Below, one piece after another: positions 1 through 50,717 of a stretch of DNA of 50,717 nucleotides. Under the pieces are notes generated by a model that was not told the DNA's origin, made no database searches, and worked only from the letters and a program-made list of their open reading frames with translations. This DNA comes from a virus. Position 1 is the stretch's first letter; every line of letters starts with the position of its first letter. The translations under genes were made by a program, and so were the position numbers. The stretch is taken from the IMG/VR virus record IMGVR_UViG_3300017605_000223, positions 1 through 50,717 of that record. The stretch is one strand, 5' to 3'.

Positions 1-141
1 CTAATGTTTGGTACGAGAACGAATAAAGGATAATTAACATGGCATTCACACGTGGATGGGACGATGCAGCACCTCCTGGCACTAGAAATGCCAATGAGAT
101 TGATAATGCTATTCGTGAGTTGCGAGTAGATATAAACGAAC
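1..141. repeat. Terminal direct repeat, left copy (circular assembly overlap)
   Basis: Bases 1-141 are identical to 50577-50717, so the contig closes into a circle of about 50,576 bp. The repeat cuts through two genes: the end of the gene at 50255-50602 and the start of the gene at 39-659. A length of 141 equals a commonly used assembler k-mer, so it is more likely an assembly overlap than a packaged terminal repeat. Confidence 0.95.
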
Positions 142-659
142 GTGTGGCATCTAAGTTATTTACTACGCCAATTCCTAATACTACAGTTGAAGCTGATCTT
201 GTTGTACGTCCAGAGGTTTTGGGTAATGCAACTAAGAAGTTACTGATTCATGGTGTAGCATTTCAAATAGAATCAACTGATGATGGTAACTATGGTGATG
301 ATGGTTTATCTGGATTAGGTGTGCATGAACCATTTCAGGCACCACTATTATTACCACCAGGCGTTACGATTACTAGAATTAGGTGGCTAGTTTCTTTATC
401 TGGAGCAGCACAAACTGTTACTGGTACTATCAAGAGTATGGCATTTGGTGCTGGTCACGCTGCTGCTACACTTGATACACGTAATACATCTGTGAACGGT
501 GCAGATCAGATATTGGATAGTGGTGCAATCAGTCTAGCTCTTGATGATACTCATTGCTATTTCTTAGTAATTGATTCTGGTGGTGGATTAACTGCTGTAT
601 TTACTATTCATGGTGTTGAAATTACGTATACGAATCCTGATTGCCGGAATACAATCTAA
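39..659 (+). CDS. Putative tail or virion structural protein, 206 aa
   Basis: No family was recognised with certainty. The protein opens with a short acidic/basic helix-like segment (GWDDAAPP, then NEIDNAIRELRVDINERV near residues 20-37). It then becomes rich in Gly, Thr and Asp with alternating hydrophobics, as in beta-rich tail or fibre accessory proteins. The ATG at 39 follows an AGGA ribosome site. It sits between a small tail-like gene and the nozzle gene, and its stop overlaps the next start as TAATG, which suggests translational coupling. A structural role is inferred from context only. Its first 103 bases are repeated at the end of the window. Confidence 0.75.
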   Translation: MAFTRGWDDAAPPGTRNANEIDNAIRELRVDINERVASKLFTTPIPNTTVEADLVVRPEVLGNATKKLLIHGVAFQIESTDDGNYGDDGLSGLGVHEPFQAPLLLPPGVTITRIRWLVSLSGAAQTVTGTIKSMAFGAGHAAATLDTRNTSVNGADQILDSGAISLALDDTHCYFLVIDSGGGLTAVFTIHGVEITYTNPDCRNTI

Positions 660-2317
660 TGGCACGACCACAGAGTCGCCCATTTGGCGAAATTAAGAAA
701 ATAGAACAAGGTTCTGCTGTACGTCAGATGCAGGAGCAGACGCTGGCAGAGGGACGTGTAAATCTTGGTATGATTACGTCTCTCGATCCTGCTGATATTC
801 CTCCTGGCGCATTAAGACTTTGTAAGAATGCTCGTGTGAGATTCGATAGAACCAGTAGACGACCGGGTTCTGTATTGCTAACACCAGTAAAGCCGAATAG
901 TAAAAAGGTGTTGGCAGTATACTATTTCAAGAAATCTACTGGAACAGAATACTTCTTTCGGGCCACACGCGATACGATTCATAGTCGTGCTGGTGGTGTA
1001 TGGACAAATGTTCCTGCTGCTGTAACTACGTTAACTGGTTCAGATAACGACCTCATGCAATTTGTAGCTGCATTTGATCGTGTGTTCTTTGTGAATAATG
1101 GTATCAATCCAATCCAAGAAATTGATACTACTATTCCACAATATAAGGTTCTGAACGTTAGTGAAGCTACAGTTAAAACACAGTATAGATTCTTGACAGC
1201 ATTCTACAATCGCCTTGTTGGTGCAAACTTACAAGGAAGCTCTCCTAATCCAGTACAAGTTGGTTGGAGCGCAGATGGTGTACTCACAGAATGGAATCCT
1301 GCTGTTAACGAATCGGCTGGATCAGGACCGCTTGTTGATTCACCAGGTGATTTTGCTGATTTTCTTACTGGTATTTTCGGTTTTACTAACATCATGCTTG
1401 TTCTTCGTGAACAGAGTGTTTGGATTGCAACGAAGAATCCAATTGCAACTAACCCGTTTAATTTCTACGCAGCCTTCCCAGGTGTCGGATGCGACTGTCC
1501 TTATTCGGCTGTGGTTGCTCTAAACAACCTAGTGTGGTTAGATACACGTACAAAGACTGTGTGGGCATATGCGCCAAATGGAACGCCTGAGCCAATCGGA
1601 CGAAATGTTGAGAAAGATATTCTCAGAGCTATCGACCAGAAAGATAGAGTATTCGGGAGCTATAACCCAACTGAGAATGAATACTCGATTGGCATTCCGC
1701 TTGCAGGCTCGACTGGCATTACGCGAATCTGGACTTTCAACTTTCGTACTAAAGCATGGAGCTATGACGAAATGGAGGTTGTTTCTCGGATTGCGGATAT
1801 ACCGTTTGCTAGTTCTGGACTCGCGATTGACGATTTGCCGGGCACTATAGATCAGTTGGTGGGTAATATTAATAGCTTATCACCATCTGATGTATCGGAA
1901 TACCTCCGTATGTATGGGAGGACCGATGGTGAAATCATTCTTGAGGACACTAATACTTACACTGATCCTTCTGTTTCTGGTTCTCCTGATCCTAACTCTG
2001 GCACCTATAGCTTCGAGCTCGAATCGAAAGATTTTGAGACTGAAGAAATTGACTCCTATTTCTCAAGAATCACATTCAAGCTTAGAGCATATGCTTCTGG
2101 ATCAGTACGATTGGAATATAGTAAGGACGGTAAAGCTTTTGTAGTTGCTAAGACTAAGACATTTACCGCTTCCGATATTAATAAATCTGTACTGCTTAAG
2201 TTCACGAAGGTTCTCCATTGTAGGCGTCTTACTTGGCGTATTGTTGCTACAAATGGTTCCTTCGATGTAGAAGGATTTGAGATTAAAGTATATCCATCTG
2301 GCACCTATAGGAAGTGA
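659..2317 (+). CDS. Tail nozzle / packaged-DNA stabilisation-like protein, 552 aa
   Basis: Probably forms the distal tail hub or nozzle. Near the N-terminus it carries a pattern typical of P22 gp10-like stabilisation and podovirus nozzle proteins: LDPADIPPGALRL, then CKNARV, then RRPGS. A long beta-rich body follows with repeated W and GY motifs, consistent with a propeller-like fold. The start chosen is the ATG at 659, which overlaps the upstream stop (TAATG); a TTG at 641 would add only six residues inside the previous gene. Neighbours are a tail-like protein upstream and the GNAT-like and ejection genes downstream, which fits a podovirus tail module. The family call rests on motif similarity and gene order. 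Confidence 0.7.
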   Translation: MARPQSRPFGEIKKIEQGSAVRQMQEQTLAEGRVNLGMITSLDPADIPPGALRLCKNARVRFDRTSRRPGSVLLTPVKPNSKKVLAVYYFKKSTGTEYFFRATRDTIHSRAGGVWTNVPAAVTTLTGSDNDLMQFVAAFDRVFFVNNGINPIQEIDTTIPQYKVLNVSEATVKTQYRFLTAFYNRLVGANLQGSSPNPVQVGWSADGVLTEWNPAVNESAGSGPLVDSPGDFADFLTGIFGFTNIMLVLREQSVWIATKNPIATNPFNFYAAFPGVGCDCPYSAVVALNNLVWLDTRTKTVWAYAPNGTPEPIGRNVEKDILRAIDQKDRVFGSYNPTENEYSIGIPLAGSTGITRIWTFNFRTKAWSYDEMEVVSRIADIPFASSGLAIDDLPGTIDQLVGNINSLSPSDVSEYLRMYGRTDGEIILEDTNTYTDPSVSGSPDPNSGTYSFELESKDFETEEIDSYFSRITFKLRAYASGSVRLEYSKDGKAFVVAKTKTFTASDINKSVLLKFTKVLHCRRLTWRIVATNGSFDVEGFEIKVYPSGTYRK

Positions 2318-2319
2318 AA

Positions 2320-2889
2320 ATGTCAGCGATACTCAACGAAGCACCCATCTTATCCGTTCTTTGTCATGAGCCCGAAGGTGATTTTGAGCGTAATGTTAGA
2401 TTCATGCCACTGAGTTTGGATAATCTCAAGAGCTTTTGGGATAAGTCACGTAAGTTTCCAACACTCTTTGGCGAAGAAATTAGCGGAGATTTCCGCAAGT
2501 TTATTAACCTCATCGTCAAAGACGGGCCTAACGGAATCGAAGTGAACGGATTATTTTGGGTGGTTGATGATTTCGTTGGCATGTTCTACATGACAGAAAT
2601 TGAGCCGGGGCTAGATGCACAAGTTCATTACTCATTTTTCGACAGGCGACAAAAGGGTCGCGTTGATCTTGCACGAGCTATGCTTCATCACGCATTTGAG
2701 AAGTATGGGTTTCGACGTTTCTCAGTTGAAGTACCAATGTTTGTTAGCAACATGACAACGAAGTTTATCACAGAGATAGGCTTTCGTCGTGAAGGACGTA
2801 AACGTAGTAAGGCCATATACAAAGGCCAATGGTTTGATGTTCTGTGCTATGGTCTACTACGTGAGGAGTTAGAATATGGGACTAACTAA
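2320..2889 (+). CDS. GNAT-like acetyltransferase-fold protein of the virion module, 189 aa
   Basis: The C-terminal half has the layout of a GNAT/RimJ-like domain: a helix with LARAMLHHAFEKYGFRRF, the strand FSVEVPM, the segment SNMTTKFITEIGFRREGR and a final strand WFDVLCYGLL. The usual acetyl-CoA loop (Q/RxxGxG/A) is poorly kept around QKGRVDLA, so catalysis is not assured. The ATG at 2320 is preferred to a GTG at 2314 because AGGAAG (2309-2314) lies five bases before it. It sits directly upstream of the ejection-protein genes. Podovirus genomes often carry a GNAT-like protein here, sometimes annotated as an internal virion protein, so it may be packaged in the particle. Confidence 0.65.
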   Translation: MSAILNEAPILSVLCHEPEGDFERNVRFMPLSLDNLKSFWDKSRKFPTLFGEEISGDFRKFINLIVKDGPNGIEVNGLFWVVDDFVGMFYMTEIEPGLDAQVHYSFFDRRQKGRVDLARAMLHHAFEKYGFRRFSVEVPMFVSNMTTKFITEIGFRREGRKRSKAIYKGQWFDVLCYGLLREELEYGTN

Positions 2890-3517
2890 AACCAAAACAG
2901 TAGGTGGCACTAAAGGCGGCATGGCATTATCTAATGATTTCGTGTCTGCACTTAGTGACCTACTAAACGGCGGTGGAATCGGTGCTAATCAACCTGCGGG
3001 ATCGAACGCAGTTGGTGGTGTACGTGGTGTGTATGGTGATATATTATCTGGTGGTGCCGGTAAGGTTGGTGGAGCATTAGCAGATATTTTAGGTCGTCAA
3101 CAGACTAGTGATGTTGCTAATTTGCGTTCTCGATTTGGGGCTACAGGTGGTATGTCATTTGGTACACCTGCTGCCTATGCTGAGAGTCAGTACAGATCAC
3201 AAGCAGCACCACAAATTGCAACTGCGATTGGTGGATTACAGTTACAGGCATTATCTCCATTGCTCTCAGCTTACTTGGATGTATTCAATAAGAATACTCC
3301 ACAGGCACAGACTATTCAGCAAAAGACTGGATTAGGTCAAGCAATTAGTACAGTAGGTTCTCTTGCTGGCGCAGCCGTTCCATTCTTAGCACCAGGATTA
3401 CCTAACCCGTTATCTAGTGGTGCTGGTGCTAATTTGAATAGTGAGATTAGTGGACAAGATTTAGGTGCATTAGCTAACCGCGCTCCAAAGTTTGATACAT
3501 CTGGAATTGGATACTGA
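2876..3517 (+). CDS. Putative internal virion / ejection protein, Gly- and Ala-rich, 213 aa
   Basis: A low-complexity protein rich in Gly, Ala, Ser and Leu (for example GGGIGANQPAGSNAVGGVRG and a hydrophobic LAGAAVPFLAPGL segment near residues 162-174). Such composition is typical of small ejection proteins that cross membranes. The ATG at 2876 follows GGAG by seven bases and lies 14 bp inside the GNAT-like gene. The next gene begins two bases after its stop. It is first of three consecutive ejection-type genes. The function is inferred from composition and position. Confidence 0.65.
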   Translation: MGLTKTKTVGGTKGGMALSNDFVSALSDLLNGGGIGANQPAGSNAVGGVRGVYGDILSGGAGKVGGALADILGRQQTSDVANLRSRFGATGGMSFGTPAAYAESQYRSQAAPQIATAIGGLQLQALSPLLSAYLDVFNKNTPQAQTIQQKTGLGQAISTVGSLAGAAVPFLAPGLPNPLSSGAGANLNSEISGQDLGALANRAPKFDTSGIGY

Positions 3518-3518
3518 T

Positions 3519-4997
3519 ATGACTATTCCATACATTGGTGGCGCGGATGATGTAATTAATCCTGCGGTTGGTAATATCGCCTCCGCAATTGAACAGATTG
3601 TACAGCCTTATAAGCGTACAGAGATTGCATTACGTGGTGCTATTGCTGAACATCCTGAGCTTGCACAGAAGCTTACGGATATGGAATTCATGAGTCCCGG
3701 TTCAACTGGATCATTATTTGGCCCCAATGCAGGATCATACTTCAGTAGCTTGCGGCCATCTAATGATGCTATTATCGAAAAGACAGTTACACCGTTTATC
3801 GAGAAAGCATTGAAGTCTCCTGATATTGCATCATTTGTCGGAGCATCCAGAGCTACAGAAGGTAAAGCTACACCAGGAACGATTGAAGAAGATAAATACA
3901 AAGGACGTATTGCAAAGGCAACTGCTGAAGCTGTAGAAGCTTCACCGGATTTAATGGGTGCTGCAACTGTACGCAAGGCAACTGGTTTGCCAGTGGGTAC
4001 ATATGCAGAACAACAGGTTAAAGCAAATACGGCTGCAACGGCTGCAAAGATTATTGCAACCGAGAAACCAGATATTTTAATTACCAAACTTCTAAAGGGT
4101 GTAACTGGTGAAGAAGGTGGATATACACCTGGAGAGCTTAACGCGATTTTCTCGCAGCCAATGGGTAAGGCACTAGATTTTCAGTTACGTGCCAAACTCG
4201 CTGATGAAGCTAATGCTACGAGAGAAGGTATTGCTAAGATGAAGATTGGTCAGGATGATGCAAAGAGAGAAGATGCAATCCGCAAACTCTTAGTTTATAA
4301 CGCATTACTTGAGTCACGTACAACTGGATATTCGACTCCTGCCGCATTCCTAGCTTTGAATTTGGGGCCTGATAATCCATTGGTACAGGAGTTTGGTGGA
4401 GTTACACCAGATCAATTAGTACAGGCACAACTAGCACGTGGAACGACACAGAGACAATTTAATGAGAAGGGTTCCATTGCTGCCATTGGTGGTATTAGAT
4501 CGCTAATGGGACTATTTCTCAAAGCTAAAGCAAATGACGCAGATTCAAATGAATTAGCTGGTATTGTTTCTGCGATGCAGGCTGCTGGTAATCCATACGG
4601 AATCAATGTGTTATATGATGAGAAGAATGGTTTACGTGCATTAAATCCAGATGGTACAATTATTAAACCTGAGAATACAGTTACGAGTGTTGGTCCAGGT
4701 TCAGGTACACGTACAGCTACACCAAATACTCCACCTTCACCTACAAAGGTTGGTGGTGGTGGCGCTGCTGGTGCTGGATCACGTACATCTGTATCTGTAT
4801 CTGGACCACCGAAGTCATTATCAGATGCAGCTACAACTGCATTAGGTATCTTAGATCAAATGCAAGCTGGACAAGATCCACGTTCTCGTGCGGCAGCGAA
4901 GCGTAAATTCTCTGACGATTTAAGAGAACGCGCTGGTAAATCTAGGGCTGCAAAAGCTGTGTACGATGAATTAAAAGCTAAGGGACTTGTCGAATGA
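3519..4997 (+). CDS. Putative internal virion / ejection protein, 492 aa
   Basis: No catalytic motif was seen. The protein is mostly helical by composition, rich in Ala, Lys, Glu and Thr. A Gly/Thr/Pro-rich linker lies near residues 390-430 (PGSGTRTATPNTPPSPTK), followed by a basic helical tail. The ATG at 3519 is chosen because an earlier TTG (3492) lies inside the upstream gene. Its stop overlaps the start of the giant downstream gene as ATGA, so the two are probably co-translated. It is likely the middle-sized member of a three-protein ejectosome set, by analogy with podovirus gene order. Confidence 0.65.
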   Translation: MTIPYIGGADDVINPAVGNIASAIEQIVQPYKRTEIALRGAIAEHPELAQKLTDMEFMSPGSTGSLFGPNAGSYFSSLRPSNDAIIEKTVTPFIEKALKSPDIASFVGASRATEGKATPGTIEEDKYKGRIAKATAEAVEASPDLMGAATVRKATGLPVGTYAEQQVKANTAATAAKIIATEKPDILITKLLKGVTGEEGGYTPGELNAIFSQPMGKALDFQLRAKLADEANATREGIAKMKIGQDDAKREDAIRKLLVYNALLESRTTGYSTPAAFLALNLGPDNPLVQEFGGVTPDQLVQAQLARGTTQRQFNEKGSIAAIGGIRSLMGLFLKAKANDADSNELAGIVSAMQAAGNPYGINVLYDEKNGLRALNPDGTIIKPENTVTSVGPGSGTRTATPNTPPSPTKVGGGGAAGAGSRTSVSVSGPPKSLSDAATTALGILDQMQAGQDPRSRAAAKRKFSDDLRERAGKSRAAKAVYDELKAKGLVE

Positions 4998-7900
4998 CAA
5001 TACCGCTATCTCAATTATTTCCTGATGATACGGCTGAGGCTGCGCCACCAAAAGATACATCACCGTTAGGTAATTTGTTTCCTGACGATAGTGAAACTGC
5101 AACTACGGCTACTGTAGAACCTCCGGTTAAAGCTAGTTTAGTACAACGTGTAAAAACTATTGGACAGAATTGGGCAGGATACTGGTTAGGTTCTGACCAA
5201 GATCGTGCAAAGGTGTTTGCTGATAATGGATATACTGGCCCAGGTACAGCTACGATCTTAGAAGATAAGGCAAAGAATTTCTTTAGTGGTGTTGGGATGT
5301 TTGCTGAATCGGTGGGTCAGAATCCAATGACAGCTATTGGTGGTGTATTAACTGGTGCGAAGAATATTGTAAAAGAACAAGTTAAAGGATTCAAGGACGA
5401 TCCAGGTAGAGCATTTGATGGATTACTACAAAGCTTTGTTGTTGATCCAGCTATAGATGCTATGACCACAGTATCTGGTATCAAGTTGGATGATCCATCT
5501 GGAATGCGTGCTGCGAATCCTGAGGAACGTGCACAAGCTACTGTTAATACAATCGCAAATGGTGTCGCATTTGCTGTAGCTAAGGGTACAGGTGCTGGTG
5601 TAGAAGCATTAATGTTACGGGGCCAACGTGCAGCATTAGCTGGCGCTACTAGTGAAGCTGCATTAGTTGGTGCCGAAGCATTACCACAAGGTGTACCTAC
5701 AGCTATTGCTACACAAGGATTACGTCAAGCAGAAGCTACTGCTAGTGATTTATTTGTACGTAGTCCATTTGCTCGTAGTGCACTATCAAATGTATCCAGT
5801 GGTACAGGTGCAGGTTTAGCATATGGTACTATTCAGGGTGCAGGTAGTCCAGATCAAGCATCACAGATGTTAGCATCAGCATTCATGTTTGCAGGTATTG
5901 GTGCTGCTGCAACTATGCTTGGTTCAGGTGTTGGTGTAGCAACTAGAGCAACAAATCAACCGTTGGAGATGGCAAAGTTAGCTGGACAGTTAGCTAACTA
6001 TAGACAATTCAAGGCTACGGCTGCTGATCTATTACCTGATGTTGTGAATCGTGTGGATGTATTAGCAAGCTCAGAGACACTTAATCAAGCAATCGCTAAA
6101 GTTACAAAGCCAGAAGAATCTAATGTACTACGTGGAGTCTCTGATGAAGAATTAGCAAAGATTAAGGCTGATAATCCACATCTTGATATTAAGGTTCGCA
6201 AAGTTGATAATGTGAATGATGTATTGCTACGTGGCAATGCAGCTAGTGTAGAATCTGCTAATGGGTTTGAAACACATGGTTTCATTGTAGATCAGATTGT
6301 AGATCATGGTGGCAACGATGTTCGCATTAAAGACTTTGATGGACAGAACGCTATCGTAGAAACGATGGGTGAGGCGGGCAAGAGATACAAAGTTGATATT
6401 AATGATCTAACTGACGTGAATCACAAGGAAGCTTTTACTAAGGCCACACGTGAAGTTGTTGTTAATAGACTGTATGATGATTTCAAGAAGGTTGTTCTTG
6501 GACAGAAAGAATCTACAACTGTTGCACACAAGTTAACTCCAGAAGAAACTACACGATTACAGGATCTTGAAACCAAGTACGGTACACCAATTGGTAAGGA
6601 TGAAGGTACAGGCCGTGATATCTATAGACCATATGAAGGTGATGAAGGTAAGGAATTAGTACAGTTACGTGCTAAGAAAGAACCAATTCCTAATCTTCCT
6701 CCCGGTACGTATACTGAATTAGATCGTGCTAGAAACAAAGTAGCAGAGCTTGAACAATTTGCTAAGGGTGAAAGATTCCTCGGTAATGCTAATTACGAAT
6801 TAGATTTCTGGAAGAAGTACGCTCTAGATTTAGAAACTGGTAGAGCAGATAACTTCGTGATTAGAAAGAGTAAGTCTAGTGTTGCTGATGTTGGCGACAT
6901 ACTTGAAAACGGAAAGAGTTTCGATCAGAGTGTAGAAGATTTTGCTAACGATCACGGATTAGGTGGTGAGAAGGAAGGATTAAAGCAAGCATTCGCTAAG
7001 AGATTTGCACAAGAGCTTACTGCTAATATGGATGCTCCTGAGTCTGGAGTTTACAAGCAAGCTATCATGGAGTATGGTAGAGATTTAGATAAGGCAGCAT
7101 TGGATAAGCGTATCACACTACATAGAGCTATTGATGTTGCCGGTCGTGCTGGATTGTATCTTGAACATGCTGAGAGTGGTGAAGTTATCATTCGTGATGT
7201 GAATACGAATAAAAAGGTGGCTCAAGTTTCTGGTCTTGAAGCTGCAAAGAACTTTATTACGAAAGCTGGTTCTGAAAAGGGAATTGAATTCGATGGCGGT
7301 GATTCAAGTGGGCCAATTCCTCCATATGTAATCGGTGGAGATATTGCTACACCACGTGGACCACTTCCACCTAATCAACTACCATATGATCCAGGTGTTG
7401 TTGGGAGATTTGAACAGTTACTTGCTAGAGTAGTTACGACTGGTAAAGTTTTTGCTACTAACAATAAACTGTTCTTAGACCACGATCTTGCTTATCAAGG
7501 TAAGACAAGTTTCTTCAATAATGTCTTTAGAGTTGTGCAAGAAGGATACGATAGATTCACTTTCAATATGCGTAAAGCTGAACCGCGCCTTATTAAGATT
7601 CAGAATATGGCACGGACACTTGGCGCAGAACGTCGCGTCCAAATTGGTGAAGCGATAGAAGCAATGAGTCCAGATGAAGTTATCAATTTGTATTTCAGAG
7701 ATAGACAACTCAGTGGTACTGAGGTTGAGTTAGGTGATTGGTTATCAGCTAACAAAGTTGATCTAAAGGATGTATACGATTTCCGTGCTGCACGTAGAGA
7801 AGCTACAGAAGGTATGTCTAAAGGTTCTGTCGAATATGAGAACGAAATTCTAAGATTAAAATTGGATGCGGGCCTACATGAGAATCCAATTCTTACAGAA

Positions 7901-9655
7901 GCTATTGATCGTGTGGATAATCTTAAGGGCGATAAAGGTGCTGCTTTACGACTAGCCAGATCAAGGATGGCGCGTGATGGACAAGGCGAATTATCACGCA
8001 ATGAATACATGGAAGATAAGAAGTTTGGTCCACAAGAGAAAGCATTACTAAAGGAATTGGAGAATACGTTTAACGATTTCGCAGATCAGTTTAACATTCC
8101 AAGCTATCGTAGGCTTGGGCATTACATGACGCATATCAAGTTATATGAGGAAGGATTATTTGTTCCCTCAACTGTACGCGAATTCTCATCTGGATTCGGA
8201 GATGTTAACACAGATTTCTATGCGCGGATGGCACGCACAGGTGAGATTGATCTTTACGAAAGAGACCCCGTTGTCGCTCTTGTTCGGTATACTAGAGCTG
8301 GTCTTAAAGCTGACCATCTTATGCCTGCTCTTGATGCAGCTATTAGGTCGGCAGAAACGATGCTCAAGGATTTACCGAATGATGGACGCAAAGTAAATGT
8401 TCAAAATAGTCTAGTAAGATTCTTTAACGATGTGCGTAATGTAACACCGAAGTTTGATCGTGTTATCAATGAGACTCTAGATGCTGTACTAAACAAACGT
8501 TTACATCTGAATATTGATGCGAAGAAGATTGCCAATGCAATTGGTTTGGTTGGTGAAACTGCTGCACAAGGAGCCAAGCCATTAGCAGGTGTACGAGATT
8601 TCGTTACGAATGTTATGGTAATGTTTACTGAACACGGATTGGATAAAACAAGGAAATTCCTTCAGTACGGATTGCTGGGAACAGAGGTGCGAGGTATACG
8701 CCAGAATACACATTCACTAGTAGAAAGTGGAGTAGTGCCTGAGCGTAGCGCCTTGATATTGGAAAATCCTGCGGAACGTGGAGCTTCACTCGACCCATCG
8801 GCAGTTGTGCGTGGGGCAAATCGCATTGCAGAAGTAGGACTGGATATTTCTTTACAGCCTGCGGCATATAGATTCGCTCATACTGGTGTATATCTTACAT
8901 TTCTAAAAGATTCGGATGCTGCTCTTTCCAAGCTTGGTAGGAAACAGTTGACCAAGACTCAAGCTTATCGGGAAGCGGGCCTGAATAAGTTTGAATTACC
9001 AATTCGACAAGGATATGACCAACTGGTAAGTGCTGGAAAATTTGATGAAGCGTCGGTTTATCTAGCAAAAATCGCTCAAGAACAAGTAGTTGGGAAGTTT
9101 GGTCAGTCGAATGGTCTACACTATTCTGGAAACCTGGCCGGTAGGATATTTGGACAATTCGGTACATGGTCTGCATTTCAGGCCCGCAACATTGGCAGAC
9201 AAATTACTACAGGTACTCTAGCAGAGCGAGCAGCTAAAATCGCACGCGCTGGTATAGCTACCTATGCACTGTCAAAAGCGGCAGATGAAACTGGTTTGGA
9301 TCTTGGAAACTGGTATGTATTTCCAGGGTCGAATTTCTTTGACGATAATGCGCCGCTACTTCCAGTAGCATCGAATCTTGGAGGTCCCCTTGTAGAATCC
9401 TCGCGCACAGTTTGGGATGCGCTAACAGGACGGGGGATGCGTAAGACAGAAGCGATGCGGAAATTAAAACAGACTCTGCCAATTGATCCACGTACTGGTG
9501 AGTGGCAGGGACCACATCTTTATCTGCCTTTCTCTTACCAGATTGATGCAATGATAAATGCATTTCATTCCCTCAAGGCTAATAAGTTGAGACAGGCTAC
9601 ATTTGAGGCTGGCGGTGGTCGCCCACCACGCCCGAAACCGGGACAAGGATATTAA
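4994..9655 (+). CDS. Giant ejection / internal virion protein, 1553 aa
   Basis: The largest protein of the genome and last gene of the rightward arm. Two near-identical short motifs open it, LSQLFPDD (residues 5-12) and LGNLFPDD (residues 25-32). Ala/Gly-rich, membrane-compatible stretches follow at about 150-330, then long charged helical regions. A C-terminal block (about 1300-1500) is rich in aromatic residues. No lysozyme or transglycosylase signature was recognised. Length, position after two smaller ejection-type genes and composition match the large internal virion protein of podoviruses, which is ejected and helps bridge the cell envelope. A tape-measure role is less likely because no long-tail genes are present. 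Confidence 0.65.
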   Translation: MTIPLSQLFPDDTAEAAPPKDTSPLGNLFPDDSETATTATVEPPVKASLVQRVKTIGQNWAGYWLGSDQDRAKVFADNGYTGPGTATILEDKAKNFFSGVGMFAESVGQNPMTAIGGVLTGAKNIVKEQVKGFKDDPGRAFDGLLQSFVVDPAIDAMTTVSGIKLDDPSGMRAANPEERAQATVNTIANGVAFAVAKGTGAGVEALMLRGQRAALAGATSEAALVGAEALPQGVPTAIATQGLRQAEATASDLFVRSPFARSALSNVSSGTGAGLAYGTIQGAGSPDQASQMLASAFMFAGIGAAATMLGSGVGVATRATNQPLEMAKLAGQLANYRQFKATAADLLPDVVNRVDVLASSETLNQAIAKVTKPEESNVLRGVSDEELAKIKADNPHLDIKVRKVDNVNDVLLRGNAASVESANGFETHGFIVDQIVDHGGNDVRIKDFDGQNAIVETMGEAGKRYKVDINDLTDVNHKEAFTKATREVVVNRLYDDFKKVVLGQKESTTVAHKLTPEETTRLQDLETKYGTPIGKDEGTGRDIYRPYEGDEGKELVQLRAKKEPIPNLPPGTYTELDRARNKVAELEQFAKGERFLGNANYELDFWKKYALDLETGRADNFVIRKSKSSVADVGDILENGKSFDQSVEDFANDHGLGGEKEGLKQAFAKRFAQELTANMDAPESGVYKQAIMEYGRDLDKAALDKRITLHRAIDVAGRAGLYLEHAESGEVIIRDVNTNKKVAQVSGLEAAKNFITKAGSEKGIEFDGGDSSGPIPPYVIGGDIATPRGPLPPNQLPYDPGVVGRFEQLLARVVTTGKVFATNNKLFLDHDLAYQGKTSFFNNVFRVVQEGYDRFTFNMRKAEPRLIKIQNMARTLGAERRVQIGEAIEAMSPDEVINLYFRDRQLSGTEVELGDWLSANKVDLKDVYDFRAARREATEGMSKGSVEYENEILRLKLDAGLHENPILTEAIDRVDNLKGDKGAALRLARSRMARDGQGELSRNEYMEDKKFGPQEKALLKELENTFNDFADQFNIPSYRRLGHYMTHIKLYEEGLFVPSTVREFSSGFGDVNTDFYARMARTGEIDLYERDPVVALVRYTRAGLKADHLMPALDAAIRSAETMLKDLPNDGRKVNVQNSLVRFFNDVRNVTPKFDRVINETLDAVLNKRLHLNIDAKKIANAIGLVGETAAQGAKPLAGVRDFVTNVMVMFTEHGLDKTRKFLQYGLLGTEVRGIRQNTHSLVESGVVPERSALILENPAERGASLDPSAVVRGANRIAEVGLDISLQPAAYRFAHTGVYLTFLKDSDAALSKLGRKQLTKTQAYREAGLNKFELPIRQGYDQLVSAGKFDEASVYLAKIAQEQVVGKFGQSNGLHYSGNLAGRIFGQFGTWSAFQARNIGRQITTGTLAERAAKIARAGIATYALSKAADETGLDLGNWYVFPGSNFFDDNAPLLPVASNLGGPLVESSRTVWDALTGRGMRKTEAMRKLKQTLPIDPRTGEWQGPHLYLPFSYQIDAMINAFHSLKANKLRQATFEAGGGRPPRPKPGQGY

Positions 9656-9813
9656 GTACCCCAAGGTGTATTTACACGTTCAACCGTCCATGCTAAACCT
9701 GGGTATCTATCACTCATGATACCTATTGCTTGTTCCTTGGCTTGATTGGTGTCTGTAGCATTTACTGGTACAGCTATACGTGCTACAACGATAACCACAG
9801 TTTGTTCTGGCAT
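9652..9813 (-). CDS. Small hypothetical protein, 53 aa
   Basis: An intact reading frame from ATG at 9813 to TAA at 9652, starting MPEQTVVIVVARIAVPVNAT and ending NTPWGT. Its start overlaps the stop of the upstream ATPase gene as TAATG, the junction style used throughout this operon, which is the main reason to accept it. Its stop overlaps that of the convergent 1553-aa gene. Composition suggests a small alpha/beta protein. No function is recognised. Confidence 0.7.
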   Translation of the reverse strand: MPEQTVVIVVARIAVPVNATDTNQAKEQAIGIMSDRYPGLAWTVERVNTPWGT

Positions 9814-11054
9814 TAGGCATTCCAAGTATCAATGTCGTTAGGATCAAAAGCTTTCTTATTATTACCACTAGTCTTAATCACAAAATGGGGGGAGGCATAG
9901 TACATTATGCTTCCCCTCTTGAATTGTATAATTTCCTCCATAGCAACAAGAGACATTAACAACTCTTCTAACTTTCTTGGTTCTGCACTTGATGAGAACA
10001 TTCCAAGAATTTCCGAGTGCGCGACAGGCTCGGATTGATGAATAAAAGAGCGCATTCTGTGGATATCAAATGTGTACGGGTTCTTTCCAACTCCTGCAAA
10101 CACCTTTGGGAGATTCCTTTCGATACCTTGAATGATGGCGATGGCATTTTGAAAATCCTGTAGCTCCAATACAAGTGAGTCGCTTTTAGCAATGTGAAGT
10201 AGCATTGCAACTTTGTGAATGTGAGCGGGCCTACGCTGATAGTATCCAGATAACTTGTAGTTATCAATCTCACCTTCTGCATGTTCCTGATACCACGCCT
10301 CCATAAACTCTTCTGCATCTTCGTTGATTATGAAATCGCCACCGATGTTCTCTGCAATATGAGTTAGGTCAGATAATAGGTCAGCGCGCATCTTAGGAAA
10401 GTTATGCTTCGCATATACGTGTCTATAGTACATACGGCGCTGACGTACTTTTTCTTCTTGGATAAATATTACACGAGATGCAAACCCACCGCCAATGATA
10501 GCTTCAGGCATATTTCCAGCGATCCATTGGGGAGTAGTCGCTGCGAGCATATTGACACAGGGTCGCATCGCAAGCTCTATACCTCTACTAGTGGTTGTCG
10601 CTTCAATTGATTTACGTCCGTCAAAAAGACTGGTGAGAAATTGAAACATGTCATCTTTAGACTTCATGATGAGGTCAGAGAATTCTTCTGAGATTAGATA
10701 AACGGATGCGTCTTGAGATTCAGCTAACTTCGTCATCAATGCTGCTTGTGTTACAATTGCTGGTCCCTTAGCAATGAACGGAATTTCATCCAGCAACTCA
10801 CTACCAAAGTTTGCAGCCGTAGTTTTACGAACCTTACCCGCATCACCAATGAAGATGATATAGAGATGTGGTGGACATTCCCATGATCCGAGATATTCCT
10901 TAGGTACTTTAACCTGTCGCCGTAAAGCCGACGATAAGATGAATAATCCGGACCAGAATACAAATGATTCTGGACTTTCGCATCTTGGGAGGGTCCATTC
11001 TCCGAAGGTCTTGAGCCAGTTCTCACACTTTCGTTCGTATTTTTTGTCGGCCAT
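9813..11054 (-). CDS. DUF3987-type ATPase, primase-helicase-like, 413 aa
   Basis: Probable replication ATPase. The nucleotide-binding loop near residues 70-79 reads GDAGKVRKTT, which resembles the aberrant P-loop of DUF3987 proteins (G-x-S-G-x-R-K) more than a classical Walker A. The hydrophobic stretch VYLISEEFSDLI contains the acidic Walker B-like pair. A downstream segment (LAATTPQWI, then GGGFASRVIFI) matches the conserved end of the DUF3987 core with its arginine. It starts one base after the upstream stop and is near the end of the long leftward operon that also encodes the polymerase. It may supply the replicative helicase function next to the split polymerase. Confidence 0.75.
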   Translation of the reverse strand: MADKKYERKCENWLKTFGEWTLPRCESPESFVFWSGLFILSSALRRQVKVPKEYLGSWECPPHLYIIFIGDAGKVRKTTAANFGSELLDEIPFIAKGPAIVTQAALMTKLAESQDASVYLISEEFSDLIMKSKDDMFQFLTSLFDGRKSIEATTTSRGIELAMRPCVNMLAATTPQWIAGNMPEAIIGGGFASRVIFIQEEKVRQRRMYYRHVYAKHNFPKMRADLLSDLTHIAENIGGDFIINEDAEEFMEAWYQEHAEGEIDNYKLSGYYQRRPAHIHKVAMLLHIAKSDSLVLELQDFQNAIAIIQGIERNLPKVFAGVGKNPYTFDIHRMRSFIHQSEPVAHSEILGMFSSSAEPRKLEELLMSLVAMEEIIQFKRGSIMYYASPHFVIKTSGNNKKAFDPNDIDTWNA

Positions 11055-11384
11055 TTATTGTTCATCAGGTGGCTTCGGTAAAGCCCTAAGGGCGTCAGTA
11101 TTATTACCAGTAAGTTTGCGCTCTGCTCCCGTATCGGGTAGCATTTGAAATCCGTCTGGCAATCCTGAATCCGTTAGCTGTGGTGGGCCAACAAAGATTG
11201 CTGCTTCTGCACTAGGATCAAACTGTGCGTAGTGGAATCCTTCTGGTAATAGATGATAATACTTTAGAATGTGCTCAATCTTATCCGCAGGATACGCGGT
11301 CCAGAACCGAGTAGATAACGTAAACTCTTGTACCTTCTTTTGCAAATCCTCTGATTTAACTGCCATGTATTGGCGTTCAAACAT
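11055..11384 (-). CDS. Hypothetical protein, 109 aa
   Basis: No family was recognised. The protein has a charged N-terminal helix region, a central aromatic part (LPEGFHYAQFDPSAEAAIFVG) and a Pro- and Asp-rich C-terminal tail. It abuts the DUF3987-type ATPase gene and overlaps the upstream gene by 8 bp, so it belongs to the replication operon. The conserved-looking aromatic core suggests a real globular protein. Confidence 0.7.
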   Translation of the reverse strand: MFERQYMAVKSEDLQKKVQEFTLSTRFWTAYPADKIEHILKYYHLLPEGFHYAQFDPSAEAAIFVGPPQLTDSGLPDGFQMLPDTGAERKLTGNNTDALRALPKPPDEQ

Positions 11385-11814
11385 TACGTTCTCTCTCCAA
11401 TTCTAATACCAGCATTGTCATTGTTGCTTCTATACCTTGTTGGAAAGCTTCTGATCTTGCTCTTGTAAGCTCAAATTGATATTTATTCTCTCTATGATTC
11501 TGATACCACTTAGTTTGTTCTATCGCATCTTTGTACCCGCATTGCCTCGCTTCGTGAAGTTTCTTCTCCCACGCCAAAGGATAGAAGCGATACCGAATAT
11601 GATTGTACCCATTGCGTACCCAACTAATAAGATAGTTAAACGGTGTAAGATATAGGACTTCGATATCTCTGTCGAAATCATAGTAACACGCTCCCATCCA
11701 CGGCGGCCTTAAACGTTCACCTTCATGATCGCGTCTATATTGTCGTGAAAGTTGTTGCTTCCATCTAGGCAGCTTTCCGCCATTTAACCTTCTCCAATTC
11801 TCCAAATCGCTCAC
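11377..11814 (-). CDS. Conserved-looking hypothetical protein, 145 aa
   Basis: Function unknown. The core is aromatic and basic (YYDFDRDIEVLYLTPFNYLI, then WVRNGYNHIRYRFYPLAW) and resembles small phage proteins of unknown role. A coiled-coil-like C-terminus follows. The start is uncertain: the open frame extends up to 11892, but that would overlap the polymerase gene by 128 bp. A GTG at 11814 or a TTG at 11805 (with GGTGAG just upstream) gives a more reasonable overlap of 40-50 bp; the GTG is used here. It lies immediately downstream of the polymerase palm/fingers gene. Confidence 0.65.
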   Translation of the reverse strand: MSDLENWRRLNGGKLPRWKQQLSRQYRRDHEGERLRPPWMGACYYDFDRDIEVLYLTPFNYLISWVRNGYNHIRYRFYPLAWEKKLHEARQCGYKDAIEQTKWYQNHRENKYQFELTRARSEAFQQGIEATMTMLVLELERERNV

Positions 11815-12646
11815 CGCGTTCGCAATCCACTGGAATTGTAAACATCTCTCCTTCAACGACAAGAGGACGTTCGAGAATGGATCTGATTTCATAGATCAAA
11901 TCCTCAGGAACCGGCTTAGGTATATGAATGAGAACACTATCATGAGCATGATTAACGACCTCATAGAAATGCTTGTCTCTAATATGTCTCTTATAAAGTT
12001 CGAGGAAGCCTCCAGGTATTCCAAGCTCTGGATGAATAGCACCGTTAAAATGGTCTGCAACAGTGCTTTGTGGCTTAAAGGCATACGCTTCTTTGAATAG
12101 CTCATTACCTTCGATTTGATAGAATGTTCTTGGGAATCCATAGTAATTGTACAATACACGTTGTTGTCTCTTAAGCTGATCTTGGATTTCAAACCACCAT
12201 GATTTGATACTGTAGTAATCATGCCACGCTCGATTCATCATCTTAGTTTGATCTAGATTGACAGTAATGAACGGTGGCTTATCAGATTCCTTATTAATAA
12301 CTTCAACCTGACGTGGCGGTTCCATACCATATGCTGAGGCGTGATTAGATTTCTTTCCAAGATATCGTTCATCATATAGAACGACGACGTGACAACCATC
12401 ATCGCGGATACATATTTTGCCGTCATTTTCTCCTGATTGCCACTTATGGTCACACCAAATCTGTTCTTGGTGGAAGATGGCAACGGCTGTTTGAGCGTGA
12501 ATATCACCAAATTGTAATGCCTTTTTCATGTTAGGTTCGTTAGCTGCGTATGCTACAATCCACGACTCAGCTTGGCTTAGATCGAAAGCTAATAGCTCAT
12601 AACCTGAGCGAGCCGTAACCATCGAACGTATTTTAACTTTGGGCAT
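11765..12646 (-). CDS. Family A DNA polymerase, palm/fingers subunit (C-terminal part), 293 aa
   Basis: Carries the three polymerase motifs of family A. Motif A is DLSQAESW with D22, S24 and E27, but the usual Arg is Trp29. Motif B is R94-x3-K98-x3-H102-x3-Y106-G-M, with His where Phe or Tyr is usual. Motif C is H235-D236-S237. Between A and B lies an extra Cys/His segment (C65, H67, C79, C85, H86) that could bind zinc. The protein lacks the exonuclease and N-terminal polymerase parts, which are in the gene at 13183-14913. The ATG at 12646 is chosen for a GAGG site six bases upstream. It overlaps the preceding 57-aa gene by 14 bp. The two polypeptides presumably assemble into one enzyme. Confidence 0.85.
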   Translation of the reverse strand: MPKVKIRSMVTARSGYELLAFDLSQAESWIVAYAANEPNMKKALQFGDIHAQTAVAIFHQEQIWCDHKWQSGENDGKICIRDDGCHVVVLYDERYLGKKSNHASAYGMEPPRQVEVINKESDKPPFITVNLDQTKMMNRAWHDYYSIKSWWFEIQDQLKRQQRVLYNYYGFPRTFYQIEGNELFKEAYAFKPQSTVADHFNGAIHPELGIPGGFLELYKRHIRDKHFYEVVNHAHDSVLIHIPKPVPEDLIYEIRSILERPLVVEGEMFTIPVDCERGERFGELEKVKWRKAA

Positions 12647-12806
12647 TCTTTGCCTCATCTGGAGTTCTACCAGTTTCTTCAACAAGAACAATTGCATCTA
12701 TGATTTCGCCAGCAATATCAATAGTTCTATCTACAGATAGATTCGTAAAATGTTTCTTTAGTATAGTTGATATAGCTTTAAGCTTCTGAGTATGTAATGT
12801 TGGCAT
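12633..12806 (-). CDS. Small hypothetical protein between the polymerase halves, 57 aa
   Basis: Intact frame from ATG at 12806 to TAA at 12633, beginning MPTLHTQKLKAISTILKKHF and ending EAKNAQS. Helical and charged by composition, with two probable amphipathic helices. The start directly abuts the upstream 84-aa gene, and the 3' end overlaps the palm/fingers polymerase start by 14 bp. The tight packing supports translation. Function unknown; a role in joining the polymerase parts is possible but has no direct support. Confidence 0.65.
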   Translation of the reverse strand: MPTLHTQKLKAISTILKKHFTNLSVDRTIDIAGEIIDAIVLVEETGRTPDEAKNAQS

Positions 12807-13061
12807 CTACTCCTCACAACATTTAATGTATTCTTCCCTCATACCTGGTTTTAATCTAATTACTGTTGCCTTAAACAACTCTCCAGCATCTTTTCTTTGC
12901 CAGAACAGACATGTAATAATCAATCTATCAAACCATTTTCCCATGAAATTAGCTGGATCATGCACGTATACACATTCACTATTCTTAAGTTGTAACTTCC
13001 GAACTAGATCACAAAAGATCTGATGATTGCCTGCTAGTATTCCAATCTGTTGTTCAATCAT
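12807..13061 (-). CDS. Hypothetical protein between the polymerase halves, 84 aa
   Basis: Not recognised. Features include GILAGNHQIF near the N-terminus, YVHDPANFMGKWFDRLIITC in the middle and a C-terminal pair of cysteines (IKCCEE). It may have a small alpha/beta fold. Its start overlaps the stop of the upstream 42-aa gene as ATGA, and its stop abuts the 57-aa gene start. It is one of three small genes inserted between the two polymerase parts. Confidence 0.7.
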   Translation of the reverse strand: MIEQQIGILAGNHQIFCDLVRKLQLKNSECVYVHDPANFMGKWFDRLIITCLFWQRKDAGELFKATVIRLKPGMREEYIKCCEE

Positions 13062-13186
13062 CTACGACCCGATATCGCAATTAGGTATCCAAGTAACATG
13101 TACTCAAGTGGCACATGAAAGATATAATGTATCGCTAACATAATACCAAGCATGCATGCTGTAACTATAATCCATGAACGTATCAC
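13058..13186 (-). CDS. Small membrane protein between the polymerase halves, 42 aa
   Basis: GTG start at 13186 inside the stop of the UDG-polymerase gene (GTGA overlap) and stop inside the next start (ATGA overlap). The protein is almost entirely hydrophobic, with two probable membrane segments (SWIIVTACMLGIMLAIHYIF and YMLLGYLIAI) and a basic RR end. The four-base overlaps on both sides are the main support. The role is unknown. Confidence 0.65.
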   Translation of the reverse strand: MIRSWIIVTACMLGIMLAIHYIFHVPLEYMLLGYLIAISGRR

Positions 13187-14913
13187 GCTGCAATATCCTC
13201 GTCGTCATCGTCATTAGCATTCTCATCAATACTAATAACAGGAGTAGCTGCCATCTCAGCTTCCATTACTTCTATGGCTTCTCTTGGCATAGTTTGAGCA
13301 TTGAAGCCACTACCATCCACATACTTTTGACAAGCAGACCGCCCTGTTTCCGGCCCAGCAGGCTTATATGTAGAACGTATCCGTCCGTCGTCTGAAATTC
13401 TTGCATTGAGATAGACGCTGATAAGCTGTCTAACACCTCGAATTTTAAGGATGCCGGTGAGTATCGAGAGTTTCCTTTCCCACTCAAACTTAGTTCTGTC
13501 AGTCTTGAGGCCAGCAATGTGATTTTTAACGAATCCAATAAGACTGACAATCGCATCTTCATCTGTTGTAAGTGCTCCCTCTCTATTTCTTCTTGCTGGG
13601 AGTTTGAGTTCATTGTATAATAAGTCTTTCAGTTTAGGACTACGAACATTACATTCGTGTCCAACAATCTTCTCGAGTAAGAATTGTAGAGTGGAGTATC
13701 TATTAGTTAGTGACTTCTTAAGTAGCGCATGACGTTCTCTATCAATCGGTAATCCTGCACGTCCGATACTACCGAATGCAGGAATCAATTCCATCTTGTA
13801 TTCATAGATATGTGTAGTCTTTGCCTGCTTCAATTCTTCGTACATTGGGATGAAACATTCAAACGTACAACAGCAATCCTTACCGTTATAGCGATAGAGG
13901 TTATTCCTGTTTGTTTTGAGGGACCAGGATTTCTGATCCTTCGGAATATCTGCCCTACCCGAACTTTTATAATACGGCTCTCTAGTGTAAATCGAGGTAA
14001 TATAGTCGAGGCTTTGCGGTAACTCCGGTTGAAGTACATGTTGCATCACCAATGTATCATGCGTATAGTTATTAACTTCATGTCCATTTATATACAACAT
14101 CTCTGTATCGAAGATGCCAAAGTGAAATATCTTCTTGGCTTGTGATCTAAGGATACGATCAATAAACTGTTGATTGTATTCTGTGTACGGAAATACAACT
14201 GCGGTGTTCGGGTCAGGTGAGAAACCTACACACAGGATATGAGTAGAATTCTTTACTGACTCGATATCACATGATAGTAGTGGGGCCTCACACAAACGTT
14301 GAGTCCATTCTTCTACTGCTAAATCCTTTGGATCAATTACAATATTACGCTGCGGATATCTGAAATCTCTGAACGCGCAATCCATGATTGCACGCTTGAT
14401 ATCCTGATCGAAAATTGGATAATCTGTACGCTGTCTTACGATGTAGGATGGATGATAGGTGGGTATGACTTTAATCTCTTTATCCCACTCGCACTGGAGG
14501 ATGCTTCCGCGCCATGCAGAAATTCCTGCGTGACCTGTTCCTTTTCCTGTGAGGATGTGCATGGGCCAATTCCCAAGTGCGACAATGACATTTGGTCTTT
14601 TAGTTGTAATGTAATGTTTAAGCTCTTCGATCCCGGACTGTAATACACTCGTCCCGAGTAACGTCTCGAATTTATTGTATTGGGGCCTAAAGTGACAGAG
14701 ATTGGCAAGTCGAACCTCCTCGCGCGCAAACCCGTTGCGCATAAGGCAATTGATAAGGATACTTCCTGCTGCACCAACAAAAGGTCGCTTGTCAAACTCT
14801 TCCGTTTCACCCGGTGCTTCACCAACGAAAACGATTTTAGAATCTTCGTTTCCTTCGTCTGGGACATATATATCACCTATCGCATATTTAGATTTATTGT
14901 TTGTCGGGTTCAT
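13183..14913 (-). CDS. Fusion of uracil-DNA glycosylase, 3'-5' exonuclease and N-terminal family A polymerase, 576 aa
   Basis: Three parts are visible in order. Residues about 28-175 form a family 4-like UDG, with the glycosylase motif GEAPGETEEFDKRPFVGAAG (31-50) and HPSYI (154-158). The two N-terminal cysteines of the family 4 iron-sulphur site are absent. Residues about 205-355 form a DnaQ-like proofreading exonuclease with D216/E218, D269 and Y342-x3-D346. The rest matches the thumb and early palm of Pol I (GLPIDRERH; ETGRSACQK near 522-530; FNAQTMP near 537-543). The chain then ends in an acidic tail (DDDDEDIAA), before motif A. The missing palm and fingers are encoded at 11765-12646. 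The UDG part may remove uracil during replication or steer repair. Confidence 0.85.
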   Translation of the reverse strand: MNPTNNKSKYAIGDIYVPDEGNEDSKIVFVGEAPGETEEFDKRPFVGAAGSILINCLMRNGFAREEVRLANLCHFRPQYNKFETLLGTSVLQSGIEELKHYITTKRPNVIVALGNWPMHILTGKGTGHAGISAWRGSILQCEWDKEIKVIPTYHPSYIVRQRTDYPIFDQDIKRAIMDCAFRDFRYPQRNIVIDPKDLAVEEWTQRLCEAPLLSCDIESVKNSTHILCVGFSPDPNTAVVFPYTEYNQQFIDRILRSQAKKIFHFGIFDTEMLYINGHEVNNYTHDTLVMQHVLQPELPQSLDYITSIYTREPYYKSSGRADIPKDQKSWSLKTNRNNLYRYNGKDCCCTFECFIPMYEELKQAKTTHIYEYKMELIPAFGSIGRAGLPIDRERHALLKKSLTNRYSTLQFLLEKIVGHECNVRSPKLKDLLYNELKLPARRNREGALTTDEDAIVSLIGFVKNHIAGLKTDRTKFEWERKLSILTGILKIRGVRQLISVYLNARISDDGRIRSTYKPAGPETGRSACQKYVDGSGFNAQTMPREAIEVMEAEMAATPVISIDENANDDDDEDIAA

Positions 14914-15181
14914 GTTTTAATTTCTCAAAGGTAGCTGGATGACAAACATAGGTACGTATAGCAGGTATTTCTACGTCACCTATTCGGTGGTATGCACCAG
15001 ATGTATTGATTACGTATATCTTGTCGTCCGGTACCTGAATATATTTGTGTGTTCTAAATGGGTGCCACGGCCATGAGAATAATCGCTCACGTAAAGTGCG
15101 CGGCACCTTCTTAGTCATCGTCAAGTAGGGATTAGTGATTACTGGAATCCCCATGAACGTACCTAACGATACATCTTTCAC
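14894..15181 (-). CDS. Hypothetical protein, 95 aa
   Basis: No known function. It contains an N-terminal GIPVITNPYLT segment, a basic aromatic middle (LRERLFSWPWHPFRTHKYI) and YVCHPATFEKLK near the C-terminus. Similar short proteins occur widely in tailed phages without assigned roles. It overlaps the start of the UDG-polymerase gene by 20 bp and is translated from the same leftward transcript. Confidence 0.7.
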   Translation of the reverse strand: MKDVSLGTFMGIPVITNPYLTMTKKVPRTLRERLFSWPWHPFRTHKYIQVPDDKIYVINTSGAYHRIGDVEIPAIRTYVCHPATFEKLKHEPDKQ

Positions 15182-15184
15182 GTT

Positions 15185-15346
15185 CTATTCCCATTCTGTT
15201 TCAATAACAATCTTATTAAGTTCGCCATCGAAACGTACATCGCTAACTGGTAAATGAATATCGTTACCTTTTTCATCAATTGCTTCTATCACAACTTCAT
15301 CATCTTCGTGTCCCTCTAGCTCGATTATAAGATCGGAAACTTTCAT
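15185..15346 (-). CDS. Small acidic hypothetical protein, 53 aa
   Basis: Open frame from ATG 15346 to TAG 15185, beginning MKVSDLIIELEGHEDDEVVI and ending IETEWE. It is rich in Asp and Glu with alternating beta-like hydrophobics. The start overlaps the upstream stop as TAATG, supporting coupled translation. No family was recognised. Confidence 0.7.
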   Translation of the reverse strand: MKVSDLIIELEGHEDDEVVIEAIDEKGNDIHLPVSDVRFDGELNKIVIETEWE

Positions 15347-15588
15347 TATCCATTCCTCATAATTTCTTTGAGACGTTCTTGTTTGAATCGCTCTAGGATA
15401 GCAAACATTTGCCTATCTAAACAGCTAATAGGTACGGGATTCTTACCATCCCATAGTACAACTACAGCTACACCATCATCTTCACACTTATGTGAAGCAA
15501 ACAATCTCATACCACTTAGATGAGCAACAGCTTGCTCTTGCATCTCTATTGGGAATTCATCAGGAACATCTATGATAACTACTCTCAT
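15346..15588 (-). CDS. Hypothetical protein, 80 aa
   Basis: Begins RVVIIDVPDEFP after the start Met and has a beta-rich middle (GVAVVVLWDGKNPVPISC) and a basic helical end. The ATG at 15588 overlaps the stop of the upstream Acb2-like gene (ATGA); an in-frame TTG at 15591 is less likely. Function unknown. It is probably co-translated with the two Acb2-like genes upstream. Confidence 0.7.
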   Translation of the reverse strand: MRVVIIDVPDEFPIEMQEQAVAHLSGMRLFASHKCEDDGVAVVVLWDGKNPVPISCLDRQMFAILERFKQERLKEIMRNG

Positions 15589-15800
15589 CAAGACTCCTGA
15601 TTCTCTGGTAACTTAGCCATTGCTTTCTTAGCAAAGAAGCAAGCTTCCTCCATCTTGGTACGAACAATTGCTATTTCTCTACCATCCTTACCACAAATTT
15701 CTTCTAATCCAGTTAACATCCTTGTAAAGTTTTCTGCGATAAGTGTTGCTTTCTTCTTTCCAATATCATTTAACATGTGTACTTCAAACTCTGCTCTCAT
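15588..15800 (-). CDS. Acb2/Tad1-hairpin-like small protein (possible anti-CBASS sponge), 70 aa
   Basis: The signature block GREIAIVRTKMEEACFFAKK (residues 40-59) resembles the C-terminal helix of the Acb2/Tad1 hairpin family (pattern SRE/GRE-A-L/V-T-K-L-EEA-x-F/W-A-K-A). The preceding FEVHMLNDIGKKKATLIAENF segment would form the first helix. Known Acb2 proteins bind cyclic oligonucleotides and block CBASS immunity. The length is close to the family minimum (known members are about 90 aa). It overlaps both neighbours by four bases, and a second helical protein of similar pattern is immediately upstream. The assignment is from motif memory only, so ligand binding is inferred. Confidence 0.55.
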   Translation of the reverse strand: MRAEFEVHMLNDIGKKKATLIAENFTRMLTGLEEICGKDGREIAIVRTKMEEACFFAKKAMAKLPENQES

Positions 15801-16033
15801 CGCGGTATATGCTCCGGGCCAAAGTTAACTGGTGATGGTAACGGTTCTGGAATAGCTGCACGAACGAAACAATCTTTAGCCTCTAATAGCTTACGCAAAC
15901 CGGCAGATTTTTCTGCACAGTTTGGCAGTATATGTTCCATTTCCATAGCCAATTGAGCACACTTAACAGCAGGTTCTTGTAAATGATCTGGTAAGTGTTC
16001 AGTTACAAAGAATCTCATAATGGGATTATCCAT
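15797..16033 (-). CDS. Second small helical protein, Acb2-like pattern, 78 aa
   Basis: The core LPDHLQEPAVKCAQLAMEME (residues 14-33) followed by EKSAGLRKLLEAKDCFVRAA (41-60) matches a widespread phage family of short helical hairpins. The family ends in [E]K[ST]xxLRKLLEAKDxxVRA, which is similar in layout to Acb2. The ATG at 16033 follows GGAG by seven bases; the open frame continues to 16189 without a better start. It overlaps the 70-aa Acb2-like gene by four bases. An anti-CBASS or related nucleotide-binding role is plausible, but weaker than for its neighbour. Confidence 0.55.
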   Translation of the reverse strand: MDNPIMRFFVTEHLPDHLQEPAVKCAQLAMEMEHILPNCAEKSAGLRKLLEAKDCFVRAAIPEPLPSPVNFGPEHIPR

Positions 16034-16541
16034 CTGTAGACTCCTGTATAGGCGGTTGTAAATCATCCTCCACCAAATCATCATCCTCATGTCCAGCAAA
16101 GATGAATTGACTTCCCTTATCGTAATCTCTTCGTGATCCATCGAAAGCTCGTTTCGGTAACCACGATGCTTCTCTAAATGCGTCAGCAATTAATTCCATA
16201 GCCATTTCATATGTGGCGATGAAGTATACACCATCTCTCGATTTAAAATAAAGACCTGGAACGTCCGTATCGGGAGGATCAACTTTGGCGTGCAGATATC
16301 GCTCAGGCATAACGATAAGTCTGCCTTCTCCTGCAACAGATAGAAGTGTTCCGCTATAACCGGAGAACAATACATGGTCACCTGGTTTTACCCATCGCAC
16401 TAGTGGGCCAACATACTTTACAATTCCTTGATCGCATCGGTCTTTCGCCATATCAGGTATGTAGAGTAATTTGCTCTCTGTCATATCTGAATCGAATATT
16501 GGAACACATGCGACGTTACTTCCTGGTACTCGCATTACCAT
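16026..16541 (-). CDS. GroES-like co-chaperonin domain protein, 171 aa
   Basis: Residues about 20-88 follow the Cpn10 pattern: a variable loop after YIPDMAKDRCDQ, then GIVKYVGP, VKPGDHVLFSGYSGT and GRLIVMPERYLHAKV. The last two correspond to the GDRVLFSKYAGT and ILREDDILA segments of bacterial GroES. A further 80 residues extend the protein beyond normal GroES length and end in an acidic stretch (GHEDDDLVEDDL). No GroEL gene is in the genome, so it probably works with the host chaperonin, as T4 gp31 does for capsid folding. The ATG at 16541 follows GGAG. It overlaps the HNH-like gene by 26 bp. Confidence 0.7.
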   Translation of the reverse strand: MVMRVPGSNVACVPIFDSDMTESKLLYIPDMAKDRCDQGIVKYVGPLVRWVKPGDHVLFSGYSGTLLSVAGEGRLIVMPERYLHAKVDPPDTDVPGLYFKSRDGVYFIATYEMAMELIADAFREASWLPKRAFDGSRRDYDKGSQFIFAGHEDDDLVEDDLQPPIQESTDG

Positions 16542-16995
16542 GCTTCTTTCTCCTTTTCCGACGTTTCTTTTTATATTTCACCCATTTGTTATAAGCCGCA
16601 ATAATCATCTGGCGATACTTTTCCAGTTCGTCATAGGTGGGTACTGTATTATTGTGTCTACACGTATCAAGGTACGCCCACAAATGAATGAGGATTCGTT
16701 GGTAGATTGTGTGGGCACGTTTATGGCAACGAACGCATAGCCAATCAACATCGTCAGGATGAAACTGTATGTAACGTGGAGCATAACGTTCTTCCATGAT
16801 GCAGGCAAAAAGATACTCGTGCCCTTTATGATGCCGGTGCATTTTAACGCGAACGCTATTACATTTAACGCAACGCTTAACAACCACGATGCTAGTAATA
16901 GAGAAAGAACGTACTGGTTGCAATCCATATTTAGCTTTCCACCTATCTACGTTCTCTTTCCATTCCTCGAAGTTCTCTTTACTTGTGACTGTCAT
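16516..16995 (-). CDS. HNH-like, zinc-binding nuclease candidate, 159 aa
   Basis: The centre has the layout of an HNH endonuclease: CVKCNS (first Cys pair), then MHRHHKGHEYLF with adjacent histidines, then DWLCVRCHKRAH with the second Cys pair and final His. These fit a zinc-stabilised beta-beta-alpha metal fold. A strongly basic tail (KKKRRKRRKKHG) could bind DNA. It lies between a small gene of unknown role and the GroES-like gene. No intron or intein context is visible, so it may be a free-standing nuclease or a DNA-processing factor. Confidence 0.65.
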   Translation of the reverse strand: MTVTSKENFEEWKENVDRWKAKYGLQPVRSFSITSIVVVKRCVKCNSVRVKMHRHHKGHEYLFACIMEERYAPRYIQFHPDDVDWLCVRCHKRAHTIYQRILIHLWAYLDTCRHNNTVPTYDELEKYRQMIIAAYNKWVKYKKKRRKRRKKHGNASTRK

Positions 16996-17222
16996 AAGTG
17001 TTCTTCTACTACAGTATCATAGCTTTCAATTTTCGTATCTTGGATACCTAGTGCTTTAGCAATAACTTCTCCACCCTGAGCAGCTTGTTTACACTCTGCC
17101 TTTGATACACCATATGTAACTATGTGTGTAAATTCACCATCCCATGCAACGATGATAATTTGACGTAGATCATTTTCCTTAACGAATCTGTGTGCTGCTG
17201 CGATTGCTATACGTTTAGGCAT
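16992..17222 (-). CDS. Conserved phage hypothetical protein, 76 aa
   Basis: Contains THIVTYGVSKAECKQAAQGG followed by EVIAKALG. This pattern is found in many short phage proteins of unknown function, usually as V/I-T-x-G-K-S-x-x-x-C-x-Q-A-A. It overlaps the HNH-like gene by four bases and lies directly downstream of tRNA-Tyr. The role is not known. Confidence 0.75.
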   Translation of the reverse strand: MPKRIAIAAAHRFVKENDLRQIIIVAWDGEFTHIVTYGVSKAECKQAAQGGEVIAKALGIQDTKIESYDTVVEEHL

Positions 17223-17223
17223 A

Positions 17224-17313
17224 ATGGCTAGGGGTGGGAGTTGAACCCACAGCGCCCCTGTCGGAGAACGGATTTACAGTCCGTTGCAGCCAACCGATAT
17301 CTGCCTCCCTGCC
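17224..17313 (-). tRNA. tRNA-Tyr (anticodon GTA)
   Basis: On the minus strand the D-stem is GCAG/CTGC, the anticodon stem ACGGA/TCCGT closes the loop CTGTAAA (anticodon GTA), and a type II variable arm (CTCC/GGGG) is present, as expected for bacterial tRNA-Tyr. The T-arm is GTGGG-TTCAACT-CCCAC. The acceptor stem is imperfect: 5' GGCAGGG against 3' CCCTAGCC pairs only with a bulge or mismatch, and no CCA is encoded at the proper place. Ends are uncertain by a few bases. Confidence 0.85.
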
Positions 17314-17317
17314 GTAC

Positions 17318-17452
17318 TTAAGCACCGTAGTATCCTAATTTCATAGCTTCTGATTCAGGAAATGTTTCTGGGTCTAATTCCCAATATGTTCTAGTAATAA
17401 GTAAGAACAAATAAGAACGAAAGTACTGAACAAACGCACCTTTAACTATCAT
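17318..17452 (-). CDS. Small hypothetical protein between two tRNAs, 44 aa
   Basis: Open frame from ATG 17452 to TAA 17318, starting MIVKGAFVQYFRSYLFLLIT and ending with ESEAMKLGYYGA. It has a hydrophobic, aromatic N-terminal half and an acidic C-terminal half. It fills the gap between tRNA-Leu and tRNA-Tyr, and its first base is the tRNA-Leu discriminator base. The clean fit suggests a real gene, but no ribosome site can exist outside the tRNA sequence. Confidence 0.5.
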   Translation of the reverse strand: MIVKGAFVQYFRSYLFLLITRTYWELDPETFPESEAMKLGYYGA

Positions 17453-17535
17453 GCTCGTGGCGGGACTCGAACCCGCATAGCGCGAACGCCGAGAGATTTT
17501 AAGTCTCTTGTGTATACCGATTCCACCACACGAGC
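17452..17535 (-). tRNA. tRNA-Leu (anticodon TAA)
   Basis: A complete type II tRNA of 84 nt on the minus strand. The acceptor GCTCGTG/CACGAGC pairs fully, with discriminator A. The D region GTGGAATCGGTATACAC is typical of tRNA-Leu. The anticodon arm AGAGA-CTTAAAA-TCTCT gives anticodon TAA, reading TTA codons. A long variable arm and the T-arm GCGGG-TTCGAGT-CCCGC follow. No CCA is encoded. TTA is a common codon in this phage, so it may supplement the host pool. Confidence 0.95.
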
Positions 17536-17583
17536 TACCCTTTTCATAGTTCGTCGTACTCGTCTACTACTTCTTCATATGTT

Positions 17584-17961
17584 TTATGCATCGCTCGTCT
17601 CAGGCCCGGTTTCATTAACTGCTGCCACGCTCCCGGCACGAATCGGCTGCGACGTTTGCGTAGGTGCAGGAATACCAAAGTATTGTAGATGCCATTCTTC
17701 AAAGGACTTGTGTCTATTTTCATATTCACGTCTACCACAATCAGCCCAAGTAATCTCAATCGCGCCATGTTCCACCGCCAGCTTCCGTTTGGATTTGGCT
17801 ATATCGAAATGTTCACCAACGTGACCGGCTTTCTGTATCCAATGACGACCGACACCAATCTTGTCAGCCATCTCAACTAACTCTGTATGTGTATCCGCAA
17901 CCATATGACACATAATCATGCGTCCAAATGGTGCTTCCATATCATCTACGTAGACGCTCAT
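17584..17961 (-). CDS. DUF4031 domain protein, 125 aa
   Basis: The N-terminal 75 residues match DUF4031 closely in pattern: SVYVDDMEAPFGRMIMCHMV, then HTELVEMADKIGV, W at the usual site, HFDIAKSKRKLAVEHGAIEI and TWADC. DUF4031 proteins are small and of unknown biochemical role, common in phages and some bacteria. The remaining 50 residues are a variable Pro/Thr-rich tail. The ATG at 17961 begins three bases after the tRNA-like RNA ends; an in-frame TTG at 17970 would lie within that RNA. Confidence 0.85.
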   Translation of the reverse strand: MSVYVDDMEAPFGRMIMCHMVADTHTELVEMADKIGVGRHWIQKAGHVGEHFDIAKSKRKLAVEHGAIEITWADCGRREYENRHKSFEEWHLQYFGIPAPTQTSQPIRAGSVAAVNETGPETSDA

Positions 17962-17963
17962 AA

Positions 17964-18063
17964 GGCGCAAGCCGGAATCGAACCAGCCTTCTCCAATAAT
18001 ATAGTGGCCGAACTATACTATCGAAGCTACCCAAGAACACGGGAGACAAGTGTTCTTTGCGCC
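17964..18063 (-). ncRNA. tRNA-like RNA without a recognisable anticodon loop, 100 nt
   Basis: The minus strand reads GGCGCAA at 18063-18057 and its exact complement TTGCGCC at 17970-17964, a seven-base acceptor-like stem. Next to the 3' side is a canonical T-arm, GCTGG-TTCGATT-CCGGC. Between them are a hairpin AGAACAC/GTGTTCT with a nine-base loop and a long hairpin of about ten pairs (ATAGTATAGT against ACTATATTAT, loop TCGGCC) on a CTTC/GAAG base. No seven-base anticodon loop with a usable anticodon was found. It may be a degenerate tRNA, a tRNA mimic or a decoy for tRNA-binding or tRNA-cutting enzymes. Confidence 0.6.
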
Positions 18064-18071
18064 ATTATAGG

Positions 18072-18156
18072 GGCGGTAAGGAAATTGTATAGACTCCGGT
18101 GCCTGTGGTCACCACTATACAAATATGTAGGTATCTAATCCACATACCTTACCGCC
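18072..18156 (-). ncRNA. Structured three-way-junction RNA of unknown function, 85 nt
   Basis: Three helices can be drawn by eye on the minus strand. P1 is GGCGGTAAGG (18156-18147) with CCTTACCGCC (18081-18072), ten perfect pairs. P2 is TATGT-GG with CC-T-ACATA around the loop ATTAGATA (18139-18132). P3 is TTGTATAG (18122-18115) with CTATACAA (18092-18085), with a GGTG/CACC helix inside. The element begins eight bases after the stop of the gene at 18165 and is followed by the tRNA-like RNA. The P2 loop with its closing pairs, GGATTAGATACC, equals the 790 loop of bacterial 16S rRNA. No known riboswitch class was recognised. Confidence 0.6.
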
Positions 18157-18164
18157 GTACTTAT

Positions 18165-18422
18165 TTAACGACCTTCCTGACTCTTAGCATACTGTAACAC
18201 AGAATCTAACTGCGAATCAGTAAGATTTTCCAGCGCCTTCGTAATGTTATGCATAACCTTTTCACGGCGTGGTAACTTTTCTACGCGCTCTGCTTCTGCA
18301 TTAGCATCGGCAGCAGCCTGTGCATCAGCCTTATCAGCGGCCTTCTCTGCGGCAACCTCTGCTTTTGTGGGAGCAGTTGTCGTTGTAGCTGGCGCGGTGG
18401 CGTCCTTCTTGTCATCAGCCAT
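18165..18422 (-). CDS. Ala/Lys-rich hypothetical protein, 85 aa
   Basis: The N-terminal half is low-complexity (ATAPATTTTAPTKAEVAAEK and an Ala/Asp helix). The C-terminal part looks like a small helical domain (KVMHNITKALENLTDSQLDS). The extended charged helix could act as a linker or bind nucleic acid. It lies between the DUF669-like gene and the structured RNA cluster. Function unknown. Confidence 0.65.
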   Translation of the reverse strand: MADDKKDATAPATTTTAPTKAEVAAEKAADKADAQAAADANAEAERVEKLPRREKVMHNITKALENLTDSQLDSVLQYAKSQEGR

Positions 18423-18458
18423 TGTTCAAATTCTCCATAGAACATAAATGTTATGATA

Positions 18459-18935
18459 CTATTGAATCGGTGACCAACAACCAGCCTTGAAATCCTGTAC
18501 TTGCTGTTGATTTTCTTCATTGATACCTACATCAAGATCGCCCTTCACACGCTTGCCCTTCACTTCCATCCATCCGTCACCTACGGACCCATCATCAGTA
18601 TTGAAACCAAAATCCTTACCAGTGAAATCATCGTTGAATTGCTTTTCAGCTTCCTGATTACGCTTGTAGCCAAGTACGGCCATTAGAAACTGTTTACCGA
18701 TTGCCTGTGCACCTTCGCTCTGTTGATACGTGTTAAAGAAAATACGAGTACCCTTCTTATGGCCGTTCATATCTTCTGCAAGGACTAGCGGGAATCTAAT
18801 TCCGTAGGAATCTTCACCCTTCCGATTCTTTCTCATAAACGACTTAGGCTCACCAACAATAAACTCGTATTCGCCCTTGGAAAGAATCTCAATAGATGCA
18901 CTTACTGCATCGGGTGAGAAATCATAACGTGGCAT
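18459..18935 (-). CDS. DUF669-like putative ssDNA-binding protein, 158 aa
   Basis: Residues about 17-95 follow the DUF669 pattern: LSKGEYEFIVGEPK, then FPLVLAEDMNGHKKGTRIFF, TYQQ, and a helix with IGKQFLMAVLGY. Such proteins are usually next to a Sak4-like or other annealing ATPase in phage recombination modules and are thought to bind single-stranded DNA. Here the Sak4-like gene is immediately upstream, which supports the call. The C-terminal half (GDGWMEVKGKRVKGDLDVGI) could form the second half of an OB-like barrel. Confidence 0.65.
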   Translation of the reverse strand: MPRYDFSPDAVSASIEILSKGEYEFIVGEPKSFMRKNRKGEDSYGIRFPLVLAEDMNGHKKGTRIFFNTYQQSEGAQAIGKQFLMAVLGYKRNQEAEKQFNDDFTGKDFGFNTDDGSVGDGWMEVKGKRVKGDLDVGINEENQQQVQDFKAGCWSPIQ

Positions 18936-18958
18936 CTGTCTAATCTCTCTGTCTAGAG

Positions 18959-19861
18959 TTAACGTCGTGGCACAGCCTTAGGATTTAGGCGAGCCGCCTT
19001 AATACGCTCAACTGATTTTAGGAAATCTACATTAGATTCTACAGTTTCAAATACACCACCGTACCTACAACCTGCCTGGATAATCTCATCACCATTAAAA
19101 CGATGGCGATATACCGTATTTGAGCCGCCGCCTACGGCTTCTGTGTGAGTTAGTATGTCCCAGAGTCCTCCTATATCATCTGGCATTGTTTGTCCGGTAA
19201 ACCCTGGACGCAGACGTAGAAGTGTAGGTTGATCGCCAATTTTAGCAGGCTTCTGGAAAGTATGTCTCTCATGTGCACCAACGATAAGATGCTTCTTATG
19301 TTTCTTTGCAAGCTCAATCGTACCCATGAGGAATTGAAGTATAAGACTCATTTCGATTCCGTAATCCTGCACAGCAGGCAAGATCACATCATACTTATCT
19401 ACAATGTTCTTGATCGTCTTAGACTTCTCAGTTGCATCTGCAATCGTCAATCCTTTAGCCATTGCATCACGACGGGCCGCAGTTGAATCATCTATCAAGA
19501 TGGAATCAAACTGGTCACCGTATTCACGTAATGCAAAATCAATTGCATCACTAGTCATATCAAATCTAGCTGTGAGAATCAACTCACCCTTGTCATCGAA
19601 ATGATCTTCGATATCTACTGTCAACATATTCACTACACCTGGATATCTGCTCACGCATAAGGGGGATCGAAGTGTTTCAATCCCTGCGCCATTGTTGATA
19701 AACAATGAACGCTCACCTGCACTAGCCATGAAGAATGTCTTACCTGTTTTCGCGGGGCCATACGCCATCCACGTTACAGATTCTCCCGGCGGTACTTCGT
19801 TTAATCGTCGGAAGTTGTGATGGTCAACTAACATTTTTGGTTTAGGTTGTGTGCTTGTCAT
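18959..19861 (-). CDS. Sak4-like RecA-fold ATPase (phage recombination), 300 aa
   Basis: Walker A is GPAKTGKT (residues 35-42), and a hydrophobic strand ending in two aspartates, SILIDDST, is the Walker B. A later strand (KKHLIVGAHE) resembles the sensor strand of phage nucleotide-binding proteins of the AAA_24/Sak4 type. Sak4 proteins assist strand annealing with a phage SSB. The neighbouring PD-(D/E)XK nuclease and DUF669-like protein complete a typical recombination set. Its start overlaps the upstream 60-aa gene as ATGA. Confidence 0.75.
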   Translation of the reverse strand: MTSTQPKPKMLVDHHNFRRLNEVPPGESVTWMAYGPAKTGKTFFMASAGERSLFINNGAGIETLRSPLCVSRYPGVVNMLTVDIEDHFDDKGELILTARFDMTSDAIDFALREYGDQFDSILIDDSTAARRDAMAKGLTIADATEKSKTIKNIVDKYDVILPAVQDYGIEMSLILQFLMGTIELAKKHKKHLIVGAHERHTFQKPAKIGDQPTLLRLRPGFTGQTMPDDIGGLWDILTHTEAVGGGSNTVYRHRFNGDEIIQAGCRYGGVFETVESNVDFLKSVERIKAARLNPKAVPRR

Positions 19862-20040
19862 GGTGTAATCAAATCCTCTGACGCAAAACCTAACGTCTGT
19901 TGTCCTGCATGTAATAGCTCTACGAAATCACGGTACTCTGTTGGAGTACAATGAACTTCTGCTGTACGAATATCACTAAAGAACATTTCTACTCTAACAT
20001 TATTACCCATCTGTGAGAAATTACGGAATTCGATTCTCAT
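19858..20040 (-). CDS. Small hypothetical protein, 60 aa
   Basis: The ATG at 20040 follows GGAG by six bases, just after the nuclease stop; the frame is open further upstream inside the nuclease gene but without a good start. The sequence (RIEFRNFSQMGNNVRVEMFF, then SDIRTAEVHCTPTEYRDFVE) suggests two beta strands and a C-terminal helix. Its stop overlaps the Sak4-like start. Function unknown. Confidence 0.7.
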   Translation of the reverse strand: MRIEFRNFSQMGNNVRVEMFFSDIRTAEVHCTPTEYRDFVELLHAGQQTLGFASEDLITP

Positions 20041-20041
20041 T

Positions 20042-20992
20042 CTAGTCTCCCTCATCCGATTCCTCAAAACGCCAAGGCTTGTAGACATAGTCGTTTTCGA
20101 GACGGTTGATTGCCATATTTTCAGTGCTGCTCTTACATACGGAATGGAAAACACAATTGAAACACGCGTTATCATTCTTGGGCCAGAAGTCGTTTGCACG
20201 GCTGATATCAATTTGATGATGCCAATACAGTTGTTCGTTCTCCCAATCTTCTAACTGGCTTGGAGTCCAAGTAGAAAGAAACTGTGAGATTTCTGGTCCT
20301 TGTGTTTTGGTATTATATAATACTTCCACAATCTGACCTTGTACTGGTTCCCCTGCAAGCTTGCTCTCCGCAAACGTGTAGCCACCAAATTGGTCATTAG
20401 GATAGATTGACCGCTCGTAAAACTTCCCCATCTTTGTAGTTGTCTTAAAGTCACGTCCCCACAATTTACCAGTCCACCTTGTAAGTTGGTCCGCTCGACC
20501 GCCCCTACGAGAACCATCTCGCAATTCGACATTGAATATTTGCTCCGTTGCAATTACCTGAATCGCACCAATACGTCTTTCCTTCTCCCATCTTGCGAAT
20601 GCAACAGAGCATGACTTAATTAAACGTAACTCTGTGAGGAATTCATATTGGCTACCAACAACAGGATCACCACCACGCGCACGAAATAACTTAACTGCAC
20701 CAGCAATAGCTTTCGTTGTCTCACCAGTTACTTCTAGAATCTCACGGAACCTGTGATACGCAGAACCGAATCTGAAATATGGGGGCTCATCTTTGGGTGT
20801 ACGACCCATGACATGCCTGTAGAAATAGAAACGAGGACACTTACGGAAATCACGTACAGCAGAATTATCCAGTATCTCACGTTCACAGCGTTGGTTTGCT
20901 ATGCGCGCAAAGAAATGGATAACTGGCGGTTCTACTACCGCCTGACTAATTGGATGTTCTGGAGTATTAAGCTCTACTGATTGGTCGGCCAT
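20042..20992 (-). CDS. PD-(D/E)XK nuclease, Cas4/RecB-like, 316 aa
   Basis: The N-terminal helix SAVRDFRKCPRFYFYRHVM has the pattern of RecB-family nucleases with an early cysteine. The active site is GRADQL followed by GRDFKTTTK, giving the D...D-x-K residues of the PD-(D/E)XK motif. A nearby QFGGYTFA supplies the conserved Gln and Tyr of motif IV. Three cysteines close to the C-terminus (CFNCVFHSVCK) with the N-terminal one could hold an iron-sulphur cluster, as in Cas4 and AddB. It probably resects DNA ends for the annealing system encoded directly downstream. Confidence 0.8.
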   Translation of the reverse strand: MADQSVELNTPEHPISQAVVEPPVIHFFARIANQRCEREILDNSAVRDFRKCPRFYFYRHVMGRTPKDEPPYFRFGSAYHRFREILEVTGETTKAIAGAVKLFRARGGDPVVGSQYEFLTELRLIKSCSVAFARWEKERRIGAIQVIATEQIFNVELRDGSRRGGRADQLTRWTGKLWGRDFKTTTKMGKFYERSIYPNDQFGGYTFAESKLAGEPVQGQIVEVLYNTKTQGPEISQFLSTWTPSQLEDWENEQLYWHHQIDISRANDFWPKNDNACFNCVFHSVCKSSTENMAINRLENDYVYKPWRFEESDEGD

Positions 20993-21152
20993 TTTCTAAT
21001 ATCTCCTTTGCATCACCAAGATCGCGGCGTTCGTTAGCAGAAGCACTAACTCTAGCTTTATTAATTAGTTCTTGTACAATATCAACCGCATTCATTAAGA
21101 CAATACGTTGTGCGTCTGTTAAGTGTTCTTCGGGCCATTCTTTCAGATCCAT
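20967..21152 (-). CDS. Small helical hypothetical protein, 61 aa
   Basis: The ATG at 21152 is preferred to the longer frame from 21167 because GGGAG precedes it by six bases and the upstream gene ends at 21154. The sequence is strongly helical (LTDAQRIVLMNAVDIVQELI). It overlaps the nuclease start by 26 bp, which suggests coupling. Function unknown. Confidence 0.65.
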   Translation of the reverse strand: MDLKEWPEEHLTDAQRIVLMNAVDIVQELINKARVSASANERRDLGDAKEILENGRPISRA

Positions 21153-21153
21153 C

Positions 21154-21363
21154 TTACACTCCCTCAAATATTTTCTTCAAGCTATTCGCTGCTGCAACCG
21201 CATTGTTCGTTGGTGTATTATCACCATGTAATTTTCTAAACTCTGATAACATTGATGCCAGTACATTAGAGAGTGGTGTCTCTCTATAATGCTTATTGAA
21301 CCATTCTACGTCATCTTTCCACAGAGTTACTTCCTTCTTTACCTTACCACGTTTCGTCGTCAT
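21154..21363 (-). CDS. Small basic hypothetical protein, 69 aa
   Basis: Basic at the N-terminus (TTKRGKVKKEVTLWKDD), then helical. The short beta-like start followed by two helices is reminiscent of ribbon-helix-helix regulators, but no confident match can be made by eye. It lies one base downstream of the 155-aa gene. Confidence 0.65.
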   Translation of the reverse strand: MTTKRGKVKKEVTLWKDDVEWFNKHYRETPLSNVLASMLSEFRKLHGDNTPTNNAVAAANSLKKIFEGV

Positions 21364-21364
21364 T

Positions 21365-21832
21365 TTATTTCTTTGTCAGATATACGCCGTTACCTTTGGT
21401 ATCGACCTCACAAGTGTAGTCACTGATTTCACACCACTTACGTAGTTTAACTACGTCCGCTTCGGCGGTAGAAGCGTTAGGAAAATGCATTAATGGTGCT
21501 TTATGTTGTACCGCAGAGGATACGATATCTAACACAGACGACACGTTGGAGATAGTAATTCGTCCGTGGGCCACAGGCTGAATATCTAAGATATTCTTGA
21601 GTTGAGCCACAACTCTGTTATCTAAAATCTTGATGGAGTATTTGTTTTTCAACGCTGCATACGAGGGGTATTGCTCTTTGAATATCTGTGCTACATTAAT
21701 TCCCTCACGTAGTTGGTACGCAAACTTGTTAGGATCAGAAGCACGCCATTCCATATTACCCTTGGCGTCCACTAATTCATCCAAGTAAGAACGCACTTTG
21801 ACAATTGCATTTACTGATTTACTGTAGGCCAT
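21365..21832 (-). CDS. Hypothetical protein, 155 aa
   Basis: No family was recognised. The segment MEWRASDPNKFAYQLREGI near residues 27-45 and ALKNKYSIKILDNRVVAQL give a mixed alpha/beta appearance. The end, CEVDTKGNGVYLTKK, looks like a closing beta hairpin. It overlaps the upstream 69-aa gene by 14 bp. Possibly a small DNA-binding or regulatory protein. Confidence 0.7.
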   Translation of the reverse strand: MAYSKSVNAIVKVRSYLDELVDAKGNMEWRASDPNKFAYQLREGINVAQIFKEQYPSYAALKNKYSIKILDNRVVAQLKNILDIQPVAHGRITISNVSSVLDIVSSAVQHKAPLMHFPNASTAEADVVKLRKWCEISDYTCEVDTKGNGVYLTKK

Positions 21833-22028
21833 TGGCTTCCATTTCTAAATCGTTAGCAATTTCTCTTAGCATCTGATACGCAATCGTAAGAGTCTGCTTT
21901 GTCCTAACTAATTTAGCTGAAACACCTGGGCCTTTATAACCACTGAACACAATTAGTAACACTTCACCGTTAACTGCGTACATCAATCGTTCAGCTTCAA
22001 GGTCGTATTTACCAGCACCGTGTGCCAT
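21819..22028 (-). CDS. Small hypothetical protein, 69 aa
   Basis: A probable beta hairpin (LMYAVNGEVLLIVFSG) is followed by a helix (TLTIAYQMLREIANDLEMEA). Its first base overlaps the last base of the upstream stop. No function is recognised. Confidence 0.65.
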   Translation of the reverse strand: MAHGAGKYDLEAERLMYAVNGEVLLIVFSGYKGPGVSAKLVRTKQTLTIAYQMLREIANDLEMEANGLQ

Positions 22029-22207
22029 TATTTTTCTTCTAGAAAAAATGTTACAGCATCCATACTATCAGTGTTAATAATAAGCTTTGATTCATCTGAG
22101 AATAATAAAACTGTATCACTATTCTCAGGGTAATGCCATGAATCAATAATCATCTTCCCATTAAGAACACGCAAATCCCTAGATGATAATTCTCTCTGTT
22201 TCGCCAT
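22028..22207 (-). CDS. Small hypothetical protein, 59 aa
   Basis: The ATG at 22207 overlaps the upstream stop (TAATG) and is preferred to the longer frame from 22237. The sequence (LNGKMIIDSWHYPENSDTVL, then LFSDESKLIINTDS) looks like three or four beta strands, similar in layout to the 69-aa protein encoded just downstream. Function unknown. Confidence 0.65.
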   Translation of the reverse strand: MAKQRELSSRDLRVLNGKMIIDSWHYPENSDTVLLFSDESKLIINTDSMDAVTFFLEEK

Positions 22208-22551
22208 TATATCTTCTCTGGAAGCTGTTGCTCCCACTGTGCTAATTGATCGGCCTGAAAATAGTGCGTAGAATACACAGAAAGATTAAGCTTCTTAATC
22301 AAATCTTGAAAGGGTGGAAACAGCGGGGCGAAATATCCCTGCGCTTCCACCGTGAAACAAACTAAATCCCAAATCGTAAGACCAGATTTGTCTAAAGCAT
22401 TCCATACTTTTAATGCACGTTGTTCTGGTGAAGCTATGGAAGCGTCCACCTTGGCAACCAACTCGTTGATGTTTTTACGAGTCGCTTGATCTATGTTGTT
22501 GGACTCGTCGGATTGAGAGATTGGTTGATCGCTTCCAGTCCCTTCTTCCAT
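22207..22551 (-). CDS. Hypothetical protein, 114 aa
   Basis: An acidic, Ser-rich N-terminus (EEGTGSDQPISQSDESNN) leads into a helical domain with AQGYFAPLFPPFQDLI in the middle. The overlap of 61 bp with the upstream gene is larger than usual here, so the true start could be slightly downstream. Function unknown. Confidence 0.65.
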   Translation of the reverse strand: MEEGTGSDQPISQSDESNNIDQATRKNINELVAKVDASIASPEQRALKVWNALDKSGLTIWDLVCFTVEAQGYFAPLFPPFQDLIKKLNLSVYSTHYFQADQLAQWEQQLPEKI

Positions 22552-22694
22552 AGCTCCACCATTTTTTCGTCGTTAGGTACTTCTATACTACCAATAGGAT
22601 CGACAACACTACCTACACCTGATTCATTATCCAAATCGTATATCACTATTAATACACTACTATGCCGCTGACGGACCTCGGTAGTTATCTTCAT
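22491..22694 (-). CDS. Small hypothetical protein, 67 aa
   Basis: The ATG at 22694 is chosen because GAGG lies six bases upstream; other in-frame ATGs occur at 22700 and 22706. It begins MKITTEVRQRHSSVLIVIYD and has a second half with EVPNDEKMVELWKKGLEA. Alpha/beta in appearance. It overlaps both neighbours. Function unknown. Confidence 0.6.
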   Translation of the reverse strand: MKITTEVRQRHSSVLIVIYDLDNESGVGSVVDPIGSIEVPNDEKMVELWKKGLEAINQSLNPTSPTT

Positions 22695-23091
22695 CTCCAT
22701 CCTCATCTAGACCGAGATTCTTATTTAGCTCACGATACTTGAATAGCCTGTACTTAATAAGTGCATAGGCGATTGCCTCGGGACCGCTCTTTACAGTAAC
22801 GATCCCATTATCAGTTACAGCATCAGAGGCAAATGCAACCTTATCTGATGTAATACCTAGCAATCTTGCGATAACTGTGTTGAATCCTAAACGCGGAATA
22901 GCTTCGCTCACAAACTCGGCTGCACAATTTGCCCATGCTGCGAGAGAAGAACCAGACTTACCGATATGCACGAGAACCTTGAACGGTAACATCCCTTCAT
23001 TCTCCATAATGGTTACAAACATCGTACCATCAGGAGACTCTACACGAACATTGATGCATGGATAAGACCTATCAACTACCGGGCCAGACAT
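22660..23091 (-). CDS. Stand-alone TSCPD-like domain protein, 143 aa
   Basis: The pattern fits the TSCPD domain found at the C-terminus of B12-dependent ribonucleotide reductases and as free-standing phage proteins: MFVTIMENEGMLPFKVLVHI, then GKSGSSLAAWANCAAEFVSE, a helix with IARLLGI, and the diagnostic end TVKSGPEAIAYAL, corresponding to T-S-C-P-D-A-I-A. The usual Cys is Gly here (KSGPEA). No ribonucleotide reductase gene is in the phage, so it cannot be a simple split domain of a phage enzyme. It may interact with nucleotide metabolism of the host. Confidence 0.65.
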   Translation of the reverse strand: MSGPVVDRSYPCINVRVESPDGTMFVTIMENEGMLPFKVLVHIGKSGSSLAAWANCAAEFVSEAIPRLGFNTVIARLLGITSDKVAFASDAVTDNGIVTVKSGPEAIAYALIKYRLFKYRELNKNLGLDEDGDEDNYRGPSAA

Positions 23092-23119
23092 ATTGTACTC
23101 ACTTGTGTAGGTGTAGCGA

Positions 23120-23626
23120 CTATGTTGTACTATCTTTCTTTTCCTCTACTACCGTGGATTCGGTAATGATTTCCTTAATCTCCTCTACTGCCTCATCCTC
23201 ATCTAACACATCGTCATCTTCCTCATCTGGGTCTACAACATCCTCATCTTCATCGTCATCATCTTCATCGTCGTCATCATCTACTGCATCTGTAACGTCA
23301 TCGTCATCTTCTACATCATCATCGTCATCTTCATCGTCATCTGTACCATTCTCTTCTGGAACATCCACTTCTGCAACTACATCTTCCTCATCGTCATCAT
23401 CATCGTCATCGTCATCTGGATCTACCACTGGCTCATCTTCGTCTACACCTTCAACGAGAGTTTCAAGCTCAGTGAATAAATCATCTGTAGTTGTGGATGT
23501 ATCGAAACCAATCTTGTCAAGATCGTCGTCAAACGAATCAACAACCTGCTTCACTTTATCGTGAATCGCTTGACTCGGCCATTTGGCTAGATCAATAAGA
23601 TCATCCAGCCGCTTAATATCTGACAT
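23120..23626 (-). CDS. Very acidic protein with a long Asp/Glu tail, 168 aa
   Basis: The first 60 residues look folded and helical (MSDIKRLDDLIDLAKWPSQA, then IHDKVKQVVDSFDDDLDKIG). The remaining 100 or so are dominated by Asp and Glu with scattered Val, made from tandem GAT/GAC codons. Such a surface could mimic DNA or bind basic host proteins; an RNA polymerase or nucleoid target is possible but unproven. The ATG at 23626 is the first gene start after a promoter-like sequence at 23672-23700. The opposite strand shows a false poly-Ser frame here. Confidence 0.75.
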   Translation of the reverse strand: MSDIKRLDDLIDLAKWPSQAIHDKVKQVVDSFDDDLDKIGFDTSTTTDDLFTELETLVEGVDEDEPVVDPDDDDDDDDDEEDVVAEVDVPEENGTDDDEDDDDDVEDDDDVTDAVDDDDDEDDDDEDEDVVDPDEEDDDVLDEDEAVEEIKEIITESTVVEEKKDSTT

Positions 23627-23656
23627 TTTGTAGAATCTCCCGAAGTGTGCGTTTGC

Positions 23657-23671
23657 GGGGTTTGCTACCCC
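23657..23671 (-). promoter_or_regulatory. Inverted repeat at the promoter start region (operator candidate)
   Basis: GGGGT-AGCAA-ACCCC lies directly after the -10 element of the promoter at 23672-23700 and would span the transcription start. No T-tract follows, so it is not a terminator. A repressor or activator site is possible. Confidence 0.35.
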
Positions 23672-23700
23672 AAGGTAACACCTTTGCCTCGGTTTGTCAA
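23672..23700 (-). promoter_or_regulatory. Sigma70-like promoter with extended -10
   Basis: On the minus strand, TTGACA (23700-23695) is followed after 17 bases by TACCTT (23677-23672), with TG one base upstream of the -10 (TGTTACCTT). It lies in the short gap between the gene ending at 23715 and the acidic protein starting at 23626. The same arrangement, AGCTTGAC-N15-TGTTA-NN-TTG, recurs at 27022-27050. Confidence 0.6.
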
Positions 23701-23714
23701 GCTTTATACAAAAG

Positions 23715-24110
23715 TCACCCTCTAATCCATGCGTCGTATTTCTTTTGATCACCACGTGCAGTATGAGGAATAGTATTGTGAACCATTTTCACGATTGCTG
23801 GTAAAGCATAGAGATTGAATGGATCAGCAGAACAGATAGCAGTACGAAGATCGTTTACAATTACAGCCTCTAGAAAACTACCAACCGCGTAATGTCTATC
23901 TGCGTAATTCTGAATTGACTGAATCGTTTGACGTGGAATGTGCCACGCATACGTTTCGCCATCAAATACCGCTTCATAGTAATCACGACACAAAAGTTTA
24001 TGGCGCTCAGATTCGGCCAACCATTCTATCCTACGTGATCCTTGGTGTTCCTGTCCATCAGGCATTACCCGAAGATTGTGCTCGGGATCGGATTTGCCTT
24101 CGAGTCTCAT
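23715..24110 (-). CDS. Hypothetical protein, 131 aa
   Basis: The ATG at 24110 overlaps the upstream stop as ATGA and is preceded by GAGGG; the open frame extends further but without support. The sequence starts RLEGKSDPEHNLRVMPDG and has an aromatic core (DYYEAVFDGETYAWHIPRQT). Possibly a small enzyme or binding protein; no family recognised. It is the last gene before the promoter at 23.7 kb. Confidence 0.65.
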   Translation of the reverse strand: MRLEGKSDPEHNLRVMPDGQEHQGSRRIEWLAESERHKLLCRDYYEAVFDGETYAWHIPRQTIQSIQNYADRHYAVGSFLEAVIVNDLRTAICSADPFNLYALPAIVKMVHNTIPHTARGDQKKYDAWIRG

Positions 24111-24310
24111 ATGACCCTCATTCCTAGTTTGCGTAATAGTTCTACACACTTATCAGTTGCTTGCTTCTTCTGATGCTTGTATTCGTTACTAGATGAACGA
24201 GTCATCACACGTATGTGTGAGTATATCTGACCCGCAAGCTCTGACATTTCTGCCAGATCATCCTTAGATAGAACCTCTGTTTTCGTTACGTTACTTTCAA
24301 ACTTTGGCAT
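24107..24310 (-). CDS. Small helical hypothetical protein, 67 aa
   Basis: Helical and polar (LSKDDLAEMSELAGQIYSHI, then KHQKKQATDKCVELLRKLG). It overlaps the next gene by four bases. No function recognised. Confidence 0.65.
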   Translation of the reverse strand: MPKFESNVTKTEVLSKDDLAEMSELAGQIYSHIRVMTRSSSNEYKHQKKQATDKCVELLRKLGMRVI

Positions 24311-24313
24311 CTC

Positions 24314-24718
24314 TTACTCTAGTGGTGGAGGATCATTAAATCCTGTTTGCGGTGTAATATCTCCGTTACCACCTTGTTCTCGTGCCCAATCCTTATGTAT
24401 CGCTTCTAATTCCTCGCGCCTATCAATGTCCTCAAATGATTCGGGGCCAGCCACGTCCAACTTATGTAGCCTGATAGTATCTGGACGTATAAGATTTACT
24501 ATATTAGGATACACGAACCAACGCTTTTTGCTTGGCGCTGGATTATTAAGGAATCTCCAAAACTCTTGACGCGAATAACAGAACGCAGTAACCATGTACG
24601 TCTGCGGTGGCATAGGATCAAACACGACTACAAGAAATTCCTCATAGTGTGGATGAACCTGTTCTGTTGCGCCATCAGCCAACATATCATCGGCTGTTTT
24701 ATGGATGTATATTCCCAT
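24314..24718 (-). CDS. Hypothetical protein, 134 aa
   Basis: Beta-rich N-terminal two thirds (EEFLVVVFDPMPPQTYMVTA, WFVYPNIVNLIRPDTIRLHK), then a Pro- and Gly-rich tail (NGDITPQTGFNDPPPLE). It starts three bases after the upstream stop. Function unknown. Confidence 0.65.
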   Translation of the reverse strand: MGIYIHKTADDMLADGATEQVHPHYEEFLVVVFDPMPPQTYMVTAFCYSRQEFWRFLNNPAPSKKRWFVYPNIVNLIRPDTIRLHKLDVAGPESFEDIDRREELEAIHKDWAREQGGNGDITPQTGFNDPPPLE

Positions 24719-24721
24719 GTA

Positions 24722-24934
24722 TCACCTAATAGGATGTAAGATTTCTACTTCTATTCTTTCTACACTATTAGGAACAAGAGCTTGTGAATCTGCTACATGA
24801 CTCATCATTCGTTCTATAGCAATTGCGCCTGCCGATCTGATACTACCATCATGTGATGCTTCTATCTCTTTATCGTATACCATTACTCTATGTCCTTTAG
24901 GATCGTAAGCTTTAGCTCTGAGAAGAAATTTCAT
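24722..24934 (-). CDS. Small hypothetical protein, 70 aa
   Basis: Starts MKFLLRAKAYDPKGHRVMVY and ends SVERIEVEILHPIR: a beta hairpin, a central helix (GAIAIERMMSHVAD) and a final strand. It overlaps the upstream gene by four bases. Function unknown. Confidence 0.65.
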   Translation of the reverse strand: MKFLLRAKAYDPKGHRVMVYDKEIEASHDGSIRSAGAIAIERMMSHVADSQALVPNSVERIEVEILHPIR

Positions 24935-25203
24935 CCTATTCCTCCCGGTGGTTTCAAATCATCGGGATCAGGTTCCCACGCTTTCTGTTCAGGTGTATCA
25001 CCCGGACCATCTACTTCTGCGTAAATCTTCTTTAACTCTTCATCGAAGTTATCTAGCTTCTCAGCAACTACAACAGATTGTTTCTCTAGTGAATCCATCT
25101 CTACGTTTACACCACCAGTAAGCCAATGAAGATTGGATACTGATTGGTATAGTATGAATGCTAACTCTTGTACCCTTTTCTTCTGCTCATCGTCGAGATA
25201 CAT
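24931..25203 (-). CDS. Small helical hypothetical protein, 90 aa
   Basis: Probable helical hairpin or coiled coil (KKRVQELAFILYQSVSNLHW and EKQSVVVAEKLDNFDEELKK) with a Pro/Asp-rich tail. Function unknown. Confidence 0.65.
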   Translation of the reverse strand: MYLDDEQKKRVQELAFILYQSVSNLHWLTGGVNVEMDSLEKQSVVVAEKLDNFDEELKKIYAEVDGPGDTPEQKAWEPDPDDLKPPGGIG

Positions 25204-25204
25204 A

Positions 25205-25384
25205 TTACTTCTCTCTTCTTATAGAGGGGCGATGCATCATTGCGTGCGCTGCCATCCAACGCCACCGCTGATAGTAACTAAGATTCTTAGGTGGTGTTTC
25301 TTCACAGATTGCACATATGTTACGCAACCCTCTACCTGCGTTGCACGTTTGAAAGAAACTGTCCCACCCTCGTGGCAAGTACAT
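25205..25384 (-). CDS. Small Cys-containing hypothetical protein, 59 aa
   Basis: The ATG at 25384 gives a product starting MYLPRGWDSFFQTCNAGRGL with a CAIC pair and a tryptophan-rich basic helix (YYQRWRWMAAHAMMH). The longer frame to 25513 lies inside the upstream gene and looks like a shadow. The overlap with that gene is 53 bp, so the start is uncertain. Confidence 0.5.
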   Translation of the reverse strand: MYLPRGWDSFFQTCNAGRGLRNICAICEETPPKNLSYYQRWRWMAAHAMMHRPSIRREK

Positions 25385-25673
25385 CGAAACCAATTCCGAA
25401 CCGATTGGAGAATGTTTCGATATTGCTGTACGTGTGGCCGCAGACGAATGTGATGAATGCTTCTTTGACTTGTTCGCCTTGCGCGCCAAGCTTGAATGGG
25501 TCACCGAATACATCCTCCACTTTTTGTGTTAATTCTTTTTCTGTTTTATTCTTGTTATTACGTAGGATCGCTAACTCCCGCATTCTCTTGCGACCCTTTG
25601 GTGTTTGACTCCAATGCTTCTTCTTCTTCTTCTTCTTTTTGTTCGGTTGTGCTGTCTTTGGATGTGTTGCCAT
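25332..25673 (-). CDS. Lys-rich hypothetical protein, 113 aa
   Basis: Starts MATHPKTAQPN and then has eight consecutive lysines, encoded by an AAG repeat (about 25618-25640). A basic region with SQTPKGRKRM and a helical C-terminal half with GHTYSNIETFSNRFGIGFDV follow; the latter could be a helix-turn-helix. The first 116 bp overlap the 3' end of the upstream gene in another frame, where the same repeat encodes a Glu tract. Confidence 0.6.
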   Translation of the reverse strand: MATHPKTAQPNKKKKKKKKHWSQTPKGRKRMRELAILRNNKNKTEKELTQKVEDVFGDPFKLGAQGEQVKEAFITFVCGHTYSNIETFSNRFGIGFDVLATRVGQFLSNVQRR

Positions 25674-25950
25674 AACGTTGCCTCGCTACTGTCCAGTGAG
25701 AGTGTGCGCGTTCAAGATTCTTTACCATCTCTTTCTCTAGGATCTTAACCGCGCCATTAAGGAACATCACACGTGTCTCATAGTTTTCCTCCAGTTTGTT
25801 TAAGTTATTACGTGTAAGACATAACGCAGTAATCGCATGTTCCTGTTGGCCCGCTAATATCAGACACCCAAATGCGGCAGATTTCTCACCGCTTAGACGT
25901 AGGTTCTGTATTACTTCTGAGCTAAACTGTTGTTCATGAAATTCGGGCAT
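25558..25950 (-). CDS. Helical hypothetical protein with C-terminal Glu tract, 130 aa
   Basis: The ATG at 25950 overlaps the upstream stop as TAATG. The body is helical (VIQNLRLSGEKSAAFGCLIL and NYETRVMFLNGAVKILEKEM). Near the C-terminus is a KEEEEEEA tract encoded by the GAA/AAG repeat, then a polar tail. The last 116 bp overlap the Lys-rich gene. Function unknown. Confidence 0.6.
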   Translation of the reverse strand: MPEFHEQQFSSEVIQNLRLSGEKSAAFGCLILAGQQEHAITALCLTRNNLNKLEENYETRVMFLNGAVKILEKEMVKNLERAHSHWTVARQRYGNTSKDSTTEQKEEEEEEALESNTKGSQENAGVSDPT

Positions 25951-26306
25951 TACATTAGTCTCGCTGGACACACACATTGCGTGAGGGGCTTATTACAACG
26001 ACGACAAATCACATCACTTAAACGTGGCCCATCTTCTAACAATGCAAGTGTAGCTGTAGCTGTTCTATCACTAACAGGCTTCTCACGTAATCTTAGATTA
26101 ATGTCATCCAGTGTAATCATACGCCCATTGCGGGTGCCAGGATGATAGACTGTGTATTCATGTGGATCTAGGAATGTGGCTGAGTGTCTACTATCATAGT
26201 GAGGTACTTTACATTCAACAATTGTGGAGCGGGCCGCGAGCCATAACGCATCTGGCTCTGCGTATTCTACTCTGCGTCCTTCATTATCAATAACTAGATG
26301 AATCAT
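25950..26306 (-). CDS. Hypothetical protein with C-terminal Cys cluster, 118 aa
   Basis: The beta-rich body includes VIDNEGRRVEYAEPDALWLA and HEYTVYHPGTRNGRMITLDD. The end, CRRCNKPLTQCVC, has a CxxC and a CxC, likely a small zinc ribbon. It starts MIHLVIDNEG, a pattern of many phage hypothetical proteins. Possibly DNA- or RNA-binding. Confidence 0.65.
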   Translation of the reverse strand: MIHLVIDNEGRRVEYAEPDALWLAARSTIVECKVPHYDSRHSATFLDPHEYTVYHPGTRNGRMITLDDINLRLREKPVSDRTATATLALLEDGPRLSDVICRRCNKPLTQCVCPARLM

Positions 26307-26342
26307 AAGAGCCCCGTGTAAACCTTTAAGGAGATTACGTTA

Positions 26343-26525
26343 TTAGAACCAGCGTTCATCAACCTGACGTGGTGGATTCTCAATACGCGAACCGATATCC
26401 CAACCCATCCAACCGAACAATGCAACCGTTCCTGCAAATGCAGCCCAGAACCACCACGGTCCCGGCAAGAAAATGAAACCACGACGATCACGCATACGCT
26501 TCCACCTGCGAGTAATGAAATACAT
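26343..26525 (-). CDS. Small single-pass membrane protein, 60 aa
   Basis: The ATG at 26525 follows GGAGG by nine bases. A basic N-terminus (RRWKRMRDRRG) precedes one hydrophobic segment (FWAAFAGTVALFGWMGWDIG) and a polar end. By the positive-inside rule the N-terminus would be cytoplasmic. Function unknown; possibly an inner-membrane effector. Confidence 0.65.
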   Translation of the reverse strand: MYFITRRWKRMRDRRGFIFLPGPWWFWAAFAGTVALFGWMGWDIGSRIENPPRQVDERWF

Positions 26526-26571
26526 ATAGAGCAACCTCCATTCTACATACGTATTGGAGGCTTACACGGGG

Positions 26572-26742
26572 TCATCTCTCATGAATGTGACAGCGTATTC
26601 TCATATCCTCGTTTGCTTTCATCTCCATTACCATTGCATGATTAGCTACGATCTGTAAGAACTCTTCCTCGCTCATATCAGGTGAGCTAGTGAAAAATTC
26701 CAACCGTAGAATTTTAGTATGCTTAGGATTTATTTCACACAT
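26572..26742 (-). CDS. Small hypothetical protein, 56 aa
   Basis: Intact frame from ATG 26742 (overlapping the upstream stop as TAATG) to TGA 26572. It begins MCEINPKHTKILRLEFFTSS and continues with an acidic helix rich in Met (VMEMKANEDM). The junction style supports it. Function unknown. Confidence 0.65.
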   Translation of the reverse strand: MCEINPKHTKILRLEFFTSSPDMSEEEFLQIVANHAMVMEMKANEDMRIRCHIHER

Positions 26743-26999
26743 TATGGTTTATCCCCTGTGCGTATTACTACCTGCGTATCTGCTGGAAGTATGAATGATT
26801 TCGCACGATATGATAAGGCGGGTAGAACATATTCTACTTCAACTAATTCTCCTTCCTTAATCATTCGATTCATTACATCAATCCACTCCTCACCATAGAT
26901 AAACAACTCTACAGCAAGCTCTGTAGCCTTGAGCCCCTGCTTTAATTCTACGATATTCTTGATATGGTCATGTATGCGACTGTATCTTATCGTATCCAT
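26742..26999 (-). CDS. Hypothetical protein, 85 aa
   Basis: The ATG at 26999 follows GGGAG; the frame extends upstream over a promoter-like sequence but is unlikely to be used. Starts MDTIRYSRIHDHIKNIVELK, then helical with GEEWIDVMNRMIKEGELVEV, which resembles a winged-helix layout. It is the first gene after the promoter at 27022-27050. Confidence 0.65.
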   Translation of the reverse strand: MDTIRYSRIHDHIKNIVELKQGLKATELAVELFIYGEEWIDVMNRMIKEGELVEVEYVLPALSYRAKSFILPADTQVVIRTGDKP

Positions 27000-27013
27000 G
27001 TATAACTCCCTGT

Positions 27014-27034
27014 GGCCTAACAACTTAACAGGCC
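27014..27034 (-). promoter_or_regulatory. Inverted repeat across the -10 element (operator candidate)
   Basis: GGCCT (27014-27018) and AGGCC (27030-27034) form a dyad that spans the -10 of the promoter at 27022-27050. The interior is also partly symmetrical. A repressor bound here would block the promoter. Confidence 0.4.
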
Positions 27035-27050
27035 GGTACAAAAAAGTCAA
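27022..27050 (-). promoter_or_regulatory. Sigma70-like promoter with extended -10
   Basis: On the minus strand, TTGACT (27050-27045), a 17-base spacer and TAAGTT (27027-27022), with TG one base before the -10 (TGTTAAGTT). It shares AGCTTGAC and TGTTA at identical spacing with the promoter at 23672-23700 and stands in the non-coding gap before the gene at 26999. Confidence 0.6.
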
Positions 27051-27088
27051 GCTGGCACGATTCTTGCTGTACCCTGCCAATAGATTTC

Positions 27089-27175
27089 CTACTCATCGTC
27101 ATACACCAATAGATTGTATACCATGCGTAGAGAAACGATTAAAGCAATAACCAAGATGACACGTTGCGCGTTCAT
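27089..27175 (-). CDS. Membrane microprotein, 28 aa
   Basis: ATG at 27175 preceded by GGGAG. The product MNAQRVILVIALIVSLRMVY plus eight residues (ending VYDDE) has one hydrophobic segment and an acidic tail. Too short for certainty, but the ribosome site and position in an otherwise empty gap support translation. Confidence 0.45.
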   Translation of the reverse strand: MNAQRVILVIALIVSLRMVYNLLVYDDE

Positions 27176-27238
27176 GGTTGATATCTCCCACACATTATAC
27201 CTAACACAAACAACCCGTAAATTATGGCTAGTATGTAA

Positions 27239-27421
27239 TCAAGTACCGATCTGTTCTGCCCCGAGGATGACTTGTTTGTTTTCATGGTCGTTAACCATTC
27301 CTTTGATTTCTTTGTCATCGCCATATGGATTATAAATTTTCATTTCATAATCCAGTGATGGGGAACCATCATCCACATATGGAATTCCCATTGCGTCTAA
27401 TGCTTGCCTGAACGTTATCAT
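27239..27421 (-). CDS. Small acidic hypothetical protein, 60 aa
   Basis: Starts MITFRQALDAMGIPYVDDGS and contains a beta segment (YEMKIYNPYGDDKEIKGMV). Its start overlaps the stop of the upstream membrane-protein gene by four bases. Function unknown. Confidence 0.65.
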   Translation of the reverse strand: MITFRQALDAMGIPYVDDGSPSLDYEMKIYNPYGDDKEIKGMVNDHENKQVILGAEQIGT

Positions 27422-27609
27422 CTATCCTCTCCAAATCCCTGCGGTAGTTGTACCTGACAAACAATATCACGATACTCGATAGGTGCGCAGTAAGATGTTA
27501 GCGCATTGTATAATCTAACTTCCGGTGTCATGTGTCTATCTTGGTATACCATACCTAAGAGATATCCGATTACTAATCCTAGGAGGATATACATGTGTGA
27601 GTGTTTCAT
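27418..27609 (-). CDS. Small N-terminally anchored protein, 63 aa
   Basis: One N-terminal membrane segment (MYILLGLVIGYLLGMVYQ) followed by a soluble part with two cysteines (SYCAPIEYRDIVCQVQLPQG) that could form a disulfide outside the cytoplasm. It overlaps its neighbours by four bases on each side. Possibly a superinfection or envelope factor; not recognised. Confidence 0.65.
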   Translation of the reverse strand: MKHSHMYILLGLVIGYLLGMVYQDRHMTPEVRLYNALTSYCAPIEYRDIVCQVQLPQGFGEDR

Positions 27610-27785
27610 TTAGTTACCACATAGTAATGGGTTAATGTGTAGAAACCATTGCCCACTTCCAATACAGTATCCGTATGAGCTAGTGATACACGCATACCCG
27701 GTGTCAATGGTGTGTGCGCTTGAAAATCTGGATCGACAATTACATGTCGTTCCTGTCTTAGGTTCTGCGGTGGTAGTTGCATCAT
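27606..27785 (-). CDS. Small hypothetical protein, 59 aa
   Basis: Starts MMQLPPQNLRQERHVIVDPD and contains TPLTPGMRVSLAHTDTVLEV, which looks like an SH3-like small barrel. ATG at 27785 has GGAG upstream and overlaps the previous stop; the stop overlaps the next start (ATGA). Function unknown. Confidence 0.65.
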   Translation of the reverse strand: MMQLPPQNLRQERHVIVDPDFQAHTPLTPGMRVSLAHTDTVLEVGNGFYTLTHYYVVTK

Positions 27786-27946
27786 TTCTTATTCTCCAAA
27801 TCTAGTGCGTCAGCAGCATCCTTATAGATATCTGCTCGCAGTAGTGTCATTGTACGCATCTCACTATCCTTCGGAAACTTATCTGCCATTAATTTTAACA
27901 ACCCTGCCGAGCGCCTAAGATTATCAGCGCAATGACATTTGCACAT
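27782..27946 (-). CDS. Small hypothetical protein with Cys/His N-terminus, 54 aa
   Basis: Starts MCKCHCADNLRRSAGLLKLM and continues as a charged helix. The CKCHC cluster could bind a metal ion. The stop overlaps the next start as ATGA. Function unknown. Confidence 0.6.
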   Translation of the reverse strand: MCKCHCADNLRRSAGLLKLMADKFPKDSEMRTMTLLRADIYKDAADALDLENKK

Positions 27947-27948
27947 GA

Positions 27949-28137
27949 TTACCCCTGTGTGTAAACGATAGAGCCAGTTTCAGGATCACGAAACGGGTGA
28001 TTATCTGTATTATCATCAATTACAACATCAACTGATAGCTTTCCGCCTTCACGATTACCTGAATCGTGAGCCATTTGCCATGCAACAGCGTATATATTCT
28101 TTGGCAATGGTTCTCGTGCCCCGAGCCATCTAAACAT
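27949..28137 (-). CDS. Small hypothetical protein, 62 aa
   Basis: ATG at 28137 (TAATG overlap with the upstream stop, GGAGG five bases before). Starts MFRWLGAREPLPKNIYAVAW and ends in an acidic, polar stretch. Function unknown. Confidence 0.65.
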   Translation of the reverse strand: MFRWLGAREPLPKNIYAVAWQMAHDSGNREGGKLSVDVVIDDNTDNHPFRDPETGSIVYTQG

Positions 28138-28262
28138 TATACCCTCCAGCATTTTCTACATAGCCATTTCCACTTTGCGCGCACGCGCCATCCGTAGAGT
28201 TTAGTTTCCTTCTTACAGTGTTCACAGATTCCCCACTTCTCTGCTTTGTCTGCGCGTCTCAT
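28137..28262 (-). CDS. Zinc-ribbon microprotein, 41 aa
   Basis: Starts MRRADKAEKWGICEHCKKET and ends WLCRKCWRV. Two CxxC pairs separated by a basic, aromatic segment form a likely four-cysteine zinc ribbon. The ATG at 28262 lies just after the helicase stop; the longer frame (to 28367) is inside the helicase gene. It may bind nucleic acid or assist the helicase. Confidence 0.6.
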   Translation of the reverse strand: MRRADKAEKWGICEHCKKETKLYGWRVRAKWKWLCRKCWRV

Positions 28263-28269
28263 GATATCT

Positions 28270-30513
28270 CTAACTCGCTTTCTTGGAGCGGGCCTCATAC
28301 ATTGCATCACGCATTCTCTTGAGTAGATCGCTCGCAACGCTCTCATCTCCAGTAATCTGCTTACCATCTACAACTTGACCGATCAATGCACGCTTCTCAT
28401 GGATCAATTCTTGAATCCATTCCTCAATTGTATCTGTTGCAACTAGATATGTGACATTGGCGCCATGCAAGTTAGATAGCCGCCCGTATGCGCGACCGAT
28501 ACACTGGTCGTGATCCTTTGGTGTCCAAAACAAATCAGCTTTGATTACATATCCAGCGCGTGTTAAATTAAGCCCTTCTTGTGCTACACCCTTTGTAGCT
28601 ACTAGGAAATGGATGTTATCGTTATTCTGAAATTGATCCTCTACTGCTGTACGCGCTTGTCCTTGTTCAACTTCACCTGTAAGTAATACACATTCATCAC
28701 CTAGACGTTTGGCAATAGCTTTGGCTACTGGCACAAACTGTGTAAAGATGATTACCTTGTTATTCTTCTCATCTTCTGGTGCAGAATCATATTGTTCTAC
28801 TGCCAAATCAGCTACAGCTTCGATCTTGGCGATAGATGCGATTTGTTTCAATCTCATAATCTGTGCGAGCATACTTGTAATCTCTTGCTGTGCTCCTGCG
28901 CGCGTTGGGTCCCAATCTGCCATGATTGTGTATACGCCAGCAAGTACCTTTTCGTATAGCTTACGAGCTTTTGGTGGCAATTCAAACCACTTGACAATCT
29001 CATTAATTGGTGGCAAATCTTTGATTACATCTTTCTTCAAACGTCTGATTGCTAGAAACTTGAGGATTTCGCGTAGTTGATCCACGTTACGCGCATACTT
29101 CCCATCACCATACTGTGTGGTGAATGTCTGTTCATATGGGAATGTGTCTGGATCAATGATTGTGAGCAACGGCCACAATTCATCCACACGATTTACAACT
29201 GGCGTACCTGTAGCGATGGACGCATGTAATACACTCTTGAGCATTCGTCCAGCTTGACTACGTAATGAATCACTGTTCTTGAGATAATGGCCCTCGTCGA
29301 ATCCAATGAATGAGAATCCCATTTGATCTATGAGATTCACCCACGGCCACACATCTTCTTCCTTGTGCAATACATCTCTACCATCAGCTTCATTCTTAGT
29401 CACATATGGTTCAATCTTCACGCGCGTAGCAAGTGCATCATAGTTAATCAGGAAAATCTCAGGCTGGCCCATCATCATAACCATCATATCGTGTTGGTTA
29501 GGTTGACGACCAGATAGAATGTGTGCATCTATTCCTGTGAGTTTCTTAACCTCACGTTTCCAATTGATAATCAGATTTGCTGGTACACAGAATAGAGCTT
29601 TGTATCTACGTACTTTCTCATCTTTCTCTTTCTCTGCACGACGCTTAAGAATCTGTCTCCATACGAAAGCTAACTCTTGCCACGTTTTACCCAATCCCAT
29701 TTCATCCCAGCACATCCATCTACCTTCGGCAGCTTCCGCATACGCTACACCTACACGCTGAAATGGGCGCAATTCAAATGGTTTGCCGGTATCTGGATTA
29801 ATGCCAATAAACATTGCATCTATATCTGCGTCCTCAGCTTTAAGTAATGCAACTAGTCTATTGCGCTTCTCAGCTTGTGCGATAGCTGTAGATAATGCTT
29901 CTTCACTCCACTTAACTATATACTTCTTCATGGAATCAGCGGTGAGATTAGCGTATAGACGCCATCCCTCACTAAGAGGCACAACTACATTATTGTGTGT
30001 ATTGTCTTGTGCTACGGACCAACGTGTTCCCGGTATACCCGAGAATGGATTTGCTGGAGCGTTGTTATAGAGGATTACACTGTATTGCTTCTTATCAATA
30101 TCCACGACATAATCAGGTGTACGCTCATTATGAATGATACGAGTGAAGATGTTAATTGATTCACGATCTGGCGTTTGATCCTTGAATACAAACTTAATAG
30201 GTGTATTGTCAGACAGGAAATCGCCTAATACTGTGAGGAAATCCCAACGTGATAGCACATGCGTTGCTCCCACAAACTTGTGTGAGTCAAACGTATGTAG
30301 ATAATCCACAACGTCATCACGTACAGTAATGGTAAAGAATACAGCTTGCTCGTGCACGTCAAATTTATTGACTCGCACTTCTACGGGTCTTTCCATTAAT
30401 AGCCGCTTGTGTTCTGCCTCTTCCAAAAGCTTACGCTTTTCTGCTAACTCACGTAATTGTTTCTCTAACATTTGTTCTTGCGCCAATATGGCGTCAATAT
30501 CTTCTTTAGACAT
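28270..30513 (-). CDS. SNF2-family DNA helicase/translocase, 747 aa
   Basis: Contains both RecA-like lobes of a superfamily 2 SNF2-type enzyme. Residues 1-240 are an N-terminal extension that starts with a coiled coil. Motif Q/I follows as LRPFQRVGVAYA and DEMGLGKT (270-277). Motif II is DEGH in FIGFDEGHYLKN. Lobe 2 has IIFTQFVPVAKAI, LLTGEV, ATKGVAQEGLNLTRAGYVI and motif VI QCIGRAYGR. Such enzymes move on duplex DNA and are common in phage replication regions, where they may aid recombination or displace proteins. It lies three bases downstream of the 178-aa gene. Confidence 0.9.
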   Translation of the reverse strand: MSKEDIDAILAQEQMLEKQLRELAEKRKLLEEAEHKRLLMERPVEVRVNKFDVHEQAVFFTITVRDDVVDYLHTFDSHKFVGATHVLSRWDFLTVLGDFLSDNTPIKFVFKDQTPDRESINIFTRIIHNERTPDYVVDIDKKQYSVILYNNAPANPFSGIPGTRWSVAQDNTHNNVVVPLSEGWRLYANLTADSMKKYIVKWSEEALSTAIAQAEKRNRLVALLKAEDADIDAMFIGINPDTGKPFELRPFQRVGVAYAEAAEGRWMCWDEMGLGKTWQELAFVWRQILKRRAEKEKDEKVRRYKALFCVPANLIINWKREVKKLTGIDAHILSGRQPNQHDMMVMMMGQPEIFLINYDALATRVKIEPYVTKNEADGRDVLHKEEDVWPWVNLIDQMGFSFIGFDEGHYLKNSDSLRSQAGRMLKSVLHASIATGTPVVNRVDELWPLLTIIDPDTFPYEQTFTTQYGDGKYARNVDQLREILKFLAIRRLKKDVIKDLPPINEIVKWFELPPKARKLYEKVLAGVYTIMADWDPTRAGAQQEITSMLAQIMRLKQIASIAKIEAVADLAVEQYDSAPEDEKNNKVIIFTQFVPVAKAIAKRLGDECVLLTGEVEQGQARTAVEDQFQNNDNIHFLVATKGVAQEGLNLTRAGYVIKADLFWTPKDHDQCIGRAYGRLSNLHGANVTYLVATDTIEEWIQELIHEKRALIGQVVDGKQITGDESVASDLLKRMRDAMYEARSKKAS

Positions 30514-30515
30514 AT

Positions 30516-31052
30516 CTATTCACCTAACACTTTCCTACAAAGCAACATATACGCCTCTGTCTGTAAATCGTGAGCCAATAAACCTTCACCACTTACCATA
30601 ACAGACTGGCCCGTTTTCTTGTGAAGCATCATAACGCTAGTAAATGTGTGAGTCTCATATTCAGATGTACGCAGCAACTTCTTTCCCTCATGGATGTTCT
30701 CGAATCTGTCATTAATGCGGCGGTTGCGTGATTCGTTAGTTTGAATCGCGGACAAATCTTTAATGTGACGTGAGGGAGTCTTACCGATTACATCTAATGC
30801 ATGGCGGAGAGTATATTTGAAATTCTTGTCTAGTGCAGACATTCCGAATATGATTGTTCCACGGCTAGTGGACTTATCATAATCGTAATTCCATACATCC
30901 GTACCTAAGCGGTCATCCCATTTTAGATCCAAATTCGCAGGATCTAGATTGTAGGATGGGGCCATTTCGTGCATAGCCGATATCGCGGCTTTCTGCACAA
31001 ATGCTAGAAATTTCTCTAGCTGGCCCGTTGTGTATTGTGAGGATTCGGCCAT
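30516..31052 (-). CDS. Hypothetical protein, early leftward gene, 178 aa
   Basis: No family was recognised. The N-terminal helical part (YTTGQLEKFLAFVQKAAISA) leads into a mixed region with WDDRLGTDVWNYDYDKSTSR and a C-terminal THTFTSVMMLHKKTGQSVMV. The ribosome site is strong (AGGGAGG before the ATG). It is first, or second after a doubtful small frame, of the leftward operon after the control region, so it is probably expressed early with the helicase. Confidence 0.75.
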   Translation of the reverse strand: MAESSQYTTGQLEKFLAFVQKAAISAMHEMAPSYNLDPANLDLKWDDRLGTDVWNYDYDKSTSRGTIIFGMSALDKNFKYTLRHALDVIGKTPSRHIKDLSAIQTNESRNRRINDRFENIHEGKKLLRTSEYETHTFTSVMMLHKKTGQSVMVSGEGLLAHDLQTEAYMLLCRKVLGE

Positions 31053-31056
31053 TTTG

Positions 31057-31254
31057 TTATTGCCTCCCTTGTGTGTATACGTGAGCGACTGTGTATATAC
31101 GGCGGTGAGAGAAGTTTTTTCGTTGCCAGAGTGGCATATCTTGTGCCACAGCTAACTCATTGTCACATAACGACTTAACTACGACTGTTGTTACATATAC
31201 ACCACACATTGTAGTGTACTCGCAACATAGGCAAGAATCATGCCACATTTTCAT
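31057..31254 (-). CDS. Possible small Cys-rich protein, 65 aa
   Basis: An open frame with CLCC and further cysteines near the N-terminus and a basic C-terminal half (WQRKNFSHRRIYTVAHVY). It ends five bases before the strong ribosome site of the next gene. No clear ribosome site of its own was seen, and it enters a compositionally odd region, so it may be spurious. A shorter start at an internal ATG is possible. Confidence 0.35.
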   Translation of the reverse strand: MKMWHDSCLCCEYTTMCGVYVTTVVVKSLCDNELAVAQDMPLWQRKNFSHRRIYTVAHVYTQGRQ

Positions 31255-31350
31255 ACAATTATAGATTTGTGTATATATGAGTGTTATTTGTGTCTATACA
31301 TATGCCTCATACTTACACATACACTAGTGTTCATTTATATATCTAACACT

Positions 31351-31379
31351 TGTATATTTCCAATTTTCCAACTCGCCAA
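31351..31379 (-). promoter_or_regulatory. Weak promoter candidate for the leftward operon
   Basis: Minus strand TTGGCG (31379-31374), a 17-base spacer and TATACA (31356-31351). Four of six bases match in each box. It points towards the genes at 31254 and 31052. Confidence 0.3.
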
Positions 31380-31392
31380 TTATCCCACCTTT

Positions 31393-31410
31393 CCATCCAT
31401 CCATCCATCC
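31393..31410. repeat. CCAT tandem repeat
   Basis: Four consecutive CCAT units followed by CC, in the non-coding control region. Confidence 0.8.
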
Positions 31411-31414
31411 AATT

Positions 31415-31424
31415 TCCAATTGGA
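31415..31424. repeat. Palindrome TCCAATTGGA, copy 1
   Basis: Perfect ten-base palindrome. Identical copies are at 31591-31600 and 33034-33043, all in non-coding DNA. Confidence 0.7.
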
Positions 31425-31590
31425 GCCTAGCCGACACCTACGGAGGACACCCCCACTGTAAAATTTTCTGACACCCCCAAGGGCGTAAGTTGTTGTAATA
31501 TAATAATATATATATTATATATCCTATATAGAACCTATACACCCCTCTACGGGAGCAACCACTCACCTCCCGCCTGCCTGCCTGACCCCT

Positions 31591-31600
31591 TCCAATTGGA
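31591..31600. repeat. Palindrome TCCAATTGGA, copy 2
   Basis: Same palindrome, followed by further AATTGGA half-sites at 31600-31607 and 31614-31620. The cluster suggests a protein-binding site. Confidence 0.7.
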
Positions 31601-31687
31601 AATTGGATGTAATAATTGGAAATATATAATCCTCATCCTACATATACCGTGCGATTTATTCTATCCTGTATATACGAGCTTACAGCC

Positions 31688-31699
31688 GTGAGCACTCAC
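31688..31699. repeat. Inverted repeat GTGAGCACTCAC, copy 1
   Basis: Arms GTGAG and CTCAC around CA. An identical copy is at 32843-32854 on the other side of the early gene. Several ACTCACT half-sites follow up to 31760. Confidence 0.65.
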
Positions 31700-31775
31700 T
31701 CACTAAACCCAAGCTGAGAGGATAGGTGTGACTACTCACTAGATAGTGATTACTCACTCACATCTAGATATACAC

Positions 31776-31807
31776 AAAAGCCCCCACCCTGTATAAGCGG
31801 TGGGAGC
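31776..31807 (-). terminator. Rho-independent terminator of the early gene
   Basis: On the minus strand, GCTCCCACC (31807-31799) pairs with GGTGGGGGC (31788-31780) over nine base pairs including one G-T, and TTTT follows at 31779-31776. It lies 30 bases after the stop of the gene at 31837. Confidence 0.8.
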
Positions 31808-31836
31808 CATTGTCTGTGTGTGCGCGGCGGTGATGT

Positions 31837-32328
31837 TTACAGAGAGAGGAACCGGCGCATATATTCGCGCATGGTAGCTTCATCCATCTTCTCGGGGTCC
31901 AATCCCTGATTCGTGATTTCCTTCTGAATCTCCTGTGCAGCTTCGCCAACCTTCTTTGCAGACACGCCACGTTCAGAGTACACAAACGATTCTGCAACGG
32001 CCTGTGCAGCTTTGGTAGCTTCCTCTACAGTGGACCCCTTCTTGATTTTCTGGCGCAACGTAGTGGAAGCCTTACCCTTTGTACGGTTATCGTGCGCGGC
32101 GGCTAACACATTCTCTGCAACCGACTGACCGCCAAAGGCAGCGACAAGATTATCGAATCCCTTGTAAACCTTGTAACGAATACGAAACTTCACATCCTCT
32201 ACTGCCTTGTCGCCCTTGTCCTTGATTTTCGTTACCGTGATATCTTCCTCTTTCCACGTATAATCCACATTCGGGGCAACCGGAGTGTCGGTCGCGGTCG
32301 TATCTACTGCGGCGGCTGGAGCGGTCAT
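31837..32328 (-). CDS. Early leftward protein of unknown function, 163 aa
   Basis: It stands alone, with its own promoter (32396-32424) and terminator (31776-31807), so it is probably strongly and separately expressed. After an Ala/Thr-rich start (TAPAAAVDTTATDTPVAPNV) comes a beta-like part (YTWKEEDITVTKIKDKGDKA, then FRIRYKVYKGFDNLVAAFGG). A helical C-terminal half rich in Ala, Glu and Lys follows. The ATG at 32328 follows GAGG; an upstream in-frame ATG at 32343 is possible. No family recognised. A host-takeover or regulatory role fits the position but is not shown. Confidence 0.75.
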   Translation of the reverse strand: MTAPAAAVDTTATDTPVAPNVDYTWKEEDITVTKIKDKGDKAVEDVKFRIRYKVYKGFDNLVAAFGGQSVAENVLAAAHDNRTKGKASTTLRQKIKKGSTVEEATKAAQAVAESFVYSERGVSAKKVGEAAQEIQKEITNQGLDPEKMDEATMREYMRRFLSL

Positions 32329-32395
32329 TTTTTGTATCCTCATCCTTGTAAATGGTAAATAGGTGACCTACAGATATGTGTAACCTTCCACCCCT

Positions 32396-32424
32396 ATAAT
32401 AGTAAATAGGGTGGCGTAGGTCAA
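32396..32424 (-). promoter_or_regulatory. Strong sigma70-type promoter for the early gene
   Basis: Minus strand TTGACC (32424-32419), 17-base spacer, TATTAT (32401-32396): five of six matches in both boxes at ideal spacing. It is 68 bases upstream of the ATG at 32328. Confidence 0.75.
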
Positions 32425-32798
32425 GGGAATGCAAGAGTCTGTGAGCGGTCATAACCTGCGACCCTGACTAGGGTTAGGTGTGACCTGCCTTGCCTCTTGC
32501 GTAAGGGGTGACTAGTCCCGCCGCGCATACACACAGATTCGTAATAGATCCACCATTGTCGGCAATACTGCCATTAGGTGTAGCCACATCCGTAGTGGCC
32601 CCGTCATTCCCTATTTAGATTCTCTAGGTATCTCCTGAGTGAGAGTCACAGACACAAATACACAAGGGTACATAGCAAGGCCGGTGCCAGAGATACAGAC
32701 ACACAGCCCCGCATATACACAGGCAACCGCCATAAATACGGGCGCCGTTGCAGGCAAACCACAACAAGTGAATGCACACTCACCACACATGCACAATT

Positions 32799-32817
32799 GA
32801 TAATGATTATCATTCTC
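32799..32817. promoter_or_regulatory. Fur-box-like sequence
   Basis: GATAATGATTATCATTCTC matches the classical 19-base Fur consensus GATAATGATAATCATTATC at 17 positions. It lies in the non-coding region, about 375 bases upstream of the early-gene promoter and 320 bases upstream of the first rightward gene. Confidence 0.45.
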
Positions 32818-32842
32818 ATTCGTGGGGCCAGCACTAATATAT

Positions 32843-32854
32843 GTGAGCACTCAC
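32843..32854. repeat. Inverted repeat GTGAGCACTCAC, copy 2
   Basis: Identical to 31688-31699. It lies 26 bases from the Fur-box-like sequence. Confidence 0.65.
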
Positions 32855-33033
32855 GCGCACCCCCACCGGGGGTAAATACGAAACCACTTAGCGCGCGCAA
32901 CATCCTCACACAATACGCGATACACTTTTTTCCTTATGTATATACAAACGTTCGATTATAGATTTGAATGGTTTATAGATATAGGTCTAGGGTGGTGGGT
33001 CCACGCTCCAATTCTCCAACTATGTTCCAAATC

Positions 33034-33043
33034 TCCAATTGGA
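33034..33043. repeat. Palindrome TCCAATTGGA, copy 3
   Basis: Third copy of the ten-base palindrome, about 95 bases upstream of the first rightward gene. CTCCAA and TTCCAA half-sites precede it at 33006-33030. Confidence 0.7.
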
Positions 33044-33137
33044 GGCGGGGCCAATGCTGGCTGGCGCTAGAAGCCATTTACTTGTATATAGGGAGAACGT
33101 GTGACCAATTTACATATACAATCATAGAGAGATATAT

Positions 33138-33281
33138 GTGAAGAGACCTCGCGGTGTCGGTAAGAACACCTATGCGATGAAGAAGATTCGCATTATGAAT
33201 AAAGCACTTACACCTCCGAAATTAGTAGGTGTTGGTGTTAAGAGTTATAATAGAAAGCGTGGAACAAATCGAGGTTCATGA
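33138..33281 (+). CDS. Small basic protein, first rightward gene, 47 aa
   Basis: GTG start at 33138 after a GAGAG site, ending TGA at 33281, three bases before the next start. The product begins VKRPRGVGKNTYAMKKIRIM (V read as fMet) and ends KSYNRKRGTNRGS; it is strongly basic. Clean packing against the next gene supports it. It may bind nucleic acid, possibly with the packaging machinery. Confidence 0.6.
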   Translation: MKRPRGVGKNTYAMKKIRIMNKALTPPKLVGVGVKSYNRKRGTNRGS

Positions 33282-33284
33282 TTT

Positions 33285-33881
33285 ATGGGACGGCGTAGAT
33301 TAGAAGCATCTACAGCTATTCGATGGGAACCCAAAACTTGGAAGCCACGCTACGATATGGTGGTTTACAAGCATTGTTTAGGCTACGACAACAATCGTAT
33401 TGCAACAGAAACGGGCCTACATTTCCAAACCGTTAGTAACATATTAGGTAGTTTGCAGGGTCGTGCCCGCGTTAAGATTATCCAAGATAAACTCCTCACT
33501 AATGTCAATGCTGATCTAGGTCAACGTTTAATGAACGTTGCGGAGAAGTTCATGGCTAAAATTGAACGTGTGGCTGAAGATGAGGAGTTGTTTACTAAGT
33601 CTCCATTTGCAGTAATTGATAGAGGATTACAAGTTCTTAAAGGAGTTGGTCATCTTAAATCTGCTGCTGAAGGGTCAGCAGGATCGGGCTCAGGAGGGCC
33701 AACTCCTAATCATACTACATTTATTGGTAAGGCAGTTATTCTTTCTGATGATGCTGCTAAGAACCTACGTGATGCAATTGCTCTATCTGATGAAGTAAAA
33801 GAAATCCACGAACATCGTCCATTTGAATTGATATCTGGTGGCGCTGAAGTTAGAGTTAAGTCTAATGAGAAAGCGAGTTAA
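33285..33881 (+). CDS. Putative terminase small subunit, helix-turn-helix protein, 198 aa
   Basis: The N-terminal region carries a helix-turn-helix pattern (GYDNNRIATETGLHFQTVSN near residues 33-52). A helical middle follows (NADLGQRLMNVAEKFMAKIE), then a Gly/Ser linker and an acidic-helical end. DNA-binding plus oligomerisation helices is the usual layout of small terminases, and the large terminase is encoded 1.4 kb downstream in the same direction. Transcription-factor function cannot be excluded. Confidence 0.6.
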   Translation: MGRRRLEASTAIRWEPKTWKPRYDMVVYKHCLGYDNNRIATETGLHFQTVSNILGSLQGRARVKIIQDKLLTNVNADLGQRLMNVAEKFMAKIERVAEDEELFTKSPFAVIDRGLQVLKGVGHLKSAAEGSAGSGSGGPTPNHTTFIGKAVILSDDAAKNLRDAIALSDEVKEIHEHRPFELISGGAEVRVKSNEKAS

Positions 33882-33883
33882 CA

Positions 33884-34222
33884 ATGCTCTCTACTGTTCA
33901 GTGTCCTGATATCGTAATGGCATCTGTACAGAATTCACCTGCATATGATGTTCTTAAAGTATTGGGTGATGCAGAACAGATGTTGATTATTGCTCCTGCT
34001 TCTATGGAAGCTGGAACGATTGAAGTGTCATGGGATAATTCTACATGGACCACTTTTCAGATTCCTGTAGGTGTAACAATGACTGATGTTGCATATCCCG
34101 CTGCATCTAAAGCGGGCCAGTATCCTGTACCCATTGCTCCGTGGATGCGATTACATGCTACTGCTGGTGCAACTGGAGCTACACGTACACTAAAGGTGTT
34201 TAAGAAGGTTTGGACTACTTGA
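33884..34222 (+). CDS. Hypothetical virion-type protein, 112 aa
   Basis: Beta-rich sequence ([20 protein letters not shown]) with an N-terminal [18 protein letters not shown]. Proteins of this sort near terminases are often head decoration or neck parts. No family assigned; the role is inferred from location. Confidence 0.6.
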
Positions 34223-34232
34223 GGTAATTAAT

Positions 34233-34382
34233 ATGCCACTCAAGAAAGGTTCGTCACAGAAAACGATTAGTAAGAATATTAAAACAGAGATAGCTGCTGG
34301 TCGTCCACAGAAGCAAGCCATTGCGATTGCACTCTCTGAAGCACGTAAGAGTAAAGGTGGAGATAAATATAAAGGGAGGTAG
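34233..34382 (+). CDS. DUF6496-like small basic protein, 49 aa
   Basis: ATG at 34233 preceded by GAGG; ends TAG at 34382, three bases before the next gene. The sequence [20 protein letters not shown] followed by [19 protein letters not shown] matches the short DUF6496-type phage family (M-P-L-K-K-G-x-S-x-x-x-I-S-x-N-I, then G-x-P-x-x-Q-A-x-A-I-A). Its function is unknown, but it is common near structural genes. Confidence 0.75.
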
Positions 34383-34385
34383 CTT

Positions 34386-34586
34386 ATGTTAAGTGCTATG
34401 CTTCTTAGTGCAGCTACAGGTGGCCTGATTCAGTTTATTATCGTTGCAGTTGTTCTTGGTGCAGTTGTTTGGTTTGCGTATCAGCTTACGATTCCTGATA
34501 TCTTTAAGAAGGGTATCTTAGTTGTAGCTGGAGTAGTTTTATTTATCCTTGCTCTTAAAGTATTACTTCCGATGGCAGGTGTATAA
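34386..34586 (+). CDS. Small two-pass membrane protein (holin candidate), 66 aa
   Basis: Two hydrophobic segments (residues about 12-33 and 42-61) are separated by a short loop with a lysine pair (IPDIFKKG). Size and topology fit a class II holin, but no lysis enzyme is adjacent and another two-pass protein lies beside the endolysin. Alternatively it is a virion or envelope protein. Confidence 0.6.
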   Translation: MLSAMLLSAATGGLIQFIIVAVVLGAVVWFAYQLTIPDIFKKGILVVAGVVLFILALKVLLPMAGV

Positions 34587-34813
34587 TGGGCGTACAAGGA
34601 AACTACCCAGGATCAGGCGCGATCAATCAACATAAGTATCTCGCCATGCGTGGTGAAACTGAAGATGGGCCTACACAGAAGAATGTAGACTCACATCTTC
34701 ATGAGGGTGGTGAATTTTCTGATAGTGTTGGTGATCCAAATATGGGACGTATTACACCCAATACTGCACCTGAGTCTGCATCTAAGGATGTAAGGGGTAT
34801 TAACCATGTCTGA
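34586..34813 (+). CDS. Hypothetical protein, 75 aa
   Basis: Polar, Gly/Asn-rich sequence (GVQGNYPGSGAINQHKYLAM, then HLHEGGEFSDSVGDPNMGRI). It looks mostly disordered. It overlaps the upstream stop by one base and the next gene by eight. Role unknown. Confidence 0.6.
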   Translation: MGVQGNYPGSGAINQHKYLAMRGETEDGPTQKNVDSHLHEGGEFSDSVGDPNMGRITPNTAPESASKDVRGINHV

Positions 34814-34994
34814 TCCTACACATGGTGGTAAAAAGAAGCCTCCTATGAGTGAAGAAGATTCGCTCGCTGTAGAGGCTTATGGTACACAGGGCGCTGCAAT
34901 GCGTAAAGCGGCTGCGAAATTAGCTGAGGGTGAGCAGAAGTCTGAATCTGCACCACATAGTTTTATCCAAGGTATCCTAAAGCATTTCCAGTAA
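34806..34994 (+). CDS. Hypothetical protein, 62 aa
   Basis: Short polar protein with a Lys/Pro start (SDPTHGGKKKPPMSEEDSLA) and a helical Ala/Lys/Glu-rich middle. Overlaps the previous gene by 8 bp. Role unknown. Confidence 0.6.
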   Translation: MSDPTHGGKKKPPMSEEDSLAVEAYGTQGAAMRKAAAKLAEGEQKSESAPHSFIQGILKHFQ

Positions 34995-35033
34995 TTGTAT
35001 CACTTTATATAGACATAGAGAGGATTTAATCTA

Positions 35034-35285
35034 ATGTCATGGAGTCTTAGTCTATCAGGACGTTGTGATATTGCACACGAACAGTTAGAAGATAAAGTTA
35101 AGCAGGCAAAGGAAGGAAGGAACGAGCGAGAGCACGAGCATATTGATGTGGCTGCTGATCTATTTACGAAACTTGTTCCAAAGGACCACAACTACGGTTG
35201 TAGCTTTTCAGTATCAGGTCATGCCAGCGGCGGTACATCCGGGGATGTATCTTTCAATACGACTTGCTCGGTATACGCTCAGTAA
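35034..35285 (+). CDS. Hypothetical protein, 83 aa
   Basis: Begins with a beta segment (SWSLSLSGRCDI), then a long charged helix (LEDKVKQAKEGRNEREHEHI), and ends with a beta-rich part containing two cysteines (YGCSFSVSGHASGGTSGDVS). Located just upstream of the large terminase. Possibly a small virion protein. Confidence 0.65.
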   Translation: MSWSLSLSGRCDIAHEQLEDKVKQAKEGRNEREHEHIDVAADLFTKLVPKDHNYGCSFSVSGHASGGTSGDVSFNTTCSVYAQ

Positions 35286-35300
35286 CTGGATAGGATTATA

Positions 35301-36896
35301 ATGTTAGACCTTGATAATATTGATCCAGCAGTAGTATTAGAGAATCAAAGAGCTGCTGAGAAGAAATTTCAGGGTCTAACAACCGATGAATGGAAATACT
35401 TACGGCGCCGCGCAAAGACAGATTTATTCTTTCTAGCTCGCGGCGTCCTCGGATATAAAAAACTATCTAAGAATCTTCACGGTCACCTTTGCACATGGTT
35501 AAAGTGGACAATTGAAGATCAATTTAGAGAAGCATTGTTACCCCGCGGATGCTATAAAACTACAATCGTTACTAAGGCTGACGGCATACAGATTGTACTT
35601 ACCGATGATGTTGGGGATCAACCTTGGCCCCGAAATCTGGGACCCAATTGTAGAGTACTGCTCGTCCACGAAGTCGTTGAATCTGCCGCGAGATTCTTAA
35701 AGGAGATTGCGGACCATTTCTTACAGAACATTACGCTCATGGGTTTGTTTCCTGAGCTTGTTCCTGATACAAGAAAGCAGCGTGTAAATAAGTTTGAATT
35801 AGAGTTACCAAGAACTGAATTCTGGTCAGAACCAACGTTTGATACTATGGGTGTAGGGGGCAGATCACAGGGACGCCACTACAACTATATTAAAGCGGAT
35901 GACTTAATTGGTGATAAAGCTAGAGACAGCAAGACAGAAATGGCAAATGCTAAGGATTGGTTTGACAACATCCAGTCCTTTTTCTCTAGCTTCGCCCAAG
36001 ATCATATGGATATTTGTGGAACTAGATGGGCATTTGATGATTTGTATGCACATGTCCACAGGGTTTACGGAGATGTTCTCAAGAAGTACATTCGTGCGAT
36101 TGAAGAAGTTGGTGAGGATGGTATTCGTAGATCTATCTTTCCTGAGGAATTTCCTTTCGAGAAACTTGTCATTCTGCGTAAGAACAGGAAAGTATGGACA
36201 GCGCAGTATATTAATGATCCAAAAGAAGGTGCTGCCGAGTTTGATCCAACATGGAAGAAATTCTACTATTGGGTGGACAGACATACAATCATCGCATTCT
36301 TGGGACACCAACAGTTACGCGTTGACACTCGGAAACTCGACATTTGCGTATTATATGATCCAGCTCTTGGCAAAACTGCATCAGGTGTCGGTGGCTTTAT
36401 CGTCACTGGTACAGATGAAAAGAATCGAGTTTTCATACTTGATGCACAGAAGAAACCTTGGAAACCTCCAGAAGCTTTAGACTATTTGTTTAAGACTGTA
36501 CTTAGATTTCATCCAAGAGTGGTTGGAATCGAAGAAGTCAATTTCAGTGGTCTATATCAGAATTGGTTACCAAGGGAGATGCAGTTAAGAAACATTCGTT
36601 TTAATATTATTCCATTACCTAGTAAGCAACGTGAGAAGGATGCACGTATTCGTGGACTAAGTAACTATTTTTCAGCCGGGCAGATCTTTTTTAGTGAAGG
36701 GCAATTAGACTTAATTGAAGAATATGATCGTTTTGGTGCGTCAGAGGACATTCATCTACTCGATGCTCTTGCTTATGGTCCCAAAGTTTGGCAGCCTGCA
36801 CTTTCTCAAGAGATGTGGGATTCATATAAGAAGGCAGAAGAGGAAATTCTAGGTGAACACGACATTGAAACAGGTTATTCTAGCATGTATAATTAG
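35301..36896 (+). CDS. terL: Terminase large subunit, 531 aa
   Basis: DNA packaging motor and nuclease. The Walker A-like loop is LPRGCYKTTI (residues 80-89, with K86). Walker B is YIKADD (D200, D201), followed by a likely coupling region. The C-terminal RNase H-like nuclease shows D353 in VLYDPALG, an acidic GIEEV segment near 410 and D in LLDALAYG near 500. Length and architecture are normal. The first GGATAGGATTATA before the ATG supplies a weak ribosome site. The spanin gene starts within its 3' end. Identity is clear; the packaging mode cannot be deduced here. Confidence 0.9.
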   Translation: MLDLDNIDPAVVLENQRAAEKKFQGLTTDEWKYLRRRAKTDLFFLARGVLGYKKLSKNLHGHLCTWLKWTIEDQFREALLPRGCYKTTIVTKADGIQIVLTDDVGDQPWPRNLGPNCRVLLVHEVVESAARFLKEIADHFLQNITLMGLFPELVPDTRKQRVNKFELELPRTEFWSEPTFDTMGVGGRSQGRHYNYIKADDLIGDKARDSKTEMANAKDWFDNIQSFFSSFAQDHMDICGTRWAFDDLYAHVHRVYGDVLKKYIRAIEEVGEDGIRRSIFPEEFPFEKLVILRKNRKVWTAQYINDPKEGAAEFDPTWKKFYYWVDRHTIIAFLGHQQLRVDTRKLDICVLYDPALGKTASGVGGFIVTGTDEKNRVFILDAQKKPWKPPEALDYLFKTVLRFHPRVVGIEEVNFSGLYQNWLPREMQLRNIRFNIIPLPSKQREKDARIRGLSNYFSAGQIFFSEGQLDLIEEYDRFGASEDIHLLDALAYGPKVWQPALSQEMWDSYKKAEEEILGEHDIETGYSSMYN

Positions 36897-37419
36897 TATT
36901 TTAGCGTTCGGATTAGGTTCCACGGCGTGTCCACGTACCAAAGAAGTTAAGAAAGAGGTTCCGAAGATAGTTACACAACACGATACAGTCGAAAAGACGC
37001 CTAAATGGCTTGATGATAGTGTTAAGAAGTGGAAAAAGAAGGTTTATACAACTGATACAGTACCGTTAGTCATCACAAACACCATCGTGGATACTGAATA
37101 TGTACCAGTTAACTCACCCCCTGAGCAGAGGCCCGACATTTGGCCTGTACTTTCTATTAATGGTGGCCGAATTTGGGGTGATACTACAATTATTAGGACA
37201 TTTTCTATTAAAAATGGACATGAATCGGTTTCTAGGTTATTTACTACAGGTTATATTACCGATTTAGAGATTGAAAGTAGTCCTAATCCGACTCCTAGAA
37301 TAACATTTACGCCGTTTCCACCGTCAGAAAAGCATGGTTTTTGGCATAATCCTAAGATTTTTGGGTATGGATTTCTGACTGGAGTAGGCGTAATTACAGT
37401 ACTTTCAGTGGTAAAATAG
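36853..37419 (+). CDS. Candidate unimolecular spanin (u-spanin), 188 aa
   Basis: The N-terminus is a signal-like hydrophobic stretch (residues 7-24) ending GSTAC, where C26 could be lipidated; the -3 position is Ser rather than the usual Leu. The middle is periplasmic in character, with Thr, Val and Pro repeats. The C-terminus (YGFLTGVGVITVLSVVK, about 171-188) is a membrane segment. An outer-membrane lipid anchor plus an inner-membrane C-terminus is the u-spanin architecture that fuses the two membranes at lysis. GTG start at 36853 within terL, with GGAA upstream. It is unusual in lying between terminase and portal, far from the endolysin. Confidence 0.6.
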   Translation: MNTTLKQVILACIISILAFGLGSTACPRTKEVKKEVPKIVTQHDTVEKTPKWLDDSVKKWKKKVYTTDTVPLVITNTIVDTEYVPVNSPPEQRPDIWPVLSINGGRIWGDTTIIRTFSIKNGHESVSRLFTTGYITDLEIESSPNPTPRITFTPFPPSEKHGFWHNPKIFGYGFLTGVGVITVLSVVK

Positions 37420-37429
37420 AGGTTTTTAG

Positions 37430-39397
37430 ATGCCATTTCCTCGCAATATTCGGCTAGATCCAGAAACAGAGCAGAGATTACGCTCGTATTTGGATGATGA
37501 ATTACTGCGACACTATGCCGAGAACACAGATTTTAGAGAGGAATTGAAGAATTGGCAACGAGATTATTGGGCCAAGAGCAAGAAAGAGAGAGCAACGTTC
37601 CCATTCACAGGGGCAAGTCGTCTAATCATCCCGATTACAGCAATATCGGTAGAAGCGGTTCACGCACGCACGATGACGACCCTCTTTGGGTTACCACAAT
37701 TCGTGAGTGCAAAGGCCAAGAGTAAAGATTTAGTGGATGTGGATGTTGCTGTAGAGAAAATGTTGGATCATGAGATACTTGGTAACTCTAAGAATTATCA
37801 GCAGATTGATTCTGGTATTCTTGAGCTTGAGAAATATGGTACTGGTATCGCAAAGTGTTCATATGAATATCAGCTACGTACAGCAGTACGCGATATCACA
37901 GATCAAGATGGAAATGTAATCGAGTCTCGTGAGTTTGACGTAGTAACTAGACAGGGTGCGTGTATTGATGCTGTGCCGGCGGGCAGATACATCATGCCAT
38001 TTGCGCATCAAGATCCACAATCTGCACCTTGGTGTGGTGAAGAACATCAGGGTTCGCCTTATGAGGTTAAGCAACTAGTACAAAATAACTTCTTCTATCC
38101 AGAAGTAATGGAGAAGATGGAAGCGTGGGTATCATATTCACGCACGGGGACTGGCACAGTCCAAACTCGTGAGACAGAAACTAATCAAGAGGATTTGGAA
38201 AAGCGTGCAGCGCAATGGCCGAGACTTATTGAATGGCATGAAATCTGGCTGGGATGGGATGTTGACGGTAGTGGATTCGATAAAGAAATCGTCGTTCATT
38301 ACCACCGTCTCAGTGGTTCTCTCTTATCTGTTCGTTATAATTGGTATGATGATTTACACCGCCCTTATCGTAAAGGCGTTTACTTTCCTGTTGAGCATCG
38401 CTGGGCTGGAGTAGGAATCTGTAAGCAGGCAGAACAATTCCAGCGTGAAATTACAACGATGCATAGGCAGCGGCTAGATGCGGGCACTATCGCTAATATG
38501 CCAATGCTCAAGGTTCATAAGCTGTCCGGTTATGGACCGAAAGAGCCGATCTTTCCGGGTAAGATGTGGTTTATTGATGATATGTCGTTTATCGAACCGT
38601 TCAAAATGTCAGAAGTTAACCCGAGCGCATACTCAAATGAACAAGCTTCCGTTATCTATTCGCAACAAAGAACAGGCGTTAATGAAGTCGTTCTCGGGAT
38701 GCCTCAAGTGGGAACCCCCGGCACGGCGACGAGCGATCTTGCGCGTATTCAAGAAGGCAATAAGAAGTTCGACTTTGCATACAAGAACGTCAAACAATGG
38801 GTCAAAGAATTAATTATTGACGTTGCTGTTAATATTCGCCAGTTTGGTGCACGTAATGTTGAATACTATAATCTCGTAGAGAATGGAGATTTAGCACAGA
38901 AGTTCTTTAGTTTGCCGACTGAATTGATTCGTGGAAACTTCCTAATCGAAATCAATCCAGCGGGCCAACAACAGAATAAGATTCTTGATCGTCAGAATTG
39001 GGCACAGATCAGTGCTGGTATTCAACAGTATTACACTGGCATGTTACAGTTAGCACAGTTTACACAGAATCCACAGTTGCTTCAGTTTATTACACAGAAG
39101 GGTATTCTTGCTGGTACTGAAGCAATGAAGCAATTCCTAGAAACGTTTGACGTTCGTAATATTGATCGTATTGTACTATCTGAATTGCAGAATATGGGTC
39201 AAGCAGCATTACAACCGGGACAGGCTGCTAATCAGCCAGGAGCACAAAATGGCGGTGGACCTCCTCAAATTGGGGCTGAGTCAGGAGGAATTTCTCAACC
39301 TCAAAACGCTGGCTCGCCAACGAGAGTGGGTCTCCTTGACCAAATTATGCAGGCTATTGGAACGTCAGGCGGAAACGGAACTGGTCGCGTTCAATAA
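37430..39397 (+). CDS. Portal protein, 655 aa
   Basis: Dodecameric DNA gate of the capsid. The sequence has features common to podovirus portals: an N-terminal FREELKNWQRDYWAKSKKER segment, TFPFTGASRLIIPI, the long middle domain with WPRLIEWHEIWLGWDVDGSG, and the clip/crown region with VEHRWAGVGICKQAEQFQRE. The C-terminus is Gln, Gly and Pro rich, likely a flexible barrel. Position after the large terminase and before scaffold and capsid confirms it. The last 149 bp overlap another gene in a different frame. Confidence 0.85.
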   Translation: MPFPRNIRLDPETEQRLRSYLDDELLRHYAENTDFREELKNWQRDYWAKSKKERATFPFTGASRLIIPITAISVEAVHARTMTTLFGLPQFVSAKAKSKDLVDVDVAVEKMLDHEILGNSKNYQQIDSGILELEKYGTGIAKCSYEYQLRTAVRDITDQDGNVIESREFDVVTRQGACIDAVPAGRYIMPFAHQDPQSAPWCGEEHQGSPYEVKQLVQNNFFYPEVMEKMEAWVSYSRTGTGTVQTRETETNQEDLEKRAAQWPRLIEWHEIWLGWDVDGSGFDKEIVVHYHRLSGSLLSVRYNWYDDLHRPYRKGVYFPVEHRWAGVGICKQAEQFQREITTMHRQRLDAGTIANMPMLKVHKLSGYGPKEPIFPGKMWFIDDMSFIEPFKMSEVNPSAYSNEQASVIYSQQRTGVNEVVLGMPQVGTPGTATSDLARIQEGNKKFDFAYKNVKQWVKELIIDVAVNIRQFGARNVEYYNLVENGDLAQKFFSLPTELIRGNFLIEINPAGQQQNKILDRQNWAQISAGIQQYYTGMLQLAQFTQNPQLLQFITQKGILAGTEAMKQFLETFDVRNIDRIVLSELQNMGQAALQPGQAANQPGAQNGGGPPQIGAESGGISQPQNAGSPTRVGLLDQIMQAIGTSGGNGTGRVQ

Positions 39398-39572
39398 ATC
39401 GAAAGATGCTTTTACACGTAAAGGTGCGTTAGTACAAAGTAGATTGTTATTAGAAATTATCTTAAACCTCTACTCTGAGGAACACACAGATGGCAGCGTC
39501 AGTGCAGCCGGAACCAGTGCAAACTCCTCCGGCGACAGAATCACCGGCCCAGGCGACGACGACGGCTACTGA
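39249..39572 (+). CDS. Overlapping gene between portal and scaffold, 107 aa
   Basis: ATG at 39249 with AGGAG seven bases upstream, inside the portal gene; the frame ends at 39572 inside the scaffold gene. The product has a helical core (LSQEEFLNLKTLARQREWVS, then LTKLCRLLERQAETELVAFN) like small helical proteins seen after portals in other podoviruses. The first 149 bp overlap the portal's low-complexity tail and the last 83 bp overlap the scaffold start. Only about 92 bp are free of overlap. Function unknown; possibly an assembly factor. Confidence 0.65.
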   Translation: MAVDLLKLGLSQEEFLNLKTLARQREWVSLTKLCRLLERQAETELVAFNKSKDAFTRKGALVQSRLLLEIILNLYSEEHTDGSVSAAGTSANSSGDRITGPGDDDGY

Positions 39573-40401
39573 ACAAGCAGCAGTTGTAGAAGCCGCAGCG
39601 GAACCACAACCGAATAAGCTTCTAGAATTAATGGAAGCGAATATGCGTGACCAAGCAGCACGGTTACGTGTATTAGATGAAGAAAATCGAAGGCTGCGTA
39701 ATGCTGGACAGCAAGCCGAATTAAATCCACCGATCCAGAGTGGACAGCCAGCAAATGATTTCTGGGCTGATCCGGCTGCTAATATTCAGAAACTAATTCG
39801 TGAAGAGACGCAGCGTGCGGTTAAGCCTCTTTATGATTTCAAGACGCAGATGGAGCGTCAGTCTGGATATGAAGGATTAAAGACTAGATTCAAGAGTGAT
39901 CCTCGATATGCTGAGATTTTCCCGAAGATCGAAGCTATGGTAGATCACATGATGCAGGGTGCAGAAGCTAACGATCAGAATATGCAGCTTGCTGTGTTAT
40001 CAGCAATTGGTACTGTTGTAACTGGACAAGCACCTGGTATTACATTAACTCCGGCAGCAAATGGTGGACAGCCAGCATCTGCATCTGGTCAACCGCCTGC
40101 CGGTACTCCACCTGCTAATAATCAACCACCGGCGGGGCGTGTGATTACACCAGCGCATTTACGTTCAACTCCTGTAAGTATGCAGCCTGAAGCTACGACT
40201 CCGGCTACACGTGATCTTACAGAGTTGGAATCACGTCTTGCACGTGAGCGTGGGCAGACAAAGGAAGAGTTTTTACAGTGGCTTGATCTGCCCGCTACAG
40301 AAGTTGCTACATCTAAGATTGGTAAGCCTAAGGCTGATCCAAATGCAGCTAATCCTCAGTCACAAGTGCAACGTGTCACTACTCAGCAGCCCACGAGGTA
40401 A
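39490..40401 (+). CDS. Putative scaffolding protein, 303 aa
   Basis: Composition is typical of a scaffold: disordered N-terminus rich in Pro, Ala and Thr, a coiled coil (LLELMEANMRDQAARLRVLD, then EENRRLRNAGQQ), and a Pro/Gly-rich second half. A charged C-terminal part (TELESRLARERGQTKEEFLQ) could bind the coat protein. It lies between portal and capsid genes as expected. The first 83 bp overlap the preceding small gene. Confidence 0.7.
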   Translation: MAASVQPEPVQTPPATESPAQATTTATEQAAVVEAAAEPQPNKLLELMEANMRDQAARLRVLDEENRRLRNAGQQAELNPPIQSGQPANDFWADPAANIQKLIREETQRAVKPLYDFKTQMERQSGYEGLKTRFKSDPRYAEIFPKIEAMVDHMMQGAEANDQNMQLAVLSAIGTVVTGQAPGITLTPAANGGQPASASGQPPAGTPPANNQPPAGRVITPAHLRSTPVSMQPEATTPATRDLTELESRLARERGQTKEEFLQWLDLPATEVATSKIGKPKADPNAANPQSQVQRVTTQQPTR

Positions 40402-40407
40402 CTCAAT

Positions 40408-40908
40408 ATGTCAAAAGAACGCGAAGTTGTAGAGGTAGGTAATCAAGCACAGGTGCCAACAGAGGAAGAATCGCGCGCTCAAAAGAAAGCTCGGTTTGCT
40501 TCTGTACTTGATCGTGGTATTGTTGGTGATAGATTGAAAGTAGCACTTCCACCGGAATTATATGGCGAGTGGATTTTCAACGATCAGACTGAAATTATGA
40601 GGATGGAAGCATTAGGATTTCAGGTAGATACGGTGTATGCTCCAAAGCGCGCATTACATAGTAAGGGCGACGGTGCGTCATATGTCGGTGACGTAGTGTT
40701 CATGACATGCCCAATGGAAGATAAAATCCTAATCGACGAAATTAAACGAGAACAGTACATGCGGTTAAACCGCAAAGGAAAGAAGCAGAAGGAAGAAAAA
40801 GATTTCGATACTATGACACAGAAGGAAGGTTTAGAGCCAATCGGTGAAGGCTCCGTAAATGAGGCGAGAAAGACCGAAATCGAGCAGGCTCTCGGTATTA
40901 CAACTTGA
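40408..40908 (+). CDS. Structural-region hypothetical protein, 166 aa
   Basis: Starts with a charged helix, then VLDRGIVGDRLKVALPPELY, GEWIFNDQTEIMRMEALGFQ and VGDVVFMTCPMEDKILIDEI, a pattern that recurs in podovirus proteins found between scaffold and capsid. Basic, Lys-rich tail region (RKGKKQKEEKD). Probably a virion assembly protein. Function not known. Confidence 0.65.
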   Translation: MSKEREVVEVGNQAQVPTEEESRAQKKARFASVLDRGIVGDRLKVALPPELYGEWIFNDQTEIMRMEALGFQVDTVYAPKRALHSKGDGASYVGDVVFMTCPMEDKILIDEIKREQYMRLNRKGKKQKEEKDFDTMTQKEGLEPIGEGSVNEARKTEIEQALGITT

Positions 40909-40930
40909 TTTTTAACGGGAGTACATGTTC

Positions 40931-41434
40931 ATGAGTGCAAAGCCATATCTTTATCCAGTTAGGCATCCGAAGGGAAAGGTGCCTGATATTCTCTCCACTA
41001 AGTACAAGACTGGTGAGACTATCGTACAAGGCAGTATGTTATCTGCTGATGCAAATGGTGAATTACTTCTCTTTACCGGTACTACTGCTGTAAACGTTAT
41101 TGGTGTTGCGTTAGAGAAGGCTGCATCTAAGCCAGGTTGGGATGCTGCAAATTCACCGACTGTAGTTACTGGTCGCGTGCAGGAAGTTTCGTATGCGCAG
41201 GCTGATACGGATACTGTATGGGCGATCAGGCAGGAAGATGGTTCTGGTAATTTGGTTGCACCGACGATTGCACATATCGGTGAGGTTTATGGTGTACTGA
41301 ATGTCAGTGGTGAATGGCGCCTTGACCGTTCAGAAGTTACTACCCTGATTTTCCGTATTGTTGATGTAGATGTGGCAGAGGGCCTGACGTTCGTTAAGTT
41401 CATTGCTTCTGCTATCAGAATCACTGGCGTCTAA
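40931..41434 (+). CDS. Putative head decoration protein, 167 aa
   Basis: Beta-rich with KTGETIVQGSMLSADANGEL, a short loop and IGVALEKAASKPGWDAANSP, as in head decoration or stabilisation proteins that sit just before the capsid gene. ATG at 40931 is preferred over 40925 because GGAG is nine rather than three bases away. The role rests on gene order and composition. Confidence 0.6.
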   Translation: MSAKPYLYPVRHPKGKVPDILSTKYKTGETIVQGSMLSADANGELLLFTGTTAVNVIGVALEKAASKPGWDAANSPTVVTGRVQEVSYAQADTDTVWAIRQEDGSGNLVAPTIAHIGEVYGVLNVSGEWRLDRSEVTTLIFRIVDVDVAEGLTFVKFIASAIRITGV

Positions 41435-41473
41435 TTTACAAGATTCGGTACGTCCACGTTTGGAGATTTACAC

Positions 41474-42385
41474 ATGATCGTGCAAGGCGCATTCAATCTG
41501 CTGTTCAGGCCGGGGCTCCGAAAGGATTTCCGCGATAGTTACGAACAGTATGATCCAGAGTATCCGATGTTTCTGCGTACAGGTGCTACTTCTGTACCGG
41601 AACAGTCGGCTACGATTATGGCTGGTTTGTCGCGTCTGTATGAGCGTGGTGACGGTGAACCCGTTACTTACGATCAGCCAAAGCTTGGCCCGAAGGTGAT
41701 GGGTGTAGATAAGGAATTCGCTTCTGGTTATATCGTTTCACGTAAGACTGTGGAAGATGACCAGTATGGTAAGGCGAATCAGGCGTCGAAGTGGTTAGCA
41801 AATGCTGCACGTATGACGATGGAATATCGTTCTGCTGCATTGCTGGATGATGCATTTACCGGAACGGATTTCAAGGGTATTGATTCACTGTCTCTGATTA
41901 ATACCGCGCATACCCTTATTAACTCGTCTGCGACTGTTGCTAATCGTCCGTCTACAGAAGTACAGTTCTCTGTAACTGGTATCACCGCCCTTCTTGATCT
42001 TTATCAGGTGATGAAGGATGAGAACGGTGATCCAATTCGTGTATTCCCTGATACTGTGATTCTCGGTAATAATGCTGGTGATTATCACCGCGCATTACAG
42101 ATTTTCAACTCTCAGCTTGAGCCGTTTACTGCTGAGAATCAGGAAAATGCGATTCGTATGCGTATTCCGAAGCCGAAGATCGTCGTTTCACACTTCAAGA
42201 GTTCTGTGCGCAGCTATTTCATGGTGGACTCTAAGTGGAACGATGCGTGGTTCCTTACTCGTCGTCCTGTCACTTTCGAGGATACTTTCGATTTTGATAC
42301 GGATGCGATGAAGGCGAAGGCGAGTACCAGATTCTTAATCTGGTTCGTAGATTGGCGTGGTTGGGCTGGCGCGAACCCCTCCTAA
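41474..42385 (+). CDS. Major capsid protein, 303 aa
   Basis: Main coat protein, probably with the HK97 fold of the Mu gpT-like group. Recognisable stretches are FRPGLRKDFRDSYEQYDPEY at the N-terminus, GVDKEFASGYIVSRKTVEDD, a long helix region with WLANAARMTMEYRSAALLDD, and the final domain FDTDAMKAKASTRFLIWFVD. It follows scaffold and decoration genes and is at the centre of the head module. Slightly short but normal for podoviruses. Confidence 0.8.
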   Translation: MIVQGAFNLLFRPGLRKDFRDSYEQYDPEYPMFLRTGATSVPEQSATIMAGLSRLYERGDGEPVTYDQPKLGPKVMGVDKEFASGYIVSRKTVEDDQYGKANQASKWLANAARMTMEYRSAALLDDAFTGTDFKGIDSLSLINTAHTLINSSATVANRPSTEVQFSVTGITALLDLYQVMKDENGDPIRVFPDTVILGNNAGDYHRALQIFNSQLEPFTAENQENAIRMRIPKPKIVVSHFKSSVRSYFMVDSKWNDAWFLTRRPVTFEDTFDFDTDAMKAKASTRFLIWFVDWRGWAGANPS

Positions 42386-42412
42386 TCATATACCTATACA
42401 GGGGGGTATAAT

Positions 42413-43300
42413 ATGGGTCAGCATAACGCAACTAACTTCCGTGTAATGGAACAAGCGGAAGATCCAGATGCACCCGGTGGTGTTTCTCCCGGTGGTCGTG
42501 TTCGTCGTGGTACTGCTGGAATGTCATTAAGTATCGGTGATTTTGTTGTACAGGTTCCAGGTATTAAGCGTTGGTTTAAGACGCTTGGTAATAGCTATTA
42601 TGCCGGTGGTTGTCAAACTGGTATCGTAGTTGGTGGTAAGAATACGTACATGAACGTTGTTCTTGATGCAGGTGCTATTGGTACTGCTGTAGCTATCGCG
42701 GGTGATGATGTACAAGTAATGACTCGTGGTGTATGCTACGGTGTTGTCGATGCAACTGGAATCAAGGCAGGTAGAGCATTTTCTGCTGGACGTACAACTG
42801 CTGGCCGTATCATTGGAGATATGCTCACGTACTTTGCAGAAATCACTCCAGGCCAACAGAAGAATGCTGGTACAGGTTTAACTCCAGAAGCTGCATTTGC
42901 AGCACGTACTGTTTTTGCAGGTGGTCCAGGTACTGCATTAGCAGCCGGTGTTGACTATGCAGCATTAGTTGGTACTATTGTAAATGGACAGTGGGGATTA
43001 TGGGAATTCCGTGTAGCTTCAAACGGTACTACCATGACCGCTGCTCCAGGTTCATTAGTAGCTACATCGAAAGCAGGTTTAACTTTACCTGTTGGTGCTA
43101 ACAACTTAATTACTCTCGGATTCGTAATCGTTCATCCGACTGGAACGGGTAATTTCGTTGGTGGTACTACTGCACTTGATGATGCTACTGTTGTACCGAA
43201 TGCTGAGTATTACGATCTTGTTGGTTCTGCTATTCCGCGTGGCCTTGCTTTACAGGATGGTGGCGCGGCTGCTACTGCTGTCTTAGTTGAATTGCTCTAA
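42413..43300 (+). CDS. Capsid-associated structural protein, 295 aa
   Basis: Gly, Ala and Thr rich, beta-like (SIGDFVVQVPGIKRWFKTLG, then VVGGKNTYMNVVLDAGAIGT). It follows the major capsid gene, as a head fibre or decoration protein might. A second beta-rich half (LVGTIVNGQWGLWEFRVASN) resembles receptor- or surface-type domains. The family is unassigned. Confidence 0.6.
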   Translation: MGQHNATNFRVMEQAEDPDAPGGVSPGGRVRRGTAGMSLSIGDFVVQVPGIKRWFKTLGNSYYAGGCQTGIVVGGKNTYMNVVLDAGAIGTAVAIAGDDVQVMTRGVCYGVVDATGIKAGRAFSAGRTTAGRIIGDMLTYFAEITPGQQKNAGTGLTPEAAFAARTVFAGGPGTALAAGVDYAALVGTIVNGQWGLWEFRVASNGTTMTAAPGSLVATSKAGLTLPVGANNLITLGFVIVHPTGTGNFVGGTTALDDATVVPNAEYYDLVGSAIPRGLALQDGGAAATAVLVELL

Positions 43301-43326
43301 CCATTATAGTGACTCGGAGACACAAG

Positions 43327-43614
43327 ATGAGGCTCCCACTCTTAGTCAGCGGACGCCCCAAGGTTCTAAAGAACTGCGCCCGTGTCTCTTTAGGTGAAGG
43401 TGCGTGGGATATTGAAAGCAGTATCTTAGACTCTAAAGTCGAGATACATCTCTTTATTCCACGCACCATGCCTAATGGAGTTGCTACTATTAGAGGCGTA
43501 ATTGAATACAAAGGCGGAAAGCATCGTATCGAAGGTCCGTGTGCTGTAGAAGTAGTTATGAAAGAGCCCGGAACAGAGCGATACATTGATATCTACGCTG
43601 TGAGGGCAGCATGA
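43327..43614 (+). CDS. Small head-neck region protein, 95 aa
   Basis: ATG at 43327 follows GGAG by eight bases; the frame is open from 43309 but without a good site. Sequence (ARVSLGEGAWDIESSILDSK, VEIHLFIPRTMPNG, RYIDIYAVRAA) indicates a small beta barrel. It overlaps the adaptor gene by four bases. Probably a neck or head-completion protein. Confidence 0.6.
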   Translation: MRLPLLVSGRPKVLKNCARVSLGEGAWDIESSILDSKVEIHLFIPRTMPNGVATIRGVIEYKGGKHRIEGPCAVEVVMKEPGTERYIDIYAVRAA

Positions 43615-44267
43615 TTGACACGATTACACAGATAGATGATTTACGTTCTCATCTAGGATTAGATGAAGATGATTTACCAGATGAAGATGCGTTGTTGTTG
43701 CTTAATCGTTCGTATTGGGAACTTCTTGATAAGTTTCCGTTCAGAGAAAAAGAAGTTACTGCTGCGTTCTCGACAACGCAGAGTATTAATCTCTATGCGG
43801 TGCCTTCACCGTTTGAGGCACTCAAGAGTTTGTCTATCGAGAACCCAAATGATAACAAGCTTACACCGTTAACACGTATCAATCAGAAGGAATACGATAG
43901 AAAGTTTGTAAACAATACAGATGATGAAGATTTCCCACAGGAATACTATCGGGAAAAGAATTGTATTAAGTTGTGGCCCACTCCAGATGATGCTTATACT
44001 ATCACGATCCGCTACTGGACTGTGTTAGATGATCTAGTTGGTGCCACAAATGAAACTGCTGGATTACCACAAAACTGGCATGAGATTTTGTTCTATGGTG
44101 CTCTGTGGCGTGGTTACTTAAAGATCGGTGACATTGTACGTTCTGAACGTATTAAGAATATGCATTCAAATCTCATCAATACCACTGTTCCTGTTGAGTC
44201 TAAGGAAGAAATTGATTCGCCTACTGCTGGTCTCGAAGTTATACTTAACGAATATGACGCCAGATGA
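43611..44267 (+). CDS. Head-tail adaptor-like protein, 218 aa
   Basis: Begins with a helix-rich part typical of adaptor proteins (TQIDDLRSHLGLDEDDLPDE, then LLLLNRSYWELLDKFPFREK) and has FEALKSLSIENPNDNKLTPL and YYREKNCIKLWPTPDDAYTI, as in tail-tube/adaptor proteins of short-tailed phages. It ends with NLINTTVPVESKEEIDSPTA. Position between capsid and fibre genes fits the portal-to-tail connector. Confident as structural, moderately confident as adaptor. Confidence 0.65.
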   Translation: MIDTITQIDDLRSHLGLDEDDLPDEDALLLLNRSYWELLDKFPFREKEVTAAFSTTQSINLYAVPSPFEALKSLSIENPNDNKLTPLTRINQKEYDRKFVNNTDDEDFPQEYYREKNCIKLWPTPDDAYTITIRYWTVLDDLVGATNETAGLPQNWHEILFYGALWRGYLKIGDIVRSERIKNMHSNLINTTVPVESKEEIDSPTAGLEVILNEYDAR

Positions 44268-44494
44268 GCAGATGCGTAGGACAAGTTGTAATTATCGAAT
44301 CACCTACGATTCCAATACTTACTCAAGAATCGTTAAATAGTCCTGCGTACACGCCAGAAGCTGGTGCACTGAAGATTTCAGTTGGTGATATCTCCCTATG
44401 CGCGTGTGGTGAAGTTGTAGCCATCACAACGGTTCTATACGATGGCAACTTCTTCTATGATGGCGAAGCCATTTTCTCAGCAACCCTGGCCTAA
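44264..44494 (+). CDS. Small structural-region protein, 76 aa
   Basis: Short, beta-rich (QVVIIESPTIPILTQESLNS, ALKISVGDISLCACGEVVAI) and hydrophobic. It overlaps the adaptor by four bases and ends six bases before the fibre gene. Possibly a small tail part. Confidence 0.6.
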   Translation: MSRCVGQVVIIESPTIPILTQESLNSPAYTPEAGALKISVGDISLCACGEVVAITTVLYDGNFFYDGEAIFSATLA

Positions 44495-44499
44495 TATAA

Positions 44500-47373
44500 A
44501 TGTCAACACCCGCTGCGATTCCGTGGGTACAATTCGCCGAGCGTGTCGTTGGAGAAGGCCATCCGGTCTTTGACGACGTAGATAATCGTCCGCTCAAATT
44601 TATTATCACACAATCCGATTTTGATAAAACTGCTGATTTTCCAGGATTCTTAGTTAGATATATTGGAATAGCATCACCAGAAGGTGTACTAACTGCTACT
44701 GTTGGTACATCATTCATTGATACTGCACACACTTCATTCTATGTAAAAACTACTGGTGCTGGTAATACTGGATGGACCAAGATTGGTGGTAATCTATCTG
44801 GTAATGGTTCTCCAGAAGGTGTAGCTATCGCCTCTGTTGGTCAGTTGTATGAACAACGGGATGCTGCTGCTAATGATAGTCCAATATGGGTTAAGAGAAC
44901 AGGAACATCAACAAATACATTATGGCAAAAGAGTCTTGGTTATGCCGTTGTTTCTGGTATCGTAATTGGTGATGGAATTTCAGCTACTAAGGCTACTGGT
45001 ACACTCTTAATTGGTGCTACCACGTTTACAGTTACACCAGCTGGAACTGGTAATGCCAATAGACTTATTGCGATTAATCCCACTGTTGATATAACGACAA
45101 GTGGTAATGGAACACTAGTTGGTGGTATTTTCATCGGTAAGATCAACTTCACTGCATCAGGTAATGCTAGTGATAATAATATCTTTATCGGTGATTCTAA
45201 TGTCTTATCTGGATTTCACGCTGGTAACTTGTTTGTAATTGGTACTGCTAATACAGTTGGTGGAAATCTTTCGGGTACTAGTAATGCAGTTCAAATTGGT
45301 TCTGGAAATGTAACTAATGCATCAGATCAAACAGTCCAAATTGGTCAGACAAACCAATTACAGTTCTCTGGATTCACACAATCTAGACAGATTCAAATTG
45401 GTGGTTCCTTAACAAAAGCTGGTGACGGTTCTACAAACATTCAGATTGGTTATAGTAGTACCGCAACTACAACTAATGATGTAATTCAAATCGGTTTTGG
45501 TCACGCCTCTACTGCTGATGGTACTGGCTTCGGTAGAGTTGTATCTATCGGTAGAGATATAACAACTGCTGGTAGCAAGATTGTAGCAATTGGTTATTCA
45601 AATCAAGCCTTAGCGGCACAGCAAATTGTTATTGGTAACGCTACTACCGCAGTTTCAACAGCGACTGGTGGTATTTATATCGGTGGCGCTATTACAGTTA
45701 CTGCTGCTGCTGGCATAAATCAGATTATTGTTGGTAACACAAATAGTACTGGTACTCAGGCAGGTAATATCTTAATTGGTAATAACCTATCAATGGTGGG
45801 TGGTTCTGGTGTAGCCATTGGTGGAAGCATTACTGTTGGTGGTTCTGCTTTCTCCGTAGCAATTATGGCTAGTGTAACTAGTGGAGCCGGTGGTTGTGTA
45901 AATATCGCTGGTACTGTCTCTGGAACAAATGCTGTTTCTATTGGTACTGGTTCTTCTGCTGCTGCTACTGCTGTTGGTATTGGATCATCTGCTTCTACAG
46001 GTGGGCAAGCAACAGGGGCTGGCTCTATTGCAGTTGGTGCATTTTGTACTGCATCAGCTGGTGAATCATTAGCAATTGGATTTGGTGCAGGTTCAAGTCA
46101 TGCATCTGCAATCTGTCTTGGACGTGCTCAGTCTATTCAAACACTTGAATTCGCTGTTGGTGGTGGAAACGGACAGATTTCTCAATTCAGATTTAATCAA
46201 GATACTAAAGCTGCACCAACAGCAATGGTATTTAGACAGGAAAATGCATCTGGTTCTAATATCGCCGGTGCAAGTTGGACATTCATCGCTTCTCGTAATA
46301 CAGGAAACGGTGCATCAGGACAGATTATCTTCCAAGTTGGAGCAGTTAATGGAACAGCCGCTACTCTCGGTGTTGCTACCACCACATTCATTGTGGATCG
46401 CACGGTGGCTGTGGGTGCAGCCGTTGCAACACAAACTTCACTATCTGTAACAATTGCACCAACAGCTTCTGGTGGTGTATCACGATTAATAAATGCCGAA
46501 GCCCAAATCACCGCTGCTGCAAATGGTGATGTGATGTGTGGTATTCGTAGTGCACCAACTGTTAGTATCGGAGCGTTTACTGGAACCATTCAGGTTGGTG
46601 TAGAAATCGCAAGTATCACCGGGGCTGCAAATAACTTTGCAATTAGATCAGCAACAGCACGTAGTCTATTTGGTACTACCACAACTAGTACGTTTAATAC
46701 TGGTGGTATCGTTATCAATCAGGGTGGTGCAGATGATGAGATTCTGAGTTTCAAGTCATCTGATGTTGCACATGGAATAACGACGTTAGCTGATACTGAT
46801 ACGTATGGTAACTTCAAGAAGATTAGTCCAGGCAATGGTGGAATACAGTTTGAGGGTTATTCAGCTGGTATTACATCATTCCTTCTTGCTGGTACTAGTA
46901 CCACAACTGATACAACTAGAAGTAATGCTGCTGTTGGTTGTATTGACTTGTTCTCGTCAATCAAGTCTGGCACTACACGTGGAAGTGTGGGTGCGAATGT
47001 TAATATGGTTACTGTACGTGATAATGGTACTTGCCGTTTCATTCTTGATAGTGATGGAGATTCACACCAAGATGTTGGTACGGCATGGACGAACTTTGAT
47101 ACACATGATGACGTGCAGTTACTTAATAAATTGTCGGCTCATGTGACCAGACGTGATGACCCTCTGAGGCAATCGTTTGGTCGCTGGTTAAATGAAGGTA
47201 GAGAAGAATTAGAAAAACTGAAATTAGTTTCGTTCAATGACGATGGGCACCATTTCGTCAACATGAGCCGACTCACTATGTTGCATACTGGTGCTATTAG
47301 ACAGTTAGCGCAGAAATTTGAGCGTATCGAGAAAGCGTTGATGGCTGCTAATTTACTACCAGCAGGAGTTTAA
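44500..47373 (+). CDS. Tail fibre / receptor-binding protein with YadA-like repeats, 957 aa
   Basis: Residues about 200-560 consist of imperfect repeats ending in IQIG, VAIG, IVIG, IYIG or VNIA, each followed by a short loop. This resembles the head-domain beta roll of trimeric autotransporter adhesins (YadA). The N-terminus would attach to the tail. After a beta-rich part, the C-terminus becomes helical (LRQSFGRWLNEGREELEKLK, IRQLAQKFERIEKALMAANL), which could be a trimerisation or folding helper. The repeats make it a likely trimeric fibre that recognises the host surface. Confidence 0.75.
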   Translation: MSTPAAIPWVQFAERVVGEGHPVFDDVDNRPLKFIITQSDFDKTADFPGFLVRYIGIASPEGVLTATVGTSFIDTAHTSFYVKTTGAGNTGWTKIGGNLSGNGSPEGVAIASVGQLYEQRDAAANDSPIWVKRTGTSTNTLWQKSLGYAVVSGIVIGDGISATKATGTLLIGATTFTVTPAGTGNANRLIAINPTVDITTSGNGTLVGGIFIGKINFTASGNASDNNIFIGDSNVLSGFHAGNLFVIGTANTVGGNLSGTSNAVQIGSGNVTNASDQTVQIGQTNQLQFSGFTQSRQIQIGGSLTKAGDGSTNIQIGYSSTATTTNDVIQIGFGHASTADGTGFGRVVSIGRDITTAGSKIVAIGYSNQALAAQQIVIGNATTAVSTATGGIYIGGAITVTAAAGINQIIVGNTNSTGTQAGNILIGNNLSMVGGSGVAIGGSITVGGSAFSVAIMASVTSGAGGCVNIAGTVSGTNAVSIGTGSSAAATAVGIGSSASTGGQATGAGSIAVGAFCTASAGESLAIGFGAGSSHASAICLGRAQSIQTLEFAVGGGNGQISQFRFNQDTKAAPTAMVFRQENASGSNIAGASWTFIASRNTGNGASGQIIFQVGAVNGTAATLGVATTTFIVDRTVAVGAAVATQTSLSVTIAPTASGGVSRLINAEAQITAAANGDVMCGIRSAPTVSIGAFTGTIQVGVEIASITGAANNFAIRSATARSLFGTTTTSTFNTGGIVINQGGADDEILSFKSSDVAHGITTLADTDTYGNFKKISPGNGGIQFEGYSAGITSFLLAGTSTTTDTTRSNAAVGCIDLFSSIKSGTTRGSVGANVNMVTVRDNGTCRFILDSDGDSHQDVGTAWTNFDTHDDVQLLNKLSAHVTRRDDPLRQSFGRWLNEGREELEKLKLVSFNDDGHHFVNMSRLTMLHTGAIRQLAQKFERIEKALMAANLLPAGV

Positions 47374-47374
47374 C

Positions 47375-47668
47375 ATGGCACTTATTGACCAATTTAATCT
47401 CAGAACGAATGCTGTACTGTTAGGTAGGATTACAGCAGCGTGTGATATTGCATCAACTACTATTCTTAATGAATCACCTACTACACCGAATCATGATATA
47501 AGGATGAGGTTTGCACAAGCACAATTGATTAACGACAAGCCAGCACAATACATGTTTCGGCGGGCCTTACAGAATGGTGCAGTACAAGCAGACCCAGTGA
47601 ATATCACTGATGGCGCAATTCAAAACTTTGTTAATAACAACTTAGAGTCAATTGCACAAGTGTTATGA
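47375..47668 (+). CDS. Hypothetical protein after the fibre, 97 aa
   Basis: Helical sequence (SPTTPNHDIRMRFAQAQLIN, MFRRALQNGAVQAD, ITDGAIQNFVNNNLESIAQV). It begins one base after the fibre stop, suggesting co-translation; the next gene overlaps by four bases. Possibly a fibre accessory or virion protein. Confidence 0.65.
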   Translation: MALIDQFNLRTNAVLLGRITAACDIASTTILNESPTTPNHDIRMRFAQAQLINDKPAQYMFRRALQNGAVQADPVNITDGAIQNFVNNNLESIAQVL

Positions 47669-48150
47669 AAAAGCGTCAAAGTAACAAGTATCCAGGCTTC
47701 TTACACAACAATGGAAAGAGGGTTACCCGTATGCATCATCTAGTTTTCGGAAAGCCCGATACTCGGGAAGAGATTCTTGGCTCAATCGAGAACTATAAGG
47801 AATTGTATGAGCTGCTCTATGATTCCTCTACCAACACTCCACATGGATTTACGAAACAAGAAACAAGAATCTTTGGGCGTGTTCTCACTAAATTGGAGAG
47901 TATCGGAGTCGTTAGCAAAAGAACTACCAACTCTAAATCGTTCGATCTCGGTAGTGATGGTGGTATTGCATCATTTGAGGATACAGAATTCGATATCCTG
48001 ATGACGGCTCTTAATGAAGTCGCATGGCAAGCTCGTTATACACGTAAGGCAGATTCTTTGTATGAGTGGCTGGAGAGTGCACCGAAGGAATTGCCTAAGC
48101 CTCAGCTTGTAAAGGATGACACTCCGGCAGAAGTTGGCGCACAAACGTAG
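47665..48150 (+). CDS. Hypothetical protein, 161 aa
   Basis: Helical, charged protein (SIENYKELYELLYDSSTNTP, FTKQETRIFGRVLTKLESIG) with an acidic stretch before a Pro-rich end. The ETRIFGRVLTKLESIGVVSK segment could form a winged helix. Located before the lysis genes. Function unknown. Confidence 0.65.
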   Translation: MKKRQSNKYPGFLHNNGKRVTRMHHLVFGKPDTREEILGSIENYKELYELLYDSSTNTPHGFTKQETRIFGRVLTKLESIGVVSKRTTNSKSFDLGSDGGIASFEDTEFDILMTALNEVAWQARYTRKADSLYEWLESAPKELPKPQLVKDDTPAEVGAQT

Positions 48151-48159
48151 GAGTGCCAA

Positions 48160-48585
48160 ATGTCAGAATTTGAAAGTGGTGATGAGATGCCATTCGACCC
48201 CCTGCGACATGGCAGACGTAAGGAAGATACAAGTGCATTTGCCAAGCTGTCAGCTATTGCTATTAAATATCATTGGCTTGGCACATTCATATTGTTAATC
48301 TTCTTGGCATTAGGATTTGATTTTAAGACGCCTGCCAAGTTGTTTGGTGAGATTAGAGCTGATATCGAATCAGCTAAGGCAGTTGCAGCAGCTAACAAAG
48401 AAATTGCTAGAGAGGGTATTGACTCACTACGAACACAGATGAACGTGGCAGATGCTGATAGATATGCATTGAGAACACTAATGGAATCATCTGTAATTGC
48501 TCAGTGCTTATCGTTACCTAAGAGTGTTACTCGTACTGCTGCTTTACCATGTGCCAGACTATTTCGTGAAAGGGGTATAGAATAG
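48160..48585 (+). CDS. Single-pass membrane protein of the lysis region, 141 aa
   Basis: One membrane segment at about residues 41-54 (LGTFILLIFLALGF), preceded by a short polar N-terminus and followed by a helical region (EIRADIESAKAVAAANKEIA) that could form a coiled coil. The C-terminus has two cysteines. N-in topology is likely. It lies just before the two-pass protein and endolysin; a pinholin/antiholin or spanin-like role is possible. Confidence 0.6.
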   Translation: MSEFESGDEMPFDPLRHGRRKEDTSAFAKLSAIAIKYHWLGTFILLIFLALGFDFKTPAKLFGEIRADIESAKAVAAANKEIAREGIDSLRTQMNVADADRYALRTLMESSVIAQCLSLPKSVTRTAALPCARLFRERGIE

Positions 48586-48586
48586 T

Positions 48587-48910
48587 ATGATACCAGTTGA
48601 ACAGCAGCAGGACCCAAGAAATGATATTGGGCCGATTTACAAGTATATCGCAGGAATAGCTCTCTTGTTAGCTGTAGGCGTCGGTGTTTTACATGCGTGG
48701 AAAGGTAATCCTGTTCAGTTATACGATGTGATTTGGCTAGGATTAATTGTACTTTTAGTTGTTTGTCTCTGGCGTCCAGAGAAATTTGACATGATTATCA
48801 AAGCAATTGCAGATCATTTGCCTAATCTCTCATTCGTTAAGAGAGAAGTATCTTCTGTTGAAACCGCAGAACATGTAGCACAAACGTCTGGAGAAGGCAA
48901 TGGCGGTTGA
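48587..48910 (+). CDS. Holin candidate, two-pass membrane protein, 107 aa
   Basis: Two hydrophobic segments (YIAGIALLLAVGVGVLHAW and VIWLGLIVLLVVCLW) with a short loop between, and a polar C-terminal tail. It sits directly upstream of the endolysin and overlaps it by 11 bp. The placement supports a holin that releases the endolysin through the inner membrane. The sequence class was not recognised. Confidence 0.65.
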   Translation: MIPVEQQQDPRNDIGPIYKYIAGIALLLAVGVGVLHAWKGNPVQLYDVIWLGLIVLLVVCLWRPEKFDMIIKAIADHLPNLSFVKREVSSVETAEHVAQTSGEGNGG

Positions 48911-49376
48911 CTGGAGAACCATTAACAGAGCAGAATTAGAGCCAAAATTTTGTGAGGATGTAGATTTTCTCTTAAGTGGCTTACCAGATTTGTGGGTAGT
49001 AACAGAAGGTTACAGAACAATGAGGCGCAGCAATGATCTATTCATTGCATATAGGTTACAGGGTGGACCTAGAGCAGCGCCAGGAGGTTTATCGCCACAT
49101 AACTATGGATACGCCATTGATGTTGCATTAGACGGTGATCCAATTAAGCCAGGTTTACAAGCAATTTGGGATGTGAAGAATCCGGCGTGGTTAAGATTAG
49201 TAGCAGCAATTTGGAAGCATCCAAGATTGCGTAGTGGTAGATGGTACAGTGACTGGCCCCATATCGAGCGGTTAAATTGGAAAGACTACGTAGCATGGAG
49301 ACACAATTATGAGGACAATGTACGGTATCTCAACAGCATTGCTGGCCTTAGCAAGTATTTGCCAAACGCCGCTTAA
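48900..49376 (+). CDS. Endolysin, M15-family peptidase (VanY / L-Ala-D-Glu type), 158 aa
   Basis: Cell-wall peptidase. The first motif is SPHNYGYAID with H67 and D74, the SxHxxGxAxD zinc-ligand pattern of peptidase M15. The second is WPHIE with H121. An upstream EGYRTMRRSNDLF supplies the arginine segment. Length matches small M15 endolysins. No signal sequence is present, so a holin is needed; the candidate holin lies just upstream. The last 68 bp overlap the exported-protein gene. Confidence 0.9.
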   Translation: MAVDWRTINRAELEPKFCEDVDFLLSGLPDLWVVTEGYRTMRRSNDLFIAYRLQGGPRAAPGGLSPHNYGYAIDVALDGDPIKPGLQAIWDVKNPAWLRLVAAIWKHPRLRSGRWYSDWPHIERLNWKDYVAWRHNYEDNVRYLNSIAGLSKYLPNAA

Positions 49377-50037
49377 TGCTCAAGCTGCTATTCCGTTAGA
49401 GATTAGTGGTAGTGCTACGATTACGATGAATTCTGGTGCTCCTGACAGTACACTCAAGTTAGGTACACGTATTGTTGTAACCGGATGGATTGCTGGTAGA
49501 GATACTGTACGATTCCAGTATCTTAAGAATGATACCACAGTCCTTACCACTCGTCGTACTGTGTTTAAGGATAGTACAACTGTTCCTGCTCCAGCTTATA
49601 ATACTGGTGCAAAGTATACTGGTTGTGCAATCGTTGAGCGTGGTGGACGTAATAGTGGAATTGTATATCCAGCTAATAAGATTTGTTGGACATGGAATTA
49701 CTTTAGAGAGCCGCCTCCTGGTACTGTTGATAGCATCTTTAGATTGTCAGCTATCATCATTCGTCCACTAGGACCGAGGCTTATTGCTGATAGTGGTGGC
49801 ACATGCACAGCATGGCAAGCATCACATCCAACACAGACACCGTGGATTGTGGTGAATTCGCAAGCTGTACCACAGTGTATGCATAAGGATTCACTAGGAA
49901 CTGTGCGACTATCTATCTGGCAGTTCTGTGTATTTGCAGAGGATTCAGCGGGACATAAAGTTAAGACACAGAATAGTTGGAATATTCCATATTGTGAGGA
50001 AGAATTTAAGAGTTGGATCGCAGAGGTTCAGTCATGA
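49309..50037 (+). CDS. Exported protein overlapping the endolysin, 242 aa
   Basis: ATG at 49309 with GGAG eight bases upstream, inside the endolysin gene. The N-terminus has a signal-peptide pattern: polar start, hydrophobic core (ISTALLALASIC) and a likely cleavage after NAQA near residue 26. The mature part is beta-rich and Thr/Val-rich with several cysteines (C106, C126, C165, C190, C207, C229 or close to these), suited to disulfides in the periplasm. It could be a secreted lysis factor or a surface component. No family recognised. Confidence 0.65.
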   Translation: MRTMYGISTALLALASICQTPLNAQAAIPLEISGSATITMNSGAPDSTLKLGTRIVVTGWIAGRDTVRFQYLKNDTTVLTTRRTVFKDSTTVPAPAYNTGAKYTGCAIVERGGRNSGIVYPANKICWTWNYFREPPPGTVDSIFRLSAIIIRPLGPRLIADSGGTCTAWQASHPTQTPWIVVNSQAVPQCMHKDSLGTVRLSIWQFCVFAEDSAGHKVKTQNSWNIPYCEEEFKSWIAEVQS

Positions 50038-50052
50038 GTAGGAGAAATAGAA

Positions 50053-50286
50053 ATGCGCGTTTGGGTGCCCTTAAAAACAAGAGTCCAGCGAGCCAAGCGC
50101 AAAGCTCGCAAAGAACGAGGACTGTCATTCCTCCAAGAGTACAGAAGGATAAGAGCAAAATCAAACTTGCCCTCTTCTATAGACTCTAAGCCTGACCAAA
50201 ATGAGATTGACGCATATTACGATTTACTTTGTATAGAAGCTGAGGAATTTAAAAATGACGGACGAGCAACCGACGCTTCCATCTAG
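50053..50286 (+). CDS. Small basic protein, 77 aa
   Basis: ATG at 50053 follows GGAG by eight bases. Basic N-terminal half (KTRVQRAKRKARKERGLSFL) and acidic C-terminal half (EIDAYYDLLCIEAEEFKNDG). It overlaps the next gene by 32 bp. A second open frame (50034-50189) uses another frame of the same DNA; this one is preferred because it has the better ribosome site and fills the gap up to the next gene. Confidence 0.55.
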   Translation: MRVWVPLKTRVQRAKRKARKERGLSFLQEYRRIRAKSNLPSSIDSKPDQNEIDAYYDLLCIEAEEFKNDGRATDASI

Positions 50287-50602
50287 AACAATTGGCGAAG
50301 AGATAATTGAATCGCCTAAGACTCATAATGTTCTGGATAAAGAGTTTGTTGCTAACATGCGCACAGCTACACCGAGTGTAAAGAATCTACGGATTTTCAA
50401 AGGATCAAACACTGGCCCCGTCACCGTTACACAATTCAAAGATGGACAAGAGGGGCAGATCATCAAGATATTGGGTGACGGGCAGATGACCATTACGAAC
50501 GGGGCCAACATTAAAACGAATACTGGAGCTAACAAACTACTCGCTGCGAACAAGGTATACACCTTCACGCGAATCTCTAATGTTTGGTACGAGAACGAAT
50601 AA
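50255..50602 (+). CDS. Putative tail or fibre accessory protein, 115 aa
   Basis: The C-terminal half (GPVTVTQFKDGQEGQIIKIL, GDGQMTITNGANIKTNTGAN, NKVYTFTRISNVWYENE) has the beta-strand repeat of tail-fibre tips and tail-associated domains. The stop lies in the repeated segment, at what would be base 26 after circle closure. It directly precedes the 206-aa protein on the circle. Structural role inferred. Confidence 0.65.
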   Translation: MTDEQPTLPSRTIGEEIIESPKTHNVLDKEFVANMRTATPSVKNLRIFKGSNTGPVTVTQFKDGQEGQIIKILGDGQMTITNGANIKTNTGANKLLAANKVYTFTRISNVWYENE

Positions 50603-50717
50603 AGGATAATTAACATGGCATTCACACGTGGATGGGACGATGCAGCACCTCCTGGCACTAGAAATGCCAATGAGATTGATAATGCTATTCGTGAGTTGCG
50701 AGTAGATATAAACGAAC
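50577..50717. repeat. Terminal direct repeat, right copy
   Basis: Identical to bases 1-141. Confidence 0.95.
50615..50717 (+). CDS. Partial second copy of the 206-aa tail protein gene
   Basis: The first 34 codons of the gene at 39-659, cut by the end of the window. It exists only because the circular sequence was opened here with an overlap; it is not a second gene. Confidence 0.9.
   Translation, partial: MAFTRGWDDAAPPGTRNANEIDNAIRELRVDINE

Follow-up and report, generated by a model that had tools for sequence, protein, structure and literature searches.

A family A DNA polymerase encoded by two genes, with an N-terminal uracil-DNA glycosylase domain, as an inherited trait of a phage lineage

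The window, which is the whole stretch of 50,717 nt analysed here (IMG/VR virus record IMGVR_UViG_3300017605_000223), carries on its minus strand two genes that jointly code for a family A DNA polymerase. The two chains, of 576 and 293 aa, had been described as flanking genes for 42-, 84- and 57-aa proteins, and all of these coordinates hold; the gap between the chains is 536 nt long and contains the three ORFs. The locus is composed as follows:

13183-14913, minus strand: chain 1, 576 aa, with uracil-DNA glycosylase (UDG), 3'-5' exonuclease, thumb/N-terminal palm and acidic tail (Pfam, PHROGs, NCBIfam, AF2 model)
14365-14886, minus strand: UDG domain, chain 1 residues 10-183 (VIA-align to 1ui1 and motif table)
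13819-14355, minus strand: 3'-5' exonuclease domain, chain 1 residues ~187-365 (PF01612)
13285-13818, minus strand: thumb and N-terminal palm, chain 1 residues 366-543, ending in TGR..FNAQTMP (PF00476 profile 6-123, structure alignment)
13186-13284, minus strand: acidic C-terminal tail of chain 1, 33 aa with 12 D/E and 1 K/R
13058-13186, minus strand: spacer gene 1, 42 aa, hydrophobic, its GTG start overlapping the chain 1 stop
12807-13061, minus strand: spacer gene 2, 84 aa, without a family match in Pfam or PHROGs
12633-12806, minus strand: spacer gene 3, 57 aa, with a 14-nt overlap with the chain 2 start
11765-12646, minus strand: chain 2, 293 aa, which carries motifs A, B and C and comprises the C-terminal palm and the fingers (Pfam, PHROG 17, AF2)
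12389-12454, minus strand: Cys/His-rich insert in the motif A-B interval of chain 2 (C65, H67, C79, C85, H86)
9813-11054, minus strand: DUF3987 / PHROG 14296 'DNA primase' gene, a replication gene downstream of chain 2

Chain 2 starts with the ATG at 12646; the mechanically called ORF opens at 12697. The product of spacer gene 1 is probably a membrane peptide, and a 43-aa homologue (64% identity over 33 residues, blastp) is found at the same place in record L001. A DUF3987-like gene also lies downstream of the polymerase in L001, L016, L017, L018, L019 and phage vir526. The insert of chain 2 is possibly a zinc site; its CxH..C..C pattern is present in the window, L001, L016 and L017 and absent in L018 and L023-L025.

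A preliminary description of this DNA had proposed a split family A polymerase with complementary chains, and this is borne out by profiles and models alike. In Pfam searches, chain 1 matches UDG (E 2.6e-23, residues 18-164), DNA_pol_A_exo1 (1.1e-5) and the N-terminal part of DNA_pol_A (1.2e-5), and chain 2 matches the remainder of DNA_pol_A from profile position 138 onward (E 8.2e-9). Both chains also belong to the UDG-exonuclease-PolA fusions of PHROG 17. As chain 1 spans positions 475-988 of this profile (E 1.5e-36) and chain 2 positions 986-1236 (E 4.2e-20), the chains are complementary and nothing is duplicated. The break lies, as described before, past the LQNIP-type segment and ahead of motif A, with chain 1 ending after FNAQTMP. 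The TGR arginine is located in chain 1, whereas motif A (D22), motif B (R94, K98, H102, Y106) and motif C (H235 D236 S237) are located in chain 2. Neither chain alone therefore possesses a complete active site; motifs A, B and C, TGR and the Pol I fold are all present when the two are taken jointly. The family A polymerase domain is usually one polypeptide, although this is not strictly defining, and here it is encoded by two genes in the window and in seven related records.

The AF2 models, with a pLDDT of 85 and pTM of 0.76 for chain 1 and a pLDDT of 89.4 and pTM of 0.87 for chain 2, were made for each chain alone, and we infer the two-chain assembly. Residues 187-549 of the chain 1 model match residues 324-688 of the Klenow fragment (1kln_A), and residues 1-285 of the chain 2 model match residues 683-928 (Z 20.1, rmsd 2.9 A). 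The comparison with Pol I that had been suggested as a check thus shows two singly folded chains that tile Klenow. The last residues of chain 1, 556-576, have a pLDDT below 50 and the acidic tail is probably disordered, as judged from this model.

An identical break residue is found in eight virus records, the window and seven others, which indicates that the split is more than chance. All eight are uncultivated virus records and they form one clade with a support of 100/100. The two genes always lie near each other and in constant order, and within the clade the distances of the N- and C-terminal polymerase parts correlate with an r of 0.97. The pair is under purifying selection: dN/dS is 0.095 for chain 1, and for chain 2 dN is 0.097 with dS saturated. 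The complete set of exonuclease residues noted earlier (D216, E218, D269, Y342, D346) is invariant in the alignment of the first five split-clade members. An acidic tail of 30-46 aa ends chain 1 in 8/8 members; it is absent from the Vibrio phage and MEP401 discussed below. The spacers differ, ranging from 3 nt in L018 to 536 nt and from none to several small genes, which are unrelated; two of them share 61% and 75% identity with genes at other places in the window. Where spacer genes could be named, their products are DUF4031, zinc-ribbon and NrdR-like ribbon proteins; at one exonuclease/polymerase split, the product resembles a nucleotide hydrolase. No shared conserved stretch suited to collection scans was found in the broad alignments A1 and A2. 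We conclude that the two-piece polymerase is an old, inherited trait of the whole phage lineage.

The active site of family 4 UDGs contains the Glu of GExPG, an Asn and the His of HP(S/A), and these enzymes carry four Fe-S cysteines. Family 4 is the best UDG family for chain 1 by fold and by profile. VIA-align to the T. thermophilus UDG 1ui1 gives a Z of 23.6 and an rmsd of 1.8 A over 165 aligned residues with 32% identity; the fold is shared with the Thermus (1ui0/1ui1), Thermotoga (1vk2) and Sulfolobus (4zbx) enzymes at a Z of about 23; and the NCBIfam family 4 profile matches with an E of 6.4e-29 and 100.9 bits, under its curated cut-off of 125.3. The active-site positions compared are the same as in family 4, with E32, N71 and H154, as well as R160, kept in 8/8 clade members. 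Unlike the family 4 enzymes, the domain is part of a polymerase and lacks the Fe-S cysteines, which are found in 0/8 clade members: there is no N-terminal CxxC, and the other two Tma Cys positions are occupied by F/Y/H and G. The earlier designation as family 4-like is thus correct for sequence and fold but not for the Fe-S site. UdgX has as its hallmark the crosslinking histidine H109 loop; this assignment was rejected, as the H109 position aligns to F82 of the window and the preceding loop is absent. A dUTPase or thymidylate synthases would bear on uracil DNA, and no match to PF00692, PF00303 or PF02511 was obtained in the record, which may be incomplete.

Could the interruption be something other than a true division of the gene? 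A self-splicing intron, from which the spacer could derive and which would leave a mature mRNA for one polypeptide as in the SPO1 group, deserves consideration since phage polymerase genes often contain such elements. One is annotated in SPO1 gene 31, the motif B region of BSP7 holds a group I intron (Rfam E 3.2e-11), and the possibility was raised by the authors for phage MEP401 (PMC10580990). However, no Rfam match was found in the spacer of the window or in that of L001 with the identical setting that detects the BSP7 control, the spacer DNA of the window and an 84-90% identical relative is largely unrelated beyond the first small gene, the L018 genes are only 3 nt apart, and chain 1 has its own conserved acidic tail ahead of the stop. 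We consider an intron very improbable. The chance that the break stems from faulty sequencing or assembly, or from the decay of a pseudogene, appears negligible: the window is one record of an uncultivated virus, but the break is common to seven further records, the 536 nt between the chains are compact coding sequence, dN/dS is about 0.1 and the catalytic residues are kept. An error at 13183, named before as an outcome that would overturn the split, is likewise at odds with a gap of three ORFs and with seven assemblies that have a different spacer or none. Other candidates were also rejected. For a split intein, no Hint match was obtained in either chain or in the spacer genes, chain 1 terminates in the acidic tail and the start of chain 2 lies shortly ahead of the palm segment. 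No homing endonuclease that could have acted as the splitter was matched among the spacer genes tested, and in-frame genes with a single stop between them, as needed for stop readthrough, occur only in L018.

The chains might also act apart, chain 1 as a stand-alone UDG-exonuclease and chain 2 as some other enzyme or an inactive one. Both yield confident single-chain models, and in Caulobacter phage Kuura, ctLwi270 and a Sulfuriferula MAG locus the split lies instead at the exonuclease/polymerase border, where the parts would be more self-sufficient. In the window, however, the break cuts through the palm, leaving chain 2 without the thumb and the TGR arginine and chain 1 without the catalytic aspartates, and the polymerase parts diverge in step and always occur together in order; separate action is accordingly improbable in our view. 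A different question concerns the UDG domain, which could be a non-enzymatic DNA-binding or processivity module, a reading that is compatible with a two-subunit polymerase. A precedent similar in principle is the poxvirus UDG D4, which serves as a processivity factor (PMC10253040, PMC11142717). The Fe-S cysteines are absent throughout the clade, and active-site residues are lost in the Vibrio phage VS-ABTNL-3, a Desulfofustis phage, the Gordonia phage HippoPololi and several IMG/VR relatives. Given this degeneration in several sister lineages, DNA binding is as plausible a role as the uracil surveillance at the fork that was suggested before. On the other hand, retention of E32, N71, H154 and R160 in all eight members over large divergence suggests selection for the active site, and we rate a non-enzymatic domain as slightly less probable than its opposite.

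We propose, with high though not full confidence, that the locus encodes a two-subunit family A replicase, which is expressed from one operon and assembles non-covalently, and in which the UDG domain contributes to DNA binding, to uracil surveillance or to both. By sequence, chain 1 provides the UDG and 3'-5' exonuclease domains together with the thumb and the initial segment of the palm, which includes the TGR arginine; the fingers, with motif B, and the two catalytic aspartates of motifs A and C come from chain 2. Both chains would be translated from one tightly packed operon and join non-covalently into a Klenow-like enzyme. The gene was probably divided in an ancestor of the lineage, within the loop that leads from the LQNIP segment to motif A; in unsplit relatives, this loop tolerates insertions of varying length. 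Small accessory genes would since have been gained and lost at the border created there, and chain 1 would have acquired its acidic tail. The UDG domain would bind DNA near the polymerase, and in the lineage of the window it probably also recognises or excises uracil, because the active-site positions tested are kept though the Fe-S site is lost. One might further speculate that this is an obligate two-subunit, uracil-sensing replicase lineage, in which non-covalent reassembly of a Pol I active site is the ancestral and maintained state of the clade, the acidic tail at the fission point aids docking or regulation, and an Fe-S-free, family 4-like UDG domain is an active glycosylase that keeps step with DNA synthesis; we regard this extended version as rather doubtful.

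A replicase active site that is built from two genes, inherited by a clade and divided recurrently at one spot points to a position where the Pol I fold naturally tolerates a break, and the split pairs are ready-made material on how a polymerase assembles. Annotation that relies on single ORFs will overlook or misname such enzymes. In addition, a UDG domain that is Fe-S-free but retains its active site allows a long-standing question, the function of UDG domains on SPO1-type polymerases, to be tested.

The fusion of a UDG domain to a polymerase, which had been pointed out before, is real but not new. The annotated DNA polymerase of the Bacillus phage SPO1 has a UDG match with an E of 3.2e-22, and several deposited phages carry such fusions. 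The same order of UDG, exonuclease and family A polymerase is found in SPO1 gp31, the phiLo polymerase (solved structure 9qhs, identified by Foldseek and phmmer and not among the VIA-align matches listed), Microcystis phage Mel-JY34 and PHROG 17, and Mel-JY34 has lost the Fe-S cysteines as has the window. These known fusions are one chain, interrupted by an intron in SPO1, whereas the window encodes two. Our literature searches gave nothing useful on UDG domains on phage polymerases and turned up no publication on the phiLo polymerase.

Similarly, the split had been called an oddity; it is real but not unique, as that of the OM43 phages MEP401 and MEP402 has been published (PMC10580990). In these phages, as in the window, a chain with the exonuclease and the N-terminal polymerase part is followed by a small ORF and a C-terminal polymerase chain, and the chains part immediately ahead of motif A, at almost the same position as in the window (PMC10580990). 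In contrast to the window, they have no UDG domain and no acidic tail, and their polymerase is that of another phage group. L039 is no more than a candidate third case, since a 1-nt frameshift relative to its unsplit close relative L038 explains the break. The clade-wide fission, its recurrence and the conserved acidic tail are without precedent in the literature and databases searched. Vibrio phage vB_VspS_VS-ABTNL-3 (MF497422) encodes chains of 568 and 298 aa with a 184-aa gene between them; the split polymerase is annotated in that record, without a remark on it there. Like the window, it has an N-terminal UDG superfamily domain and the break at the LQNIP / motif A site, but its UDG active site is degenerate, it has no acidic tail and its spacer gene is a different one. 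One origin for all same-site splits is rejected (p-AU 5.1e-5), so that the fission in VS-ABTNL-3 is independent of that in the window's lineage, and the gene has been split at this site on at least two occasions.

The polymerase split in this virus is real and inherited. The IMG/VR record of 50717 bases carries five tightly packed minus-strand genes from 14913 down to 11765, in which neighbours overlap or abut: the stop of chain 1 shares bases with the GTG that starts the 42-aa gene, and the last 14 nt of the 57-aa gene lie within chain 2.

13183-14913, minus strand: chain 1, 576 aa, first of the five genes
Between the chains, minus strand: genes of 42, 84 and 57 aa, in this order
11765-12646, minus strand: chain 2, 293 aa, ATG at 12646, last of the five genes

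Chain 1 matches the Pfam families UDG, DNA_pol_A_exo1 and the N part of DNA_pol_A, and chain 2 matches the remainder of DNA_pol_A. On the UDG-exonuclease-PolA profile PHROG 17, chain 1 covers the positions up to 988 and chain 2 those from 986. The gene layout and these matches therefore bear out the preliminary description of a split polymerase fused to a uracil-DNA glycosylase (UDG). The same early region also encodes a 747-aa SNF2-family helicase (28270-30513).

Single-chain and split relatives were gathered by tblastn of deposited phages and iterative IMG/VR scans, and break points were mapped by searching all ORFs with a profile of the joined protein. An identical break point was found in eight records, with chain 1 of 574-604 aa and chain 2 of 265-299 aa, and a single clade comprises all eight (support 100/100).

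Members of the split clade:
The window; L001 (3300019886_000007); L016 (3300005937_000031); L017 (3300000890_000071)
L018 (3300012682_000003); L023 (3300011444_000001); L024 (3300020003_000061); L025 (3300012358_000008)

Between the window and L001, dN/dS of chain 1 is 0.095 and dN of chain 2 is 0.097 at saturated dS, and gene decay is therefore ruled out. In the same comparison, synonymous divergence (pS) of the UDG domain (14365-14886) is 0.37, about half that of the exonuclease (0.83) and thumb (0.72) parts, which may reflect recombination or constraint on the DNA.

AlphaFold2 gave confident models for both single chains (chain 1, pLDDT 85.2, pTM 0.76; chain 2, pLDDT 89.4, pTM 0.87), and these were compared with one solved Klenow fragment, 1kln_A. 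Residues 187-549 of chain 1 align to 1kln_A 324-688 (Z 19.8, rmsd 3.7 A) and residues 1-285 of chain 2 to 683-928 (Z 20.1, rmsd 2.9 A); from these adjoining ranges, the chains are predicted to make up one polymerase between them, joined within the palm. The fingers and the two catalytic aspartates come from chain 2, chain 1 contributes the thumb as well as the TGR arginine, and neither alone can form a complete polymerase. Based on the single-chain models, we propose that the two chains would assemble into one enzyme.

What separates the chains differs between the records. In L018 they are 3 nt apart; L017 has a single 65-aa gene there, L016 a single 122-aa gene, and other split records one to three small genes. 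Past the first small gene, the spacers of the window and L001 are mostly unrelated, despite chains that are 84% and 90% identical. The spacer genes of L023 (62 aa) and L024 (90 aa) are 61% and 75% identical to window genes outside the polymerase, at 16992-17222 and 17584-17970, respectively.

Window 16992-17222 and 17584-17970, L023:4789-4977, L024:4699-4971: small accessory genes (PHROG 38816; DUF4031/PHROG 4887)
Window 17226-17313, minus strand: tRNA-Tyr
Window 17452-17535, minus strand: tRNA-Leu

In the window these accessory genes lie near tRNA genes; L023 and L024 carry them between the two polymerase chains, and they thus change location. Given the variable spacers and these homologues elsewhere, the spacer is ordinary gene space, and small accessory genes come and go at the chain border. 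None of the spacer genes tested matched a homing endonuclease, and neither the window spacer nor that of L001 gave an Rfam intron match at a setting that detects the group I intron interrupting motif B of the Bacillus phage BSP7 polymerase (L013:5884-6163; 48.5 bits, slightly below the gathering score), whose halves are labelled 'DNA polymerase I' and 'DNA polymerase II' in its record. Upstream of the polymerase operon, window 16516-16995 and L018:2514-3041 encode an HNH-like small protein with Cys/His pairs and a weak PHROG endonuclease match, and two neighbouring short ORFs immediately upstream of chain 1 in L016 (2018-2403) resemble one HNH endonuclease in two pieces. A 42-nt stretch of the window tRNA-Leu is common, at 93%, with Pseudomonas jumbo phages.

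Fission at this site has recurred independently. Vibrio phage vB_VspS_VS-ABTNL-3 (MF497422; 568 aa + 184 aa + 298 aa) is broken at the same place and clusters with the unsplit Mel-JY34 and ctMlz233 (support 100/99); a common origin with the eight-record split was rejected (p-AU 5.1e-5 for the tree joining them). In the alignment around the break, the inserts that follow LQNIP in unsplit relatives, ahead of the next conserved segment, vary widely in length, which suggests why the site tolerates a break. In L039, another related locus, an apparent split at this site may be due to a one-base frameshift. Three further UDG-PolA loci, Caulobacter phage Kuura (L011), ctLwi270 (L005) and a Sulfuriferula MAG (L042), are divided where the exonuclease adjoins the polymerase, and one or more small genes separate the parts; in ctLwi270 the spacer encodes an NrdR-like zinc ribbon.

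In all eight clade members, chain 1 extends past the break by an acidic tail (30-46 residues, 11-18 of them D/E), whereas VS-ABTNL-3 and the OM43 phage MEP401 lack it. In four chain 2 proteins, motifs A and B flank an insert with the pattern CxH..C..C, a possible zinc site. In motif B, the residue equivalent to F762 of E. coli Pol I is a histidine in the window (12341-12343, residue 102 of chain 2) and in most relatives (25 of 33 compared polymerases); two papers on this position (PMC6302109, PMC13228545) sort phage PolA into Tyr, Phe and Leu groups only.

Residues 10-183 of chain 1 match family 4 UDGs best (1ui1 from T. thermophilus, Z 23.6, rmsd 1.8 A, 32% identity). When the domain is aligned with UdgX and solved family 4 enzymes, E32, N71, H154 and R160 are kept and the Fe-S cysteines absent in all eight clade members, and the window has F82 where UdgX has its crosslinking histidine. 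As chain 1 also scores 100.9 bits on the NCBIfam family 4 profile, below the 125.3 cut-off, the domain is family 4-like without an iron-sulphur site. The active site is degenerate in several sister lineages, which means that a non-catalytic role of the domain is viable.

Our literature search found no description of a UDG-PolA clade split by descent, of repeated fission at one site and the acidic tail, or of Fe-S loss with UDG active-site positions kept; it covered few subscription papers, so this absence is weak evidence. The UDG-PolA fusion itself is already known: the annotated SPO1 polymerase contains a UDG domain, solved UDG proteins are named 'Phage SPO1 DNA polymerase-related', and a solved structure (9qhs) exists for the phiLo polymerase, which matches UDG at its N-terminus. 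A split phage PolA is likewise known from MEP401, in which an exonuclease and N-terminal polymerase chain is followed by a 77-aa ORF and then by the C-terminal chain (PMC10580990); relative to the split clade, this polymerase is broken some twelve residues later, immediately ahead of motif A.
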